A stretch of 50,472 bases of DNA. Source: Candidatus Woesearchaeota archaeon B3_Woes. Lineage in GTDB: Archaea > Nanobdellota > Nanobdellia > Woesearchaeales > B3-WOES. The stretch lies in the NCBI GenBank assembly GCA_005222965.1, contig NJBG01000001.1, positions 499,061 through 549,532 on the forward strand. Reading direction: 5' to 3'. How positions within the stretch are numbered: position 1 is the first letter of the stretch; every line of letters begins with the position of its first letter. Below the pieces are notes generated by a model, which ran no database searches, had not been told where the DNA came from, and was given only the letters and a program-made list of their open reading frames with translations. Shown here piece by piece: positions 1 through 50,472 of the stretch. Both the position numbers and the translations under genes were made by a program.

Positions 1-45
1 TTTATTGAAGAACTTAAATCTAAATATAAATTTATGTTTAGTTAG
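1..45 (+). CDS. C-terminal end of a truncated gene (partial)
   Basis: Reading from base 1 in frame gives a short tail (FIEELKSKYKFMFS) that stops at TAG 43-45. It would converge with the TFE gene and overlap its last codons by 8 bp, as is common in this window. The protein is cut off by the window edge, so no family can be assigned. The only support is an open frame with plausible composition and tight convergent packing, so it may be chance. Confidence 0.3.
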   Translation, partial: FIEELKSKYKFMFS

Positions 46-547
46 GTGTTTTTAATTCTTTTTCAATTGCCCCTATTTCTTTCTGAATTTCCAATATAAT
101 CTTTGTGTTATCCTCTTGATCTAATACAGTACCACACTCAGGGCATTTAAAATTAAAATTTGTAGCATGATCAAAATTAAGTCTTATACATCGGTTTTTA
201 CAACCAAAAAAATGAGATCCTTTCTCTCTTTCAACCCTTTCTTTTAATTTTTCTAACTTCTTCTTCTTCAAATCCATCACTAAATATTTTACCCTTTTTT
301 GATTAAATGTCCAATAATAAATATACCACCCTTTTTGCTTGTCTTTTTTCCTCATAAAAGACACTAAATTATTCTCATACAACCTATATAATATGTTTCT
401 GGTAGCATTTACCTCTTTCTTAATAACATCAGCTATCTTAAATTCCGAAACATTCTTATTCTTCTTTAGAAATTTAACTAAGGGAAGCGCATCTTCTCCT
501 ACAACTTCCTTAACTACAACATCTATAACATTATTTGAGAGCCTCAT
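38..547 (-). CDS. tfe: Transcription initiation factor E, alpha subunit (TFE)
   Basis: TFE is the archaeal homologue of the TFIIE alpha N-terminal half. It stabilises the open promoter complex with RNA polymerase, TBP and TFB. The 169-residue product has the expected layout: an N-terminal winged helix (about 10-90, with an EVNATRNILYRLYENNLV-type recognition helix) and a C-terminal zinc ribbon. The ribbon has Cys pairs at FGCKNRC (about 115-119) and CPEC (about 135-138), followed by a charged helix. The ATG is preceded by a Shine-Dalgarno-like GGAG five bases upstream. A TATA-like TTTATAAA at 668-675 implies an unusually long leader of about 98 nt compared with the leaderless neighbours. The family call is firm; the leader length is inferred. 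Confidence 0.93.
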   Translation of the reverse strand: MRLSNNVIDVVVKEVVGEDALPLVKFLKKNKNVSEFKIADVIKKEVNATRNILYRLYENNLVSFMRKKDKQKGWYIYYWTFNQKRVKYLVMDLKKKKLEKLKERVEREKGSHFFGCKNRCIRLNFDHATNFNFKCPECGTVLDQEDNTKIILEIQKEIGAIEKELKTPN

Positions 548-645
548 TTCTACTCCTAAAGTTACTAAGTCTATCCTTAATACCCCCTTTCAAAAACCAA
601 GCATCTTGATTCTTGCGTAAAACCAGAAATTTAACTTATCTCTGA

Positions 646-675
646 CCCTTCTTATGAGGGAATGCCCTTTATAAA
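646..675 (-). promoter_or_regulatory. Promoter of tfe with CCCT/AGGG inverted repeats
   Basis: TTTATAAA at 668-675 is the best TATA-like box for the minus-strand tfe transcript. Using the spacing seen elsewhere, transcription would start near 645. Between box and start lie three alternating tetramers: CCCT 646-649, AGGG 657-660 and CCCT 665-668. They can form two overlapping inverted repeats, which is the place where an archaeal repressor would block initiation. The operator role is inference. Confidence 0.5.
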
Positions 676-735
676 TCTTTCGTTTTTTCTGCACATAATT
701 AATGTTTAACTCATTCACCACTAAAGAATAAGAAA

Positions 736-1119
736 TTAGATAAAACTCTCAAACAAAACACCAGATTTCTTAGCCAAATCTAAATCAATCATAAAAGATT
801 TGCCCTTCTCTTTTAATCTATCAATATTCAAAAAAAACCACCCCCTTCCTTTGAATTTAACAGCAACATAAGGCTCTGCATTAAAAAACTTTGAAAATTC
901 TTTTAAATCATGGATCTCCTTCTTTTCAAAATATTTATATATATTTTGAGTAACCTTGCACTCTATTGCAATTACCCTCCCTTTTTTGGCTACAAGGATA
1001 TCTGGAGAAGGATATTTCATAGAACCAGATCCTGCAGATCTTATAGCACCAAAACCATTAGCCCAGAATTTATGAACAAGCTCCCTTTCAGCATTGCTCC
1101 CTTTTGTTTTTTGAGACAT
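736..1119 (-). CDS. hjc: Holliday junction resolvase Hjc
   Basis: Archaeal Hjc is a homodimeric endonuclease that cuts four-way DNA junctions during recombination and replication restart. The 127-residue length matches the family. The catalytic set is visible: E11 in the N-terminal helix (NAERELVHKF), the SAGSGS loop at 28-33, D40 in YPSPDIL, and the E53-x-K55 pair in AIECKVT. Together these form the PD-(D/E)xK centre. The ATG shares one base with the TAA of the upstream RNase Z gene (TAATG), so the two are probably co-translated. No missing residues. Confidence 0.95.
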   Translation of the reverse strand: MSQKTKGSNAERELVHKFWANGFGAIRSAGSGSMKYPSPDILVAKKGRVIAIECKVTQNIYKYFEKKEIHDLKEFSKFFNAEPYVAVKFKGRGWFFLNIDRLKEKGKSFMIDLDLAKKSGVLFESFI

Positions 1120-2015
1120 TATATTTTAACCTTCATAAAATCATAAGAACACTTCACATCTTCAAAAATATCTTTTGCATCATTCTCAACTTCTTTTGCA
1201 TCTTTATATCTTGCACTTATATGAGTTAAAATAAGTTGTTTTACATCAGATTTGTTTGCTATACTTGCTGCCTGTTTAGCAGTCATATGGAAATATTCTT
1301 CACTTTTTTCTTCTAAATCAGAACAATACGTAGATTCACAAATCAATAAATCAGCACCTTTAGCCAAAGTATAGGCATTTTTACAAACTAAAGTATCCGA
1401 AACAAAACTTACTTTCCCCCCTTTAACAACATAACTAACGTCATCTGGTTTTATCTTTTTCCCATTAAATGTAATTGTTTTCCCGCTTTGTAATTTACCA
1501 AGCAAAGGGCCTTCTTTTAACCCTATTTTCTTTGCTTTTTTTAGATTTATTCTTCTCCTATCTTTTTCAATAAAATTATAACCCAAACAAGGTACACTAT
1601 GTTCTAAAGGTAAAACTTCTAAAACAAAATCATTATTCTCAAAAAACCTCCCTTTATTTATCTCTTTTATTTCCAAATTAATTTTGTTCTGATCAAACTC
1701 AAAAGCCTTAAACATATGTTTAAATTTCTCTTTTGTTCCTTTTGGTCCATAAATCTCTAAAACCCCTTCATAATCACTTGTTGCTAAGGTCTGTATTAAA
1801 CCAGGCAACCCCAAAACATGATCACCATGCCAATGACTAATCAAAATTTTATTTATTTTAGAAATACCCACCCCAGCGAATTTTAATTGTCTTTGCGTCC
1901 CTTCACCACAATCAACAAGAATATTATTACCTTTAAAACTAATCAAAACAGAACTATGGTTCCTTTCCTTGGTTGGTACCATACTCGATGTACCTAAAAA
2001 TACTAATTCTATCAT
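1119..2015 (-). CDS. rnz: Ribonuclease Z (tRNA 3' endonuclease)
   Basis: RNase Z removes the 3' trailer of pre-tRNA so that CCA can be added. The protein is a metallo-beta-lactamase fold of 298 residues with the zinc motif H61-W-H63-G-D65-H66 near the N-terminus. It also has LVDCGEGTQRQL, a late SDT loop, and a C-terminal LTHISARY histidine motif. I chose the ATG at 2015 over an in-frame GTG at 2033. The palindromic ATTTAAAT box at 2039-2046 is centred about 27 nt before 2015, giving a leaderless mRNA. It is followed directly by hjc with a 1-bp overlap. Confidence 0.95.
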   Translation of the reverse strand: MIELVFLGTSSMVPTKERNHSSVLISFKGNNILVDCGEGTQRQLKFAGVGISKINKILISHWHGDHVLGLPGLIQTLATSDYEGVLEIYGPKGTKEKFKHMFKAFEFDQNKINLEIKEINKGRFFENNDFVLEVLPLEHSVPCLGYNFIEKDRRRINLKKAKKIGLKEGPLLGKLQSGKTITFNGKKIKPDDVSYVVKGGKVSFVSDTLVCKNAYTLAKGADLLICESTYCSDLEEKSEEYFHMTAKQAASIANKSDVKQLILTHISARYKDAKEVENDAKDIFEDVKCSYDFMKVKI

Positions 2016-2056
2016 AGTTTTAATTAATAACACAAGGTATTTAAATTTTTGTCTAA

Positions 2057-3169
2057 TTAACCATCAAGAAAACAAACTTCATCACTAATAGCAGTTATAT
2101 TATTAGATTTACAAAAATCCAATGTTTTTTGCAACATCTCTCTTTTAACTCTATTATCTATCCTCCCTTCTAATTTATATGCCGCGGTGCCTTCTCTAAG
2201 AGTATAAACATATACAATAACCATATCAAACCCTATTTGTTTAATCACATTTAATGTATCTTCTAAATCTTCCTCTGTTTCCGAAGGAAACCCAACCAAG
2301 ACATGCGTTGAAAGATATAAATTAGAATTGGCTTTTTTCAATTCTAATAAGGTTTTTACAATATCTTCACTTTTATCATAACGATTCATTAACTTTAATA
2401 TCCTATCACTTCCAGACTGAATAGTGCATCCTAGACATTTTATCTTCCCTTTTTTAACCCATTTAATAAGATCAGATTTATATTCAATAACCCATTTAGG
2501 ATGTATTTCGTGAATATTCCAATAAACCTTTTGTTTGCCTTCAACACCTTCCATTTTTTCTAATAATACCTGAAGAGAACTTTTTATATCCACCCCATAA
2601 GAACCTACATTTTCTGCACATATATTAAATTCTTTATAACCTCTCTCCAAAAGCATTCTATATTCTTCTAAACAAACACCCAAAGGTTTACTCTTTAATG
2701 TCCCTGTTGCCTTAGGTATAGCGCAATAAGAACAATTAGATATACACCCCCACCCAATACGCAAAAGACAATCTTTATTTTCTTCCTGAGATAAACCAAA
2801 CTCTTTATTGCCGTCTGGTAATTCAGAAAATTTAATTTTAAAATCCTTAAAAAAAATATCAATTTCCTCCAATTTCTGAGGAATAATATATTTTCCATTA
2901 AATTTTTCCCTAAACTTTGTAGGGGATATTGCTGGCAAACATCCCAAAATAACCAATTCACCCCCATAATTCTGCAATTGTTTAATCAACTTAAAACATT
3001 CATCTTCTTTAGATTGTTTATATGCACAAGTAAGCAAAATTATATAATCAGCTTCTTGCGCTTTTTTTACAATATTACATTTATTTAATCTGAAATAATT
3101 AACCAATTTTGTAGCATCAAGAGATCTTCTCCTACAACACCCAACAATCTGGACAAATACCTTTTTCAT
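2057..3169 (-). CDS. MiaB/CDKAL1-type radical SAM methylthiotransferase lacking TRAM domain
   Basis: This family inserts a methylthio group into tRNA purine 37 (t6A or i6A) or into a ribosomal protein, using two 4Fe-4S clusters. The N-terminal domain keeps the three auxiliary-cluster cysteines: C11 (or C12) in VGCC, C48 in LLTCAY and C77 in ILGCLP. The radical SAM triad C142-xxx-C146-xx-C149 follows in GCISNCSYC. Archaeal CDKAL1-like enzymes usually end in a TRAM RNA-binding domain of about 60 residues. Here the protein stops at 370 residues just after the radical SAM barrel, so TRAM is absent. The usual GCxxNxxD motif is changed to GCCRRRSLD. The substrate is therefore uncertain. It is divergent from endA. 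Confidence 0.82.
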   Translation of the reverse strand: MKKVFVQIVGCCRRRSLDATKLVNYFRLNKCNIVKKAQEADYIILLTCAYKQSKEDECFKLIKQLQNYGGELVILGCLPAISPTKFREKFNGKYIIPQKLEEIDIFFKDFKIKFSELPDGNKEFGLSQEENKDCLLRIGWGCISNCSYCAIPKATGTLKSKPLGVCLEEYRMLLERGYKEFNICAENVGSYGVDIKSSLQVLLEKMEGVEGKQKVYWNIHEIHPKWVIEYKSDLIKWVKKGKIKCLGCTIQSGSDRILKLMNRYDKSEDIVKTLLELKKANSNLYLSTHVLVGFPSETEEDLEDTLNVIKQIGFDMVIVYVYTLREGTAAYKLEGRIDNRVKREMLQKTLDFCKSNNITAISDEVCFLDG

Positions 3170-3248
3170 AAGTTTAATAAAACAACCACAACTTAATAAA
3201 TTTTATTAAAAAGAAAACTTTTTAAGCTTGAACTATTTGATATAGACT

Positions 3249-3833
3249 ATGACAACAAAAAAAAAGAAAACAACAAAAAAACAAGAAACAAACACAATTA
3301 AACCAAAAGAACCCATAAAAGCAGTTCTATCCGGAGAAAGAGTTACAACGGAAAATTCTGATCAATCTCGTGAATTATATAATCAAAGCAGATATGGAAT
3401 ACTTCTTAATAACGGGAGGGTCCAATTATCATTAATAGAATCAGCATACCTTCTAGAGAAAGGAGTATTAGAAACAGTATCTGCCTCAAACAGAAAAATA
3501 GATTTTGAAAAATTTATAAAAAAAGCAATCAAATTAGAACCAAACTTTTGGACAAGATATTGTGTCTTTAAAGATATAAGAAATAGGGGATATATTATAA
3601 AAACCGCGTTAAAATTTGGTGCAGATTTCAGAGTTTATGATAGGGGAGTTAAACCAGGAGAAGATCATGCAAAATGGATAGTCTATCCTGTACAAGAAGC
3701 ATCTGCTTTAACATGGTATGAATTTTCTGCAAAAAACAGAGTAGCACATTCAACAAAAAAGAAACTTTTAATGGCTGTTTTGGACGCAGAAAACGATGTA
3801 ACATATTGGGAAATAAAGTGGACAAGACCGTAG
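3249..3833 (+). CDS. endA: tRNA-splicing endonuclease EndA
   Basis: EndA cuts bulge-helix-bulge structures to excise introns from archaeal tRNA and rRNA precursors. The 194-residue protein has a Lys/Thr-rich N-terminal extension (1-25), then the RNase-A-like endonuclease fold. The catalytic triad fits the spacing of the Methanocaldococcus enzyme (10 and 31 residues): Y130 in FRVYDRG, H140 in DHAKW and K171 in STKKK. The single-unit size suggests the homotetrameric alpha4 class, although an active-site-less partner encoded elsewhere cannot be excluded. A TATA-like TTTTTAAG near 3222 predicts a leaderless start at 3249. Confidence 0.94.
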   Translation: MTTKKKKTTKKQETNTIKPKEPIKAVLSGERVTTENSDQSRELYNQSRYGILLNNGRVQLSLIESAYLLEKGVLETVSASNRKIDFEKFIKKAIKLEPNFWTRYCVFKDIRNRGYIIKTALKFGADFRVYDRGVKPGEDHAKWIVYPVQEASALTWYEFSAKNRVAHSTKKKLLMAVLDAENDVTYWEIKWTRP

Positions 3834-3884
3834 TAACATTTCTCTATAATAAACTATATAAACCACAATATTTTCTTTATTAAC

Positions 3885-4730
3885 ATGCAAAATGATAAAG
3901 ACAAAATCATTGATTTAATCAGACAAAAAGGCCCTTGTTTGCCTTCTGATATCTATAGAGACTTAAACACAAACATGTTGTTTGCTTCTGCCATGCTTGG
4001 GGAATTAGTATCTAATAATATATTAAAAGTGACATACTTAAAAAGAGCATCCTCTCCTTATTATTACCTTGAAGAACAAAAAGAAAAACTACAAAACATA
4101 TCCAATTTCCTAAACGAAAAAGACAAAGCATCATACGATTTAATCAAAGAAAAAAAAATTCTAAAAGACACAGAACAATCCCCTTTAACACAAGTGGCCT
4201 TAAGAGCAATCAAAGATTATGCTGTCCCTTTACAGATTAATCACCAAAATCAACAAATTCTATTTTGGAAGTGGTATATGTTATCCAACCAAGAGGCAGA
4301 GGAACAAATAAAATTAAAAATAGGCATTAAAAAACAAGAATCAAAGAAAAAAGAAATAAAAAAACCAACACAAATTAAAGAAACAAAACCAAAACAACAA
4401 ATACATTCAACATCACAAACTTCTTTTTTAGAACAAACCGTCAGATATTTTAAAAAAAACAATATCACAATTATCAACCAAGAAATGAAGAACACCAAAA
4501 AAACAGAAATTGATTTTGTAATTGAATTACCATCTGCTGTGGGCACATTACAATACTATTGCAAAGCCAAAAACAAGAAAAAGATAAATGATGCAGACAT
4601 TGCTTCCGCATTTGTCCAAGGCCAACAAAAAAAACTACCAGTTATCTTGTTAATAACAGGAGAAATGACAAAAAAATCAAAAGAAATGTTAAACAAAGAG
4701 TTTAAAGGACTTAAAATACACCAAATATAA
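3885..4730 (+). CDS. Winged-helix protein with C-terminal nuclease-fold-like domain
   Basis: No firm family name is available. Residues 1-65 look like a winged helix (LIRQKGPCLPSDIYRDLN, then a wing with YYYL). A Lys/Gln-rich low-complexity linker spans about 145-180. The C-terminal domain (about 185-281) has a sheet-forming pattern ending EIDFVIELPSAVGTLQYYCKAKNKKK. It resembles PD-(D/E)xK restriction-endonuclease-like cores, with an Asp strand followed by a CKAKNK strand where ExK is expected. The Glu is replaced by Cys, so it may bind DNA without cutting. The start codon fits a leaderless mRNA from TATATAAA at 3855-3862. The stop lies one base before the FEN-1 start, implying co-translation and a DNA repair or replication role. 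Function inferred. Confidence 0.6.
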   Translation: MQNDKDKIIDLIRQKGPCLPSDIYRDLNTNMLFASAMLGELVSNNILKVTYLKRASSPYYYLEEQKEKLQNISNFLNEKDKASYDLIKEKKILKDTEQSPLTQVALRAIKDYAVPLQINHQNQQILFWKWYMLSNQEAEEQIKLKIGIKKQESKKKEIKKPTQIKETKPKQQIHSTSQTSFLEQTVRYFKKNNITIINQEMKNTKKTEIDFVIELPSAVGTLQYYCKAKNKKKINDADIASAFVQGQQKKLPVILLITGEMTKKSKEMLNKEFKGLKIHQI

Positions 4731-4731
4731 G

Positions 4732-5757
4732 ATGGGAATAGCATTTAAGGACATCATTCTAGGAAAAGAGATAGACATTAAAACCTTAAAAGGAAAAACC
4801 CTGATCATAGATACATTTAATCTATTATACCAATTTCTCAGTAGCATAAGATCAAGAGATGGGTCTTTGCTTACAGATTCTCAGGGAAACGTCACAAGCC
4901 ACCTAATTGGATTATTTTCTAGAATAACAAATTTACTCCAATATGATTTAAAATTAGTATTTGTTTTTGATGGAGAACCCCCTTCTTTAAAACAAAAAGA
5001 AAGAGAAAGAAGAAAACAATCCAAAATACAAGCCCAAAAAAAATACGAAACAGCAAAAGCAAAAGAAGACATAGAATCAATGAAAAAATATGCATCAAGA
5101 ACAACAGCACTTTCACAAGAAATGATAGAAGACGCCAAAAAATTAATACAATATTTAGGATTGCCAATAGTACAGGCCCCATCAGAAGGAGAAGCCCAGG
5201 CAGTTTATATTGCTAAAAAAGAAAACTGTTTTGTAGTAAGTCAAGATTATGATTCCTTGCTGTACGGCATACCCCAACTTATAAGAAATTTATCAATACT
5301 AGGCAAAAGAAAACAAACAAATAAACTAAGTTATACAACTGTTAAACCAGAGATAATTGACTTAGCAGATGTTCTTAATAATTTAACAATAGATTTAGAC
5401 CAGCTAATAGCAATGGCCATGTTAATAGGCACAGACTATAATCCTGGCGGGATTAAAGGGATTGGCCCTAAAAATGCATTAACCTTAGTCAAAAAATACA
5501 AAAAAGATTTTGATAGTTTATTTAAAGAAGTGAAATGGAACGAGTTTTTTGATTTTGAATGGAAAGAAGTATATGATTTATTTAAAAAAATGCCGGTTAC
5601 AGATGATTATGAACTAAAATGGAAAAGTATTAATACAAAAGAAATAAAAGAATTTTTATTAAAGCACGATTTTTCAGAGGAAAGAATAAATTCAACCTTA
5701 GAAAAACTTGAAAAAAAAGAAAATTCAAAAAAACAAAAATCACTTTTTGAATTTTAA
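4732..5757 (+). CDS. fen: Flap endonuclease 1 (FEN-1)
   Basis: FEN-1 removes 5' flaps during Okazaki fragment maturation and base excision repair. The 341-residue protein has the N-terminal XPG domain (about 1-100, with FVFDGEPP at the metal site) and the arch region rich in Lys/Glu. The internal XPG domain follows (APSEGEAQAVYIAKKE, SQDYDSLLYG). A helix-hairpin-helix region has GTDYNPGGIKGIGPKNAL. It ends in a PCNA-interaction motif, QKSLFEF (335-341), so it should be loaded by the sliding clamp. It starts one base after the preceding nuclease-fold gene. Confidence 0.96.
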   Translation: MGIAFKDIILGKEIDIKTLKGKTLIIDTFNLLYQFLSSIRSRDGSLLTDSQGNVTSHLIGLFSRITNLLQYDLKLVFVFDGEPPSLKQKERERRKQSKIQAQKKYETAKAKEDIESMKKYASRTTALSQEMIEDAKKLIQYLGLPIVQAPSEGEAQAVYIAKKENCFVVSQDYDSLLYGIPQLIRNLSILGKRKQTNKLSYTTVKPEIIDLADVLNNLTIDLDQLIAMAMLIGTDYNPGGIKGIGPKNALTLVKKYKKDFDSLFKEVKWNEFFDFEWKEVYDLFKKMPVTDDYELKWKSINTKEIKEFLLKHDFSEERINSTLEKLEKKENSKKQKSLFEF

Positions 5758-5776
5758 GACAAAAGAGGAATAAAAA

Positions 5777-6643
5777 ATGTTACCTTGGTGGGTTTTTGCC
5801 TTCGCATCTGCAATATTTGCTACGTTTTTTACAATATTTAGAAAAAAAGGAACACGCAAAGAAAACGCACTAGAATTTGAACTCACAAGAACAACCTTTA
5901 ACGCACTTTTTGGGCTGCTGCTTCTGCCTTTTCTGACATTTAAATATACACTTACTTCAATTCTAATAATCTATTTTACATCTATTCTTGCTTCTATAGG
6001 GATTTTATTGGCATCAAAATCTTTAAGACATTCAGAAATATCACAAGTTATCCCATTACATAATCTGACCCCTGGTTTTTTGGCTGTTTTGGCTTTCTTA
6101 TTTTTAGGAGAAACATTAACTAGAAACCAAATAATTGGATTGGTTTTTTTAATAATTGGAGCATATGTATTAGAAACAGAACACCATAATCCTCTCAAAT
6201 CTTTTTTAAAACATCTAAAATCTAGATACGTAGATTACGCAATTATCTCAGCTTTTATATTTAGTATTACAGCACTACTAGATAAATATATTATTAATCT
6301 TTATACAACCCCTTTTGATTTTTTATTTTTAATCTGGATTTTTATAGCAATTAATTTTATGATAATCTCCTTTATATCACACAATGGAATAAAATCAATA
6401 AAAAATTGCATAAAAACAACAAAACACAACGTTGTTTTGACAGCTTTCTTTAGTTTCTTAGCAAACGCTTCTTATTTATATGCACTGTCTCTCACTTATG
6501 TCTCTTTAGTAATGCCAATAAGCAAATTATCTATTTTGATGAGTACACTAATCGGAGGAGAAATTTTTCATGAAAAAGGAATTTTAAAAGGAGCAATTTC
6601 TTCAGTTATTATGATTATAGGAACCCTCCTTATAATTATTTAA
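5777..6643 (+). CDS. EamA-family (DMT superfamily) membrane transporter
   Basis: This is a ten-helix integral membrane protein of 288 residues built from two repeated five-helix EamA units (about 1-140 and 150-288). Typical signatures include FLGETLTRNQIIGLVFLIIGAYVLE at the end of repeat 1 and the matching GGEIFHEKGILKGAISSVIMIIGTLLIII in repeat 2. Members export metabolites or exchange nucleotide sugars; the substrate cannot be told from sequence. A Shine-Dalgarno-like GAGG lies 8 bases before the ATG, and the gene sits 19 bp after fen, so it is probably read from the same transcript. Confidence 0.85.
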   Translation: MLPWWVFAFASAIFATFFTIFRKKGTRKENALEFELTRTTFNALFGLLLLPFLTFKYTLTSILIIYFTSILASIGILLASKSLRHSEISQVIPLHNLTPGFLAVLAFLFLGETLTRNQIIGLVFLIIGAYVLETEHHNPLKSFLKHLKSRYVDYAIISAFIFSITALLDKYIINLYTTPFDFLFLIWIFIAINFMIISFISHNGIKSIKNCIKTTKHNVVLTAFFSFLANASYLYALSLTYVSLVMPISKLSILMSTLIGGEIFHEKGILKGAISSVIMIIGTLLIII

Positions 6644-6654
6644 GTTAATCTAAA

Positions 6655-8256
6655 ATGCCCACACTAAAACAAACACTAAAAGGAAAATTAACAAGACAAG
6701 AACTGCAGCTAGTCCCCTCATCATTCGATGTAGTTGGTTCTATCCTGATTTTCTCAGAGTTTCCTAAAGAATTAGAAAGAAAAGAAAAAATAATTGCTCA
6801 ATCTTTAATCAAAGAATTAAAAAACGTAAAAACAATTTGTAAAAAAACAAGAAAATACTCTGGTAAACACAGAACACCAAAACTAAAAATTATGGCTGGA
6901 GAAAAAACAAAAGAAACAATACATAAAGAAAACAATATAACACTAAAACTAGATGTTGAAAAGGTTTATTTCTCCTCCCGACTCTCTAACGAAAGATTAA
7001 GAATTTCTAAATTAATAAAACCAAAAGAAAATGTTCTTGTTATGTTTTCGGGTTGTGCACCTTATCCTTGTGTAATAGCTAAAAACACTAAAGCGAACTC
7101 AATCATAGGAATTGAAATAAATCCTGTTGCTCACAAATATGCCCTTGAAAATATCAAACTAAACAAAATAACCAACACAACATTACATAAAGGCGATGTA
7201 AACAACATTTTACCAAAAATAGATTTTGAAGGAATAGCATTAAAATCAAGATGGCATAAAAAATATATTGGACCAAAACTAAAACAAAACCCCCCTTTAA
7301 TAGAATTTTATCTTCCAGAAGGAGATCTTGAATCTGATAAAAAACGAAAACAGATGGACAAAACAATAAAAAAACTTGCAAAAAAACAAATTAAAGTTAT
7401 GATCCATTCACCTCACGTTTATAACAAATCTAGGGAAATGTATTTAGCACAACACCCAGCAAAAATAAAGAACATAATAGAATGCATCAAAAAATTAGAT
7501 TCTGTCCAAAAAAATAATAAAAATGTTGTAGGACACATCTTTCACTCATCAGACGATAGATTAAAAAAAGACCACAAAGAAGAATGGTTGATTAAAAACA
7601 TAAAAACACTAAAAAAACTAGATTTATTAAAATACCTCTATCTTGAAAATGGAACAACAAAACCATTTGGTACAAAAAAAAGCATATTAAATGTTATTAA
7701 AAAAACACAACTAAAAAACATGTGCTTTGATTTTGCCCATTTTATGTATCTAAACAAAAAACTAACACTTGATGATTTCAAACAAATAAATTCTAAAACA
7801 AAACTATATAATCATGCAGTTAATCATAAATACAACAGTGGAGAACACTGTTGCAGATTAAGAGAAGGGGATCTTGATTTTAGAAAATTTGCAAAATACA
7901 TAGATTTCGGTTGTGTAGAAGTATATAGCAAAAGCGAAATAACAGCAAAAGAACAAATCGAAGACTATAAATATTTTTTATCAATAAAACCAACCAAAAA
8001 ATTTGACAGAATTCTAATGCCCCTCCCAAAATCAGCAGAAGATTATCTTGATTTAGCATTAACAAGAACAAAAAAAGGAACAATAATACATTTTTATGAT
8101 TTCCTAAATGAAAAAGAATTTGATTTAGCCAAACAAAAAGTGGAAAAAGCATGCAAAAAGGCAGAAAAGAAATTTAAAGTACTGAACCTTGTTAAATGCG
8201 GCCAATTCGCACCAAAAACATACAGAATCTGTTTAGATTTCAAGATATTATCATAA
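6655..8256 (+). CDS. Trm5/Tyw2-type tRNA methyltransferase interrupted by a TIM-barrel-like domain
   Basis: The outer parts match archaeal Trm5/Taw2-type enzymes that act on G37 of tRNA. They show an N-terminal region like Trm5 domains D1-D2 (1-95) and a Rossmann SAM site (127-160, MFSGCAPYP and GIEINPVAHKYA). After the GDV motif (180-182) the fold breaks off. It resumes at about 449 with FDRILMPLPKSAEDYLDLAL and IIHFYDF, the classical late methyltransferase strands. The intervening 250 residues look like an endonuclease IV/xylose-isomerase-like TIM barrel: HSPH (251-254), GHIFHSSDD (293-301), YLENG (329-333), CFDFAHFMY (357-365) and H398 plus EGDLDF. Normal family length is about 330-350; this protein has 533. 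It is the last gene of the fen transcript. The methyltransferase call is strong; the nature of the insert is inferred. Confidence 0.8.
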   Translation: MPTLKQTLKGKLTRQELQLVPSSFDVVGSILIFSEFPKELERKEKIIAQSLIKELKNVKTICKKTRKYSGKHRTPKLKIMAGEKTKETIHKENNITLKLDVEKVYFSSRLSNERLRISKLIKPKENVLVMFSGCAPYPCVIAKNTKANSIIGIEINPVAHKYALENIKLNKITNTTLHKGDVNNILPKIDFEGIALKSRWHKKYIGPKLKQNPPLIEFYLPEGDLESDKKRKQMDKTIKKLAKKQIKVMIHSPHVYNKSREMYLAQHPAKIKNIIECIKKLDSVQKNNKNVVGHIFHSSDDRLKKDHKEEWLIKNIKTLKKLDLLKYLYLENGTTKPFGTKKSILNVIKKTQLKNMCFDFAHFMYLNKKLTLDDFKQINSKTKLYNHAVNHKYNSGEHCCRLREGDLDFRKFAKYIDFGCVEVYSKSEITAKEQIEDYKYFLSIKPTKKFDRILMPLPKSAEDYLDLALTRTKKGTIIHFYDFLNEKEFDLAKQKVEKACKKAEKKFKVLNLVKCGQFAPKTYRICLDFKILS

Positions 8257-8258
8257 AA

Positions 8259-8266
8259 TATTTAAA
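8259..8266 (+). promoter_or_regulatory. TATA-like box of the sRNA gene
   Basis: TATTTAAA starts just after the methyltransferase stop codon. Its centre is 26.5 nt before 8289, the first base of the terminal stem of the small RNA. The same octamer and spacing precede the dihydrouridine synthase and cutA genes in this window. Confidence 0.65.
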
Positions 8267-8288
8267 AACAAAAACATTATTCTATTAC

Positions 8289-8353
8289 GCATGCAATGAT
8301 GATGTGAACACCAATAGCAAATTGTGCTATACGGAAGTAACTGCTGAGCATGC
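8289..8353 (+). ncRNA. Candidate C/D box guide sRNA
   Basis: The 65-nt element has a perfect terminal stem, GCATGC 8289-8294 with GCATGC 8348-8353. A consensus C box ATGATGA lies at 8296-8302 and a consensus D box CTGA at 8344-8347, directly against the stem, as in a kink-turn bound by L7Ae. A run of seven T follows (8354-8360), a likely terminator, and a TATA-like box is placed exactly for a start at 8289. The guide next to box D (8332-8343, CGGAAGTAACTG) would direct 2'-O-methylation of the U pairing with A8339 in a target reading CAGUUACUUCCG. Internal D'/C' boxes are not clear. Instead ATAGCA 8314-8319 pairs with TGCTAT 8325-8330. The target was not identified. Confidence 0.72.
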
Positions 8354-8360
8354 TTTTTTT
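8354..8360 (+). terminator. Oligo-T terminator of the sRNA
   Basis: Seven T residues directly follow the closing GCATGC stem of the small RNA. Archaeal RNA polymerase terminates at such T tracts. The convergent M29 peptidase gene ends at 8368, so termination here would also keep the two transcripts apart. Confidence 0.5.
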
Positions 8361-8367
8361 AGAAATC

Positions 8368-10152
8368 TTAAACAACAAACTTCCCTTTCTTTATTATCCA
8401 ATGGTTTTTGTGTTTACTATCTACTCCATAGACATCCATCTTTTGTCGTGGAGAATTGATTACCATATCCCAATGATACAACGTTTTTCTGTCCGGCTCA
8501 AACCCCATCCCCATTGCAACGTGCATCATCCTTGCTATTTTTTCATTAACAATCAAATAATCACATAATTTTGCTTTAGGATTTAGATTTACAGCAAATT
8601 CCCCAATATAATTAAAACACCTTCTGTACATTTTAGTCATAGAAACAGGCAAGGCCTTTTTATCCTCTATGTTCCTTATCTTTTCCATAGCATCGTCCTT
8701 TGTTGTTTTCATTTTATCTAATATTTTCTTTGGACCACTAACTACTGTATATTTGTTATCTTTTACTTTTATCACCAAAGGCTGTTTTGGATTTAATCTA
8801 TAGCTTTGGTCAATACTAATTACAACATCTCCAACAATTAATCCTTCTAATTTTTCAGGTGTTACAAAAGCCTCACCAGAAGGAAAATTAGCATACAATC
8901 CAGATTTTATTCCGGTTGCTTTATAATACTCTTGATCAATTTTAGTTGTAACATCAGAATCAGAAGCAATAAAATACCTTCTAATTTTTTTATCATCACT
9001 AACAAGACAAACAGTAAAATCTGTTTTCAAACCATTTTTTTCTTCACCAATCACCCTTATCCTATCACACTTATCTAAAATTGATTTTATTTTTTTGCTC
9101 CTCTTTCTAATTTTTTCATAATCAACATCACAAGTTTCAATAAAAATGTCTATAGGCAAGGTTTCAGTCATTGCATACCTCATTATTGGGTCCCTTGTTT
9201 CATATTTTGTTTGAGCTTCATACCTATCTTTTAACATCATCTGACCAGGACTCGTCCATCTTGATTTTTTGTTCAGAGTAGGATACCCAATACTTTCTCC
9301 AAAAAACATTTTTCCAGTATATCCTTTCCCATGTATACCAAAACCAGCATCGTTTAACTCAATTTTTTCCGCACCGAGTATAGGGGACAAAATCTTAAAT
9401 TTCTTAAAGACTTCTTCATCAACTTCTTTATCTAACTCGCATCCAATCAAAGTAGACATTAAATCAATAGTCCTTACACTATTCGCCAAAACAGAAAACT
9501 TATTTGTTGATGAACCCAACCCAACATTAGCTTTTAATCTCCTAGCTTCTAACGCCATAGCCATAGCCATACTATAAGAATCCAAATAATCTTTTAAAGG
9601 GAGCTCTAAATCTTCTTTTTTTGGGATTGTCTCAAAACTTATTCCTAATCTTTCATTCTTTTTAATATCATAACCTTTTTTTAATAGGGTATTAACAGTA
9701 CCTACTAATTCATTCCATCTATATTTTTTATACCATGAAAATTTATATTCCAAATCAAGTGTTCCTGTGAATCCTTTTTCTGTAGAATACAATAATAATT
9801 CTGGTTTTTTGAAAATATTCTTAAAAACTTTTGTTTTTGTTCTTTTGTTCACTTCATTAATAAAACTTTTTAGTGCTTTGGTTTTCTCAGTCTCTAACCC
9901 CTTTCTCATATCATGATAAATATTCCATACTTTCTTTAAAACCAAAAAATTTTCAGATTCTTTATGTTTAACAAGAACATGTAGTTCTCCATCTAAGTTA
10001 TGAACAGCTCTACTTAAGGGAGCAATTGAAAAAAAGGCCTTTTTATTAGTCAGATCACACACCAAAAACAACAATTTATTATTAACTTTACCTCTCAAAG
10101 AATTCTCATAATATTTAACATCGCTCTCAAATTTTTTACTACTATACTTCAT
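8368..10152 (-). CDS. M29-family (aminopeptidase T/AmpS-like) metallopeptidase
   Basis: M29 enzymes are two-metal cytoplasmic aminopeptidases. The C-terminal half keeps the metal ligands and the catalytic pair in order: E427 (FPSGEAF), E518 (YIGEFAVNLNP), H544 (MMHVAMGMG), Y559, H560 and D562 (LYHWDMV). The protein is 594 residues against about 370-410 in the family, so roughly 170-190 residues are extra. They lie mostly before residue 200, with a further region at about 265-330 that contains GKGYTGKMFFGESIGYP. Its ATG overlaps the TGA of the M24 gene by 4 bp, so both peptidases are probably made together to finish peptide breakdown. Substrate unknown. Confidence 0.75.
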   Translation of the reverse strand: MKYSSKKFESDVKYYENSLRGKVNNKLLFLVCDLTNKKAFFSIAPLSRAVHNLDGELHVLVKHKESENFLVLKKVWNIYHDMRKGLETEKTKALKSFINEVNKRTKTKVFKNIFKKPELLLYSTEKGFTGTLDLEYKFSWYKKYRWNELVGTVNTLLKKGYDIKKNERLGISFETIPKKEDLELPLKDYLDSYSMAMAMALEARRLKANVGLGSSTNKFSVLANSVRTIDLMSTLIGCELDKEVDEEVFKKFKILSPILGAEKIELNDAGFGIHGKGYTGKMFFGESIGYPTLNKKSRWTSPGQMMLKDRYEAQTKYETRDPIMRYAMTETLPIDIFIETCDVDYEKIRKRSKKIKSILDKCDRIRVIGEEKNGLKTDFTVCLVSDDKKIRRYFIASDSDVTTKIDQEYYKATGIKSGLYANFPSGEAFVTPEKLEGLIVGDVVISIDQSYRLNPKQPLVIKVKDNKYTVVSGPKKILDKMKTTKDDAMEKIRNIEDKKALPVSMTKMYRRCFNYIGEFAVNLNPKAKLCDYLIVNEKIARMMHVAMGMGFEPDRKTLYHWDMVINSPRQKMDVYGVDSKHKNHWIIKKGKFVV

Positions 10153-10823
10153 ATTACCACCATCTCCTTTTTTGTTTTTGTCAAAACATAAGCTTTATCT
10201 TTTACCAAAACACTATCTTCAATTCTTATACCTAATTTATTTTTAAAATATAAACCCGGTTCTATTGTGATAATTTGGCCCTCTCTTAATATAGACCTGC
10301 TTCTTGGACTCAAAATAGGGGCCTGGTGAACCTTTTTTCCAACCCCATGACCTGTTCCATGAACAAAATTTCTAAAATACACCCATAAAACAGCTCTTGT
10401 AATCGCATCAATATCAGCAGAATATACTCCTGGCCGAATATGATTTAAAGCTGTTAACTGAGATTCAAGAACCATATTATATAAATCTTTATCTTTTTTT
10501 GATGGTTTTCCAAGATAAAATGTTCTTGAACAATCTGAACAATAATCTTTATACTTCACCCCAAAATCAACAACAAGAAAACCCTTTTTTAGTTTTGTAT
10601 TATTTGATTTATGATGAATTTCAGAAGCATTTTCCTGCATAGCCACAATTGGTTTAAATGCTAATCTACAATTATTAAGGTGTGTTTCTTTTTTTAAAAA
10701 ATTATAAACATCCAATTCTGTAAAAAATACTTTTTGTTTAAGTTTTTTAACCAATTTCCTAAAAATTTTATCAGTAATCTCACAAGCTTTCGTTATATTC
10801 CTAATTTTGACAAGATCTAACAT
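10149..10823 (-). CDS. M24-family metallopeptidase (Xaa-Pro dipeptidase-like)
   Basis: This is a pita-bread-fold aminopeptidase. All five metal ligands are present: D86 (VVDFG), D97 (SDCSRTF), H159 (HGTGHGVG), E188 (TIEPGLY) and E202 (GIRIEDSV). At 224 residues it consists of the catalytic domain only; the N-terminal creatinase-type domain of PepQ (about 120 residues) is missing. It could be a proline dipeptidase or a methionine-aminopeptidase-like enzyme. The IRIEDSV ending and GTGHGVGKKVHQAP favour the Xaa-Pro group. It is divergent from the M16 gene and followed by the M29 gene with a 4-bp overlap. Confidence 0.85.
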   Translation of the reverse strand: MLDLVKIRNITKACEITDKIFRKLVKKLKQKVFFTELDVYNFLKKETHLNNCRLAFKPIVAMQENASEIHHKSNNTKLKKGFLVVDFGVKYKDYCSDCSRTFYLGKPSKKDKDLYNMVLESQLTALNHIRPGVYSADIDAITRAVLWVYFRNFVHGTGHGVGKKVHQAPILSPRSRSILREGQIITIEPGLYFKNKLGIRIEDSVLVKDKAYVLTKTKKEMVVI

Positions 10824-10869
10824 GGTTTCAGTAACAAATATATACTATTAAAACTTTTCTTTTAAGCAG

Positions 10870-12069
10870 ATGAACAAATTTAAATTAAAAAACAAACTAA
10901 AAATAATAGAACTAAAAAGAAAATCAGATATTGTAACAATTCAAATAACAATTTGTGTTGGTTCTAATAACGAAACAAGAAAAATAGAGGGAATTTCTCA
11001 TTTTGTTGAACATATGGTTTTTGAAGGTACAAAAAAAAGAACATCAGAAGAAATAGCAAATTCTATTGAAAGTTTAGGAGGAGAGATTTCTGCATATACA
11101 TCAAACGAAACAACATGTTTTTTTATTAAAATAATTAAAAAACATTTTGAAAAGGCCTTAGACACATTATCTGATATTATCATAAATCCAACATTTGATT
11201 CAAACCTAATGAAAAAAGAAAGAAAAATTGTACTAAGCGAAATCAAACTTGTAACAGACCAACCAAGAAACTATCAATGGATTTTATTCTTAAAAACATT
11301 ATTTGAAAAATTTCCAGCAAAAAACCCAATTTACGGAACTGTCAAATCTATCAAATCTTTAACCAATAAAGATTTGAAAAAATATCATAAAAAGTATTAT
11401 ACAGCCCCAAACACAATAGTTACAGTTGTAGGGGATATTCCAAATCTCAAAACAAAAATTAAAAAATATTTTTCAAAAATGAATAATTCCCCTGTAAAAA
11501 CTTCTTTTAAAGAAGAAAAACAAAACAAAAAAATTAAAAAAATTGAGAAAAGAAAAACAAACCAAAGTTACGCCATACTAGGGTATAAAACTCCAAAAAG
11601 AAAAGAATATGATTCATATGTATTAGATGTTATAAAGGCAATCTTGGGAAGAGGATTATCAGGAAAACTATTCAGGGAAATAAGAGTTAAACATGGTTTA
11701 GCATATGAAGTAGGAATAAATCATGATCCAAACATAAACTATGGAATCTTTACAGCCTATTTCTCTACAAACAAAAACAACATTCCTAAATGTATAAAAA
11801 TAACACTTAACGAATTCCAAAAACTCAAAAAAACAACATCTAAAGAACTTTTAGAAGCAAAACAATTTCTTGAAGGCGAAATAATCTTAGAGAACGAAGA
11901 CAGCCAAACATTAGCAAGCTCAGTTGGAAACTGGGAATTGGCTTCCAAAGCAGAAGATTGCTTAAACTATACTAAAAAAACAAAAAAAGTAACTAAAAAA
12001 GACATAATAAGAGTAATAAATCAATACTTAAATGATAAATATACTCTGGCCATTATTGAACAATCTTAA
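10870..12069 (+). CDS. M16-family zinc peptidase (pitrilysin/insulinase type)
   Basis: Residues 44-48 show the inverted zinc motif H-F-V-E-H, with a third ligand E124 76 residues on (KIVLSEIK), the family spacing. The second half (about 185-399) contains the inactive partner domain with the characteristic GRGLSGKLFREIRVKHGLAY. At 399 residues it is a single two-domain unit like mitochondrial processing peptidase beta subunit or bacterial YmxG, so it would need to dimerise to form the closed chamber. A TATA-like AAATATAT near 10842 predicts a leaderless start. Its end overlaps the convergent tyrS by 4 bp. Likely peptide degradation. Confidence 0.9.
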   Translation: MNKFKLKNKLKIIELKRKSDIVTIQITICVGSNNETRKIEGISHFVEHMVFEGTKKRTSEEIANSIESLGGEISAYTSNETTCFFIKIIKKHFEKALDTLSDIIINPTFDSNLMKKERKIVLSEIKLVTDQPRNYQWILFLKTLFEKFPAKNPIYGTVKSIKSLTNKDLKKYHKKYYTAPNTIVTVVGDIPNLKTKIKKYFSKMNNSPVKTSFKEEKQNKKIKKIEKRKTNQSYAILGYKTPKRKEYDSYVLDVIKAILGRGLSGKLFREIRVKHGLAYEVGINHDPNINYGIFTAYFSTNKNNIPKCIKITLNEFQKLKKTTSKELLEAKQFLEGEIILENEDSQTLASSVGNWELASKAEDCLNYTKKTKKVTKKDIIRVINQYLNDKYTLAIIEQS

Positions 12070-13091
12070 GGATAAGCTTTTTTGACTAATTCTTTCTCTT
12101 TTACCAAAGTTTTTCTTATTGGATCTATTAATTTTATAATTTCATCACTAATTCCTTGTTTTAAATCAACACTCGCTAACTCTTTTTTTACAAAAGCTGC
12201 TTCTAGCTCTTTATAATTCTTAAAAACAATCTCCCCTCCCCATTTTTCTGGCCTATCAATCACAAAATCCCTCTTTTCGTGCTCTAATGTCTTAAAAATA
12301 ATAAATCTTGCTATTGCCAACAACCCATTGCCTTCAACCTTTCCATCAACACAAAATGCCTTATTTACCTTCTTCTGAATTTCTTTATCTGTTTCATCAA
12401 AATCTATTTTCGAGTTTGGTTCAGAACTTGACATTTTGCCAGATTGAGTTAAACCAGGGATCAAATAATTCATCAGATGAATTCTTTTCTCATATCCTAT
12501 CTTTGGTAAAAATTCTCGTGCAAACATAAATAATTTTCTTTGATCAACCCCTCCAAACTGAGCATCTACAACCAAATACTGCTCATCTAAGGCCTGTAAA
12601 ATAGGGTACAACAGCCCAGACATTTTAGGAGTTTCTAACTGCTTTACAACATCAGCTCCTGCTCTTTTAGTATCCCTTGTCGAAGATAGAGCAGATAACC
12701 TATACATATCTAAAGAATATTCTTTTTTTAATTGAAAATCAGTTCCTGTAACAAATTTTAATTTATCTAACGAAACCCCGACAGATTTCAAAATTTCCTT
12801 TATTAACAATTGATAATATTTTGTTCTGTACTCTAATAAATCCCAGTCTGTTTTCATGTTATCAAGATAAGCATGCATATTCGCAAACAGAATAGTTACC
12901 TCACAACCAGCTTTTAGAAAATCAGCTATCTTTAACATCGGAACAAAATAACCCAAATTAGGTTTACCAGTTGGAGCAGTACCCCAATATACTTTTAAAT
13001 CTCTTTTTTTAAGAATATCTTTTAATTCATTCTCCCCAACAACCTCTTGCAATTCCCTTGCGATTAACTTAAACTTTTCCTCTCCATTCAT
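12066..13091 (-). CDS. tyrS: Tyrosyl-tRNA synthetase, eukaryote-like catalytic type
   Basis: This is a class I synthetase that charges tRNA-Tyr. The ATP-binding HIGH motif is in the divergent form GKPNLGYFVPM (43-53), and the KMSSS loop is intact (SGKMSSSEPN). Other signatures are EVTILFANMHAYLDNMK, VDAQFGGVDQRK and a C-terminal DPIRK helix. Compared from memory with animal cytoplasmic TyrRS (GKPHVAYFVPM, EVTILFADLHAYLDNMK, VDAQFGGIDQRK, GSKMSSSE), the similarity runs the full 341 residues, even to the final AYP. The EMAPII-like tail of the animal enzyme is missing. It converges on the M16 gene with a 4-bp overlap. Confidence 0.95.
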   Translation of the reverse strand: MNGEEKFKLIARELQEVVGENELKDILKKRDLKVYWGTAPTGKPNLGYFVPMLKIADFLKAGCEVTILFANMHAYLDNMKTDWDLLEYRTKYYQLLIKEILKSVGVSLDKLKFVTGTDFQLKKEYSLDMYRLSALSSTRDTKRAGADVVKQLETPKMSGLLYPILQALDEQYLVVDAQFGGVDQRKLFMFAREFLPKIGYEKRIHLMNYLIPGLTQSGKMSSSEPNSKIDFDETDKEIQKKVNKAFCVDGKVEGNGLLAIARFIIFKTLEHEKRDFVIDRPEKWGGEIVFKNYKELEAAFVKKELASVDLKQGISDEIIKLIDPIRKTLVKEKELVKKAYP

Positions 13092-13171
13092 ATAACAAGT
13101 ATTAATCTTTGTGTTTAAAAATTTTGGGTTTTTTAAATAAATATTTAAACAAACAAAGATATTATTATTTC

Positions 13172-14134
13172 ATGTATAAGATAGGAAACCTAAAACTAAA
13201 AAACCAATTAATTTTAGCACCAATGGCCGGTGTTAATTGTGCTGCTTTTAGATTATTATGCAAGGAATATGGGGCAGGACTCGTATCTACTCAAATGTTT
13301 CATTGCGATTTAATCTCAACATTATACAAAGAAGACAAAAACAAACTAGAAACATTATTAGGGGTTTCAAAACAAGAACACCCCCTTTCAATCCAAATAG
13401 TGGGTTCTAATCCAGAAAACATCAAAAAATCAACCATAATATTAAACAAATACGCAGACATTATTGATTTTAACCTAGGATGTCCGGATAAAAACATTTT
13501 AGCAAACAAAGCAGGAGCCTTTTTCTCAAAACATCCAGAACAAATATCAAAAGTTATAAAACCCATAATTGAAAATTCAAAAAAACCAGTTACAGTAAAA
13601 ATAAGGCTGGGGTGGAATAAAGACAACATAACTATAGAAAAACAATGCAAAATCCTAGAAGATTTTGGGGTTGATGCTATAACGATTCACGCAAGAACAA
13701 CAAAACAAAAATATCAAGGCACAGCAGATTGGAGTTATATAAAAAAAATAAAAGAAAAATTTAACACAAAAATTATTGGAAACGGAGACATATTTAAACC
13801 AGGAACAGCAAAATCAAAACTAGAACAATCTAAAGCAGATTTTTTAATGATAGGTCGAGGAGCTTTAGGAAACCCTTTTATTTTTGAAAGAACAAATTAC
13901 TTATTAAAACACAACAAAAATAAACCAGAAACAACAAAAAAAGAAAAACAAGAGGCTTTCTTGAAATTTGCAAAATTATACAAACAGCACAAGGAACAAT
14001 TTAAACTATCAGAATTTAGGCAGCACGCAATGTGGTTTACAAAAAACATAAAAAACGCAAAACAAACAAGAAACCAAATAATGAACATAGAAGATTTTGA
14101 TGAAATTGTTGAATTAGTCAAAAATAGTTATTAA
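13172..14134 (+). CDS. tRNA-dihydrouridine synthase (Dus family)
   Basis: Dus enzymes are FMN-dependent reductases that convert uridine to dihydrouridine in tRNA. The TIM barrel opens with LILAPMAGVN (FMN site, about 13-22). The catalytic cysteine C104 lies in NLGCPDKNI, followed by AGAFF, and TIHARTTKQKYQGTADW and IGRGALGNPFIFE complete the flavin and phosphate site. A helical RNA-binding tail follows. I chose the internal ATG at 13172 rather than an earlier one. TATTTAAA at 13142-13149 is centred 26.5 nt upstream, and the protein then begins at the normal first strand. 320 residues, typical of DusB-like members. Confidence 0.92.
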   Translation: MYKIGNLKLKNQLILAPMAGVNCAAFRLLCKEYGAGLVSTQMFHCDLISTLYKEDKNKLETLLGVSKQEHPLSIQIVGSNPENIKKSTIILNKYADIIDFNLGCPDKNILANKAGAFFSKHPEQISKVIKPIIENSKKPVTVKIRLGWNKDNITIEKQCKILEDFGVDAITIHARTTKQKYQGTADWSYIKKIKEKFNTKIIGNGDIFKPGTAKSKLEQSKADFLMIGRGALGNPFIFERTNYLLKHNKNKPETTKKEKQEAFLKFAKLYKQHKEQFKLSEFRQHAMWFTKNIKNAKQTRNQIMNIEDFDEIVELVKNSY

Positions 14135-14229
14135 ACACCATTTATAAGACAGAACAAAAAACAAAAACTTTAAATACTAAATAGCTTATTACATCTATAT
14201 AAATTTTAGAATGAAAAAGGTGCAATAAT

Positions 14230-14493
14230 ATGGCCGAAGACGATAAAAAATTCTCAAAACAATTGATTGGAAAGACAGTAGTTTCTAAAACAGGAAAAAG
14301 ATTTGGAGAAGTAGGAGATATAATCTTTGAAACACGATCAGGAGAATTAATCCATCTTATCCTTAAAAATCCAACACCCTATACAGAAAAACTAGAATTA
14401 GAAAAAGACAAGGATAATAACATTCTAATACCTTTTTCCGCAGTTATAGCCATAGGAGATTTTATGGTAATTTCAGAGGAAGACATAATCTAA
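14230..14493 (+). CDS. PRC-barrel domain protein
   Basis: The 87-residue protein is a single PRC barrel: LIGKTVVSKTGKRFGEVGDIIFETRSGELIHLIL, then a variable loop, then IPFSAVIAIGDFMVIS. Stand-alone archaeal PRC-barrel proteins are common, and roles in RNA processing and in cell division (CdpB-type) have been described for some of them. The precise role here is unknown. A Shine-Dalgarno-like AAGGTG lies at 14218-14222, about 7 bases before the ATG. Its last codons are echoed just downstream (see the remnant at 14517). Confidence 0.85.
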   Translation: MAEDDKKFSKQLIGKTVVSKTGKRFGEVGDIIFETRSGELIHLILKNPTPYTEKLELEKDKDNNILIPFSAVIAIGDFMVISEEDII

Positions 14494-14516
14494 CTCTGAA
14501 ATTTTGAAAATTTTAA

Positions 14517-14549
14517 TTTTCATTAATATCTGAAGAAGATATAATTTAA
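14517..14549 (+). pseudogene. Degenerate duplicate of the PRC-barrel gene end
   Basis: Read in one frame this stretch gives F-S-L-I-S-E-E-D-I-I-stop, while the intact gene ends F-M-V-I-S-E-E-D-I-I-stop. Over 27 aligned bases about 21 are identical, and the differences within the ISEEDII part are synonymous. An in-frame TAA lies directly upstream (14514-14516). The best reading is a small tandem duplication, or the leftover tail of a second PRC-barrel gene now lost. Chance similarity is possible because it is short. Confidence 0.45.
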
Positions 14550-14603
14550 AACTTATATTCTATAATGTAAAACCTTTTAAATTAGTGATATTTCTTTACG
14601 ACA

Positions 14604-15566
14604 ATGGAAGAAGATAAAGCAATATGGACTGAAAAATATAGACCAAGCGAGTTCTCAGACATAAAAGGCCAGGAAGAGATAGTAAAACGTGTAAAATCTT
14701 TTATTGAACAAAAAAATATGCCCCACCTTTTATTTGCAGGTCCTGCAGGAGTAGGAAAAACATCATTATCATTGGTTGTTGCAAAAAAATTATTCGGAGA
14801 AGAATGGCACCACAACTTCTTAGAACTCAATGCATCAGACGAACGCGGAATAGACGTTGTAAGGGTAAAGGTAAAAAATTTTGCAAGAACAAGATCAATC
14901 GGAAATGTTCCTTTTAAAATAATCTATTTGGATGAATGCGACGCCCTAACAAAAGAAGCCCAGCAAGCATTAAGAAGAACAATGGAAAATTACACACAAA
15001 CATGCAGATTCATACTAAGCTGCAACTATAGTAGCAAAATAATAGACCCAATCCAATCAAGATGCGCTATTTTTAGATTTAAACCAATTCATAAGAAAGA
15101 TTTGAAAATAATAATAGATAAAATAGCAAAACAAGAAAACCTAAAAATAGATGAAAAAGCAAAAGAAACACTAATAGAAATATCAGAAGGAGATTGTAGA
15201 AGATTAGAAAACATTCTTCAAAGTTCAGCTGCTATGAGCAAAAACATCACAGAGGACTTGTTATATGACTTAATTTCCATAGCAAAACCAAAAGAAGTAA
15301 CAGAAGTACTCAAATTAGCATTAGACAATAAATTTAAGGAATCAAGAGACAAACTATTAGATGTTATGCTTAACCACGGGTTATCAGGTATAGATATTAT
15401 CAAACAAATTCAAAAAGAACTATTAAATTTAGAATTAGACAATAGAAAGAAAATGGAGTTAATTGATAAATGCGGCGAAACAGAATTTAGAATAACAGAA
15501 GGTTCTGACGAATTCCTACAATTAGAAGCATTTCTAGCAAAAGTAAATCTAATAAATTTAAAATAA
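14604..15566 (+). CDS. rfcS: Replication factor C small subunit
   Basis: RFC opens the PCNA ring and loads it on primed DNA. Walker A is GPAGVGKT (46-53), the Walker B/DEAD-like box is YLDECDAL (108-115), the sensor is LSCNYSSKI, and the arginine-finger SRC is at 152-154. Residues 160-320 form the lid and the helical collar. No intein is present, unlike many archaeal rfcS genes. TTTTAAAT at 14575-14582 is centred 26 nt before the ATG, so the mRNA is predicted leaderless. The large subunit is not in this window. Confidence 0.96.
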   Translation: MEEDKAIWTEKYRPSEFSDIKGQEEIVKRVKSFIEQKNMPHLLFAGPAGVGKTSLSLVVAKKLFGEEWHHNFLELNASDERGIDVVRVKVKNFARTRSIGNVPFKIIYLDECDALTKEAQQALRRTMENYTQTCRFILSCNYSSKIIDPIQSRCAIFRFKPIHKKDLKIIIDKIAKQENLKIDEKAKETLIEISEGDCRRLENILQSSAAMSKNITEDLLYDLISIAKPKEVTEVLKLALDNKFKESRDKLLDVMLNHGLSGIDIIKQIQKELLNLELDNRKKMELIDKCGETEFRITEGSDEFLQLEAFLAKVNLINLK

Positions 15567-15582
15567 ATAAAAAAAGAAAAAG

Positions 15583-16518
15583 TTATCCGCTTACAATATG
15601 TTTAACCAAAACTTCCCTTTCTTTATGCTGCTTATAATCATATGTTAACAGCACATTGGCCTTTTTCTCAAAGTTTCCTTCCACTCCTGTTAAATCTTGT
15701 GTACAGATAATCTTTGATTTTCCATTATATAAGGTTGTATATCCTGTAGTTGGGCTTCCTCCTGTTAAACCAGTACAAGTTACACTTCCTATTCCTGTTT
15801 CAACCTCAACCCAAACTTTATTCTTTTTATCCAAACCAGAATCACAACTGCTTCCTAATTCAGATATTAAACCATTACTTCTGTGCACAACATCAAACGA
15901 AAGTCTAACTTTCCTTGTACCAGCAACCTCTTCCACCAAATTTTCAACCTGAACAGGCGCGCTTGAAACAGAACCAGTTTTTGGGCCAGATACATCACAA
16001 ACTTGATCTCCTCCTAAGGGTGTTAAATCTTCCAAAACACAGATATCGACTTGTGCCTTTGTTCCATACTTATAACACACATCTGCTCTTATGATATGTC
16101 TGTCAACTCCTGTTGCAGCACCTTCAAAATTAAATCCAGGAAAATTAACATAAGTAATAGTTCCTTTTCGTGCCTCTCCATCTGAATCAACATAAGCTCC
16201 TCTCAAATCTTCATCAGGATTTTTTTCAGTAGTTGGATTTGCAAAATCACCAGGATAAAAACCAGATAATTTAATTTTAATATCTTCTTTAGCAACATCA
16301 TACTCTCCTGCATTCTCAACATTTAATGTTACTTCAAAAGGTTGTTGTCCACCATCAAAAACCTCTGCTGGTGGAGTCTCTTCCATAAAATCAAACTTAA
16401 TAGAATCTGTTCCTCCTATAAATGCCCTTCCTCCAACCGTTTCTCCATCAGAACCACCTCCTGTACATCCTATTAAAAAAACCATTATTCCAATTAAAGC
16501 AAAAATTATTTTTTTCAT
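15583..16518 (-). CDS. Surface lipoprotein, paralogue 1 of 3
   Basis: The N-terminus is a lipoprotein signal (MKKIIFALIGIMVFLIGC, cleavage before C18). The mature part is all-beta and carries the module shared by this locus: FMEETPPAEVFDGGQQPFEVTLNVENAG near the start, CYKYGTK...DICVLED...QVC, further single cysteines, and the closing strand LLTYDYKQHKEREVLVKHI. Six cysteines recur at matching places in the two neighbouring lipoproteins, suggesting extracellular disulfides. A strong GGAGG lies upstream of the ATG. It is the last gene of a minus-strand operon starting near 22.0 kb. The first beta unit looks like a CARDB/Ig-like fold (inference). Function unknown. Confidence 0.78.
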   Translation of the reverse strand: MKKIIFALIGIMVFLIGCTGGGSDGETVGGRAFIGGTDSIKFDFMEETPPAEVFDGGQQPFEVTLNVENAGEYDVAKEDIKIKLSGFYPGDFANPTTEKNPDEDLRGAYVDSDGEARKGTITYVNFPGFNFEGAATGVDRHIIRADVCYKYGTKAQVDICVLEDLTPLGGDQVCDVSGPKTGSVSSAPVQVENLVEEVAGTRKVRLSFDVVHRSNGLISELGSSCDSGLDKKNKVWVEVETGIGSVTCTGLTGGSPTTGYTTLYNGKSKIICTQDLTGVEGNFEKKANVLLTYDYKQHKEREVLVKHIVSG

Positions 16519-16580
16519 TGCACTAACCTCCTTATTTACCTATAATATCACTTATATATTTAACTTTTTCTATTAAATAC

Positions 16581-17507
16581 CTATTTAATATTAATTATTT
16601 TTATCTGTTTTTCTATTGAATTTGAATAAACATAATCCAGCTCAATATTTAAGTTTGTTGTATATGCAGAATCTGTTGCTGGTTTACTAAACTTACAAAA
16701 CATATATCCATTACCATTTGTTAATCTTATTGGATCAGAAGCAGTACCTTTTGGGCTGCACTCTGGGCTTGCATCATGAGGTAATTTTACTTTTGCAGTT
16801 ACTTTATCTAATTCACCAATTTCAACATCAAATGGGCAGTCATTATACGCTCTTGGCAGCATTACACTACCTCCCCCATTATTAGAAACATAAATTCTAA
16901 AATATATTTGATCAGAACCAACCTCTTCTTCAACATTTGTAACTGAAATAGGGGCACCTTGTCCCCCGCCTATTTGCACATTGTTAACATTACAAACCTT
17001 TCTTTCTTCAACTAAAGCATGCGGATCAGGGTCAATACAAACAACAGGATCAGCCACTGTTGTATATTTATAACACGAATGAACTATTATTCTTGGTTCA
17101 TAATAATCAGCATCAAAAGGAACATGGACGCCATTTCTATCTCTATAACTCATAACAGCATAACCGCCTTCAATATTATACTGGCTTCTCCCCTCTAAAT
17201 TGGTAGGGATTCGGTTTCCTCCTTCCCATGTACCAGTTATAGAAGAAGGATCAAAACCACTTATCTCTAATTTTCCCTGAAATGTTTTATCCTGTGGAAA
17301 AGCCCCTCTATTCCAGACTTCAACACTTATATCTAAATTATCTCCTTCATAAATCCTATAAGGTGGCGCATTGTTTATAAAATTCATCTCCAAACCCCTA
17401 GATCCTTTATGATAATCATCTTCAACCATCTGTTCGCTAGGACCTCTGCCACATCCAACTAAAACTAATAAAAGAATAATCAATACAGATAAAACAATTT
17501 TCTTCAT
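16581..17507 (-). CDS. Surface lipoprotein, paralogue 2 of 3
   Basis: The signal sequence MKKIVLSVLIILLLVLVGC has a lipobox; I chose this ATG because GAGG lies 8 bases upstream and the signal then starts normally. The mature domain follows the locus pattern: GLEMNFINNAPPYRIYEGDNLDISVEVWNRGAF, SCYKYTT...VVCIDPD...KVCNV, GGGQGAPISVTNVEEEVG, later cysteines at NDC, PEC and FCKF, and IELDYVYSNSIEKQIKI at the end. It is anchored to the outer face of the membrane. It is closer to paralogue 3 than to paralogue 1 in the GQG-P-V segment. Role unknown; it probably partners with the 7-TM protein encoded upstream. Confidence 0.78.
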   Translation of the reverse strand: MKKIVLSVLIILLLVLVGCGRGPSEQMVEDDYHKGSRGLEMNFINNAPPYRIYEGDNLDISVEVWNRGAFPQDKTFQGKLEISGFDPSSITGTWEGGNRIPTNLEGRSQYNIEGGYAVMSYRDRNGVHVPFDADYYEPRIIVHSCYKYTTVADPVVCIDPDPHALVEERKVCNVNNVQIGGGQGAPISVTNVEEEVGSDQIYFRIYVSNNGGGSVMLPRAYNDCPFDVEIGELDKVTAKVKLPHDASPECSPKGTASDPIRLTNGNGYMFCKFSKPATDSAYTTNLNIELDYVYSNSIEKQIKIINIK

Positions 17508-17581
17508 TACACTTGCCTCTTTTATCACTTGATAATTAAAATAATTAATATTGCCTTATATAAAGTTTTCTAAAAATAATT

Positions 17582-18493
17582 TTATATTATTTTCCTTATC
17601 TCCACCCTTTTAGATATTGTATCAGTATAACCATAATCTAAATTAACAGTTAATATAGTAGAATAAGATGGAACATCTTTACTAATCCCTTCTTCTAAAA
17701 CGCATCTCACCACCTTTTCGCGCTCTTGTAATTTTATAGGAGAAGGCCTGCAAACCAAAGGCGTTTCAGACAAAAAAGCCTCAACTTCAATATAATTTAA
17801 GTCTTCAGGATTAATTTGTTCATCAGAACAGATTTTTTTAATACTATTTGGATTAGTCACTTCTCCCTGCCCTTTATTTTCTATATATATAACAAACATT
17901 GGTTTTATAATCCCATCATCTTCCATCATGTTTGGTTCTATTCTTACTATTGGAACATAAGATCCTTGTCCAGAACCAAAAACCATATCTTGTGCACTAC
18001 AGGCCTTTTTAGCTTTTTTAAGATTGTAAAAATCAGTATCTACACAAACAGTTTTACTAAAAAAAGTTTTATATCTATAACAAGATGTAGCAATAATATT
18101 AGAAGTAATTGTTTCTGTTTCTTTTCCAAGTTCTTTTGCTTTTACAAAAAAACTCACAATCTCCATATCCCCTTTAGGGTTACCAAGTGATTTGCCTTTT
18201 AATTTTAAATTTTTAATAATATCTCCTTTTTCTAATTCCATATTGTCTTCTTCTAAATTCAAAAGCAAATATCCCTCTATTATATCAAATGCGCCTTTAT
18301 TGCTTAATTCAATCCCAACAGGAAAAATATCATTTTCATAAACTTTTACAGGAGGCATATTTTGTCCAAAATTCGCCACTAAACCAATATTACCTTTATA
18401 CAAATCTTCATTAGTTATAGTTGCAGAAGGGCCTTCACTCTGACTACATCCAACAACAAACAATAAAACCATTATTAATAAAATCTTTTTCAT
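17582..18493 (-). CDS. Surface lipoprotein, paralogue 3 of 3
   Basis: I took the ATG at 18493, which overlaps the TGA of the upstream 7-TM gene (ATGA) and gives a clean lipoprotein signal, MKKILLIMVLLFVVGC. The mature chain repeats the module: GLVANFGQNMPPVKVYENDIFPVGIELSNKGAF, SCYRYKT...TVCVDTD...KACSA, GSGQGSYVPIVRIEPNMME, cysteines at KIC, LVC and VRC, and VNLDYGYTDTISKRVEI. The translational coupling to the 7-TM gene argues that these products act in the same complex on the cell surface. No enzymatic motif is visible. Confidence 0.78.
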   Translation of the reverse strand: MKKILLIMVLLFVVGCSQSEGPSATITNEDLYKGNIGLVANFGQNMPPVKVYENDIFPVGIELSNKGAFDIIEGYLLLNLEEDNMELEKGDIIKNLKLKGKSLGNPKGDMEIVSFFVKAKELGKETETITSNIIATSCYRYKTFFSKTVCVDTDFYNLKKAKKACSAQDMVFGSGQGSYVPIVRIEPNMMEDDGIIKPMFVIYIENKGQGEVTNPNSIKKICSDEQINPEDLNYIEVEAFLSETPLVCRPSPIKLQEREKVVRCVLEEGISKDVPSYSTILTVNLDYGYTDTISKRVEIRKII

Positions 18494-20781
18494 GTTATAT
18501 CTCCCCACTCTCCTGGTTTACACAACGCTAAAGGATAATATAGATTTTCATCTTCATTGGCATCTGTAGTACATGTCCATTTTTTTTCGAAACAAAAAAT
18601 CCCATCATGTTGACTAGGGTTACACGCTAATTTACATTCTGTTGTCCAGTCTTCATTTCCCCCGCATCCTTCTACTGCAAACAAATCCTCTTGGACATCT
18701 TCTATTTCACCACCATCAACATCTACAGGAGGAGTTGTTGCGACATCCACCTCTCCTCCTTCAATTCCACCACAAGTCATATCTTTATAGATGTGCTGGC
18801 CTTTTAATATTTCGCATCCATCAGGACACAAACACCCATCATCATCAATACATACCCTAGTACATTCTCTTTCAGCGAAAACAGTTCTAACCCCATCTCC
18901 ACCTTTAACTTGTATACCAATTTCTTCATGAATATTATAATCATATTTTGCTACAACTTTTAAATATTTGGTAACTAATGGAACCTCTCCTAACAAATCA
19001 CTCTGATCTTGTACATATAATCTACACAAAATTGTTTCATAATTTTCAATCTCTCTTATTTCAATAGCATCTGATTCTATTTTAAACACATTATGTATCT
19101 TATCATCACATCCTTTTTCTTCCTCACCTATTTCTGAACAAGAAGAACTATCAAATATATAATTTCTTTTTCCTCTACAAGAATAAACTCCTTCTGCATT
19201 TTTTTCTAATTCCATTTCGTTTGGTGTAACTATGTAAAAATCTGTAACTTTTTGTATTTCTCCATCCCACCAATTTGTCAAAGTAGTACCTAATCTAAAA
19301 TCTTTATCAGCACTTAAAGGCGGCTTCCCTACATCTAAACCAATCATTATTGGGCCGTTTGTATATACAGCACGAGGATCTCTATCCACAATCCCATAAT
19401 TTTCTAGAGGATCTATTCCTTCTCTCATTAAGGCCCTTCTTCGTTCTGGATCCATAAAATAAGTCTTAATATAAGCCATCGTTAAAAAATTAAATTTAGC
19501 ATTCATACTAATCTCATGATAACCTTCTATTAATAACCCTGGCTCAAAACTACATTCAATACCTTCTTCTTCAAAACTTTCAACATCAAAAACTTCTTTA
19601 GGATATATCTCCACACCTTCAATCACTTCTCCATCTACAGTACATCCTATCTCCACCTCAATCGGCTCATCAAGAGTTTTAGCAACTAATGTGGCCCATA
19701 TATTTACTGGTTGATCTTCATAAAATTCTGTATCTGCTCCCTGAAGGTCTTCAATATAAACACCAAGCCTTTCTCTGGCTTTTCTATCGATATCTCCTGT
19801 ATAATATTCCCCCAAAGTAGCATTAGCTTGTCCCTCAGCAAAAGAAGTTACAGATGAGGTTACAGACTCTTTTAGATTTTCCCAAGCTTCCGTTACAACT
19901 TTTAGTGCTGATGTTTTATCTTCTCCAGTAATTGTGTCCATCTTAACACCACTAATTTCAGCACCACCCAAGGTAAAGTAAGACAAAACATAAAACATAA
20001 TAACTACAAACCACAAAAAAGATTTCCAACCAGAGTCTCTAGCAAAAAGAAGAGCCACTAAAAACCAAACAGGAACAAGCAATTTAATAGAACTAATAAA
20101 AGGAATATTAGAAAACCAGATTTCTAATGCTGAGAAAAGAAAAAAATCACAAAAAAGAAAGAAAACAAACAAATAATTTACATGCACCCGATCTTCTATA
20201 GAATAATAAAGAACCCATATTAAGACACAAACCCCAAACACAAGATGCAAAACAGCACCTATATTAAACTCCCTATTCATAGCTAAAATCAACCACATGC
20301 CCTCTACAAGAACAAAAAAAGAAAACGCTTCTCGTATATTCCTCTTTTTTAAAAGTATATAACCCAAAATAATTCCTATCACAAAAATATTAGTAAAAAA
20401 TCCAACATAAGGGGCAAAACCCTCTCTTGAAAAATAGAAAGTGTTTACAAAACTACTATACTCAAAACCCTTGAACCCCGTCACAAAAATATCAATAAAA
20501 TACAATGCAACAGCCGCAATCACCCACCAAAAACTTCCACCCTGCCTTCTATTAGAAAAAGAATCATAAAAATTTGTGCCTCTTGATGCTTTTGAGGAGG
20601 GGTTTTCTTTTTCAGCTTTCTTCCTTTCTTCCGCTTCTTTCTTTGCTTGTGCTCTAGCGTTCTTTCTTCCTTTCTTTGAAGCTTCTAATCTTGCTTTTTG
20701 TTCAGCAAGTACAGCTGGATCAACAGGTTCTGGTTCTTCTGCCTTGTTTTTTTTGAAGAATGTAGGTAGCTTAAATTTCAT
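18490..20781 (-). CDS. Seven-TM membrane protein with large outer module and Cys-rich tail
   Basis: The 763-residue protein has a charged Ala/Lys/Glu-rich cytoplasmic N-terminus (about 10-70), then seven hydrophobic helices (about 84-101, 124-144, 152-168, 174-193, 200-219, 231-247, 254-272). The rest (280-763) would lie outside. Residues about 475-628 match the lipoprotein module: GLDVGKPPLSADKDFRLGTTLTNW at its start and YLKVVAKYDYNIHEEIGIQV at its end. An earlier beta region (345-435) may be another copy. Residues 640-755 hold about 14 cysteines in knottin-like spacing (CTRVCIDDDGCLCPDGC and others). No known family is recognised. It probably forms the hub of a surface complex with the three lipoproteins. 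Confidence 0.72.
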   Translation of the reverse strand: MKFKLPTFFKKNKAEEPEPVDPAVLAEQKARLEASKKGRKNARAQAKKEAEERKKAEKENPSSKASRGTNFYDSFSNRRQGGSFWWVIAAVALYFIDIFVTGFKGFEYSSFVNTFYFSREGFAPYVGFFTNIFVIGIILGYILLKKRNIREAFSFFVLVEGMWLILAMNREFNIGAVLHLVFGVCVLIWVLYYSIEDRVHVNYLFVFFLFCDFFLFSALEIWFSNIPFISSIKLLVPVWFLVALLFARDSGWKSFLWFVVIMFYVLSYFTLGGAEISGVKMDTITGEDKTSALKVVTEAWENLKESVTSSVTSFAEGQANATLGEYYTGDIDRKARERLGVYIEDLQGADTEFYEDQPVNIWATLVAKTLDEPIEVEIGCTVDGEVIEGVEIYPKEVFDVESFEEEGIECSFEPGLLIEGYHEISMNAKFNFLTMAYIKTYFMDPERRRALMREGIDPLENYGIVDRDPRAVYTNGPIMIGLDVGKPPLSADKDFRLGTTLTNWWDGEIQKVTDFYIVTPNEMELEKNAEGVYSCRGKRNYIFDSSSCSEIGEEEKGCDDKIHNVFKIESDAIEIREIENYETILCRLYVQDQSDLLGEVPLVTKYLKVVAKYDYNIHEEIGIQVKGGDGVRTVFAERECTRVCIDDDGCLCPDGCEILKGQHIYKDMTCGGIEGGEVDVATTPPVDVDGGEIEDVQEDLFAVEGCGGNEDWTTECKLACNPSQHDGIFCFEKKWTCTTDANEDENLYYPLALCKPGEWGDIT

Positions 20782-20807
20782 CCTAACCTCGTAAAGAAAT
20801 AAAAAAA

Positions 20808-22010
20808 TTAATCTTCATCATCATCCTTTTCAATCAATTCAATTTGTATACTAACAATATCAACTGTAGTCTTTGGTATTAATTTAACATAATTCCTACC
20901 TTCCTCAACCCAACTATTAATTTGTTTTTCATAAAAAGGCTCTTCTTGATCAACTCTTCTCATATGACCATTTACATTTATATCAAGCTCTTTGTTTTCA
21001 TCATCATCAACAAATTCTAAAGTTAAATTTGCATCAGATACCCCTCCCATGATGTTCTCCATTTGTTCTTCACTTATCTCAAACCAATATAAAGGAGAAC
21101 TTAGTTCTTCTAATTCTAAATCAATTTCTATAAGATCAATCAGATAACTACCCTCATTAGTCATAAAGATTACATTATTTATTCCAGCATCTAAAGCTCC
21201 AACAGGAACTTCATATCTGTTTAGCATCCCGCAATCAGGAACACCAGAAAATACATTTATATTGTTAACCATAACATCTAATGTTCCAACTTCATTTTGT
21301 TTACAATCTGGATGGAATTTTAAAGTTGCTTTTTCTAAATTATTATATTTCCATGGTTCTAATGTGAATATATTCTTTGTTTTTTGTCTGCTAATGTCTG
21401 TTACATCCCCTATAATCTTCACACCCTCAAAATTATATTCATTTGTACTCCAAAAAGCAAGACCTACTCCAGAAACACTAAACTTTAAAGTATTGCCCTC
21501 ATCATTAAAATATTGTTTTCTTAACTTAATAGGTTCAACATTTTGGGTTGTAATTAAACTTTCATAAATATTGTTTCCATTAAGGTCTACTGACAAAACA
21601 CCAGAATGTTTTCTAACAGAAAAACTTAGAATTATATTATCGCTATTATCTAAATTATCTATAAAAAAACTCTTTTCAACAATTTTTTCATCAAACCAGC
21701 CCTTCCTAATAGAAAAGTCATTAAACACTTCAAGCTCTTTAGCATTAGTGGTTTTGTAAAGCTTAAACGATGGAATATCAATCTCAAATTCGTCACCCTT
21801 TAGATAATCCAATCTTCCAGGCTCTTCATCCAATAAAACACTTACTTCCTCATCCTCACTATCTACATTCCCATTATTATCTCCTTCCTCACCCAATAAA
21901 TCTGCCCTTTCAGCAGGCTCTAAAAATAGAATATAAAGAATAATCAAACCAGCAATTATAGCAACTAATCCTGCAGCTCCTCCACCACTTTGCCCTCTTT
22001 TTTTAACCAT
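20808..22010 (-). CDS. Bitopic surface protein with acidic stalk and beta-rich domain
   Basis: I chose the ATG at 22010 with AGGTG six bases upstream, over an in-frame GTG at 22019. The 400-residue product begins with a basic segment (MVKKRGQSGG), one membrane helix (about 12-31, ending LYILFLEP) and an acidic stalk (EGDNNGNVDSEDEEVSVLLDEE). The outer part is beta-rich with jelly-roll-like repeats such as ITTQNVEPIKLRKQYF, LKFSVSGVGLAFW and INNVIFMTNEGSYLIDLIEIDLEL. It resembles carbohydrate-binding beta-sandwiches, but no family is certain. It is the first gene of the surface operon, 26 bp before the 7-TM gene. Confidence 0.65.
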   Translation of the reverse strand: MVKKRGQSGGGAAGLVAIIAGLIILYILFLEPAERADLLGEEGDNNGNVDSEDEEVSVLLDEEPGRLDYLKGDEFEIDIPSFKLYKTTNAKELEVFNDFSIRKGWFDEKIVEKSFFIDNLDNSDNIILSFSVRKHSGVLSVDLNGNNIYESLITTQNVEPIKLRKQYFNDEGNTLKFSVSGVGLAFWSTNEYNFEGVKIIGDVTDISRQKTKNIFTLEPWKYNNLEKATLKFHPDCKQNEVGTLDVMVNNINVFSGVPDCGMLNRYEVPVGALDAGINNVIFMTNEGSYLIDLIEIDLELEELSSPLYWFEISEEQMENIMGGVSDANLTLEFVDDDENKELDINVNGHMRRVDQEEPFYEKQINSWVEEGRNYVKLIPKTTVDIVSIQIELIEKDDDED

Positions 22011-22041
22011 AAACGTCACCTACTCTCAAATAATAAATAAC

Positions 22042-22053
22042 TTTATATATAAA
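22042..22053. promoter_or_regulatory. Shared divergent TATA element for pelA and the surface operon
   Basis: TTTATATATAAA is a perfect palindrome and can work in both directions. On the plus strand TTTATATA is centred 26.5 nt before the Pelota ATG, giving a leaderless mRNA. On the minus strand a start near 22021 would give a leader of about 11 nt containing AGGTG before the bitopic protein start. Confidence 0.6.
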
Positions 22054-22071
22054 TCTTTTTATTTTAACAAT

Positions 22072-23127
22072 ATGAAAATAATTAACCAAAATCTCAAAAA
22101 AGGAGAAATAAAATTAAAAATAGAAAATCTAGATGATATATGGTATCTAAGCCATATAATAGATAAAAATGATATTATTAAAGGAAAAACCACAAGAAAA
22201 GTAAAGATAGGAGAACAGGAACAAAGAAATCAAAAAATAGTAAAAAAACAAGTTTTCATAAAACTTCAAACAGAAAAAACAGAATTTACAAACAATTCCT
22301 TAAGAGTTTCTGGAAAAATCATTGAAGCGCCAGAAGACATCCCCTTAGCATCATACCACACATTTAATCTAGAAGAAAACACAACCATAAACATAATAAA
22401 AGAAAAATGGTTAAAATTTCAGCTTGATAAATTAAAAGAAGCATCTCAAGAAACAAAATCAAAAATACTTATTGTAGTTTTAGATAGGGAAGAATCAATA
22501 TTTGCATTAATGAAAAAAAGTGGATATAAATTATTAACAAAGATTAAAGGAAACGTAACCAAAAAAGCAGCCGAAGAAAAAATAAAATCAAATTTTTATT
22601 CTGAAATAATCAATAAAGTTAAAGAATATGACAAAAGATACAATTTTAGCAAAATAATAATAGCTTCTCCAATTTTCTGGAAAGAAGAATTAATGAAAGA
22701 ATTAAAAGATAAAGATTTAAAACAAAAAATAATCCAAGCAACATGTTCTTCTGCAAATGTAGACGGAATTACAGAAGTTCTAAAAAGACCAGAAACCCAG
22801 GAAGCACTAAAACAAGATAGAATAACAAAAGAAATAAATCTAGTTGAAGAATTATTAAAAGAAATTTCTAAAAATAATTTAGCAGCATATGGTATAAACC
22901 AAACAGAAAAAGCGATCGAAGCAGGAGCAGTAAAAACATTAATTCTAACAGACTCTTTTATTCAAAAACAAAGAGAAAAAGAAAATTATGAAAAGATAGA
23001 TTTAATGTTAAAAAACACAGAAGAAATAAAAGGCTCAGTCAATATAATTTCTGCAGAACATGAAGGAGGAAAAAAATTAAACGGCTTAGGCGGAATTGGC
23101 GCACTACTAAGATACAAATTAATATAA
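22072..23127 (+). CDS. pelA: Pelota (Dom34) ribosome rescue factor
   Basis: Archaeal Pelota binds the empty A site of stalled ribosomes and splits them together with aEF1A/ABCE1 for no-go and non-stop mRNA decay. The 351 residues show the N-terminal Sm-like domain (1-125, with EDLDDIWYLSHIID-like start KIENLDDIWYL and GKIIEAPEDIPLASYHTF). The central domain has ILIVVLDREESIFALMKKSGY and FSKIIIASPIFWKEEL. The C-terminal eRF1-like domain has YGINQTEKAIEAGAVKTLILTDSF. The catalytic GGQ of eRF1 is absent, as expected. Predicted leaderless from a TATA palindrome shared with the divergent surface operon. Confidence 0.95.
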   Translation: MKIINQNLKKGEIKLKIENLDDIWYLSHIIDKNDIIKGKTTRKVKIGEQEQRNQKIVKKQVFIKLQTEKTEFTNNSLRVSGKIIEAPEDIPLASYHTFNLEENTTINIIKEKWLKFQLDKLKEASQETKSKILIVVLDREESIFALMKKSGYKLLTKIKGNVTKKAAEEKIKSNFYSEIINKVKEYDKRYNFSKIIIASPIFWKEELMKELKDKDLKQKIIQATCSSANVDGITEVLKRPETQEALKQDRITKEINLVEELLKEISKNNLAAYGINQTEKAIEAGAVKTLILTDSFIQKQREKENYEKIDLMLKNTEEIKGSVNIISAEHEGGKKLNGLGGIGALLRYKLI

Positions 23128-23160
23128 TCTTTTCAAATTACTTTAATTCTAAACAAAACT

Positions 23161-23237
23161 TTTATATATTAAACCAAATGTTCCATCCACATAACTTAAA
23201 AAATAAAATTATTATTAAAATTTAAAGGGGAGATAAA
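23161..23237 (+). promoter_or_regulatory. Promoter and leader of hppA
   Basis: TTTATATA at 23161-23168 predicts transcription from about 23191 and a 47-nt AT-rich leader that ends in a strong GGGGAG Shine-Dalgarno-like site before the ATG. This differs from the leaderless neighbours and suggests high or regulated translation. Confidence 0.55.
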
Positions 23238-25244
23238 ATGGACACAACACTAATAACTGTAATCATAATTTCTATTTTGGCATTGGTTTTTGCCTTGGTA
23301 AAATATATATCAATATCTCGGAAAGATCAAGGAGACGAAAAAACAAAAGAAATCGCAAAACTTATTCATGACGGCGCAATGGCTTTTTTAAAAAAAGAAT
23401 ACAAACTTCTTTCTATATTTATAATGGTTTTTGGAGTTATTCTCTATTTTATTGATACAACTCCTGTCAACTTCCAAGGAGAAATGACAGTATGCTTCTT
23501 AATTGGTGCATTGTTTTCTGCAGCAGCAGGAAACATTGGTATGAGGATAGCAACAAAAGCGAATGTAAGAACTGCAATCGCTTCAAAAAAATCACTTAAC
23601 GACGGATTAAATATAGCTTTTTCATCTGGAACAGTTATGGGTATGAGTGTTGTAGGATTAGGTCTTCTAGGAGTAACAGGATTATATATGTGGCTTGGAA
23701 ACCCAAACATAATATTTAGTTTTGGTTTTGGAGCATCTTCAATAGCCCTTTTTGCTAGAGTTGGTGGGGGAATTTACACAAAAGCAGCAGATGTTGGAGC
23801 AGATCTTGTTGGAAAAGTTGAAAAAAACATTCCAGAAGATGACCCAAGAAATCCAGCAACAATTGCTGATAATGTAGGGGATAATGTAGGAGATGTAGCT
23901 GGAATGGGTGCAGATCTTTTTGAAAGTTATGTTGACTCGATTATTGCAGCAATGGTTCTTGGTATTCTTATCACATCATCAATAAAAAACGCAGTTATAC
24001 TCCCTCTTGTATTAGCAGGAGTAGGAATAATTTGTTCATTAATTGGGGTTTCATTTGTAAAAACCAAGAGAAAAAGCGGTGCAGCATCAGCTTTAAACAA
24101 AGGAATATTTGGTGCAGCAGGACTTATGGCCATATTATCTCCTTTGATTATATTAAAAATGACAGGAAGTCTTAACTTTTATCTAGCAACAATATCTGGC
24201 TTAGGCGCAGGTATTGCAATAGGCCTTTCAACAGAATACTATACATCTAATGAAAGAAAACCAGCAAAAACAATTGCAAACGCATCAAAAACAGGACCAG
24301 CAACAAATATAATAACTGGAATTTCTACAGGTATGATATCAACAATAATACCTGTTTTAGCAGTTTGTGTTGCAATGGGCCTTGCATTTTATTTTGGGAT
24401 GGGAGTAACAAATTCAGCAATAGGAGGAATGTATGGTATTGCAATAGCAGCAGTAGGGATGCTTTCTACACTTGGAATAACTTTAGCAACAGATAGTTAT
24501 GGCCCTGTTGCAGATAATGCAGCAGGAATTGCAGAAATGGCAGGACTAGGAAAAGATGTAAGAAAAAGAACAGAAAGCCTAGACGCAGTAGGAAACACAA
24601 CAGCAGCAATTGGAAAAGGATTTGCAATAGGATCAGCAGCTTTAACAGCATTAGCTTTATTTGTTACGTTTTCACAAGTTACAGGAATGGAAGTAATAAA
24701 TTTAATGAACCATAAAGTTGTTATTGGATTATTTATTGGAGGATTACTTCCTTTTGTGTTTTCAGCACTTACTATGAATGCTGTTGGAAAAGCAGCAGAA
24801 GACATGGTTATTGAAGTAAGAAGACAGTTTAAAACAATAAAAGGACTTATGCAAGGAAAAGCAAAACCAAACTACAAAAAGTGCATAGACATATCAACAG
24901 ACGCAGCATTAAAACAAATGATGCTACCTAGTCTAATAGCTATAATAACTCCAATTTTAATAGGGTTATGGAGTCCTGAAGCTGTTGGTGGTCTTATTGC
25001 AGGGACTCTTGTTACTGGATTCCTTTTAGCAGTTTTCATGGCAAATGCAGGTGGAGCATGGGACAATGCTAAGAAATATGTAGAAGAAGGAAATTTGGGT
25101 GGGAAAGGATCTGAAGTTCACAAAGCAGCAGTTGTTGGAGATACTGTGGGAGATCCATTCAAAGACACAAGTGGTCCATCTCTGAATATATTGATAAAAC
25201 TTATATCAATAGTTGCTTTAGTATTCCTTCCTTTATTCTTATAA
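23238..25244 (+). CDS. hppA: Membrane-bound ion-translocating pyrophosphatase (K+-dependent type)
   Basis: The enzyme hydrolyses pyrophosphate and pumps H+ or Na+ outward. It has 668 residues and about 16 membrane helices. All substrate motifs are present: [44 protein letters not shown], and [17 protein letters not shown] near the end. At the potassium signature it reads [11 protein letters not shown] with alanine at 456, where K+-independent enzymes have lysine, so it should need K+. Whether it moves H+ or Na+ was not decided. It is followed after 68 bp by AMP-forming acetyl-CoA synthetase, a pyrophosphate producer. Confidence 0.95.
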
Positions 25245-25312
25245 TTAAAGCAACTTTTATTTTTATATTTTTAAATCGAAACATTTTTATCTATTAAAAA
25301 ATAGAGAAGACT

Positions 25313-27268
25313 ATGCCTAAAAATTCTAATACAAAAAATAAATTTTACCCACCAAAGGAATTTCAAAAAAAAGCCCACATAAATAATCTCAAAGAATATC
25401 AAAAAATCTACAAAGAATCTATTTCTAATCCTGAAAAATTCTGGGCAGAAAAAGCAGAACAATTAGATTGGTTTAAAAAATGGAACATAATATTCAAATA
25501 TACTAAAAAACCATTTATGAAATGGTTTGAGGGTGGAAAACTTAATGTTTCTTATAACTGTCTTGATAGACACCTAACAACCAAAAGAAAAAATAAACCA
25601 GCAATAATTTGGCAAGGCGAGTCAGAAAAAGACAAAAGAATTATCACTTATCAACAACTCCACAAGGAAGTCTGTAAATTTGCTAATGTTCTCAAGAAAA
25701 AAGGAATCAAAAAAGGAGATAGGATAATAATGTATATGCCTATGATTCCAGAACTTGCAATATCTATGTTGGCTTGTACACGTATAGGGGCAATACACAG
25801 CGTTGTGTTTTGTGGTTTTAGTGCATCAGCATTACAAAGCAGAATAAAAGATTGTAAAGCAAAAATGCTAATCACTTCTGACGGAAACATAAGAAAAGGC
25901 AAAGCCCTAAATGTGAAAGAAACAGTTGATGAAGCTCTCAAAGGAATCAAAACAATTAAATCAGTAATAATATGCAAAAGGGCCAAAAACAAAATAAAAA
26001 TTAAAAAAGGAAGAGATTTCTGGTGGCATGATGAAATAAATGCTAAAGATATTTCTAATAAATGTGAACCAAGACCAATGAACGCCGAAGATCCTTTGTT
26101 TATTTTATACACTTCAGGAACAACAGGAAAACCAAAAGGATTAATCCACACAACAGCAGGATATCTATTATACACTTATCAAACATTTAAATGGATTTTT
26201 GATATTAAAGAAAAAGACGTATATTGGTGCACCGCCGACATAGGATGGATAACGGGCCATAGTTATATTGTATATGGGCCATTGGCTAATGGAGCAACAA
26301 CCGTAATGTATGAAGGGGTTATAACTTATCCAGATCCAGGAAGAGCATGGAAAATTGTTGAAAAATTCAAAGTTAATATTTTCTATACAGCACCAACACT
26401 AATCAGATCCTTAACAAGAGAAGGCGACAAATGGCCTAAAAAATATAACCTAAACAGTTTAAGATTATTGGGTTCAGTAGGAGAACCAATAAATCCAGAT
26501 TCCTGGCTTTGGTATTATAATGTTATTGGAAAGAAAAAATGTCCTATTGTAGATACGTGGTGGCAAACAGAAACAGGCGGAATTTTAATATCCCCTTTAC
26601 CAGGATTAAATCCATTAAAACCAGGCTCAGCAACAAAACCATTCCCAGGAATACAAGCAGAAATCTACAAAGAAAATGGAAAAAAAGCAAAACCAAACAA
26701 AAGCGGGTACTTAATTATAAAAAAACCATGGCCAGGTTTAGCAAGAACAATATGGGGGGATTCTAAAAGATATAAAGAAACTTACTTTTCTAAATTTAAA
26801 GAGATATATCTCACAGGAGACGAAGCAAAAAAAGACAAAGAAGGATATTTCTGGATAATGGGTAGGTTAGACGACGTAATAAATGTATCAGGCCATAGAC
26901 TTGGAACAGCAGAAATTGAAAGCGCAATAGTGACTCATAATAAAGTAGCAGAATCAGCAGTTGTTCCTTTTCCTTGCCCAATAAAAGGACAAGGCATCTA
27001 TGCTTTTGTAACTCTAAAAAAAGGAGTTAAAAAAAGCAAAGATCTTAAAAAAGAAATAATACAACAAGTTAGAAAAGAAATAGGACCAATAGCAAAACCA
27101 GACAAAATTCAATTTGCAGACGCCTTACCAAAAACAAGAAGCGGGAAAATAATGAGAAGAATTCTAAAAGCAATTGCAGAAGGAAAGGAAGATGTCGGAA
27201 ACACCACGACTTTAGCAGACCCCTCTGTTGTTGAGATTCTAAAACAAGAGAAACAAAACACCCATTAA
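25313..27268 (+). CDS. acsA: AMP-forming acetyl-CoA synthetase
   Basis: This enzyme joins acetate, CoA and ATP to acetyl-CoA, AMP and pyrophosphate. The 651 residues match full-length Acs, with the adenylation P-loop [10 protein letters not shown], the acetate pocket region [14 protein letters not shown], the A5-like [10 protein letters not shown], and the hinge [20 protein letters not shown]. The catalytic lysine is K612 in TRSGKIMRR, the site that protein acetylation silences in bacteria. The C-terminus, [16 protein letters not shown], is typical of bacterial and archaeal Acs. ADP-forming synthetase is the usual archaeal enzyme, so this may be acquired; inference only. Next to hppA, which would remove its pyrophosphate. 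Confidence 0.96.
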
Positions 27269-27296
27269 AGATATTTTACACTATACAAATACTTAA

Positions 27297-27348
27297 ATAC
27301 TAGTATGTTCTCATAAAATTATTATAAACTCCCGAGTGAAAAGAGTTT
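27297..27348 (+). promoter_or_regulatory. Inverted repeats upstream of the TrmB-like regulator
   Basis: The 198-bp gap between acsA and the regulator holds two dyads. ATACTAGTAT at 27297-27306 is a perfect 10-bp palindrome. AAACTC 27326-27331 pairs with GAGTTT 27343-27348 around an 11-nt spacer. ATTATAAA at about 27320-27327 is a possible TATA box between them. Dyads flanking a TATA box are the usual arrangement for TrmB-type autoregulation. A later GGGGTG serves as the ribosome site before the ATG. Operator function is inferred. Confidence 0.4.
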
Positions 27349-27466
27349 GTTGTTATTGTAAAGTAAAATAGAAAAGATTATGTCAAAATAGTAACATTTT
27401 AATAGTAGTTCCTTTTATTTACTAACTAGCAACAAAATTTTTTTTAAATAAAAGGGGTGTAATAAC

Positions 27467-28282
27467 ATGATAGTAAAAGACGATTTTTTAAGTAAGCTAA
27501 GAAGGTATTTTGCACTAAATCTTTATGAGGTTAAAATTTGGACTGCTTTGTTGTCTAGAGGGGTTTCAACAGCAGGAGAACTATCAGATATAGCAAATGT
27601 ACCAAGATCTAGAAGTTATGATGTACTAGAAAGCCTAGAAAAAAAAGGGTTTGTAGTAATGAAAATAGGCAAACCAATAAAATATCTTGCAGTTGCACCT
27701 ACAGAAGTAGTAGAAAGAGTAAAGAAAAATATGAGGTCAGATGCAGACCAGAAAATTAATAAATTAGATAGCCTAAAAAAAGGAGACGTTCTCAAAGAAT
27801 TATCTACCCTCCATACACAAGGCGTAGAATTAATTGAACCAGGAGATCTTGGAGGAAGTTTGCGCGGTAGACATAACCTATATAATCATTTAGAACTAAC
27901 CATGAAAAACGCCAAAGAATCTGTTGTACTACAAACAACAACACAAGGCCTAATAAGAAAAGTTGATGGTCTAAAACCAGTATTTGAAAAACTAAAAAAA
28001 CGTGGCGTCAATATAAGAGTAGCAGCACCTTTAACCAAAGAAACAAAAGCAGCTGTGAAAGAACTAAACGGTCTTGCAGAAGTAAGACACACAACAGAAA
28101 GAGGAAGATTTTGTATTGTGGATGCTAATGAACTTGTATTTATGTTATTAGATGATGATAAAGTTCATCCAACATATGATACAGGAATATGGGTAAACAC
28201 CCCTTTCTTTGCTTCAACAATGAATAGCATGTTTAATCAAACCTGGAAATCAATGAAACCAGCCGAAGCAGCTTTAAAATAA
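27467..28282 (+). CDS. TrmB-family transcriptional regulator
   Basis: Residues 10-90 form the TrmB winged helix (LNLYEVKIWTALLSRGVSTAGELSDIANVPRSRSYDVLESLEKKGFV). The C-terminal part (about 135-260) is the phospholipase-D-like or sensor domain (LTMKNAKESVVLQTT, LKKRGVNIRVAAPLTKE, ERGRFCIVDANELVFMLLDD). TrmB proteins sense sugars or other metabolites and control nearby transport or metabolic genes. The effector cannot be told. It follows acsA and has a long upstream region with dyads, so control of acsA/hppA or of itself is plausible. A Shine-Dalgarno-like GGGGTG precedes the ATG by 8 bases. Confidence 0.85.
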   Translation: MIVKDDFLSKLRRYFALNLYEVKIWTALLSRGVSTAGELSDIANVPRSRSYDVLESLEKKGFVVMKIGKPIKYLAVAPTEVVERVKKNMRSDADQKINKLDSLKKGDVLKELSTLHTQGVELIEPGDLGGSLRGRHNLYNHLELTMKNAKESVVLQTTTQGLIRKVDGLKPVFEKLKKRGVNIRVAAPLTKETKAAVKELNGLAEVRHTTERGRFCIVDANELVFMLLDDDKVHPTYDTGIWVNTPFFASTMNSMFNQTWKSMKPAEAALK

Positions 28283-28388
28283 TTTTCTTTTTTATTCACT
28301 TTATTTTAGTTTTTAGTTGAAAAACTCTAAATTTGCCTTTTTTCAAATTAAAAAAATTTATATAAACACTTAGTTTCCCTTTTAAAAT

Positions 28389-29915
28389 ATGGACCTAAAT
28401 AAGACAATAAACAACTTACATCGCTTAGAAAGAGCAGTACTGCCTGTTTTAACTAAATATAAAGATATAAAGGGCATAGAACAAGCCACAGGCCTAAAAG
28501 AGGTAGAAATAGTTCGTGCTTTACAATGGCTTCAAAATAAAGATATTGTTAGCTTAAAAGAAGAATTAAGAGAGGTTATTGAGCTGGATAAAAACGGCCA
28601 AAAATACATAAAAGAAGAATTACCAGAAAAAAAATTACTAAAAGCCCTTAAAAAAGGTCCAATGACAATGGATCAAATAAAGGAAAAAGCAGGTCTAACA
28701 AAAGAAGAACAAAACATCGCATTAGGAATTCTAAGGAAAAAAGCAGCTGTTTTTATAACAAAAGAAGGTAAAAATATTATTCTTAAGATAATGGAACAAG
28801 GTAAAAAATTAGTTGAAAAAGGATTAACAGAAGAAAATTTTCTTAAAAAAGAATTTCCAATTTATGTAGATGAGTTATCTCAACAAGAGAAATTTGCTTT
28901 TGATGAACTCAAAAAAAGAAAAAACATACTCAAAACAAATATAGAGAAAACAAAGAGAGCAGAATTAACAGAATTAGGAAAAGAAATATCAGAAAGCGAT
29001 ATAGAAATATCAGATACTTTTGACAGATTAACACCAGAAATGCTAAAAAACGGGTCATGGAGACAAAAAAAATTCAGAGGTTATGATATAAAAATAAATG
29101 TCCCCAAAATACACGCAGCAAAAAAACAACCATATAGAAGGTTTTTAGATGAATTAAGAAACAAATTCTTGGCATTGGGTTTTGAAGAAATGTTTGGCCC
29201 TCTTGTTGAGACAGACTTTTGGGATATGGATGCCTTGTTCATGCCACAATTCCATTCAGCAAGAGATATTCATTCTGCCTTTTACATAAAAGAACCAAGA
29301 TACGGAAAACTAGACGAAAAACTAGTCAAAAAAGTAAAACAAGCCCATGAAAATGGATTCAACACAACATCAAAAGGATGGAACTATAAATTTGATGAAA
29401 AACAAAGCCACAAATTATTATTAAGAACCCAAACAACAGCCTGTTCTGCAAGAAAAATAGCTTCTAAAGACCTAAAAATTCCTGGAAAATACTTTGCAAT
29501 TGGAAGGTGTTTTAGACCAGATGTCATTGACGCAACACACTCAGCGGATTTTAATCAAGTGGAAGGAATAGTAATCGAGGAAAACCTTAACTTTAGACAT
29601 CTTAAAGGATTATTAAAAATGTTTGCAGAAGAATTTTGCAATACAAATCAAATAAAAATTGTTCCTGCATATTTTCCTTTTACAGAACCATCTGCAGAAC
29701 TATTTGCAAAACATCCACAGATGGGCTGGATAGAATTAGGGGGTGCAGGAATACTTAGACCAGAAGTCGTCAAACCTCTATTAGGAAAAGAAATGCCGGT
29801 TTTGGCGTGGGGAATAGGTATAGATAGAATTGCAATGTTTAATCTAGAAATAAATGATATAAGAAAATTATTTGCTCATGATTTAAATTTTTTAAGAAAC
29901 CAAAAGGTAATATAA
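28389..29915 (+). CDS. pheS: Phenylalanyl-tRNA synthetase alpha subunit
   Basis: This is the catalytic alpha chain of the archaeal alpha2-beta2 enzyme. The N-terminal third holds winged-helix DNA/tRNA-binding-type units (about 10-180). The class II catalytic core then has motif 1 (PYRRFLDELRNKFLALGFEEM), motif 2 (FAIGRCFRPDVIDATHSADFNQVEG) and motif 3 (VLAWGIGIDRIAMF), plus AYFPFTEPSAE for the amino acid pocket. 508 residues. TTTATATA at 28357-28364 predicts a leaderless mRNA. A small ORF separates it from pheT. Confidence 0.96.
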   Translation: MDLNKTINNLHRLERAVLPVLTKYKDIKGIEQATGLKEVEIVRALQWLQNKDIVSLKEELREVIELDKNGQKYIKEELPEKKLLKALKKGPMTMDQIKEKAGLTKEEQNIALGILRKKAAVFITKEGKNIILKIMEQGKKLVEKGLTEENFLKKEFPIYVDELSQQEKFAFDELKKRKNILKTNIEKTKRAELTELGKEISESDIEISDTFDRLTPEMLKNGSWRQKKFRGYDIKINVPKIHAAKKQPYRRFLDELRNKFLALGFEEMFGPLVETDFWDMDALFMPQFHSARDIHSAFYIKEPRYGKLDEKLVKKVKQAHENGFNTTSKGWNYKFDEKQSHKLLLRTQTTACSARKIASKDLKIPGKYFAIGRCFRPDVIDATHSADFNQVEGIVIEENLNFRHLKGLLKMFAEEFCNTNQIKIVPAYFPFTEPSAELFAKHPQMGWIELGGAGILRPEVVKPLLGKEMPVLAWGIGIDRIAMFNLEINDIRKLFAHDLNFLRNQKVI

Positions 29916-29916
29916 A

Positions 29917-30168
29917 ATGAATTTAATAGAAATTAATAGGGAAGAAATAGTCAAAAGAGTTAGAGAATTGGCCGATGCAAAGAAAAAATGGCACTTTCAT
30001 TTTTTAACACCAAATTGTATATTTAACAATAAAGAAAAATTTGCATTAATATTAGAAGATGAAGAAAAAAAAGAGTCGTATGTTTGTTATTTTAACGAAC
30101 AACCTGAAGAATTGAAGATATTTGAAAATTTACTATATAAAAGACCAGAGGATTTTGATTCATATTAA
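29917..30168 (+). CDS. Small hypothetical protein between pheS and pheT
   Basis: This 83-residue protein starts one base after the pheS stop, with AAAGGT as ribosome site inside the end of pheS, and ends one base before the pheT ATG. The sequence is acidic with one possible helix (EIVKRVRELADAKKK), a histidine-aromatic patch (KWHFHFLTPNC) and two beta strands (KFALILEDEE, ESYVCYFNEQ). No family is recognised. Its tight position within the synthetase operon suggests that it is translated with both subunits. A role in the enzyme is guesswork. Confidence 0.65.
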   Translation: MNLIEINREEIVKRVRELADAKKKWHFHFLTPNCIFNNKEKFALILEDEEKKESYVCYFNEQPEELKIFENLLYKRPEDFDSY

Positions 30169-30169
30169 A

Positions 30170-31822
30170 ATGCCAACAATAAATTTTAGTCTAAAGGATT
30201 TGCAAAAACTAATAGGAAAAAAGATTACATTAGATGAATTACAAGACCTATTATCCTACGCTAAAGCAGAACTTGAAGATTACGACAAATCAACAGATGA
30301 AGCAACAGCAGATTTTGGAGATACAAATCTCCCTTATTTATGGTCAACCGAAGGAATTGCAAGATTAATAAAAGGGATTTTAGGCAAGGAAAAAGGAATA
30401 CCAAAACTAACCCTCAATAAATCCCCCAATCATACAATAATTGTTGAAAACTCTGTAACTAAAATAAGACCATATATTGCTACTTTTGTTGCAAAAGGAT
30501 GTAAGGTTGATGATTATCTTATAAAACAAATAATTCAATTACAGGAAAAATTATGTGAAACTTATGGCAGAAAAAGAAAAAAGATAGCTATAGGTGTTTT
30601 CAATTATTCAAAAATAAAATTCCCACTACACTACAAAGCAGTTCAACCAAACAAAATAAAATTTATTCCTTTAGGATATAAAAAAGAGATGGATTTGAAC
30701 GAAATATTAGAAGAACACCCGAAAGGCCAGGAATATTCATGGATATTAGAAGGGTTTGAGAGATATCCAATATTAATAGACGACGAAAACAAAGTTTTAA
30801 GTTTTCCACCAATAATCAATTCAAACGAAACAGGCAAAATAGAAGAAAAAGATTCTGATTTGTTTTTTGATATTACTGGAACAGACCTGGAATCTGTTTT
30901 AGTAGTATGCAATATATTTGCACAAGCAATGCATGACAGAGGATTCAAAATTTTCTCAGTAGATACAAAATATCCGAACAAAAAAATTACAACACCTTTT
31001 ATGTTTAACGATTCTATTAAATTAAAGATAGAGACAGCAAAAGAAGTCCTTGGCTTGGATTTAAAAGAAGCAGAAATTAAAACATTATTAGAAAAACAAA
31101 GATATGATTATAAGGCAGGAAAAGTTCTAATACCCAGTTATAGAAAGGATATTTTACATATAAGGGACGTTATAGAGGATATAGGTATTGCTTATGGATA
31201 TAATAAAATAGAAGAATTGCCTTTAACAAGTTACACCCCTGGATCAACCAGCCAGCATATTACCTTTTTAGATAAAATAAGAGAAATGATAGTTGGATTA
31301 GGATTCCAAGAAGTAATGAGCCAAATATTATCTAACAAAAATTTATTATATAACAAAATGGAAATAGAGGATTTTGGAACAGTTGAATTACAAAATCCAA
31401 CTTCTGAAAATTATTCTGTTCTACGTACATGGATTGTACCAATCTTAATGGAATTTCTATCTAAAAATAAACATGTAGAATATCCTCAGAATATATTCGA
31501 ACAAGGCACTGTTACAATAAAAAAAGAAGGAAAAATAATAGATTATGAAAGAATAGCTGCTCTTTCTATATCCGAAAAAGCAGATTATACAAAAATTAAA
31601 CAAACATTAGATTGTTTAATGAGGATGTTGGATATAGAATATAAAATAGAAGAAACAAAACATGATAGTTTTATAGAAGGAAGGGTTGGTAGGATAATTG
31701 TTAATGATAAAAAAGTTGGTTATATTGGAGAAATAAACCCAAAAGTAATTTATAATTTTAATCTAGAAATGCCTGTTATAGGTTTTGAAATAAATATTTC
31801 TGAATTATTTTCAACTCTATAA
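30170..31822 (+). CDS. pheT: Phenylalanyl-tRNA synthetase beta subunit
   Basis: This is the beta chain of archaeal/eukaryotic type, with no EMAP-like N-terminal domain. I chose the ATG at 30170 (MPTINFSLKDLQKLIG), one base after the preceding stop; an earlier in-frame ATG lies inside the small ORF. Residues about 80-260 form the B3/B4 editing domain, followed by the B5 domain (ILGLDLKEAEIKTLLEKQRYDYKAGKVLIPSYRKDILHIRDVIEDIGIAYGYNKI-type pattern). The degenerate class II fold comes last (FQEVMSQILSN, EYPQNIFEQGTV). 550 residues, normal for archaea. Confidence 0.95.
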   Translation: MPTINFSLKDLQKLIGKKITLDELQDLLSYAKAELEDYDKSTDEATADFGDTNLPYLWSTEGIARLIKGILGKEKGIPKLTLNKSPNHTIIVENSVTKIRPYIATFVAKGCKVDDYLIKQIIQLQEKLCETYGRKRKKIAIGVFNYSKIKFPLHYKAVQPNKIKFIPLGYKKEMDLNEILEEHPKGQEYSWILEGFERYPILIDDENKVLSFPPIINSNETGKIEEKDSDLFFDITGTDLESVLVVCNIFAQAMHDRGFKIFSVDTKYPNKKITTPFMFNDSIKLKIETAKEVLGLDLKEAEIKTLLEKQRYDYKAGKVLIPSYRKDILHIRDVIEDIGIAYGYNKIEELPLTSYTPGSTSQHITFLDKIREMIVGLGFQEVMSQILSNKNLLYNKMEIEDFGTVELQNPTSENYSVLRTWIVPILMEFLSKNKHVEYPQNIFEQGTVTIKKEGKIIDYERIAALSISEKADYTKIKQTLDCLMRMLDIEYKIEETKHDSFIEGRVGRIIVNDKKVGYIGEINPKVIYNFNLEMPVIGFEINISELFSTL

Positions 31823-31828
31823 ATTAAG

Positions 31829-32191
31829 TTATTTTTTCTGCTTCTTTTCTTTTACTTCCTTTTTAGGTTTAACTTCTTTTTTCTCAGCAGCAGGTTTTTC
31901 TTTCTCTCTCCTAACTTTTCTTGGCTTATCTGCTTTCTCTTTACTTTTCTTCTTTTTCTCTTTTACTTCAATTCCTTCTGCTTTTAAGGCCTTAACAACT
32001 TCTTCATGGCTGGCCTTTTTAGGAAGTTTAATAACTTTATCTAATGGCTCAATATGAAGAATATTACACTTCCTTCTTCTAACTTGTCCATCAATTAAGA
32101 TATGACCTTTCTCAAGAATTTCAACAATAACTCCTTTTAAACCAGCATCTCTTCCAGCCAATTTCACAATCAATCTTCCAACTTCAATCAT
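31829..32191 (-). CDS. rpl14e: Ribosomal protein eL14
   Basis: The first 80 residues match archaeal eL14 (MIEVGRLIVKLAGRDAGLKGVIVEILE, VRRRKCNILHIEPLDKVI). The last 40 are almost only Lys, Glu, Pro and Ala, an added tail absent from most archaeal eL14. Tails of similar composition are on eL32 and uS5 of this organism. A TATA-like box at about 32215-32222 sits 27 nt before the ATG, although GGAGAG is also present. The cmk gene often found between eL34 and eL14 is absent. Confidence 0.93.
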   Translation of the reverse strand: MIEVGRLIVKLAGRDAGLKGVIVEILEKGHILIDGQVRRRKCNILHIEPLDKVIKLPKKASHEEVVKALKAEGIEVKEKKKKSKEKADKPRKVRREKEKPAAEKKEVKPKKEVKEKKQKK

Positions 32192-32202
32192 TTTATCTCT
32201 CC

Positions 32203-32248
32203 AATCTCATTTTTTTATAAATGATGTTACCAACCATTTTATGAGATT
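32203..32248 (-). repeat. Inverted repeat between eL34 and eL14
   Basis: AATCTCAT at 32203-32210 and ATGAGATT at 32241-32248 are a perfect 8-bp inverted repeat around 30 nt. It covers the eL34 stop codon and the TATA-like box of eL14. It may limit read-through or expose the second promoter; only the pairing is seen. Confidence 0.4.
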
Positions 32249-32513
32249 ATTCTTTTATTTTCGCTTTAATAGTTTCCCTCATACATCTGCTGCAAAGATT
32301 CCCACCATAGGGTCTTGAAACAGTTTTTTGACTTTTAGGAATATTTTGCATTTTTTTAGGACGTTCCCTGCTTATACCTTTAAGAACATCACCACACTTA
32401 GCACATTTAGCCTTTTTTGGTTTTCTAGTTAAATAATGTAATTTTGTTTTTCCACCAGGAGTTTTCTTAAATATTCTCCTAAATGTTCGTGATTTTAACC
32501 TTCCTGATACCAT
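32247..32513 (-). CDS. rpl34e: Ribosomal protein eL34
   Basis: This is an 88-residue zinc-binding large-subunit protein. It has the family start MVSGRLKSRTFRRIFKKTPGGKTKLHY and two cysteine pairs, CAKCG (about 37-40) and CSRCM (about 75-78), plus KTVSRPYGGNLC. Its ATG is 26 nt from a TTTTAAAG box read on the minus strand (about 32536-32543), so it is predicted leaderless. It is divergent from the ZIP transporter gene. Confidence 0.95.
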   Translation of the reverse strand: MVSGRLKSRTFRRIFKKTPGGKTKLHYLTRKPKKAKCAKCGDVLKGISRERPKKMQNIPKSQKTVSRPYGGNLCSRCMRETIKAKIKE

Positions 32514-32568
32514 AATTAATGTGATTTTGGGGGGCTTTAAAAATCTTTCTTTTTACATCTTTCAGAAA

Positions 32569-32576
32569 TTTTATAA
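32569..32576 (+). promoter_or_regulatory. TATA-like box of the ZIP transporter gene
   Basis: TTTATAAA is centred 26.5 nt before the ATG at 32599. It decides this start over earlier in-frame codons and predicts a leaderless mRNA. Confidence 0.6.
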
Positions 32577-32598
32577 ACTCCAAAATTTGACAAATAAC

Positions 32599-33336
32599 AT
32601 GGAACACATATATTTAATCCTCATTATTAGTGTAATTGGACCAGTTTTAGGATCTTTTATAGGGGTTATTAGAAAACCTTCTAAACTTTTTATGTATAAC
32701 ATGCTTGCTTTTGCAGCAGGAGTAATGATTACAATATCCATCATAGAATTAATACCCAAAAGCATAGAGTTCTCTTCAGTATGGTTGGCTTGTTTAGGTA
32801 TTATCATAGGAACAGCATCCATGTACCTCCTTGATAAATTAATACCACACATACATCCTGAGTTATGCGAACCAGAACAAGGCCGTAAACTAAAAAGAAC
32901 ATCAGTATACCTTCTTATAGGCATATTCATGCACAATTTTCCAGAAGGAATAGCAATCGCTTCAGGAATTGTAACTAATTTTAAAACAGCTCTAACAATA
33001 TCATTAGCAATTGCAATACAAAATATCCCAGAAGGAATTTGTACAAGCGCCCCATACTATTATTGCACAAAGAAAAAACTCAAATCATTTTTATTATCAT
33101 CTTCGACAGCAATACCCATCCTCTTGGGGTTTTATCTAGGGTACCTTGTTTTCCCAAATATACCCCTATATATTGTGGGAATAATTATTGCTGCAACCGC
33201 AGGAATAATGATATACATTTCTGCTGATGAATTAATTCCAACTTCTTGCAACAAATGCAATAACTCCTGGAACCATAGCGTTATCTTCTCATTAATAATT
33301 GGCGTTTTATTTGTTATAATTCTTACTTCAATCTGA
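32599..33336 (+). CDS. ZIP-family divalent metal transporter (GufA-like)
   Basis: ZIP proteins import Zn2+, Fe2+ or related ions. The 245-residue protein has eight membrane helices. The binuclear metal-site motifs are HNFPEG (112-117) in helix 4 and QNIPEG (141-146) in helix 5, the pattern of the GufA/ZupT group. A His-containing loop (PHIHPELCEPEQ) follows helix 3, and Cys residues (SCNKCNNSW) lie before the last helix. The start at 32599 is set by the promoter spacing and by a normal first helix. The gene overlaps the convergent small ORF by 9 bp. Confidence 0.9.
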   Translation: MEHIYLILIISVIGPVLGSFIGVIRKPSKLFMYNMLAFAAGVMITISIIELIPKSIEFSSVWLACLGIIIGTASMYLLDKLIPHIHPELCEPEQGRKLKRTSVYLLIGIFMHNFPEGIAIASGIVTNFKTALTISLAIAIQNIPEGICTSAPYYYCTKKKLKSFLLSSSTAIPILLGFYLGYLVFPNIPLYIVGIIIAATAGIMIYISADELIPTSCNKCNNSWNHSVIFSLIIGVLFVIILTSI

Positions 33337-33591
33337 ACCAGAAACAGCAGCATAATCAGAATTGAGTTTTAAATCAGGCCTACCAAGCAACCTACGCAAA
33401 TGTTCATCTATTAATGCATCATTATTTGTTGCCCTTCTTTGTTGATCTTGTAAGGTTTTTTCTAACCCTTGGTTAATCAACCTCTCAGATTCCCTTTTAT
33501 TTTCAGGCCTATAATAAGGGGGATGAATTGGGTGATGTTTATAAGGAACCCTGTGATTTCTTTTTATTAGTTCAACCATTTGGATATTCAT
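33328..33591 (-). CDS. Small hydrophilic hypothetical protein
   Basis: An 87-residue protein of no recognised family. Residues 10-30 are rich in His, Pro and Tyr (KHHPIHPPYYRP) and could bind metal. The rest is a charged amphipathic helix pair (RESERLINQGLEKTLQDQQRR, LIDEHLRRLLG). TATATAAA at 33609-33616 supports transcription and a leaderless or nearly leaderless start. Its 3' end overlaps the ZIP gene by 9 bp. The His-rich part beside a metal transporter is suggestive only. Confidence 0.55.
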   Translation of the reverse strand: MNIQMVELIKRNHRVPYKHHPIHPPYYRPENKRESERLINQGLEKTLQDQQRRATNNDALIDEHLRRLLGRPDLKLNSDYAAVSGSD

Positions 33592-33639
33592 CTAAATAAT
33601 TAAAATACTATATAAATTTTTTTAATAATCTTCAAAAAT

Positions 33640-33647
33640 TATTTAAA
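33640..33647 (+). promoter_or_regulatory. TATA-like box of cutA
   Basis: TATTTAAA is centred exactly 26.5 nt before the cutA ATG, the same octamer and distance as for the C/D sRNA and the dihydrouridine synthase gene. Confidence 0.6.
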
Positions 33648-33669
33648 CAAAAGACCGTTTTATATCACT

Positions 33670-33993
33670 ATGGGCTTTATAATAATCTACATAACTCATC
33701 AAAACATCAAAGAAGCAAAAAAAGTAGTTTCTCATCTACTTAAAAAGAAACTTATTACATGCGCTAATTTCTTACCAATTAAAAGCTCTTACTGGTGGAA
33801 AGGGAAGATAAAAAATGATAGTGAAATGGTTACTATAGTTAAAACCAAAAAAGAAAACTGGAAAAAAGTTAAGTCAGAAGTAAAAAAAATACATCCTTAT
33901 GAAATCCCATGTATTATGAAATTTAACGTAGAATCAAATAAAGAATACGAATCCTGGATTAATTCAAAAATAAAATCAATAAACTTTCAATAA
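33670..33993 (+). CDS. cutA: CutA1 divalent-ion tolerance protein
   Basis: CutA1 is a trimeric ferredoxin-like-fold protein linked to copper tolerance; its exact task is debated. The 107 residues contain the family features: IIYITHQNIKEAKKVVSHLLKKKLITCANFLPIKSSYWWKGKI, then EMVTIVKTKKENW and the HPYEIPCI segment, then YESWI near the end. Its end overlaps the convergent insertase gene by 18 bp. The nearby ZIP transporter makes a metal-handling theme likely. Confidence 0.93.
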   Translation: MGFIIIYITHQNIKEAKKVVSHLLKKKLITCANFLPIKSSYWWKGKIKNDSEMVTIVKTKKENWKKVKSEVKKIHPYEIPCIMKFNVESNKEYESWINSKIKSINFQ

Positions 33994-34737
33994 TTTTCTT
34001 ATCAAAATACTAAACATTATTGAAAATAGAATATAAGTTCCTAACCAACCAAAATTATTAATCCAAGGTATTGGGAGGACAGTAAGAGGTTGAACCTTCT
34101 TATTACTAACTGTAATTGATTTAACACCATCTTTCTTAATTTTTGTAACTGGAAGTTTATAATTCTTCTCATCACTAATCAAAACAACATTAGAATAAAT
34201 ATCATCATTAAATTTATAATTAAGCTGATACTCTCCCACTTCGCCTTCCAAAACCCATTTTACTTGACCAGCCTGAATAGTTTGTGTTAACCCATTCATA
34301 ACTTCTAAATCAGGAAGCACTAATTCAACCTCTCCATTAACTCCTTCATTAAAATCCATTGTAACAGAAAATTCTTCTCCAGGCAATAAAGGATAATATC
34401 CAAGATGAGCACTCATCCATCCAAAAAATATGATAATAGGCAAAAAAGTAAACAACATCGGTTTAAAACTATGCATCATATATTTGCTATTTGTCTGCAT
34501 CATCTTTTTCTGAACACCCATGGCCTTTTCTGGTTGATCCTTTAATTCTTTTATCTGTTTTTGAAAAGCCTTTAATTCTGCTTTCAAATCTTTCATCAAA
34601 CTTTGATTAGTTGTGTATTTATAGATAAGAGTAATAATCATTGTAATAACAAAAACTAAAATCATCAATGTCCAGAAATAGCCTAAAAATTCTAATAAGG
34701 GATTTAATACAGGATTCAATAAAGATTCAAAAGCCAT
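33976..34737 (-). CDS. DUF106/EMC3-like membrane insertase (Oxa1 superfamily)
   Basis: Archaeal DUF106 proteins are Oxa1/YidC/EMC3 relatives that insert membrane proteins. Helix 1 is at about 20-40 (FWTLMILVFVITMIITLIY). A cytosolic coiled coil (45-90, LMKDLKAELKAFQKQIKELKDQPEKAMGVQKKMMQTNSKYM) follows, then helix 2 (FTFLPIIIFFGWMSAHLG) and a final helix (WLGTYILFSIMFSILIRK). Between helices 2 and 3 is an outer beta-rich domain of about 100 residues, larger than I expect for the family. It lies 17 bp after secY, the usual archaeal order except that adk is missing between them. Confidence 0.85.
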   Translation of the reverse strand: MAFESLLNPVLNPLLEFLGYFWTLMILVFVITMIITLIYKYTTNQSLMKDLKAELKAFQKQIKELKDQPEKAMGVQKKMMQTNSKYMMHSFKPMLFTFLPIIIFFGWMSAHLGYYPLLPGEEFSVTMDFNEGVNGEVELVLPDLEVMNGLTQTIQAGQVKWVLEGEVGEYQLNYKFNDDIYSNVVLISDEKNYKLPVTKIKKDGVKSITVSNKKVQPLTVLPIPWINNFGWLGTYILFSIMFSILIRKLLKVY

Positions 34738-34754
34738 TTATACACCTCTTAAAT

Positions 34755-36143
34755 TTATTCCATAAACTTTCGCATCATTGGATGCATATCCATCATATGT
34801 TGTTTAGCAATCTCTTCATACAATTTGTAAATAATCATAACAGCCAACAATATCCCGGTTCCACTTGATAAAGCACCAGTTAAATCAGCTAAAGCAGCCA
34901 AAAGCCCGATAGTAATGGCCCCCATTATTGTTAAAGACCAAATATATCTATTTAATAATCTTTCTAAAATTCTTTGATCTTTTCTAAATCCAGGAATCTG
35001 TAATCCAGAAGACATCATATTCTTTGCCTGACTTCGGGCATCCATCCCAGCAGTCTGCATCCAAAAAACAGAGAAAACCACACAACCCAAAACCATAAAA
35101 ATCACATAAACCAAAGAATGACCAACATCAGCAAAAGTTAGACTACCTTTGATAACTTTTCCTACAATATTAGGTGAAGATATCCATGACACTAATCCTG
35201 TTGCAGGAGAGTTTCCAATAAAGGTTCCTAAAAAAGGATGTCCCCAATTTTGCAATAACCTTGCCCAAAGCTGCATATTAGCAATCAAAGCAGATACAAG
35301 TATAACTGGAATAACTCCTGTGTATATAAAAGACAAAGGCCATCTAATTCCGTGACCTCTCACCCTGCCCATACTCAAAGGAATCTCAACCTTCATGGCC
35401 TGAGCATAAACTACAATAACAAAAACCAATAAAGTAGAAATAACAGCCGCCAACATTAAACCAGCTGTTATAGGATCTCCAGCAGCTAAACTCTGAAATA
35501 AAGCAGGAATAGCACCAGTTGCTATACTGGGATTAGTTGGAGAAGGCAAAGGACTCAATGCTCTTATAAAAATTGTCTGACTAACTCCTGCAGCAATAAA
35601 CAAACCAGTACCTGAACCAAAACCCCATTTAGAAACAACCTCATCCATAAATAAAATCATCATTCCACCTAAAAATATTTGGAAAACAAGCAAAACCTGC
35701 AATTGCGAATATAATATTGTTCCAATTAAATCAGGAGAAGGTGACAACCCACCCATATAAACGTAAATAATAGATTCAAATATTATGAAGAATATTGCTA
35801 ATAATTTCTGAGTACCTTGAAAATTCCTCTTACCTTCGTGAGAATGTAAATCAAACTTTAAAATACCAGATCCATTTAATAATTGTAATACAATCGAAGA
35901 GGTTACAATAGGACCGATTCCAAGACTAATTATACTTCCAAACTTAGCTCCTAATATAATACTTAAGTACTCAAATCTTTGCAAAGCATTTAAACCAAGA
36001 CCAAACAAAGGAATCATACCCAAAACAAAAAATAATATGAGAATAACACCCGTCCATTTTAATTTCTCTTTAAAAGAAAGTTTTTTCTGAGTAGGTCCAG
36101 CCACTTCAGGCAAATTTAATAATATTGTTTTAAAAAAACCCAT
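34755..36143 (-). CDS. secY: Protein translocase channel SecY
   Basis: This is the central channel of the Sec translocon, with 462 residues and ten membrane helices. The start MGFFKTILLNLPEVAGPT at 36143 immediately follows the uL15 stop and matches archaeal SecY; an upstream in-frame start would overlap uL15. The plug and pore region IISLGIGPIVTSSIVLQLLNGSG and the cytosolic loop RVRGHGIRWPLSFIYTGVIPVILVSAL are typical. The cytosolic tip PGFRKDQRILERLLNRYIW binds ribosomes. It closes the ribosomal cluster, upstream of the DUF106 insertase. Confidence 0.96.
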   Translation of the reverse strand: MGFFKTILLNLPEVAGPTQKKLSFKEKLKWTGVILILFFVLGMIPLFGLGLNALQRFEYLSIILGAKFGSIISLGIGPIVTSSIVLQLLNGSGILKFDLHSHEGKRNFQGTQKLLAIFFIIFESIIYVYMGGLSPSPDLIGTILYSQLQVLLVFQIFLGGMMILFMDEVVSKWGFGSGTGLFIAAGVSQTIFIRALSPLPSPTNPSIATGAIPALFQSLAAGDPITAGLMLAAVISTLLVFVIVVYAQAMKVEIPLSMGRVRGHGIRWPLSFIYTGVIPVILVSALIANMQLWARLLQNWGHPFLGTFIGNSPATGLVSWISSPNIVGKVIKGSLTFADVGHSLVYVIFMVLGCVVFSVFWMQTAGMDARSQAKNMMSSGLQIPGFRKDQRILERLLNRYIWSLTIMGAITIGLLAALADLTGALSSGTGILLAVMIIYKLYEEIAKQHMMDMHPMMRKFME

Positions 36144-36144
36144 T

Positions 36145-36585
36145 TTATTCTTTTGTTGTGTTCTCCACAACCTCTAAAATAACCTCTCCACCCTCTTTTT
36201 TAATAGCATCCACAACTTTTTTTGAAGCCTTTGAAACTTTAATCTTCATACCTTTCATAACTTTTCCTTTTCCTAATAATTTATTATACCCCAATTTATC
36301 TAAATCATAAATCCCTTTTTCTTCTTTTAGTAAACCAGACGAAATTAATTTCTGAACTTTTGTAGTATTAATAGCTTTAATTTTTATCTTAACTCCTTGT
36401 GGTTTAAAACCAACATTACCTGTTTTTTTCTTCCAAACACTCGGCTTTTTCTGATCAGCCCTCTTACCAGTACCAGCATTACCACTCCCTCCTTTATTTC
36501 CCTTACCTCGCCTCTTCTTCATACTACCGCAACCATGGGTTTTTGATCCCCTATACCTTCCAGATTTCTTTCTTTTGTTTATCAT
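36145..36585 (-). CDS. rpl15: Ribosomal protein uL15
   Basis: 146 residues, with the Gly/Arg/Lys-rich N-terminal tail of the family (KSGRYRGSKTHGCGSMKKRRGKGNKGGSGNAGTGKRADQ) that threads into 23S rRNA. A globular C-terminal domain follows (VKIKIKAINTTKVQKL, YDLDKLGYNKLLGKGKVMKGMKIKVSKASKKVVDAIKKEGGEVIL). The ATG overlaps the uL30 stop by 4 bp; the stop is one base before secY. Confidence 0.95.
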   Translation of the reverse strand: MINKRKKSGRYRGSKTHGCGSMKKRRGKGNKGGSGNAGTGKRADQKKPSVWKKKTGNVGFKPQGVKIKIKAINTTKVQKLISSGLLKEEKGIYDLDKLGYNKLLGKGKVMKGMKIKVSKASKKVVDAIKKEGGEVILEVVENTTKE

Positions 36586-36983
36586 CCTAACATCCTTTTT
36601 AATAAATCATTAATCTTGTCTCCTCTATACCCTAATCCACCACTTTTTGAAAAAGCAACTTTGATACCTTTTCTCCCAAACCCTTTTCTAGGAGGATTTA
36701 ATCTAAAAAACTTTTTAATAACTTCCTTTCCTTCTTTATTTTTTGTTTTTTCTCCTCTTTTCTTAACAACCAAATCTTCAGTTTCTTTATCTATTTCTCC
36801 ATAAGTAACATAATCTTTTACCTTCTTAATCATTCCAAAATCTTTTTTATCTATCAAAACACAATAATTTTTACGATAAAGCCCCATCAACTCCATAGTG
36901 TGATTTATTTCTTTTTTTACTCTAACTAAACCCCTTATTCTTATTACAGCATATTTAACATTGGGTTTTGATTCTTCACTCAT
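36582..36983 (-). CDS. rpl30: Ribosomal protein uL30
   Basis: 133 residues, archaeal/eukaryotic L7-type uL30: YAVIRIRGLVRVKKEINHTMELMGLYRKNYCVLIDK, then KVKDYVTYGEID, and RLNPPRKGFGRKGIKVAFSKSGGLGYRGDKINDLLKRM at the end. The start overlaps the end of uS5 by 8 bp. Confidence 0.95.
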   Translation of the reverse strand: MSEESKPNVKYAVIRIRGLVRVKKEINHTMELMGLYRKNYCVLIDKKDFGMIKKVKDYVTYGEIDKETEDLVVKKRGEKTKNKEGKEVIKKFFRLNPPRKGFGRKGIKVAFSKSGGLGYRGDKINDLLKRMLG

Positions 36984-37770
36984 CTTTTTTATCCTCTTCT
37001 TCTACTTTTTCTGTCGTTTTCTTAATAGAACCTTCCATCACACCAACATTCTCGCTTCCTTTTTGATTAACTCTTGTATCCATTAATTTTCTTAAAGCCA
37101 TATCGCAAGCATATATAAGATTGTTCTTACTTTTTGTCTGACCAGATGTCCTTGACCACACATCTTTGATTCCAGCCAAACTTAAAATTTTCTGACTTTC
37201 TTTTTCAACCTTTAATCCAGTTCCTTTTGGAGCAGGCATCAACACAACCTTTACAGAACCACACTTCCCTTCTACTCTAAAAGGAATACTATGGGGCTCT
37301 TTACACCCGCATTGCCACGATCCACAACCCCTCCTTATTTTTATTAAGTTTAATCTTGCATTTCTAAAGGCCTTTTCTCTAGCAGGCACAGTCTCCTTAC
37401 TTTTCCCAAAACCAATCCCAACATATCCATCTCTATTACCAACTATAGCACAAGTAGAAAAATGAGGTTTATTGCCTTCTCTTGTTTTCTTTTGGGTTTG
37501 TTTAAATACTCTTCTTTGACCCCCGCCAAACTTACCTTTTGCTTGTCCAACCAACAATAATTCTGATTCAATATTAGGTATTAAAACATCTACAATTTCT
37601 GATTCTAGAATTCTAATTCCATTATCAAGTACAAAATCAATATTATTTACTTCACCACTCTTAACCTGTTTCCCTAATTTTGTTTTTGGTTTCCAACTCT
37701 CTTTATCAAATTCCTTAACAAAACCTTCTTTACGTCTTTCTTTTGGTTTATATTTAGTTTTTTCTTTCAT
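36976..37770 (-). CDS. rps5: Ribosomal protein uS5
   Basis: The start MKEKTKYKPKERRK at 37770 lies one base after the uL18 stop; an earlier ATG at 37800 would run into uL18. The S5 N-terminal double-stranded-RNA-binding domain is KTREGNKPHFSTCAIVGNRDGYVGIGFGKSKETVPAREKAFRNARLNL. The C-terminal domain has VVLMPAPKGTGLKVEKESQKILSLAGIKDVWSRTSGQT. A patch CGSWQCGCKEPHSIPF contains Cys residues usual in archaea. The last 20 residues are a charged tail. 264 residues. Confidence 0.95.
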   Translation of the reverse strand: MKEKTKYKPKERRKEGFVKEFDKESWKPKTKLGKQVKSGEVNNIDFVLDNGIRILESEIVDVLIPNIESELLLVGQAKGKFGGGQRRVFKQTQKKTREGNKPHFSTCAIVGNRDGYVGIGFGKSKETVPAREKAFRNARLNLIKIRRGCGSWQCGCKEPHSIPFRVEGKCGSVKVVLMPAPKGTGLKVEKESQKILSLAGIKDVWSRTSGQTKSKNNLIYACDMALRKLMDTRVNQKGSENVGVMEGSIKKTTEKVEEEDKKDE

Positions 37771-37771
37771 A

Positions 37772-38332
37772 TTAATCAATCTTCTTTTTAGTTTCTTCAA
37801 AATATTTAGGTATATCTTCAGCTTTAATACCTTTTTTTACATAAGATGAAAAAATCTTCTCATATTTTCCCTCTTTTATTAATTTTTGAGCATAATTTGC
37901 TATATGAACCCCTTTTACCGCATCTTCACTGGGAAATATGTCTTCTGAACATGGAACATTTAATCCAGCATCCAAAACACCTTTTAATGAGGCATACAAT
38001 CTACCCCCTTTTATACTCTTTCCTAATCCAATATCTAAAATAGCGCATTTAATGCCTTTTTTTGCTGCCTTTTTCCCAACCAAATAACCTGTTAAATATG
38101 CTGCTGGTAAATTTGTTCTTCCTGCTTTCCATTCAAACTTTTTTTCAAGTTCTTTAGAATCAGCAGAAACCAATATTTTATCCCCTTTCTCATTGTATTC
38201 TATAAGTTGTATAGTCATGTTTTTCAAAGATTTTCTTATTATTAATCTAGGTTTTTCATTTAACAATAAGTTCAACCTTTTTTTATAATCAGTTTTCCCT
38301 TCTCTCTTCCTTCTAAATTCAACACGTTTCAT
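37772..38332 (-). CDS. rpl18: Ribosomal protein uL18
   Basis: 186 residues, archaeal uL18 that binds 5S rRNA: VEFRRKREGKTDYKKRLNLLLNEKPRLIIRKSLKNMTIQLIEY, then AAYLTGYLVGKKAAKKGI, CAILDIGL and GLNVPCSEDIFPSEDAVKGVHI. The ATG overlaps the eL19 stop by 4 bp. Confidence 0.95.
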   Translation of the reverse strand: MKRVEFRRKREGKTDYKKRLNLLLNEKPRLIIRKSLKNMTIQLIEYNEKGDKILVSADSKELEKKFEWKAGRTNLPAAYLTGYLVGKKAAKKGIKCAILDIGLGKSIKGGRLYASLKGVLDAGLNVPCSEDIFPSEDAVKGVHIANYAQKLIKEGKYEKIFSSYVKKGIKAEDIPKYFEETKKKID

Positions 38333-38784
38333 TTTTTATTTTTAGCCAAACCATGCTCCTCGATATATAGTTTAATATGCCTTCTACTTCTAAAAAATCC
38401 ACCTTGAGCTTTTTTATAAAGTTCTCTATAAATTTTTTGATCAACGATCTCTCCATCTTTCAAGTTTCTTAATAATTCTCTTTGAGTTCTTATCTTAATC
38501 ATCCATTTTTCTTTTTTAGGAAATCTTGCAGTTTTCTTACCTTTTCTAGATCCTTTACCACGCATCTGACCTTTACTCTTTTGTTTTTGGATTTTCCTAG
38601 CTCTAACTCTTGAAACTCCCCTTTTAGGAATACAATAGATAGCACTATCTTTTATCAAAGATTTAATATCAGCTTTAGTTATGCTTTCTTTTATCTCATC
38701 TAACCTTTCAGTATCAAACCTAACATGTTTTTCTGAACATCCAAAAACATCCGCGGCTAATCTTTTCTGAATTTTTAATTTCAT
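38329..38784 (-). CDS. rpl19e: Ribosomal protein eL19
   Basis: 151 residues with the eL19 pattern: QKRLAADVFGCSEKHVRFDTERLDEIKESITKADIKSLIKD, a very basic middle (GVSRVRARKIQKQKSKGQMRGKGSRKGKKTARFPKKEKWM), and a long helix ending in AQGGFFRSRRHIKLYIEEHGL. ATG overlaps the eL32 stop by 4 bp. Confidence 0.95.
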   Translation of the reverse strand: MKLKIQKRLAADVFGCSEKHVRFDTERLDEIKESITKADIKSLIKDSAIYCIPKRGVSRVRARKIQKQKSKGQMRGKGSRKGKKTARFPKKEKWMIKIRTQRELLRNLKDGEIVDQKIYRELYKKAQGGFFRSRRHIKLYIEEHGLAKNKK

Positions 38785-39365
38785 ACTTCCCTCTTAGTCA
38801 ATAACTTATCCTTTTCTTTCTTCTCTTTTTTCTTATCTTCATCATCAACTTTGGCTTCGATACCGTCTTTTTTATCTTCGTCTTTACTCTTCTTTTCGGC
38901 AATTTTTTTGCTCTTTTCTTCCTGTTTCTTCTTTTTGCTCTCTTTTTGCTCTTTCAGATTTGTTTCTGAATCACTCAAAAATTTTGCAGGATCTTTTAAA
39001 GACATAATCTTTAAATTAAGTTTTAAACACTCTTTTACAATCTCTATTTTCTTTTTAATACCGAAATTTGATAAACAAACAACATCATCTTTATTTAATC
39101 CTTTAATATCATTCATATTTTTTATTAAAACTATATTTTGGCCATCTCTGCTCATTCCTCTTGCTTCTACAGGCCCCCTAAATCCAACCTTCACCTTTCT
39201 TGGATATCCCTTGCGCCCTATTTTTATCTTTGAATCAGATCCACGAGGTTTTCTCCATTTATTGGCCAGCCTTTTCTTTTTATGACTGCTTTGTTTATTA
39301 AAATCTGGTTTCTTTTTCTTCTTCATATTCCTTAAATTAACAATATTATCAACCATCTTAATCAA
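38781..39365 (-). CDS. rpl32e: Ribosomal protein eL32 with long charged tail
   Basis: The core (about 20-140) matches eL32: PDFNKQSSHKKKRLANKWRKPRGSDSKIKIGRKGYPRKVKVGFRGPVEARG, then NDIKGLNKDDVVCLSNFGIKKKIEI. About 50 further residues are almost only Lys, Glu and Asp, a disordered extension not found in typical archaeal eL32. The ATG overlaps the uL6 stop by 4 bp. A later ATG would also be possible, since the first 14 residues are not conserved in my recollection. Confidence 0.92.
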   Translation of the reverse strand: MIKMVDNIVNLRNMKKKKKPDFNKQSSHKKKRLANKWRKPRGSDSKIKIGRKGYPRKVKVGFRGPVEARGMSRDGQNIVLIKNMNDIKGLNKDDVVCLSNFGIKKKIEIVKECLKLNLKIMSLKDPAKFLSDSETNLKEQKESKKKKQEEKSKKIAEKKSKDEDKKDGIEAKVDDEDKKKEKKEKDKLLTKREV

Positions 39366-39907
39366 ACCATCTTACCATCTTTTTCTGTAATATAAATACC
39401 ATCCTGGAAAATTCTTAAATCCTTGCCTTTTATTTTTGTTAAAATTTCAATATCAGCAGCAGTTTGTGCAGCAAGTTCTTTATCAATACCACTAATAGTT
39501 ACAATATCCCCTTCAATTTTTACATCAGCACCATCCTTTAAATTCAACTCTCTAGGTGTTTTTTCACCTAAAAAATTATTTACAATAAATTTATTCTCTT
39601 TCATTGTAACATTCATAGGAAAATGCCCTGAACAAATTTTTAATTTGTAAATATGACCTTCTGTAACACCCTTAAACATATTTTTTATATGCGCTTTAAA
39701 AGTCCCGCTCATTGTTTTTTCTCTTTTTGTTCCATTTTTAAAACTTATAACAACATTTTTGTCAACAACACTTAAACTTACTTTTTTATGTTTTAATTGT
39801 CTTGACAATTCCTTATCTTTATTTGAAACTGTAATAATACCCTCCTCTATCTTAACTTCTATTCCTTCTGGAATTTCAATTTTCCCTTCATATTCTTTTA
39901 TTTTCAT
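39362..39907 (-). CDS. rpl6: Ribosomal protein uL6
   Basis: 181 residues with two related beta-alpha domains, as usual. Domain 1 has IEIPEGIEVKIEEGIITVSNKDKELSRQLKH and the SGTFKAHIKNMFKGVTEGHIYKLKI hinge. Domain 2 has FLGEKTPRELNLKDGADVKIEGDIVTISGIDKELAAQTAADIE, the rRNA-contacting part, and FQDGIYITEK at the end. It starts 6 bp after uS8. Confidence 0.95.
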   Translation of the reverse strand: MKIKEYEGKIEIPEGIEVKIEEGIITVSNKDKELSRQLKHKKVSLSVVDKNVVISFKNGTKREKTMSGTFKAHIKNMFKGVTEGHIYKLKICSGHFPMNVTMKENKFIVNNFLGEKTPRELNLKDGADVKIEGDIVTISGIDKELAAQTAADIEILTKIKGKDLRIFQDGIYITEKDGKMV

Positions 39908-39913
39908 TCGAAC

Positions 39914-40303
39914 CTAATAACAATATGCTATTAATTTTCCACCAATCTTTTTCTTTCTCGCTTCTTCAATAGTCATAATTCCTTGATTTGTTGAAATAAT
40001 AATTATACCAAAACCCTTTGCAGGTAAAAATCTTTTCTCAAATTTTTCAAACATATCAATCTTTACAGCATGTCTAGGTTTAATAACACAACAATTATTT
40101 ATTTTGCCAATTAGATTTACTTTTAGAACATTCCCTCTATTATCTTTTATTTCTACATAATTACCAATATAAAGATTATCTTTCATAACTTCTAACACTT
40201 TTTTAACTACTTTTGAGCTAGGTTTTATCAAACATTCAGTCTTTTGTCTCTTTTCAGCATTCAATAATTTTGACAAAGTGTTTGCTAGTATATCATTTAA
40301 CAT
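39914..40303 (-). CDS. rps8: Ribosomal protein uS8
   Basis: 129 residues. The sequence has the archaeal uS8 features: NDILANTLSKLLNAEKRQKTECLIKPSSKVVKKVLEVMKDNLYIG, then IKPRHAVKIDMFEKFEKRFLPAKGFGIIIISTNQGIMTIEEARKKKIGGKLIAYCY, with the conserved STNQGIM-type 16S rRNA-binding loop. It starts 9 bp after uS14. Confidence 0.95.
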   Translation of the reverse strand: MLNDILANTLSKLLNAEKRQKTECLIKPSSKVVKKVLEVMKDNLYIGNYVEIKDNRGNVLKVNLIGKINNCCVIKPRHAVKIDMFEKFEKRFLPAKGFGIIIISTNQGIMTIEEARKKKIGGKLIAYCY

Positions 40304-40312
40304 TTTTTAACC

Positions 40313-40543
40313 TCAATTGAACTTTTTAAAACCAATATCGCTTGCGATTTCCCTAAAACATTGCCTACATAAATTAAGCCCATATTTACTTATATGCCCT
40401 CTAATCCTTCCACATCTCTTGCATCTTTTTAGACTAACTCCACAATTTCTTTTCTTTGGACTATTGTGCTTAATATATTTCTTAAGTTTCGCAGGCTTCG
40501 CTTTCAATTGTTTAAATTCCTTTTTATAATCACTATAACTCAT
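40313..40543 (-). CDS. rps14: Ribosomal protein uS14 (zinc-binding type)
   Basis: 76 residues, somewhat longer than the usual 50-60 of archaeal uS14 because of a basic N-terminal extension. The zinc ligands are CKRC and CRQC, around [14 protein letters not shown], followed by [14 protein letters not shown], the conserved end. ATG overlaps the uL5 stop by 4 bp. Confidence 0.95.
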
Positions 40544-41055
40544 TCTTCTTCACCTACCTTGACATTGAATTCTTTTTTCATGAAATTAACCGCATCCTCT
40601 TTTGTTATACTGTGTTTTTTAGGTATCTTCTTTTTCGCTCTTTTTCTCTTTTTTATTCTAAATCCCGGCCTATCCAAAGTTAAACATGCCTCCAAACCCA
40701 TGATTCCAATTTCAGGATCATATTTAACATCAGGAATGTCAATATATTCTTCTAAACCAAAAGAAATATTACCAGAATCATTAAAACAACTCTCTTCTAA
40801 TATATCATCTTTTGCTTTTAACAATCTTATAAGCAATTCTTTTGCTTCTTTTTTCCTTAAAGTAATTTTACAACCAACAGCCAAACCAGGCCTTAATCCC
40901 CATTCTGGTATTCTTTTTTTAGTATGGGTTTTTACAGGTTCTACTCCTGCAATATGTTTCAAAAGTTTAACAGCCTTGTCCAATTTAGCTTGGTCTTTAC
41001 CACAACCTATATTTAATGTTAATTTCTCTATCCTTATATTTTGCATAACATTCAT
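40540..41055 (-). CDS. rpl5: Ribosomal protein uL5
   Basis: 171 residues. uL5 contacts 5S rRNA and the P-site tRNA. Recognisable parts are [53 protein letters not shown], and [34 protein letters not shown]. The ATG overlaps the eS4 stop by 4 bp. Confidence 0.95.
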
Positions 41056-41738
41056 TCTTCAACCTTAATAAGGGGCTTTTCTTTACCAATTGTAAAAGCA
41101 TATTTCTTTAATGTTTCAAAATCCCCTTCTTTAGTACTACATTTCATGACACTATTTTTTATCTCAACAACATTAGCTATCTTTCCAGTGTGTTTTCCAC
41201 CAATTAAAAAAACCAAAGAACCCCTATCAAGTTTTATAACATCTTTTATGTTTTGTTTTGGAAATTCTATTAATACACCATCTCCCACTTTACAATCTTT
41301 TTTATCTGTTAAGATGTTTCTTCCATCTGAAAGATTTATTTGTAAACCTTTATACATTCTTTTACCTTTTATTTTACAGATCTTTAATTTAGATTCCTTT
41401 TCATCAATTTTTATATAATCCAATTTTCCCTTTTTATTAAACACAACTCTAAAATATTCTTTTGTAGATGGAATAGAAATTGTATCCATAAAACCAACAA
41501 CAAATTTATCATCTCTTCTCCTGATTCCATCAATCAATACTTCATTATTATTCATAATATATTTTGCTTCTTTGTTAGTATTCGCAATCTTTAATACATC
41601 TCTTAGAAATACTGATAAAGCCACACCATACTTAAAACTATGAGGACCAGGAAGTGGTCTTTTAATATACTTTATTCCTTTCTTTTTAACATCCCATGTT
41701 TTTGGAATGTTTAATCTTTTCAAATGTTTTTTAGTCAT
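41052..41738 (-). CDS. rps4e: Ribosomal protein eS4
   Basis: I chose the ATG at 41738, because eS4 normally begins M(K)KHLKRL and here reads MTKKHLKRLNIPKTW. It overlaps the uL24 stop by 8 bp; an earlier ATG at 41780 would run 50 bp into uL24. The product of 228 residues has the S4-like RNA-binding domain (VALSVFLRDVLKIANTNKEAKYIMNNNEVLIDGIRRRD) and a C-terminal KOW segment (GGKHTGKIANV). Confidence 0.94.
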   Translation of the reverse strand: MTKKHLKRLNIPKTWDVKKKGIKYIKRPLPGPHSFKYGVALSVFLRDVLKIANTNKEAKYIMNNNEVLIDGIRRRDDKFVVGFMDTISIPSTKEYFRVVFNKKGKLDYIKIDEKESKLKICKIKGKRMYKGLQINLSDGRNILTDKKDCKVGDGVLIEFPKQNIKDVIKLDRGSLVFLIGGKHTGKIANVVEIKNSVMKCSTKEGDFETLKKYAFTIGKEKPLIKVEE

Positions 41739-42135
41739 TCTTTTTCCTCTCAAATATTTTCTTTCTCTTTTTATCTTCAATATCTAATTCAGTTATAATC
41801 AAGTTTGAAACAGTAATTGGATAGATAACTTTTGAACCGTCCTTTTTTATTAGTTCTACACCTGTGATTATTGCCTTGCCTTTTTTCAAATCAATTTTAT
41901 CTACTTTGCCGGTCTTTCCTTTGAATTGGCCTCTTAAAACTTTAACACTATCTCCTTTTTTCAAACCAACATTCCTTTTATTGTGTTTTTCTCTTAATTC
42001 TTTTGAAAGATGAACATGAACAAACTTCTGTCTTATATGGAGGGGAGCATTATACTGATACCTCCTTTGTTTTCTTGGCTGTTTGCTTTTTTTCAGTTTT
42101 GTTGAAAATTTTTTCATTTTAATTACCTTAAACAA
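41731..42135 (-). CDS. rpl24: Ribosomal protein uL24
   Basis: This is archaeal uL24 with the KOW motif (KGDSVKVLRGQFKGKTGKVDKIDLKKGKAIITGVE), preceded by the conserved QPRKQRRYQYNAPLHIRQKFVHVHLSKELREKH. Two starts are possible: the ATG at 42135 overlaps the end of uL14 by 8 bp, and the ATG at 42117 gives MKKFSTKLKK. The second resembles the family start better, but both are reasonable. 134 or 128 residues. Confidence 0.93.
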   Translation of the reverse strand: MFKVIKMKKFSTKLKKSKQPRKQRRYQYNAPLHIRQKFVHVHLSKELREKHNKRNVGLKKGDSVKVLRGQFKGKTGKVDKIDLKKGKAIITGVELIKKDGSKVIYPITVSNLIITELDIEDKKRKKIFERKKND

Positions 42136-42529
42136 TTATCTTAGCTAATTTTGAAATTCCAGGCCACCTTTCACAAGCCTCTTTTGCAATAGCACCTTTA
42201 AACAAAGTGCCTTTTGGATTGCCTTTGTCATCTTTCAAAACAACAGCAGCATTGTCCTCGAACTTTATTCTTGTTCCATCCGGTCTTCTGTACTCTTTCC
42301 GTTGTCTCACAATAACTGCAAAAACAACCTGTTTTCTTATATCAGGTCTTCCTTTGACTACAGAAGCCAGACATATATCGCCTATTCCTGCAGCAGGAGA
42401 TCTCCCTTTTCTTGTTTTCAAACCCTTTACTGAAAATATCCTTATAACTTTAGCACCTGAATTATCACAAGTTTCAACTAAACTTCCAACATTCAATCCT
42501 CTAGTTACTCTAGCACTAATCGCCTTCAT
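42128..42529 (-). CDS. rpl14: Ribosomal protein uL14
   Basis: 133 residues: ISARVTRGLNVGSLVETCDNSGAKVIRIFSVKG, then GDICLASVVKGRPDIRKQVVFAVIVRQRKEYRRPDGTRIKFEDNAAVVLKDDKGNPKGTLFKGAIAKEACERWPGISKLAKIIV. These are near-consensus archaeal uL14 segments. The start overlaps the uS17 end by 14 bp. Confidence 0.96.
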   Translation of the reverse strand: MKAISARVTRGLNVGSLVETCDNSGAKVIRIFSVKGLKTRKGRSPAAGIGDICLASVVKGRPDIRKQVVFAVIVRQRKEYRRPDGTRIKFEDNAAVVLKDDKGNPKGTLFKGAIAKEACERWPGISKLAKIIV

Positions 42530-42971
42530 TAGATATTTCCCCCTTAGCTTTTTCAGGAACCTTTTCTTCTATGTTTTTCTTTTTATGAACTTGTTTTGAT
42601 TCTTGTAATCCTTCTTCAATTTGTTCAAAACCAAATTGTTTTCCTAAATTTTCAATTATAACGAAATTCTTTGTTTTACTTAAAGGCCTGCACTCCATTA
42701 TATTTACATTATCCCCTTGTTTTGCGTCTATACAAGGCGGATTATGTGCATGTATTTTGGTCTTCTTCTTCTCAAATCTCTCGTATTTTGGAATTTTTAT
42801 ACGTCTACCCCATTCAACAGTCGCACTTCTATGAACATCTCTTGCAACAACTATTCCTGTAAAGATTTTACCCCTAAGGCTTATATCGCCATGAAATGGA
42901 CATTTCTTATCATTACATTCCTTACTAGGTAATTTTACTTTTACACCTATGTCTCTTGCTTTTTTTACCAT
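42516..42971 (-). CDS. rps17: Ribosomal protein uS17
   Basis: The core, about 20-110, is the uS17 OB-fold: CPFHGDISLRGKIFTGIVVARDVHRSATVEWGRRIKIPKYERFEKKKTKIHAHNPPCIDAKQGDNVNIMECRPLSKTKNFVIIENLG. About 40 further residues are helical and charged, longer than usual for the family. It starts 36 bp after the aIF1 gene, with an AAAGGAAAG ribosome site. Confidence 0.95.
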   Translation of the reverse strand: MVKKARDIGVKVKLPSKECNDKKCPFHGDISLRGKIFTGIVVARDVHRSATVEWGRRIKIPKYERFEKKKTKIHAHNPPCIDAKQGDNVNIMECRPLSKTKNFVIIENLGKQFGFEQIEEGLQESKQVHKKKNIEEKVPEKAKGEISNEGD

Positions 42972-42991
42972 TTTTTCTTTCCTTTAACTTT

Positions 42992-43017
42992 AAGATACAA
43001 ACAATTGTTAGTATCTT
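42992..43017 (-). repeat. 26-bp near-perfect palindrome at the aIF1-uS17 junction
   Basis: AAGATAC (42992-42998), AACAATTGTT (43000-43009) and GTATCTT (43011-43017) form an inverted repeat broken only by one A/A mismatch on each arm. The RNA would be a long hairpin with an AATT tip, over the aIF1 stop codon and just before the uS17 ribosome site. It marks the spot where most archaea carry rnp1. Confidence 0.55.
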
Positions 43018-43325
43018 TTTTTGATTTCGATTGTGTTTGATGCAAATCCCATTTGAATTAAAAATTCTTTAACCTTTTTTGTGTGTTCTCCTTGTAACTC
43101 AATTTTCCCTTTTTTCACTGTGCCTCCACAAGCGAATTTTGACTTTAGTTGTTTTGTCAAATCCTTAAGGTCTATCTCTTTGTTATCAATACCATCTATT
43201 GTTGTTTCTAATTTGCCAAATTTTCTTTTTTCTATGCCAATAACAATTGTTTGGCTTTCTTTGGCTATTGTTTCACAAACACAAAGGTCTTTAGGTAATC
43301 CACATCGTGAACAAATTTCACTCAT
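43008..43325 (-). CDS. Translation initiation factor aIF1 (SUI1)
   Basis: aIF1 guards start-codon choice on the small ribosomal subunit. I chose the ATG at 43325, giving MSEICSRCGLPKDLCVC and an 8-bp overlap with the uL29 stop. The N-terminal CxxC...CxC segment is a zinc knuckle. The SUI1 domain follows: KFGKLETTIDGID, LKDLTKQLKSKFACGGTVKKGKIELQGEHTKKVKEFLIQMGF. 105 residues. In many archaea rnp1 follows this gene, but it is absent here. Confidence 0.93.
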   Translation of the reverse strand: MSEICSRCGLPKDLCVCETIAKESQTIVIGIEKRKFGKLETTIDGIDNKEIDLKDLTKQLKSKFACGGTVKKGKIELQGEHTKKVKEFLIQMGFASNTIEIKKRY

Positions 43326-43533
43326 TAGTTTTTTCACCCTCCTTATTATTCAATAATTGAATTATTCTTGCTATTGTTTTTTTCATTTGTTTTATCTGAC
43401 CAGGGCTTTTTGGAGTTGTTCCAACAGCTATCTGGGCATTTTCTTTAATTAATTCTTTTCTAAGCTCCAAAAGCTTAGCGTTTAAATCTCCTTTATTCAT
43501 ATTCTTCAATTCTTTTTTATTTATAATTGCCAT
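43318..43533 (-). CDS. rpl29: Ribosomal protein uL29
   Basis: 71 residues, two-helix hairpin protein at the tunnel exit: KELKNMNKGDLNAKLLELRKELIKENAQIAVGTTPKSPGQIKQMKKTIARIIQLLNNKE. It starts two bases after the stop of the uS3-HD gene. No unusual feature. Confidence 0.95.
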   Translation of the reverse strand: MAIINKKELKNMNKGDLNAKLLELRKELIKENAQIAVGTTPKSPGQIKQMKKTIARIIQLLNNKEGEKTNE

Positions 43534-43535
43534 AT

Positions 43536-44792
43536 TTAATTTTTACCTTCTTCGATTTTTACTAAATCAACGTCAGCAGCAATACCTTTAATAGCCTCAA
43601 TTGCTAATTCAAAAAAATCATTTAATTCTAATCCTAACTTTTCACACTCTTTTATTATATCCCTATTGATGGAAGCCACAAAAGCCTTATCCTTAAATTT
43701 CTTTTTCAATCCCTTAACTTCCATCCCTTCCATCGATCCCCTCATCAAAGCATAAGCATGGATTAAACCAGTAATTGTTTCAGAACACGCAAGAGCATGT
43801 TCAACCTTTTTAGTCCTTTTTTTATCTTTTAACTCTGCACAATCAAACCCATAACCATGTGAAATAATAGTATTAATAAAATCGTCACTAAATCCTGCTT
43901 CTTTTAAAATTTCAGGGGCTTTAGTTAAATGCTCTTTAGTATTATTTTTTGTTAAACCCCAGTCAACATCATGCAATAAACCAAGCATACCCCATTCTTC
44001 TTCATTTTTCTCTAATTTTTTAGCCAAAGCCTTCATAATAGCTTCACTCTCAAGATAGTGATTAAGGTCTGATTTTTCCTTGTTATGCTTTTTCAAAAGT
44101 TTTAGCGCAGCATCTCGTGTTAATGGAAGACCAGATTTAGATTCTTTTTCCTCTTTCTTTTCTTCGTCTTTTACTTCAGGTTCTTTTGCTTCCTCCTCTC
44201 CTTCAAACGTAATCTTATCAGGCAATTCAATATCAGGAGGCATAATCCTAACCTGAATACCAATCACACCTTTCTTAAGATTAGCAGTTTTATAAGCAGT
44301 TCTTATACCTGTTATTGAAATGTCTCCACATTTTTTCAGATAACCTTCATAAAATCTCCATCTTTTTGCTCTTGAACCAGGAATCTTTCCTGATATTATA
44401 ATTTCAACACCTAAAGCACCGGCAGCCATAACATTCTCTATTGTCTTATGACCTACTCCTTTGAATTTAGAAGACCCAAACCTTTCCAAAGATGTTGCAA
44501 TTCTTTCTGCAACAATATTAGCATCAAGATTTATATCTTCAACCTCATTTATCTCTATTTGGGGATTTTCCAATCCAAAATCTTCTTTCAATAATCTTGT
44601 TAACTTTCTTATATTCTCTCCTCCTCTCCCTACAACCAATCCGGGTCTAGACGCAAAAACAATTATTTTCTCACCAAGAGGGGTTTTTTGAAGTTTTATA
44701 TGACTTTGACCAACATCACCTAACAAATTACCTACATACTCTTGAATTTGAAATTCTTTCAATCTTTCAGCGACAAATTTTCTTTCAATCAT
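43536..44792 (-). CDS. rps3: Ribosomal protein uS3 fused to an HD-phosphohydrolase domain
   Basis: Residues 1-195 are a complete archaeal uS3: KH domain with GRGG at 55-58 (LVVGRGGENIRKL) and the C-terminal S3 domain (GVEIIISGKIPGSRAKRWRFYEGY, VIGIQVRIMPPDIELPD). A Glu/Lys linker (197-221) follows. Residues 222-408 match the stand-alone archaeal HD (HDIG-like) proteins: NHYLESEAI (H245), LGLLHDVDWG (H274-D275), EH (H288), SHGYG (H312), the LTGLI-like TGLIHAYALMRG, and FKDKAFVASINRDIIKECEKLGLELNDF. The distal metal-binding Asp appears to be Glu (E338). The frame is continuous over 418 codons. HD proteins cleave phosphate esters of nucleotides; the substrate here is unknown. Start overlaps uL22 by 8 bp. 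Confidence 0.9.
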   Translation of the reverse strand: MIERKFVAERLKEFQIQEYVGNLLGDVGQSHIKLQKTPLGEKIIVFASRPGLVVGRGGENIRKLTRLLKEDFGLENPQIEINEVEDINLDANIVAERIATSLERFGSSKFKGVGHKTIENVMAAGALGVEIIISGKIPGSRAKRWRFYEGYLKKCGDISITGIRTAYKTANLKKGVIGIQVRIMPPDIELPDKITFEGEEEAKEPEVKDEEKKEEKESKSGLPLTRDAALKLLKKHNKEKSDLNHYLESEAIMKALAKKLEKNEEEWGMLGLLHDVDWGLTKNNTKEHLTKAPEILKEAGFSDDFINTIISHGYGFDCAELKDKKRTKKVEHALACSETITGLIHAYALMRGSMEGMEVKGLKKKFKDKAFVASINRDIIKECEKLGLELNDFFELAIEAIKGIAADVDLVKIEEGKN

Positions 44793-45303
44793 TTTTCTTT
44801 TTACCTTCTTCTACTTTTTTATTATCTTCTTTTTTTATTTCAATTTTAGGTTTTTCTTCAGAAGGTTTTCTCTTTTCCTGAGTTTTTTCAACCAATATAA
44901 TATCCATATTAGTTCTTTTCATCTTCCTTCTTCTTTGTCTCCCATAATGCCAAGTATTGCTTCCTTGGTTAGCATTGATATGCCCTATAATCAAATTTGC
45001 AGTATTTAATGCCTTAAACTGAGCATTTGCTTCAGCAGATTTTAATAAGCTTAAAATCTCTGTTGAAGCCTTTAAAGGATATCTTCCAGGGCCCATACCT
45101 TTTTTGTGCCCCACTCCTTTATTGAATCGAGTAAATGGAACAACTTTTTCCTTTTTAATGACTCCTTCTAAAAAAGTTTTCATTTTCTGAACGTTTTTGC
45201 CCCTAATATAATTACTAATTTCAATAGCATGCCTTGTTGAAATAGGTAAAGCTCTTCCAACCGTTCTTGCCATTGTTTCCTTGTTATATTCTTTTACAAT
45301 CAT
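44785..45303 (-). CDS. rpl22: Ribosomal protein uL22
   Basis: 172 residues: ARTVGRALPISTRHAIEISNYIRGKNVQKMKTFLEGVIKKEKVVPFTRFNKGVGHKKGMGPGRYPLKASTEILSLLKSAEANAQFKAL, then the beta-hairpin that lines the exit tunnel (YGRQRRRKMKRTNMDIILVE). The last 25 residues are a charged tail. ATG overlaps the uS19 stop by 4 bp. Confidence 0.95.
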   Translation of the reverse strand: MIVKEYNKETMARTVGRALPISTRHAIEISNYIRGKNVQKMKTFLEGVIKKEKVVPFTRFNKGVGHKKGMGPGRYPLKASTEILSLLKSAEANAQFKALNTANLIIGHINANQGSNTWHYGRQRRRKMKRTNMDIILVEKTQEKRKPSEEKPKIEIKKEDNKKVEEGKKKND

Positions 45304-45680
45304 TTTACTGATATATTAGAGCTTGATTTAGTAGCACCCACTCCTGGTGCACTATGACTAATATTTTTTCTTGTTAAAACAAAATCTCCTAACCTAAACC
45401 CAATCATTTCTGGTTCAATCATAACCATGACAAACTCCTTTCCACTATGAACTCTTACTTTTTTACCTATTATTTCTGGTAATATTATTAAGTCCCTGCA
45501 ATGGGTTTTAACATTATCCTTTTTCTTTAATTCTTCCATCAATTTTTTTTCCTGTTCTGTAAATCCCCTTTTTAAACTTCTCCTCTCTCTAGCAGGTAAT
45601 AATTTGATAAATTCCTTTAGTTCCATACCCTTTAACTCTTCCAATGATTTTCCCCTATATGCAAATTCTTTTTTTACCAT
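45300..45680 (-). CDS. rps19: Ribosomal protein uS19
   Basis: 126 residues: FAYRGKSLEELKGMELKEFIKLLPARERRSLKRGFTEQEKKLMEELKKKDNVKTHCRDLIILPEIIGKKVRVHSGKEFVMVMIEPEMIGFRLGDFVLTRKNISHSAPGVGATKSS, a complete archaeal uS19 including the decoding-head loop. It starts two bases after uL2. Confidence 0.96.
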   Translation of the reverse strand: MVKKEFAYRGKSLEELKGMELKEFIKLLPARERRSLKRGFTEQEKKLMEELKKKDNVKTHCRDLIILPEIIGKKVRVHSGKEFVMVMIEPEMIGFRLGDFVLTRKNISHSAPGVGATKSSSNISVK

Positions 45681-45682
45681 TT

Positions 45683-46396
45683 TTACCTCTTCTTACCTGT
45701 TTTTCTAGGAGCCAAACTTCCTACCTTCCTTCCAGGAGGAGCGTGTCTTGATGATTGAAGCGGCATTTTATTCCTATTGCTTGAACTTCCACCAAATGGA
45801 TGATCTACAGCATTCATTGAGTTTCCAGACACAGAAGGCCACAATTTGTTTCTTGCCCTCTTTGCCATATATACCTTTCCTGCTTTTACAAAAGGCTTTT
45901 CTTTTCTTCCAGCACCAGCTATTACTCCAATATTAGCTCTACAATCTGAACAAAACTTCTTTTCTTTTTTTGATGGTAATATAATTGTAACGTTTTTACC
46001 TGTTCTTGTTAATAATCTTCCAAAAGTACCAGATGTTCTACAGAATTTTCCACCATCTCCTGGTTGGGATTCTATATTATATATTAAAGTACCTTCTGGA
46101 ATATTCTTTAATTTAACAACATCTCCTTGCCCAATATTCTCTTTATTCCCTGCTGTTATCTTGTCTCCTACTTTTATTCCTTCTGGAGCAAAAATTAAAC
46201 TATCTTCACCATTATCATATTTTACTTTAGCAATAGGAGCATAATGTCCAGCACAATTTACAATATCTATAACATTTCCTTCTACTCTATCTTTTGAATT
46301 TTTCAAGTGAATAACTCTACCTACATACCTCTTTGATCTCGCTTTATATCTTGCAGATCCTTTTCCACGTCTTTGCTGAATTAATGGTTTTCCCAT
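45683..46396 (-). CDS. rpl2: Ribosomal protein uL2
   Basis: uL2 is needed for subunit joining and peptidyl transfer. The 237 residues contain the conserved RRGKGSARYKARSKRYVGRVIHL start, the GAGRKEKPFVKAGKVY region, and the end WPSVSGNSMNAVDHPFGGSSSN, with the key histidine in NAVDHPFGG. Its ATG touches the stem of a hairpin with no gap (see 46397-46426), and no Shine-Dalgarno-like site lies next to it. Confidence 0.95.
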   Translation of the reverse strand: MGKPLIQQRRGKGSARYKARSKRYVGRVIHLKNSKDRVEGNVIDIVNCAGHYAPIAKVKYDNGEDSLIFAPEGIKVGDKITAGNKENIGQGDVVKLKNIPEGTLIYNIESQPGDGGKFCRTSGTFGRLLTRTGKNVTIILPSKKEKKFCSDCRANIGVIAGAGRKEKPFVKAGKVYMAKRARNKLWPSVSGNSMNAVDHPFGGSSSNRNKMPLQSSRHAPPGRKVGSLAPRKTGKKR

Positions 46397-46426
46397 AAAC
46401 TTTTAAGAAAAGTTTAATCAAAACTT
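46397..46426 (-). promoter_or_regulatory. Two mutually exclusive hairpins at the uL2 start
   Basis: AAACTTTT (46397-46404) pairs with AAAAGTTT (46408-46415) around 3 nt, an 8-bp perfect stem that ends at the base before the uL2 start codon. The middle strand AAGTTT (46410-46415) can instead pair with AAACTT (46421-46426), which frees the first strand. Such a switch could control access to the uL2 start. Pairing is seen; regulation is inferred. Confidence 0.45.
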
Positions 46427-46428
46427 AG

Positions 46429-46458
46429 GTGACATTCCTCGTTTCGCTCGGAAGTCAC
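46429..46458 (-). promoter_or_regulatory. GC-rich hairpin upstream of uL2
   Basis: GTGAC (46429-46433) pairs with GTCAC (46454-46458), and TTCC (46435-46438) pairs with GGAA (46450-46453). This is a 9-bp stem with a single A bulge and an 11-nt loop. It is much richer in G and C than the surroundings, in the 112-bp uL23-uL2 gap that is otherwise unusual in this tight cluster. Confidence 0.45.
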
Positions 46459-46508
46459 ATCAACTTTTCCACATCCTCCTTGAACTTTTATAATCATCTT
46501 ACTTAAAA

Positions 46509-46811
46509 TTACATTAACCCCATATTAGTTGCTATATCAATAGCAGGTGTTTCGTTTGAAAATTTAACATAAGCTCTTTTATATCCATCCTGTGTAATAA
46601 GAGTATTAATCTTTATAACTTTAGCTTTGAAGATATCTTCAATGGCCTTTTTTATATCATGTTTGTTTGCTTTTTTATCAACAACAAAAATTAATTTATT
46701 TTCTGATTCCATCAATCTTAATGATTTTTCAGTTGATAAAGGATGTTTAATAATACCATAACTGTCTTTCTCGATTTTCTTCTCTTTCCCTTTTTTAACT
46801 TCTTTTTTCAT
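46509..46811 (-). CDS. rpl23: Ribosomal protein uL23
   Basis: 100 residues with a short basic N-terminal extension, then YGIIKHPLSTEKSLRLMESENKLIFVVDKKANKHDIKKAIEDIFKAKVIKINTLITQDGYKRAYVKFSNETPAIDIATNMGLM, the standard archaeal uL23 that docks SRP at the tunnel exit. ATG overlaps the uL4 stop by 4 bp. Confidence 0.96.
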   Translation of the reverse strand: MKKEVKKGKEKKIEKDSYGIIKHPLSTEKSLRLMESENKLIFVVDKKANKHDIKKAIEDIFKAKVIKINTLITQDGYKRAYVKFSNETPAIDIATNMGLM

Positions 46812-47608
46812 ATGAATAACTTCTTTTCTCCTAATTCTTTGATTGATGATTCTGTAAACAAAGTTAATCTTCCAGGCATTGCTCCAGGAGCCAGTAACTC
46901 ACAATTTATATTATTTATTTTTACTATTTCAACTCCTAAAATATTAACAGCAGATTTTAATAATTTACAATCTTTACCAACAATAATTAAAGGTCCTTTT
47001 TTAACTCTATACTTCCTTCCTCTTAATTTACCTTTGCCAGATCTAATGGTTTTTTTTGAAGTTCTCCCTAATTCTTCTTTAAATCCTAATGTTTCTAAAA
47101 CCTTTTTAACATCTTTTGTCTTATCTATCTTTTCTATATCATTATTCACAATAAAAGGATACGCACCAGGTATGATGTGTCCTCTTACTTCTACTAACTT
47201 TTTGTCTAACGAAGCAGATAAAGCGCATCTTAATGCCTTTTTTCTTTCTTTTGTATTGATAGATTTTGTAAAAATTTTATCTGATTTAGGAGGATGTGCT
47301 CTTCTCCCACCAACAGTTCCAGGAGCAATTGCTCCAATCCAATTCATTCTGGTACCTCTTCTTGATACAATCTTTCTTGGAACACGGCTTATACCGTGGC
47401 CATAACTGGTTCTGTAATCATGTCTTCTTTTCGATATTCTTCCAGAAGCCCTCATTCCTGCTCCTTCTTTAGCACCATATGGCTGTCTTTTATTAGCTTG
47501 AATAACTTCAACAGCCCTTTTTATCAAATCTTTTCTAACTGTTTCTTTGAACTGCGAAGGTAAATCAATATTTCCTTTCTCTTTCCCTTGAATATCTAAT
47601 ATTATCAT
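46808..47608 (-). CDS. rpl4: Ribosomal protein uL4
   Basis: 266 residues: NIDLPSQFKETVRKDLIKRAVEVIQANKRQPYG, the extended tunnel loop rich in Gly and Arg (GAGMRASGRISKRRHDYRTSYGHGISRVPRKIVSRRG), then RRAHPPKSDKIFTKSINTKERKKALRCALSAS and ELLAPGAMPGRLTLFTESSIKELGE at the end. A GGAG site lies before the ATG, 43 bp after uL3. Confidence 0.96.
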   Translation of the reverse strand: MIILDIQGKEKGNIDLPSQFKETVRKDLIKRAVEVIQANKRQPYGAKEGAGMRASGRISKRRHDYRTSYGHGISRVPRKIVSRRGTRMNWIGAIAPGTVGGRRAHPPKSDKIFTKSINTKERKKALRCALSASLDKKLVEVRGHIIPGAYPFIVNNDIEKIDKTKDVKKVLETLGFKEELGRTSKKTIRSGKGKLRGRKYRVKKGPLIIVGKDCKLLKSAVNILGVEIVKINNINCELLAPGAMPGRLTLFTESSIKELGEKKLFI

Positions 47609-47651
47609 TGGTTTAATCTCCGATTAACACCTTGAAAAAATTTTATTTTTT

Positions 47652-48599
47652 TCATTGTACTAATTTAATATTAAGCTCCACTTCTTTCATTTTATTTGGT
47701 CTTATTGCATGATTAAATCTTATCAATCTTTTAACAGGACCAGCAATACTCCCTTTGAATATTATATAATTATTTTTTATTATTCCATAATGTTTAAATC
47801 CAGATTTAGGGTTTATGCCCTCTTCCTTATCTCCAATTTTCAAGATCTGTTTGTTATATTCTGTTCTTTGGTGATATCCCATCTGTCCTGCATGCGCAAT
47901 TCTATACATAAAATGAGCATGCCCTTTCCATCCGCCTAAACTTCCAGGACCCCTCTTTGTTTTTTCAGATTTATGTCTCCTTATTCCAATTCCAAACCTT
48001 TTAACAGGTCCCTGAAATCCTTTACCTTTTGTAATAGCATGAATATCAACAATTTGTCCAGTATTAAATACATCTTTTAATTGTATTTCTTTTCCCAACA
48101 GCTCTTTAGCAGCATTTAATTTCTCTTCTTTTTTCCCGCCTAAAGCCATTTCAAAAATCTCTGGTTTTTTCTTTCCAACAGTTGTTAAACCAGGATTAGT
48201 ATGAACAATTAATTTTAAATCATCAAAATCTTCTTCTTTAACATCATTAACTGATTTATTTTTGGGAATCTTACACTTTCTCTGAAGATTTTTATCAAAC
48301 TTTTCAGCAAAAACCTGAGAAACAGAATCATTATTTTTATAAAATTTTATAGAAAATGCAGTTAAAGGCGGACACTCAATAATTGTCACAGGCCATGAAA
48401 CTGTTTTGCCTTTTGAAGGTGAACGATCTCTTGTATCCTCAAACATGACATGAGCCATACTAACCTTATAGCCTGCAAAACCAATTAAGTTTGCATCTTT
48501 TTGATTAGCCCATAATCTAACTCTAGCTACTTCTGACTTGGCCCTTTTTCTTGGCCAAAACTGCATACTTCCGTGTCTAGGACTATGTGCTTTTGGCAT
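47652..48599 (-). CDS. rpl3: Ribosomal protein uL3
   Basis: 315 residues, archaeal uL3: RHGSMQFWPRKRAKSEVARVR, then KGKGFQGPVKRFGIGIRRHKSEKTKRGPGSLGGWKGHAHFMYRIAHAGQMGYHQRTEYNKQIL, the central extension that approaches the peptidyl-transferase centre. It opens the cluster; a structured leader and a TATA-like box lie upstream. Confidence 0.96.
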   Translation of the reverse strand: MPKAHSPRHGSMQFWPRKRAKSEVARVRLWANQKDANLIGFAGYKVSMAHVMFEDTRDRSPSKGKTVSWPVTIIECPPLTAFSIKFYKNNDSVSQVFAEKFDKNLQRKCKIPKNKSVNDVKEEDFDDLKLIVHTNPGLTTVGKKKPEIFEMALGGKKEEKLNAAKELLGKEIQLKDVFNTGQIVDIHAITKGKGFQGPVKRFGIGIRRHKSEKTKRGPGSLGGWKGHAHFMYRIAHAGQMGYHQRTEYNKQILKIGDKEEGINPKSGFKHYGIIKNNYIIFKGSIAGPVKRLIRFNHAIRPNKMKEVELNIKLVQ

Positions 48600-48771
48600 T
48601 TTCTTATCTAAACAACCTCTTTGTAAAGATTCCTTTTAAGAAACCAATATCCGTGCAAGGGTGTATTGGTAAGGTCCTTTTTTCAGGCTGGTTACAGGCA
48701 TCTAATCATTACTTCAAATGCCCCTATGAGCAAGAATCAGTAGGGCATTTATAAAGCTATTGGTTACAAGG
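48600..48771 (-). promoter_or_regulatory. Promoter and structured leader of the ribosomal cluster
   Basis: TTTATAAA at 48748-48755 is the likely promoter, with a start near 48725 and a leader of about 126 nt before uL3. Near the start, AATGCCCCTA (48717-48726) and TAGGGCATT (48741-48749) form an inverted repeat. Inside the leader ACCAATA (48643-48649) pairs with TATTGGT (48664-48670). Three related words containing TTGGT or TGGTTACA occur at 48664, 48688 and 48758. The stretch is more GC-rich than its surroundings. Autoregulation by a ribosomal protein is a guess. No other gene was seen in this 223-bp gap. Confidence 0.5.
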
Positions 48772-48822
48772 GGCTTTGTGTAAAAAATGCCTATTTTATT
48801 TAAAAAAATAAAATTAGAAATC

Positions 48823-49602
48823 TTACCTGTTTATTCCTTTAAGTTTCACCTTACCCGAAATTAAATCTTTCAGTTTAACAGAAACTTGTTTGATTGAAGC
48901 CTCTCCAGTATTTTCATTTAAAAGTACAGTAGATATCTTTGTTTGTTCATTTGAATCTAAAGTTGAAATAAAATGTTTTCCATAAAACTCCAAAAATTCT
49001 GATATATTATTTCCAAGCTCGTGTGCAAAATCTAAATCTATATTAATTTTATCCGTTTTAAATACTTTTTTATTCCTATCGGATTTTATTATATTAAAAT
49101 ATTTAGGTATGTAAATTCCATTTTCATCTTTATCAAATGTAATAAGCCCACTCAAAAAATGAGTTGGCTCACTTCTTATTGTATTTAATTTATCATACCA
49201 ATCAAGATTTTTAATCAAATAATCACTATATTCTTTACAGACAGGAAGATTTGAATTTTTTTTAAACCAATTACGTTGTTTACGAAAACCTCGTTTTAAA
49301 TTATACTTAGGAAGAAAAAAAGGCACAGTTATTTTTGCAACATTCTCCATAATAGAGTATACATTATTTAATAATGATTCAAAATAAGCCAACAATATTA
49401 TATTATTTTTATTACTTAATGAACCCTTCCTATCCCATTCATTAAACTCTTTTTTTACAATTTCAAAATAATTATCCAATTGAGATAAAAAATAATTATG
49501 TATATGTAATTTATCGTATAAAGACCAAAATAGTCTAATAAAATCTTGATTATTTGGATCTATTACATGAGCAAACTTAGATAAAATCATAAAGTTTTCC
49601 AT
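48823..49602 (-). CDS. Putative HEPN-domain protein (RxxxxH motif)
   Basis: A 259-residue, mostly helical protein without a clear family name. It contains NTIRSEPTHFLSG at about 140-152. The R-S-E-P-T-H core is the R-x4-H motif of HEPN RNases, found in many toxins, in Cas13 and in Cthe_2314-type proteins. Long helices flank it (LLAYFESLLNNVYSIMENVAKI; INIDLDFAHELGNNISEFLEFYGKHF). The C-terminal segment (TVLLNENTGEASIKQVSVKLKDL) is beta-like. It is preceded by a small Cys-rich protein gene, 35 bp away on the same strand, which could be its partner or antitoxin. The nuclease activity is inference. Confidence 0.5.
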   Translation of the reverse strand: MENFMILSKFAHVIDPNNQDFIRLFWSLYDKLHIHNYFLSQLDNYFEIVKKEFNEWDRKGSLSNKNNIILLAYFESLLNNVYSIMENVAKITVPFFLPKYNLKRGFRKQRNWFKKNSNLPVCKEYSDYLIKNLDWYDKLNTIRSEPTHFLSGLITFDKDENGIYIPKYFNIIKSDRNKKVFKTDKINIDLDFAHELGNNISEFLEFYGKHFISTLDSNEQTKISTVLLNENTGEASIKQVSVKLKDLISGKVKLKGINR

Positions 49603-49637
49603 ATTAAATAAATTATATCCTTTCTAGTTTTATTTGA

Positions 49638-49895
49638 TTAATTTAAAATAAAATTTTTAATTTTATCTTTAATATTAATCCCTTGTTCTTCTAAAGCAAA
49701 ATACAATCCCCTCTTATCAAATTCTTCCTCTTTAATTTCAGTTGGATTTTCTTTCTTCCAGTTGACCACTTTTTCTAAACAATCCTTACATAAATATTCA
49801 TCTAATGAAGAACGTTTCTTATATTCTTTCTTCATTTCCATTTTAAATGTATTTACTCTTCCTTTGTGCAACCTATTCATACAAAAATCATACAT
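49638..49895 (-). CDS. Small Cys-rich, putative zinc-binding protein
   Basis: I chose the ATG at 49895 (MYDFCMNRLHKGRVNTF), with GGTG upstream, over an in-frame GTG at 49904. The 85 residues carry a CxxC pair (LCKDCLEKVV, about 35-38) and, earlier, FCMNRLHKG with Cys and His that could complete a zinc site. The rest is helical and highly charged. No known family. It probably shares a transcript with the HEPN-like gene after it. Confidence 0.55.
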   Translation of the reverse strand: MYDFCMNRLHKGRVNTFKMEMKKEYKKRSSLDEYLCKDCLEKVVNWKKENPTEIKEEEFDKRGLYFALEEQGINIKDKIKNFILN

Positions 49896-49959
49896 TTTTA
49901 TCACCCACCAATAAAATTAACAATAATAATATATAATTCTTCCCCTTATTTTCATAACA

Positions 49960-49967
49960 TTTATATA
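49960..49967 (+). promoter_or_regulatory. TATA-like box of the small lipoprotein gene
   Basis: TTTATATA is centred exactly 26.5 nt before the ATG at 49990, predicting a leaderless mRNA like most plus-strand genes of the window. Confidence 0.6.
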
Positions 49968-49989
49968 TTTATAAGAATAAAAATATTAG

Positions 49990-50358
49990 ATGAGAAAACC
50001 AAAATATTACACTGGATTAATTACCTTATCTTTACTTGTTCTGTTTTTAGTGAGTGGGTGTACTGGAACTAATAACAATAATCCAGATATAACTAAAAAA
50101 AAATCCTTACAAGCAGAGATAGGTGAACTAGGTGATTCAGGCACATATTTGCGTGTTATAAATCGTAATGATTATGATTGGCATAATGTTAAAATTACTG
50201 TAAATGATTATTATTCTTGTTGGAGTAGAGATATTCTAAAACCTGAAGAAGTTATAAGCGTAAATGCTGTTACTTGTAATCAATTTGTTATTAATCAGAA
50301 CGTAGTATATTCTCTTACAGTGGTGGCTGATGAAGGTCAAACTGATTTTACTAGATAA
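49990..50358 (+). CDS. Small lipoprotein
   Basis: 122 residues. The signal sequence (basic MRKPKYY, hydrophobic ITLSLLVLFLVSGC, lipobox LVSGC with C24) is followed by an Asn-rich linker. A short beta domain comes next (YLRVINRNDYDWHNVKITVNDYYSCWS, VISVNAVTCNQFVINQNVVYSLTVVADE), with two cysteines that could form a disulfide. The fold resembles small surface domains of the FxLYD or Ig-like kind (inference). It is divergent from the HEPN-like gene pair. Confidence 0.75.
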   Translation: MRKPKYYTGLITLSLLVLFLVSGCTGTNNNNPDITKKKSLQAEIGELGDSGTYLRVINRNDYDWHNVKITVNDYYSCWSRDILKPEEVISVNAVTCNQFVINQNVVYSLTVVADEGQTDFTR

Positions 50359-50364
50359 TTATTT

Positions 50365-50472
50365 TTATTTTTTAGAATTCTCTACATTCCCCTTCTTCTT
50401 ACCTTTTTCCTTATTCAAATAAAAAGTCTTCCTTCTTGAATAATTAACAGGATTCTTTATCTTCTCACATAA
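50365..50472 (-). CDS. C-terminal end of a gene running off the window (partial)
   Basis: Read on the minus strand from the window edge, 35 codons are open and end at TAA 50367-50365. The tail is basic: CEKIKNPVNYSRRKTFYL followed by a Lys/Gly-rich end (EKGKKKG). It converges with the small lipoprotein gene, 6 bp from its stop, the normal packing here. The missing N-terminal part prevents family assignment. Confidence 0.5.
   Translation of the reverse strand, partial: LCEKIKNPVNYSRRKTFYLNKEKGKKKGNVENSKK

Follow-up and report, generated by a model that had tools for sequence, protein, structure and literature searches.

A predicted metal-site barrel inserted in a Trm5/Taw22-type tRNA methyltransferase of Woesearchaeota archaea and exchanged by recombination

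Some tiny Woesearchaeota archaea carry, inside a tRNA methyltransferase, a domain whose relatives are nucleases of DNA repair and isomerases of sugars. What might this domain do, and how does it come to lie there? The question was addressed with a 50,472-nt stretch of DNA (the window), in which an open reading frame at 6655-8256 of the forward strand runs without interruption for 533 aa. It encodes a tRNA-G37 methyltransferase of the Trm5/Taw22 type that is split by an insert at residues ~191-446 (7225-7992), and it has the following parts:

6655..7224, + strand: Trm5/Taw22-type methyltransferase, first part, with a TYW2_N_2/D2-like region, Rossmann β1-β3, αC, and the SAM-site residues E154 and D181 (Pfam TYW2_N_2 and TRM5-TYW2_MTfase; Foldseek match to Trm5b, 5yac)
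7225..7992, + strand: inserted xylose isomerase/endonuclease IV-like (β/α)8 barrel, residues 191-446 (AlphaFold, Foldseek, Pfam)
7993..8256, + strand: Trm5/Taw22 methyltransferase, second part, from β4 with the M-P456-L-P-K459 motif to the stop codon (second Pfam stretch G000:C1:507044-507226; invariant M455, P456, L457, P458, and K459)

The methyltransferase and its inserted barrel

The Trm5/TYW2 methyltransferase was recognized in two pieces of the reading frame by both Pfam and NCBIfam. The match to Pfam TRM5-TYW2 had an E-value of 6.5e-42 (143.7 bits compared to a cut-off of 28). The best NCBIfam score was for Trm5b, at 204.5 bits compared to an equivalog cut-off of 600, and Taw22 scored 168.6 bits compared to 550. 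Since neither cut-off was reached, the host was placed at the Trm5/Taw22 level only. Sequence relatives of the protein in the PDB were Trm5b, Trm5a, and TYW2, and the profile match together with Foldseek (5yac, 6e-21) showed that D2 and the class-I Rossmann D3 are present. A Trm5-type host, as proposed in a first-pass annotation of the sequence, was borne out by these searches. Archaeal Trm5b and Trm5a/Taw22 (PDB 5yac, 5wt1, 2zzm) have this D2-D3 fold and the SAM and catalytic residues in common with the window protein. In contrast to them, it has a 256-residue barrel between αC and β4 and lacks the N-terminal D1, the tRNA-binding domain that serves as a criterion for Trm5b/c.

E154, D181, the arginine of the SPR-type motif, and the strand-4 motif were invariant among 17 fused proteins, and the roles of the SAM and catalytic residues are known from PaTrm5a structures (PMC5024318). 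The fused gene was the sole Trm5 match in each fused genome (10 fused among 60 relatives). The methyltransferase part looks intact and is predicted to be catalytically active; the outer half of the protein would be a working SAM-dependent, Trm5/Taw22-type enzyme for base 37 of tRNA.

The strand-4 motif reads P456-L-P-K459 in the window (8020-8031) and was also seen in relatives. Set against 5yac, 5wt1, and 2zzm, it shares the proline found in PaTrm5a, with PLPK in place of PTPK. PaTrm5a has PTPK where MjTrm5b has Asn, and this position lets Trm5a accept imG-14 (PMC7761594). Because PLPK resembles PTPK, the host may be of the Taw22 type, though Trm5b scores best with NCBIfam. The motif also suggests a dual m1G37/imG2 activity in these archaea, like that of the bifunctional Trm5a/Taw22.

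In the AlphaFold prediction for the whole protein, made with 44 homologues, the methyltransferase fold is unbroken and the barrel forms a complete domain of its own (pLDDT 94.5, pTM 0.87); the insert modeled alone had pLDDT 94.2 and pTM 0.92. The eight predicted barrel strands (194-198, 215-219, 247-251, 291-297, 328-331, 355-359, 383-388, and 419-421) alternate with helices as in a TIM barrel. Structure prediction, which the annotation had named as a check, thus gives a separate (β/α)8 domain. Its claim that this domain is inserted and not end-fused was upheld by the model, the two-stretch profile matches, and plain relatives joined at the same point, and the limits at residues 191-446 lie at most one codon from those first given.

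Foldseek matched the insert to AsbF (6e-8), UVDE (1.2e-7), UlaE (1.2e-7), endonuclease IV (1.7e-7), and other xylose isomerase-like barrels in the range of 1e-7 to 1e-8. This superfamily placement agrees with the endonuclease IV or xylose isomerase kind of barrel originally suggested; within the family, Foldseek did not separate nucleases from sugar epimerases and dehydratases. Pfam AP_endonuc_2 matched 20 of 24 insert homologues (best E 1.9e-12), with the window insert at 16.2-16.4 bits, below the curated cut-off of 31.1. The insert has both the predicted (β/α)8 fold and the E-D-H-E site at the strand ends by which the xylose isomerase-like superfamily is defined.

In the AlphaFold model, the barrel falls between αC (182-191) and β4 (450-455) of the methyltransferase. 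In class-I Rossmann methyltransferases, α-to-β turns are found where the strands have their N-terminal edge, across from SAM. By this topology, the barrel should sit on the face opposite the SAM site and the G37 pocket, and the earlier idea that the insertion lies where the tRNA enters the active site was not supported. Since the topology puts the insertion point at a distance from the G37 pocket, it does not require the two domains to share a tRNA substrate. A TIM barrel begins and ends at nearby points, so it can be inserted in such a turn with the host fold left whole.

The metal site and its predicted chemistry

The His/Glu/Asp-rich strand ends that first drew attention were found to be conserved in an alignment of 24 insert homologues, including two standalone ones, with ~21-62% identity to the window insert. 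E217, H297, E331, D359, H387, G419, and E422 were invariant over the 24 inserts, and H251 and H362 were nearly so. The putative ligands were located by these alignments and AlphaFold:

7303..7305, + strand: E217, invariant, end of barrel strand 2
7405..7407, + strand: H251, end of strand 3, equivalent of endonuclease IV H69
7543..7545, + strand: H297, end of strand 4, equivalent of endonuclease IV H109
7645..7647, + strand: E331, end of strand 5, equivalent of endonuclease IV E145
7729..7740, + strand: D359-F-A-H362, end of strand 6, equivalents of endonuclease IV D179 and H182
7813..7815, + strand: H387, strand 7, equivalent of endonuclease IV H216 and UlaE H211
7918..7920, + strand: E422, strand 8, equivalent of UlaE E251 (endonuclease IV E261)

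The best PDB match of the insert profile was the probable endonuclease IV 5zhz (E 9.5e-5), and this alignment pairs H251, H297, E331, D359, H362, and H387 with H69, H109, E145, D179, H182, and H216 (E. coli numbering). Alignments with E. coli Nfo and UlaE agreed for strands 6-8, and the equivalence of E422 to E261 was taken from the UlaE alignment and from its position. The established numbering of the Nfo ligands was checked against the Nfo sequence. Seven of the nine endonuclease IV ligands therefore have equivalents in the insert, which shares the TIM barrel and these residues with Nfo, 5zhz, and 8rly, and the TIM barrel with the UV damage endonuclease UVDE. In contrast to endonuclease IV, the insert is about 250 aa long, is embedded in a methyltransferase, and lacks the third-metal pair D229/H231, whose positions are variable among the inserts. 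By the three-metal, nine-ligand criterion, it is thus not an endonuclease IV. Judged by its ligand pattern, the barrel appears to be a functional metal enzyme of the mono- or dinuclear kind.

The explanation that we favor, tentatively and at a little under an even chance, is a two-enzyme protein in which a Trm5/Taw22 methyltransferase is combined with a metal-dependent barrel that may be a nucleic-acid phosphodiesterase and that spreads by recombination. The inner 256 residues would be a metal-dependent barrel of the xylose isomerase/endonuclease IV superfamily in the αC-β4 turn, and it would most likely hydrolyze a phosphodiester bond of tRNA or of some other nucleic acid. We favor a phosphodiesterase in view of the tRNA-binding host and of the conservation of the additional histidines of nuclease type; against it, sugar epimerases and dehydratases belong to this family of barrels too, and the third-metal pair of endonuclease IV is not conserved. 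As the first-pass annotation had proposed, the barrel may have a second activity on the tRNA that its host methylates.

Another explanation is that the barrel is a metabolic sugar isomerase, epimerase, or dehydratase that rides in a tolerant site of Trm5 and has nothing to do with tRNA. The insert does have the conserved E-D-H-E site of ketose epimerases and an end ('GxGxxDF...G..EV') that resembles UlaE. AsbF and UlaE were among its best Foldseek matches, and two homologues stand alone, away from Trm5. The epimerases and dehydratases UlaE (3cqj), AsbF (3dx5), and YcjR (6wn6) have the fold and the metal tetrad in common with it. However, the insert differs from them in the extra conserved His residues on strands 3 and 4 and in having no metabolic gene context. 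These residues, H251 and H297, match the extra endonuclease IV metal site, the meaningful PDB sequence-profile matches were AP endonucleases and not isomerases, and every fused copy found sits in a single host gene, Trm5. We consider a metabolic role doubtful. A barrel of the same superfamily fused to another enzyme is known from 5hmq, a xylose isomerase-like barrel/HPPD protein, but that is listed as a fusion with a dioxygenase and not as an insertion in a tRNA enzyme.

It is unlikely that the barrel is mainly a structural, RNA-binding, or oligomerization module with an inherited metal site that is no longer catalytic. Barrels with lost ligands do persist in frame (G247, G022), and the window protein lacks D1. 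However, the ligands are kept in most homologues despite an insert identity of about 25-30%, and a non-catalytic role needs none of them. D1 is also present in most of the fused relatives, so the barrel is not a replacement for D1. An RNA-binding clamp, the other role suggested at first, would as the whole story leave a fully conserved metal site unexplained.

Distribution, exchange, and decay of the insert

Among 60 related genomes, 10 had the same continuous protein over the barrel, and in most of the others the regions matching residues ~1-189 and ~447-532 were directly adjacent. For example, 21885-22433 and 21627-21884 adjoin in the plain gene of G036, and one plain junction reads GDVKKILPKL-KKKFDRILMPLPK. 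A genome scan with the single insert gave no matches and an inserts-only alignment was too variable; a full-length alignment worked. Matches to the insert were found in 30 of 353 genomes of the order. Of these, 26 were fused, two were standalone barrels away from Trm5 (G086/L051, G330/L054), and those of G306 and G060 were ordinary AP-endonuclease-like proteins. Fused genes also occur outside the order, elsewhere in the class (G524, G563, G574, G627). The named contigs belong to Candidatus Woesearchaeota and other DPANN-type archaea. The distribution of the insert is patchy, and fused and plain genes were found together within one genus (G131/G042, G130/G127, G247/G248). No description of such an insert in a Trm5 subfamily, which the first-pass annotation had named as a point against its reading, was found in the literature searched. 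The Trm5 of G330 (L181 784-2040), a genome that also has a standalone barrel copy, carries a different segment of ~130 aa before strand 4 and lacks the GDV motif.

The omega values of the insert were 0.05-0.25 in close pairs, like those of the host part, indicating purifying selection. In G247/L121 and G022/L020, the metal ligands are lost with the frame still open, and the function of the barrel is thus dispensable. These natural dead-barrel versions, at L178 1252-2859 (G247) and in L020 (G022), have lost most of their metal ligands and keep an intact frame. The barrel may have been lost or decayed in some lineages with m1G37 formation retained, in which case its activity would be useful but dispensable.

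On a 97-gene tree, the fused/plain label requires 13 changes, at least five of them on well-supported branches, and the insert and methyltransferase trees conflict. The G131 insert groups with families f41/f16 (100/99) and the G131 methyltransferase with G130 (99/98), and constraint tests rejected agreement between the trees for this gene (AU p 0.0131 and 0.00128). Both ends of the G131 gene resemble its own family, and the gene is f41-like from residue ~104-123 to ~449 (permutation p 0.0002). G019 resembles the plain gene L118 except at residues 163-189, adjoining the insert, where it resembles the fused G106 (permutation p 0.0002). Two matched controls gave p-values of 0.38 and 0.48. G019 and L118 are largely collinear, with 72-78% DNA identity over ~8-11 kb except for the insert region and some intergenic gaps, a comparison that does not fix the direction of gain or loss. 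GC3 of G019 was 31.5% in the insert compared to 44.6% in the host part. At least these two genes are mosaics, with ends that resemble close relatives and with an insert and neighboring methyltransferase codons that resemble a distant lineage. They show that recombination has exchanged the domain between lineages that are far apart.

When the fused genes were scanned systematically, 4 of the 24 that could be tested had p ≤ 0.002; of 186 plain controls, 2 fell below 0.0024. This test has an upward bias (14.5% of the plain controls scored below 0.05), since the gene ends determined which relative served as the reference, and the fused and plain sets differed in how donors were picked; for these reasons, we relied on G131 and G019.

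For the window gene, the methyltransferase sister is the plain G001 (97*) and the nearest insert is that of family f7, which suggested an exchange. Forcing the window gene and f7 together on the methyltransferase tree was not rejected (AU p 0.098). The mosaic test was negative with G001 (p 0.55) and gave 0.002 with G010, and the window gene was dropped as a demonstrated mosaic since this result was not robust to the partner.

In the two-enzyme explanation that we favor, homologous recombination between alleles would carry the barrel from one Trm5 gene to another; in at least two recombinant genes, the insert goes along with methyltransferase sequence on its flanks. An enzyme central to tRNA modification accommodates in its core a whole second domain with a metal site, kept under selection in several lineages. 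Recombination within a single gene adds, swaps, and removes this domain. To our knowledge, such events have seldom been documented for a domain that is folded and not spliced, and they open both its function and the way it spreads to testing. The barrel could mark either a new step that acts on anticodon-loop tRNA of DPANN archaea or a new means by which a domain maintains itself within a host gene.

An intein was rejected: no splice motifs were seen by eye at the ends of the insert, which runs from 'FEGIALKSR' to 'YFLSIKP' with no Cys/Ser start or HN-Cys/Ser/Thr end, and no intein model matched the window protein. A viral or phage origin was also rejected, as no relative was found in viral contigs (two queries) or phages.

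A homing-like selfish domain of nuclease fold, which would cut plain Trm5 genes where the insert lies and be copied in as the cut is repaired, without splicing, appears quite improbable. It would fit the single insertion site, the plain and fused alleles within one genus, the decayed copies, the nuclease-type fold, and the flanking tracts that go with the insert. However, flanks move along with the insert in every recombination event that transfers it, so the tracts do not show homing. We know of no homing endonuclease with this fold, intein or intron splicing elements and viral relatives were not seen, and strong purifying selection also fits a benefit to the host. We give very little weight to the broader proposal that an unspliced, in-frame nuclease-fold barrel spreads by homing into empty Trm5 alleles with its flanks, as a mobile domain without an intron or intein. 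Although the genomes concerned are metagenome assemblies, an assembly or binning artefact is practically negligible, given that over 20 genomes, which come from many projects, have the frame uninterrupted, that there is one junction, and that the strand-end ligands are conserved.

Genomic context

A link to wyosine was rejected, since Taw1 and Taw3 showed no clear association with the fusion: Taw1 was present in 19/23 fused compared to 23/32 plain genomes, and the fused G313 has neither Taw1 nor Taw3 at 100% completeness. A defence system was likewise rejected. PADLOC found nothing for the insert, and its mad2 match (1.4e-14) covers only the methyltransferase part, which we read as reflecting the shared fold.

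A 594-aa protein at 8368-10152 of the window (- strand) has no significant Pfam family; its best match was to M29 peptidase (E 0.007). The upstream neighbour of the fused gene is as follows:

4732..5757, + strand: FEN1/XPG flap endonuclease, not part of the fusion (Pfam XPG_I, XPG_N)

At 17/21 fused and 41/50 plain loci (the window and L090-L169), FEN1 was the close upstream neighbour of Trm5. Since this neighbourhood is the same in fused and plain loci, it gives no hint about the barrel; FEN1-Trm5 is a conserved DNA-repair/tRNA-modification neighbourhood of the order.

Follow-up and report, generated by a model that had tools for sequence, protein, structure and literature searches.

A box C/D sRNA family of Woesearchaeales in which a Watson-Crick hairpin can take the place of the inner k-loop

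The element described here is 65 nt long and lies in a 1.02-Mb archaeal genome, at positions 8289 to 8353 on the plus strand of the window (the whole AT-rich stretch of DNA under analysis, 50,472 nucleotides). It occupies a 111-bp gap (8257-8367) separating the ends of two convergent coding sequences, a TYW2/Trm5-like methyltransferase gene upstream (6655-8256, plus strand; Pfam TRM5-TYW2_MTfase, 6.5e-42) and a gene on the minus strand downstream (8368-10152), and is single-copy in its own genome at E ≤ 0.001. The initial annotation had read it as a free-standing C/D box sRNA gene. The C and D boxes and the terminal GCATGC/GCATGC stem lie exactly where that annotation had placed them, and both the seven T's (8354-8360) and the gap between convergent genes are present. 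The parts are as follows (alignments A1 and A2 and covariance model R1 are described below).

8261-8266, plus strand: TATA-like promoter element TTTAAA within AATATTTAAAAAC, 28 nt 5' of the outer stem
8289-8353, plus strand: C/D box sRNA body, matched by R1 and by an 82%-identical homologue
8289-8294, plus strand: 5' arm of the outer stem, GCATGC, pairing with 8348-8353; covariation in A1
8296-8302, plus strand: C box, ATGATGA, from the sequence
8303-8314, plus strand: D' guide, 12 nt, containing GTGAACACC; best duplex in own rRNA
8314-8330, plus strand: internal Watson-Crick hairpin, in register with the D'/C' k-loop (alignment A2, covariation); stem ATAGCA/TGCTAT at 8314-8319/8325-8330, with 8315-8318 at the D' position and 8325-8330 at the C' position
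8331-8343, plus strand: D guide, 13 nt with one bulged base; best own-rRNA duplex, guide-target covariation
8344-8347, plus strand: D box, CTGA, from the sequence; CTGA or ATGA in most relatives
8348-8353, plus strand: 3' arm of the outer stem, GCATGC, pairing with 8289-8294
8354-8360, plus strand: T7 tract, probable terminator, from the sequence

In the TYW2/Trm5-like coding sequence, an insert of some 230 residues (7231-8034) splits the methyltransferase domain; it weakly resembles TIM barrels of the xylose-isomerase-like kind (AP_endonuc_2, E = 0.0091, below the cut-off). By eye, the homologous gene in the other genome of the family (locus L005 of G001) is continuous and lacks this insert. 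The convergent gene encodes 594 aa, whose C-terminal part weakly resembles M29 metalloproteases (E = 0.0071, also below the cut-off).

With a C box of the RUGAUGA form (ATGATGA), a D box of the CUGA form (CTGA) near the other end and a terminal stem, the element has the outer layout of a box C/D sRNA. The C box of most relatives reads ATGATTA, ATGATTT, ATGATGA or similar, mostly departing from RUGAUGA, and many relatives combine ATGATTA (C) with ATGA (D). The genome also has the fibrillarin and Nop5 expected of an organism with box C/D sRNAs: two genes adjacent to each other encode fibrillarin (E = 1.3e-81) and a Nop domain (1.4e-52).

Upstream of the sRNA lies TATTTAAA, with TTTAAA starting at 8261. 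Among the 116 members with 60 nt of upstream sequence, 74 carry a TATA-like hexamer between -42 and -20, where shuffling gives 15 on average. The hexamer start positions form a sharp peak at -31 to -27 from the outer stem, inside which the TTTAAA of the window (-28) falls. This conserved position supports the own promoter claimed in the initial annotation. The T-terminator claimed alongside it holds in part: the T7 tract is present in the window, and a terminator of this kind is not general, because TTTT follows within about 20 nt in only 49 of 122 members. For Nanoarchaeum equitans, an excerpt of PMC3491384 also describes a TTTAAA box, some 26 nt upstream of the start, and an own promoter in only some C/D sRNAs.

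The window sequence alone would not prove a structured RNA, because GCATGC is its own reverse complement and the folding energy of the window RNA is no better than that of its shuffles (z = 0.03); for the nearest relative, the fold is more stable than in shuffled sequences (z = -2.94). It is comparative evidence that establishes one. The only other genome of the family (G001) has a homologue of 82% identity after the same TYW2-like gene, and blastn finds relatives in 143 of the 352 genomes of the order. From 56 distinct members we built A1 (29 sequences of the hairpin type), A2 (43, hairpin and k-loop types) and R1, which matches the window over all 68 positions (77.9 bits, E = 7.4e-22), the window sequence being itself a row of the model. 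R1 has matches in 276 of the 352 order genomes (147 of 180 among those of good quality); in a sample of the phylum 196 of 371 genomes match, 32 of these in other orders of the class, and some matches near E 0.001 to 0.01 may be due to chance. A scan of named genomes with an exact pattern gave 47 matches, all 47 archaeal and titled Woesearchaeota, Nanoarchaeota, Nanoarchaeia or just archaeon; the pattern requires the core strings, so their invariance in this set is not evidence, and the blastn and R1 sets carry no such constraint.

Pairing in A1 was assessed over the outer stem and the internal hairpin. In this alignment, 85.8% of cells are paired (62.0% when shuffled), all 11 pairs show two-sided change (6/6 in the outer stem alone), and the covariation score is 0.664 versus 0.197, a value reached by none of 500 shuffles. 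The covariation is lost when the pairing partners are slid against each other. Rfam 15 contains no family that reaches its gathering score in the window or in 20 loci holding relatives; the weak matches are to SNORD families (best SNORD121A, 21.5 bits against a gathering score of 44), with which the generic C/D layout is shared and no homology is claimed. Among the papers listed by literature searches, none describes the family or its hairpin variant in its title or the opening of its abstract; Lui et al. (2018) and, likewise, Tripp et al. (2017) enter this statement only as cited in PMC7994747. Conservation in close relatives, on which the initial annotation had staked its reading, is thus present across the order. 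Together with outer-stem covariation and rRNA-complementary guides, it supports the C/D box identity and confirms, at the level of sequence, a free-standing box C/D sRNA gene at 8289-8353 on the plus strand, a member of an order-wide family that is new in being absent from Rfam 15.

In the 12-nt spacer after the C box, GTGAACACC adjoins the D' position and pairs with the A-loop of 23S rRNA, GGUGUUCAC. The A-loop gives this guide its best duplex across the genome's own 16S and 23S rRNAs (-15.8, next best -10.5), and 1 of 60 shuffled guides finds an equally good one. GTGAACACC is exact in 115 of 122 members, including 42 of the 46 of the hairpin type. Targets were numbered by counting five nucleotides up from D' or D and aligning to an E. 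coli 23S reference one base shorter than the standard 2904; the fifth nucleotide from D' is then U2601 of the organism's own 23S, equivalent to E. coli U2552 (predicted Um2552). An excerpt of PMC4644070 gives U2552 as a predicted target of C/D guides in five of seven archaea, and A-loop modification at U2552 and/or G2553 was always present in the species tested, according to part of a review (PMC7994747).

The second guide, CGGAAGTAAC, adjoins box D and pairs with 23S GUUACUCCG, one guide base being bulged. An exact 12-nt target, CAGUUACUUCCG, of the kind for which the initial annotation had proposed to search, has no full-length match in the genome's own 16S or 23S; the 23S target needs the bulge, and the bulged match was found from reading relatives. 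The bulged base varies among members (A or T), and it is absent in some, such as L018 and L161, where the D guide pairs perfectly. The best own-rRNA duplex of the D guide is at 23S AGUUACUCCG (-13.2, next best -9.7), and in the bulged pairing the predicted target is own 23S U2458, E. coli U2438 (Um2438). As judged by energy only, this result falls short of significance (18 of 60 shuffled guides do as well somewhere in the rRNA), and one of the 29 own tRNAs reaches -13.3 kcal/mol with the D guide; the assignment therefore rests on conservation, register and covariation. Where guide and 23S were both read, 23S GUUAC goes with guide GUAAC in 9/9 genomes of the order and 23S GCUAC with guide GUAGC in 2/2 genomes of other orders (G360 and G366, the two in which 23S was read among eight other-order members that all carry GUAGC). 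In each case the guide forms the stronger duplex with the 23S of its own genome (e.g., -13.2 versus -8.9 and -13.2 versus -10.8). This covariation supports the second target; it consists of one nucleotide change, which may have been inherited once. A literature search for U2438, archaea and methylation listed a single paper, on mitochondrial rRNA mutations; U2438 is a candidate modification site backed by guide-target covariation.

The two target segments belong to the peptidyl-transferase region, one being the A-loop and the other lying just 5' of the GGGGAUAACAG strand. rRNA complements, also named in the initial annotation as decisive, are thus present for both guides, and its suggestion of a single-guide sRNA gives way to a dual-guide reading, in which each guide is conserved and has a predicted U at the fifth position (U2552 and U2438). 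The sRNA most likely directs 2'-O-methylation of these two 23S sites, predicted as Um2552 and Um2438.

A few members and targets vary. L152 (G239) and L147 (G192) combine the same D guide with another D' guide; that of L152 has its best 23S duplex directly beside the D-guide target, and a second copy in G239 carries the usual D' guide. In G223 (L133), an order genome with no R1 match, the sequence at the 23S target is AAGCTATCCTGG, which would be a poor partner for the usual guide. The distance between the two targets is 136-143 nt in L004 (the organism's own 23S), L131 and L142 and 107 in the others read, which suggests that some 30 nt have been inserted between the targets in these three.

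The initial annotation had noted a short hairpin where D' and C' boxes are usual and suspected an unusual sRNA. Indeed, the hairpin is no unrelated insertion: it occupies exactly the register that the D'/C' k-loop has in relatives. It also covaries. At the hairpin columns L027 and L031 have CTGA..TGATGA, and the full internal stretch of L027, CTGA-TACG-TGATGA, is a canonical D'/C' k-loop. Alignment A2 matches the 5' arm of the hairpin to the D' columns and its 3' arm to the C' columns, with the spacers retained. The C-G, U.U, G.A and A.G pairs of the k-loop correspond in the window to the Watson-Crick pairs T8315-A8329, A8316-T8328, G8317-C8327 and C8318-G8326. Of the 122 sequences read, which come from 121 genomes, tandem G.A pairs are strictly present in 61 and only the A.G pair in 15, and 46, including the window, have a hairpin in place of the internal C'/D' k-turn or k-loop; the set comprises the best-scoring of the hits listed for the 276 genomes and some outgroup hits, and its frequencies are not population estimates. 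The internal region of the window contains no GA dinucleotide, and 38 of 44 parsable hairpin-type sequences lack GA on both sides, a condition that leaves no tandem sheared G.A pairs and hence no ordinary L7Ae site there. These appear to be natural dual-guide sRNAs without one of the L7Ae sites. The own genome contains no match to a strict canonical C/D pattern. We claim the window member as box C/D only as a variant that would work like a C/D guide; its other features and its canonical relatives carry the family membership.

All eight sequences from other orders are of the k-loop type, which is therefore probably ancestral. Six of 47 families are purely of the hairpin type and six are mixed, the latter indicating that the switch recurred; genera g56 and g196 hold both types. 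If families are monophyletic, there were at least six switches between k-loop and hairpin.

We consider it highly probable that the locus holds a dual-guide box C/D sRNA gene with its own TATA promoter, an outer C/D motif, two 23S guides and an inner helix, through which U2438 is methylated and whose D' half directs Um2552 or holds rRNA segments together. Fibrillarin, Nop5 and L7Ae, the last described as universal in archaea in part of PMC5539422, would assemble on the outer C/D motif, a kink-turn closed by the covarying stem, and the assembled site would methylate U2438, which faces the fifth nucleotide of the guide counted from box D. In archaeal sRNPs, L7Ae binds the sheared G.A pairs and Nop5 binds stem II (PMC5389607, excerpt). 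The D' half, presumably without L7Ae, could stay in place through docking of Nop5 on the straightened stem, and its guide would keep the A-loop pairing, leading to Um2552 or holding distant segments together during folding. Against this explanation stand the departure of most relatives' C boxes from RUGAUGA and the absence from the hairpin type of the C'/D' k-turn, which an excerpt of PMC8413462 calls necessary for archaeal sRNPs; the same text describes the inner C'/D' motif as an essential L7Ae site in archaea that is poorly conserved in eukaryotes.

In size, C/D boxes, outer stem, spacers of about 12 nt, guides beside D and D', and peptidyl-transferase targets including U2552, the family resembles archaeal dual-guide box C/D sRNAs (L7Ae/Nop5/fibrillarin). 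It differs in its Watson-Crick hairpin for the D'/C' k-loop, in a D spacer of 13 nt, which in most members includes a bulged base, and in being kept across an order, whereas archaeal guides evolve fast according to an excerpt of PMC7994747. Eukaryotic C/D snoRNAs with a degenerate C'/D' (snR51, snR41 and snR54; PMC8413462, in the part available) likewise have an intact outer C/D, two guides and an inner site unlike that of L7Ae/Snu13; here, in contrast, the inner site is a plain covarying helix that arose repeatedly in archaea, and relatives keep the canonical form. Archaeal guides are generally taken to need two L7Ae-bound kinks, the inner of which eukaryotes are thought to have lost, and a recurrent structural variant runs counter to this rule. 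The family also supplies a conserved rRNA guide for Woesearchaeota-like archaea, and its inner kink, which comes and goes while the guides stay fixed, is a natural experiment on the role of the second site.

An evenly balanced proposition, in our judgment, is that the dual-guide C/D sRNP of this order has repeatedly lost its second L7Ae site, the k-loop turning into a helix of the same register at least six times with the guides fixed, and that the RNP became asymmetric, with Nop5-fibrillarin reaching the D' guide through the helix alone, or the A-loop guide became a folding clamp. An asymmetric RNP has been proposed for eukaryotic snoRNPs.

It is possible, although we lean against it, that in the hairpin type only the D guide works, the A-loop pairing being an accessory or chaperone contact that joins 23S segments and leaves U2552 unmethylated. 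The lack of internal GA in the window and in most hairpin-type members fits such a contact, and chaperone roles of dual guides have been proposed (PMC4644070, excerpt); the D' guide is nevertheless exact in nearly all hairpin-type members and keeps the fifth-position register for U2552, which a mere contact would not need. It is unlikely that this is an ordinary C/D sRNA with a hairpin to which L7Ae still binds in a manner invisible in sequence. L7Ae tolerates a non-canonical C'/D' lacking one G.A pair, but the A.G pair, essential for recognition in the same excerpt (PMC8413462), has become Watson-Crick in the hairpin type. That the guide acts on tRNA rather than rRNA is very improbable: the one tRNA duplex equals the 23S site in energy but requires internal gaps, and it leaves unexplained the change from GUAAC to GUAGC, which follows the 23S. 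Least credible of all is that the two convergent genes have here a bidirectional terminator, or a 3'-UTR hairpin, that resembles a C/D RNA by chance, for although a stem and a T-run do lie in the 111-bp gap, the element is conserved across the order with its own promoter and guide-target covariation, and in G001 the RNA persists where the downstream neighbour is, by eye, a toxin-antitoxin-like pair and not the convergent gene; as sole explanation, a terminator or chance hairpin is refuted by stem covariation, order-wide R1 matches and guide-target covariation. A riboswitch or ribozyme, considered for GTGAACACC..GGAAGTAAC, was rejected, as the next same-strand coding sequence is listed only from 10870 and the conserved strings are rRNA complements.

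G001 has a second copy of the sRNA gene's 3' half (L005, 1545-1574 and 2282-2311; 30 nt, 93% identical). It lies 737 bp downstream, beyond what by eye is the toxin-antitoxin-like gene pair, an arrangement that would fit an element that had inserted itself into the gene and rebuilt the gene's 3' end.
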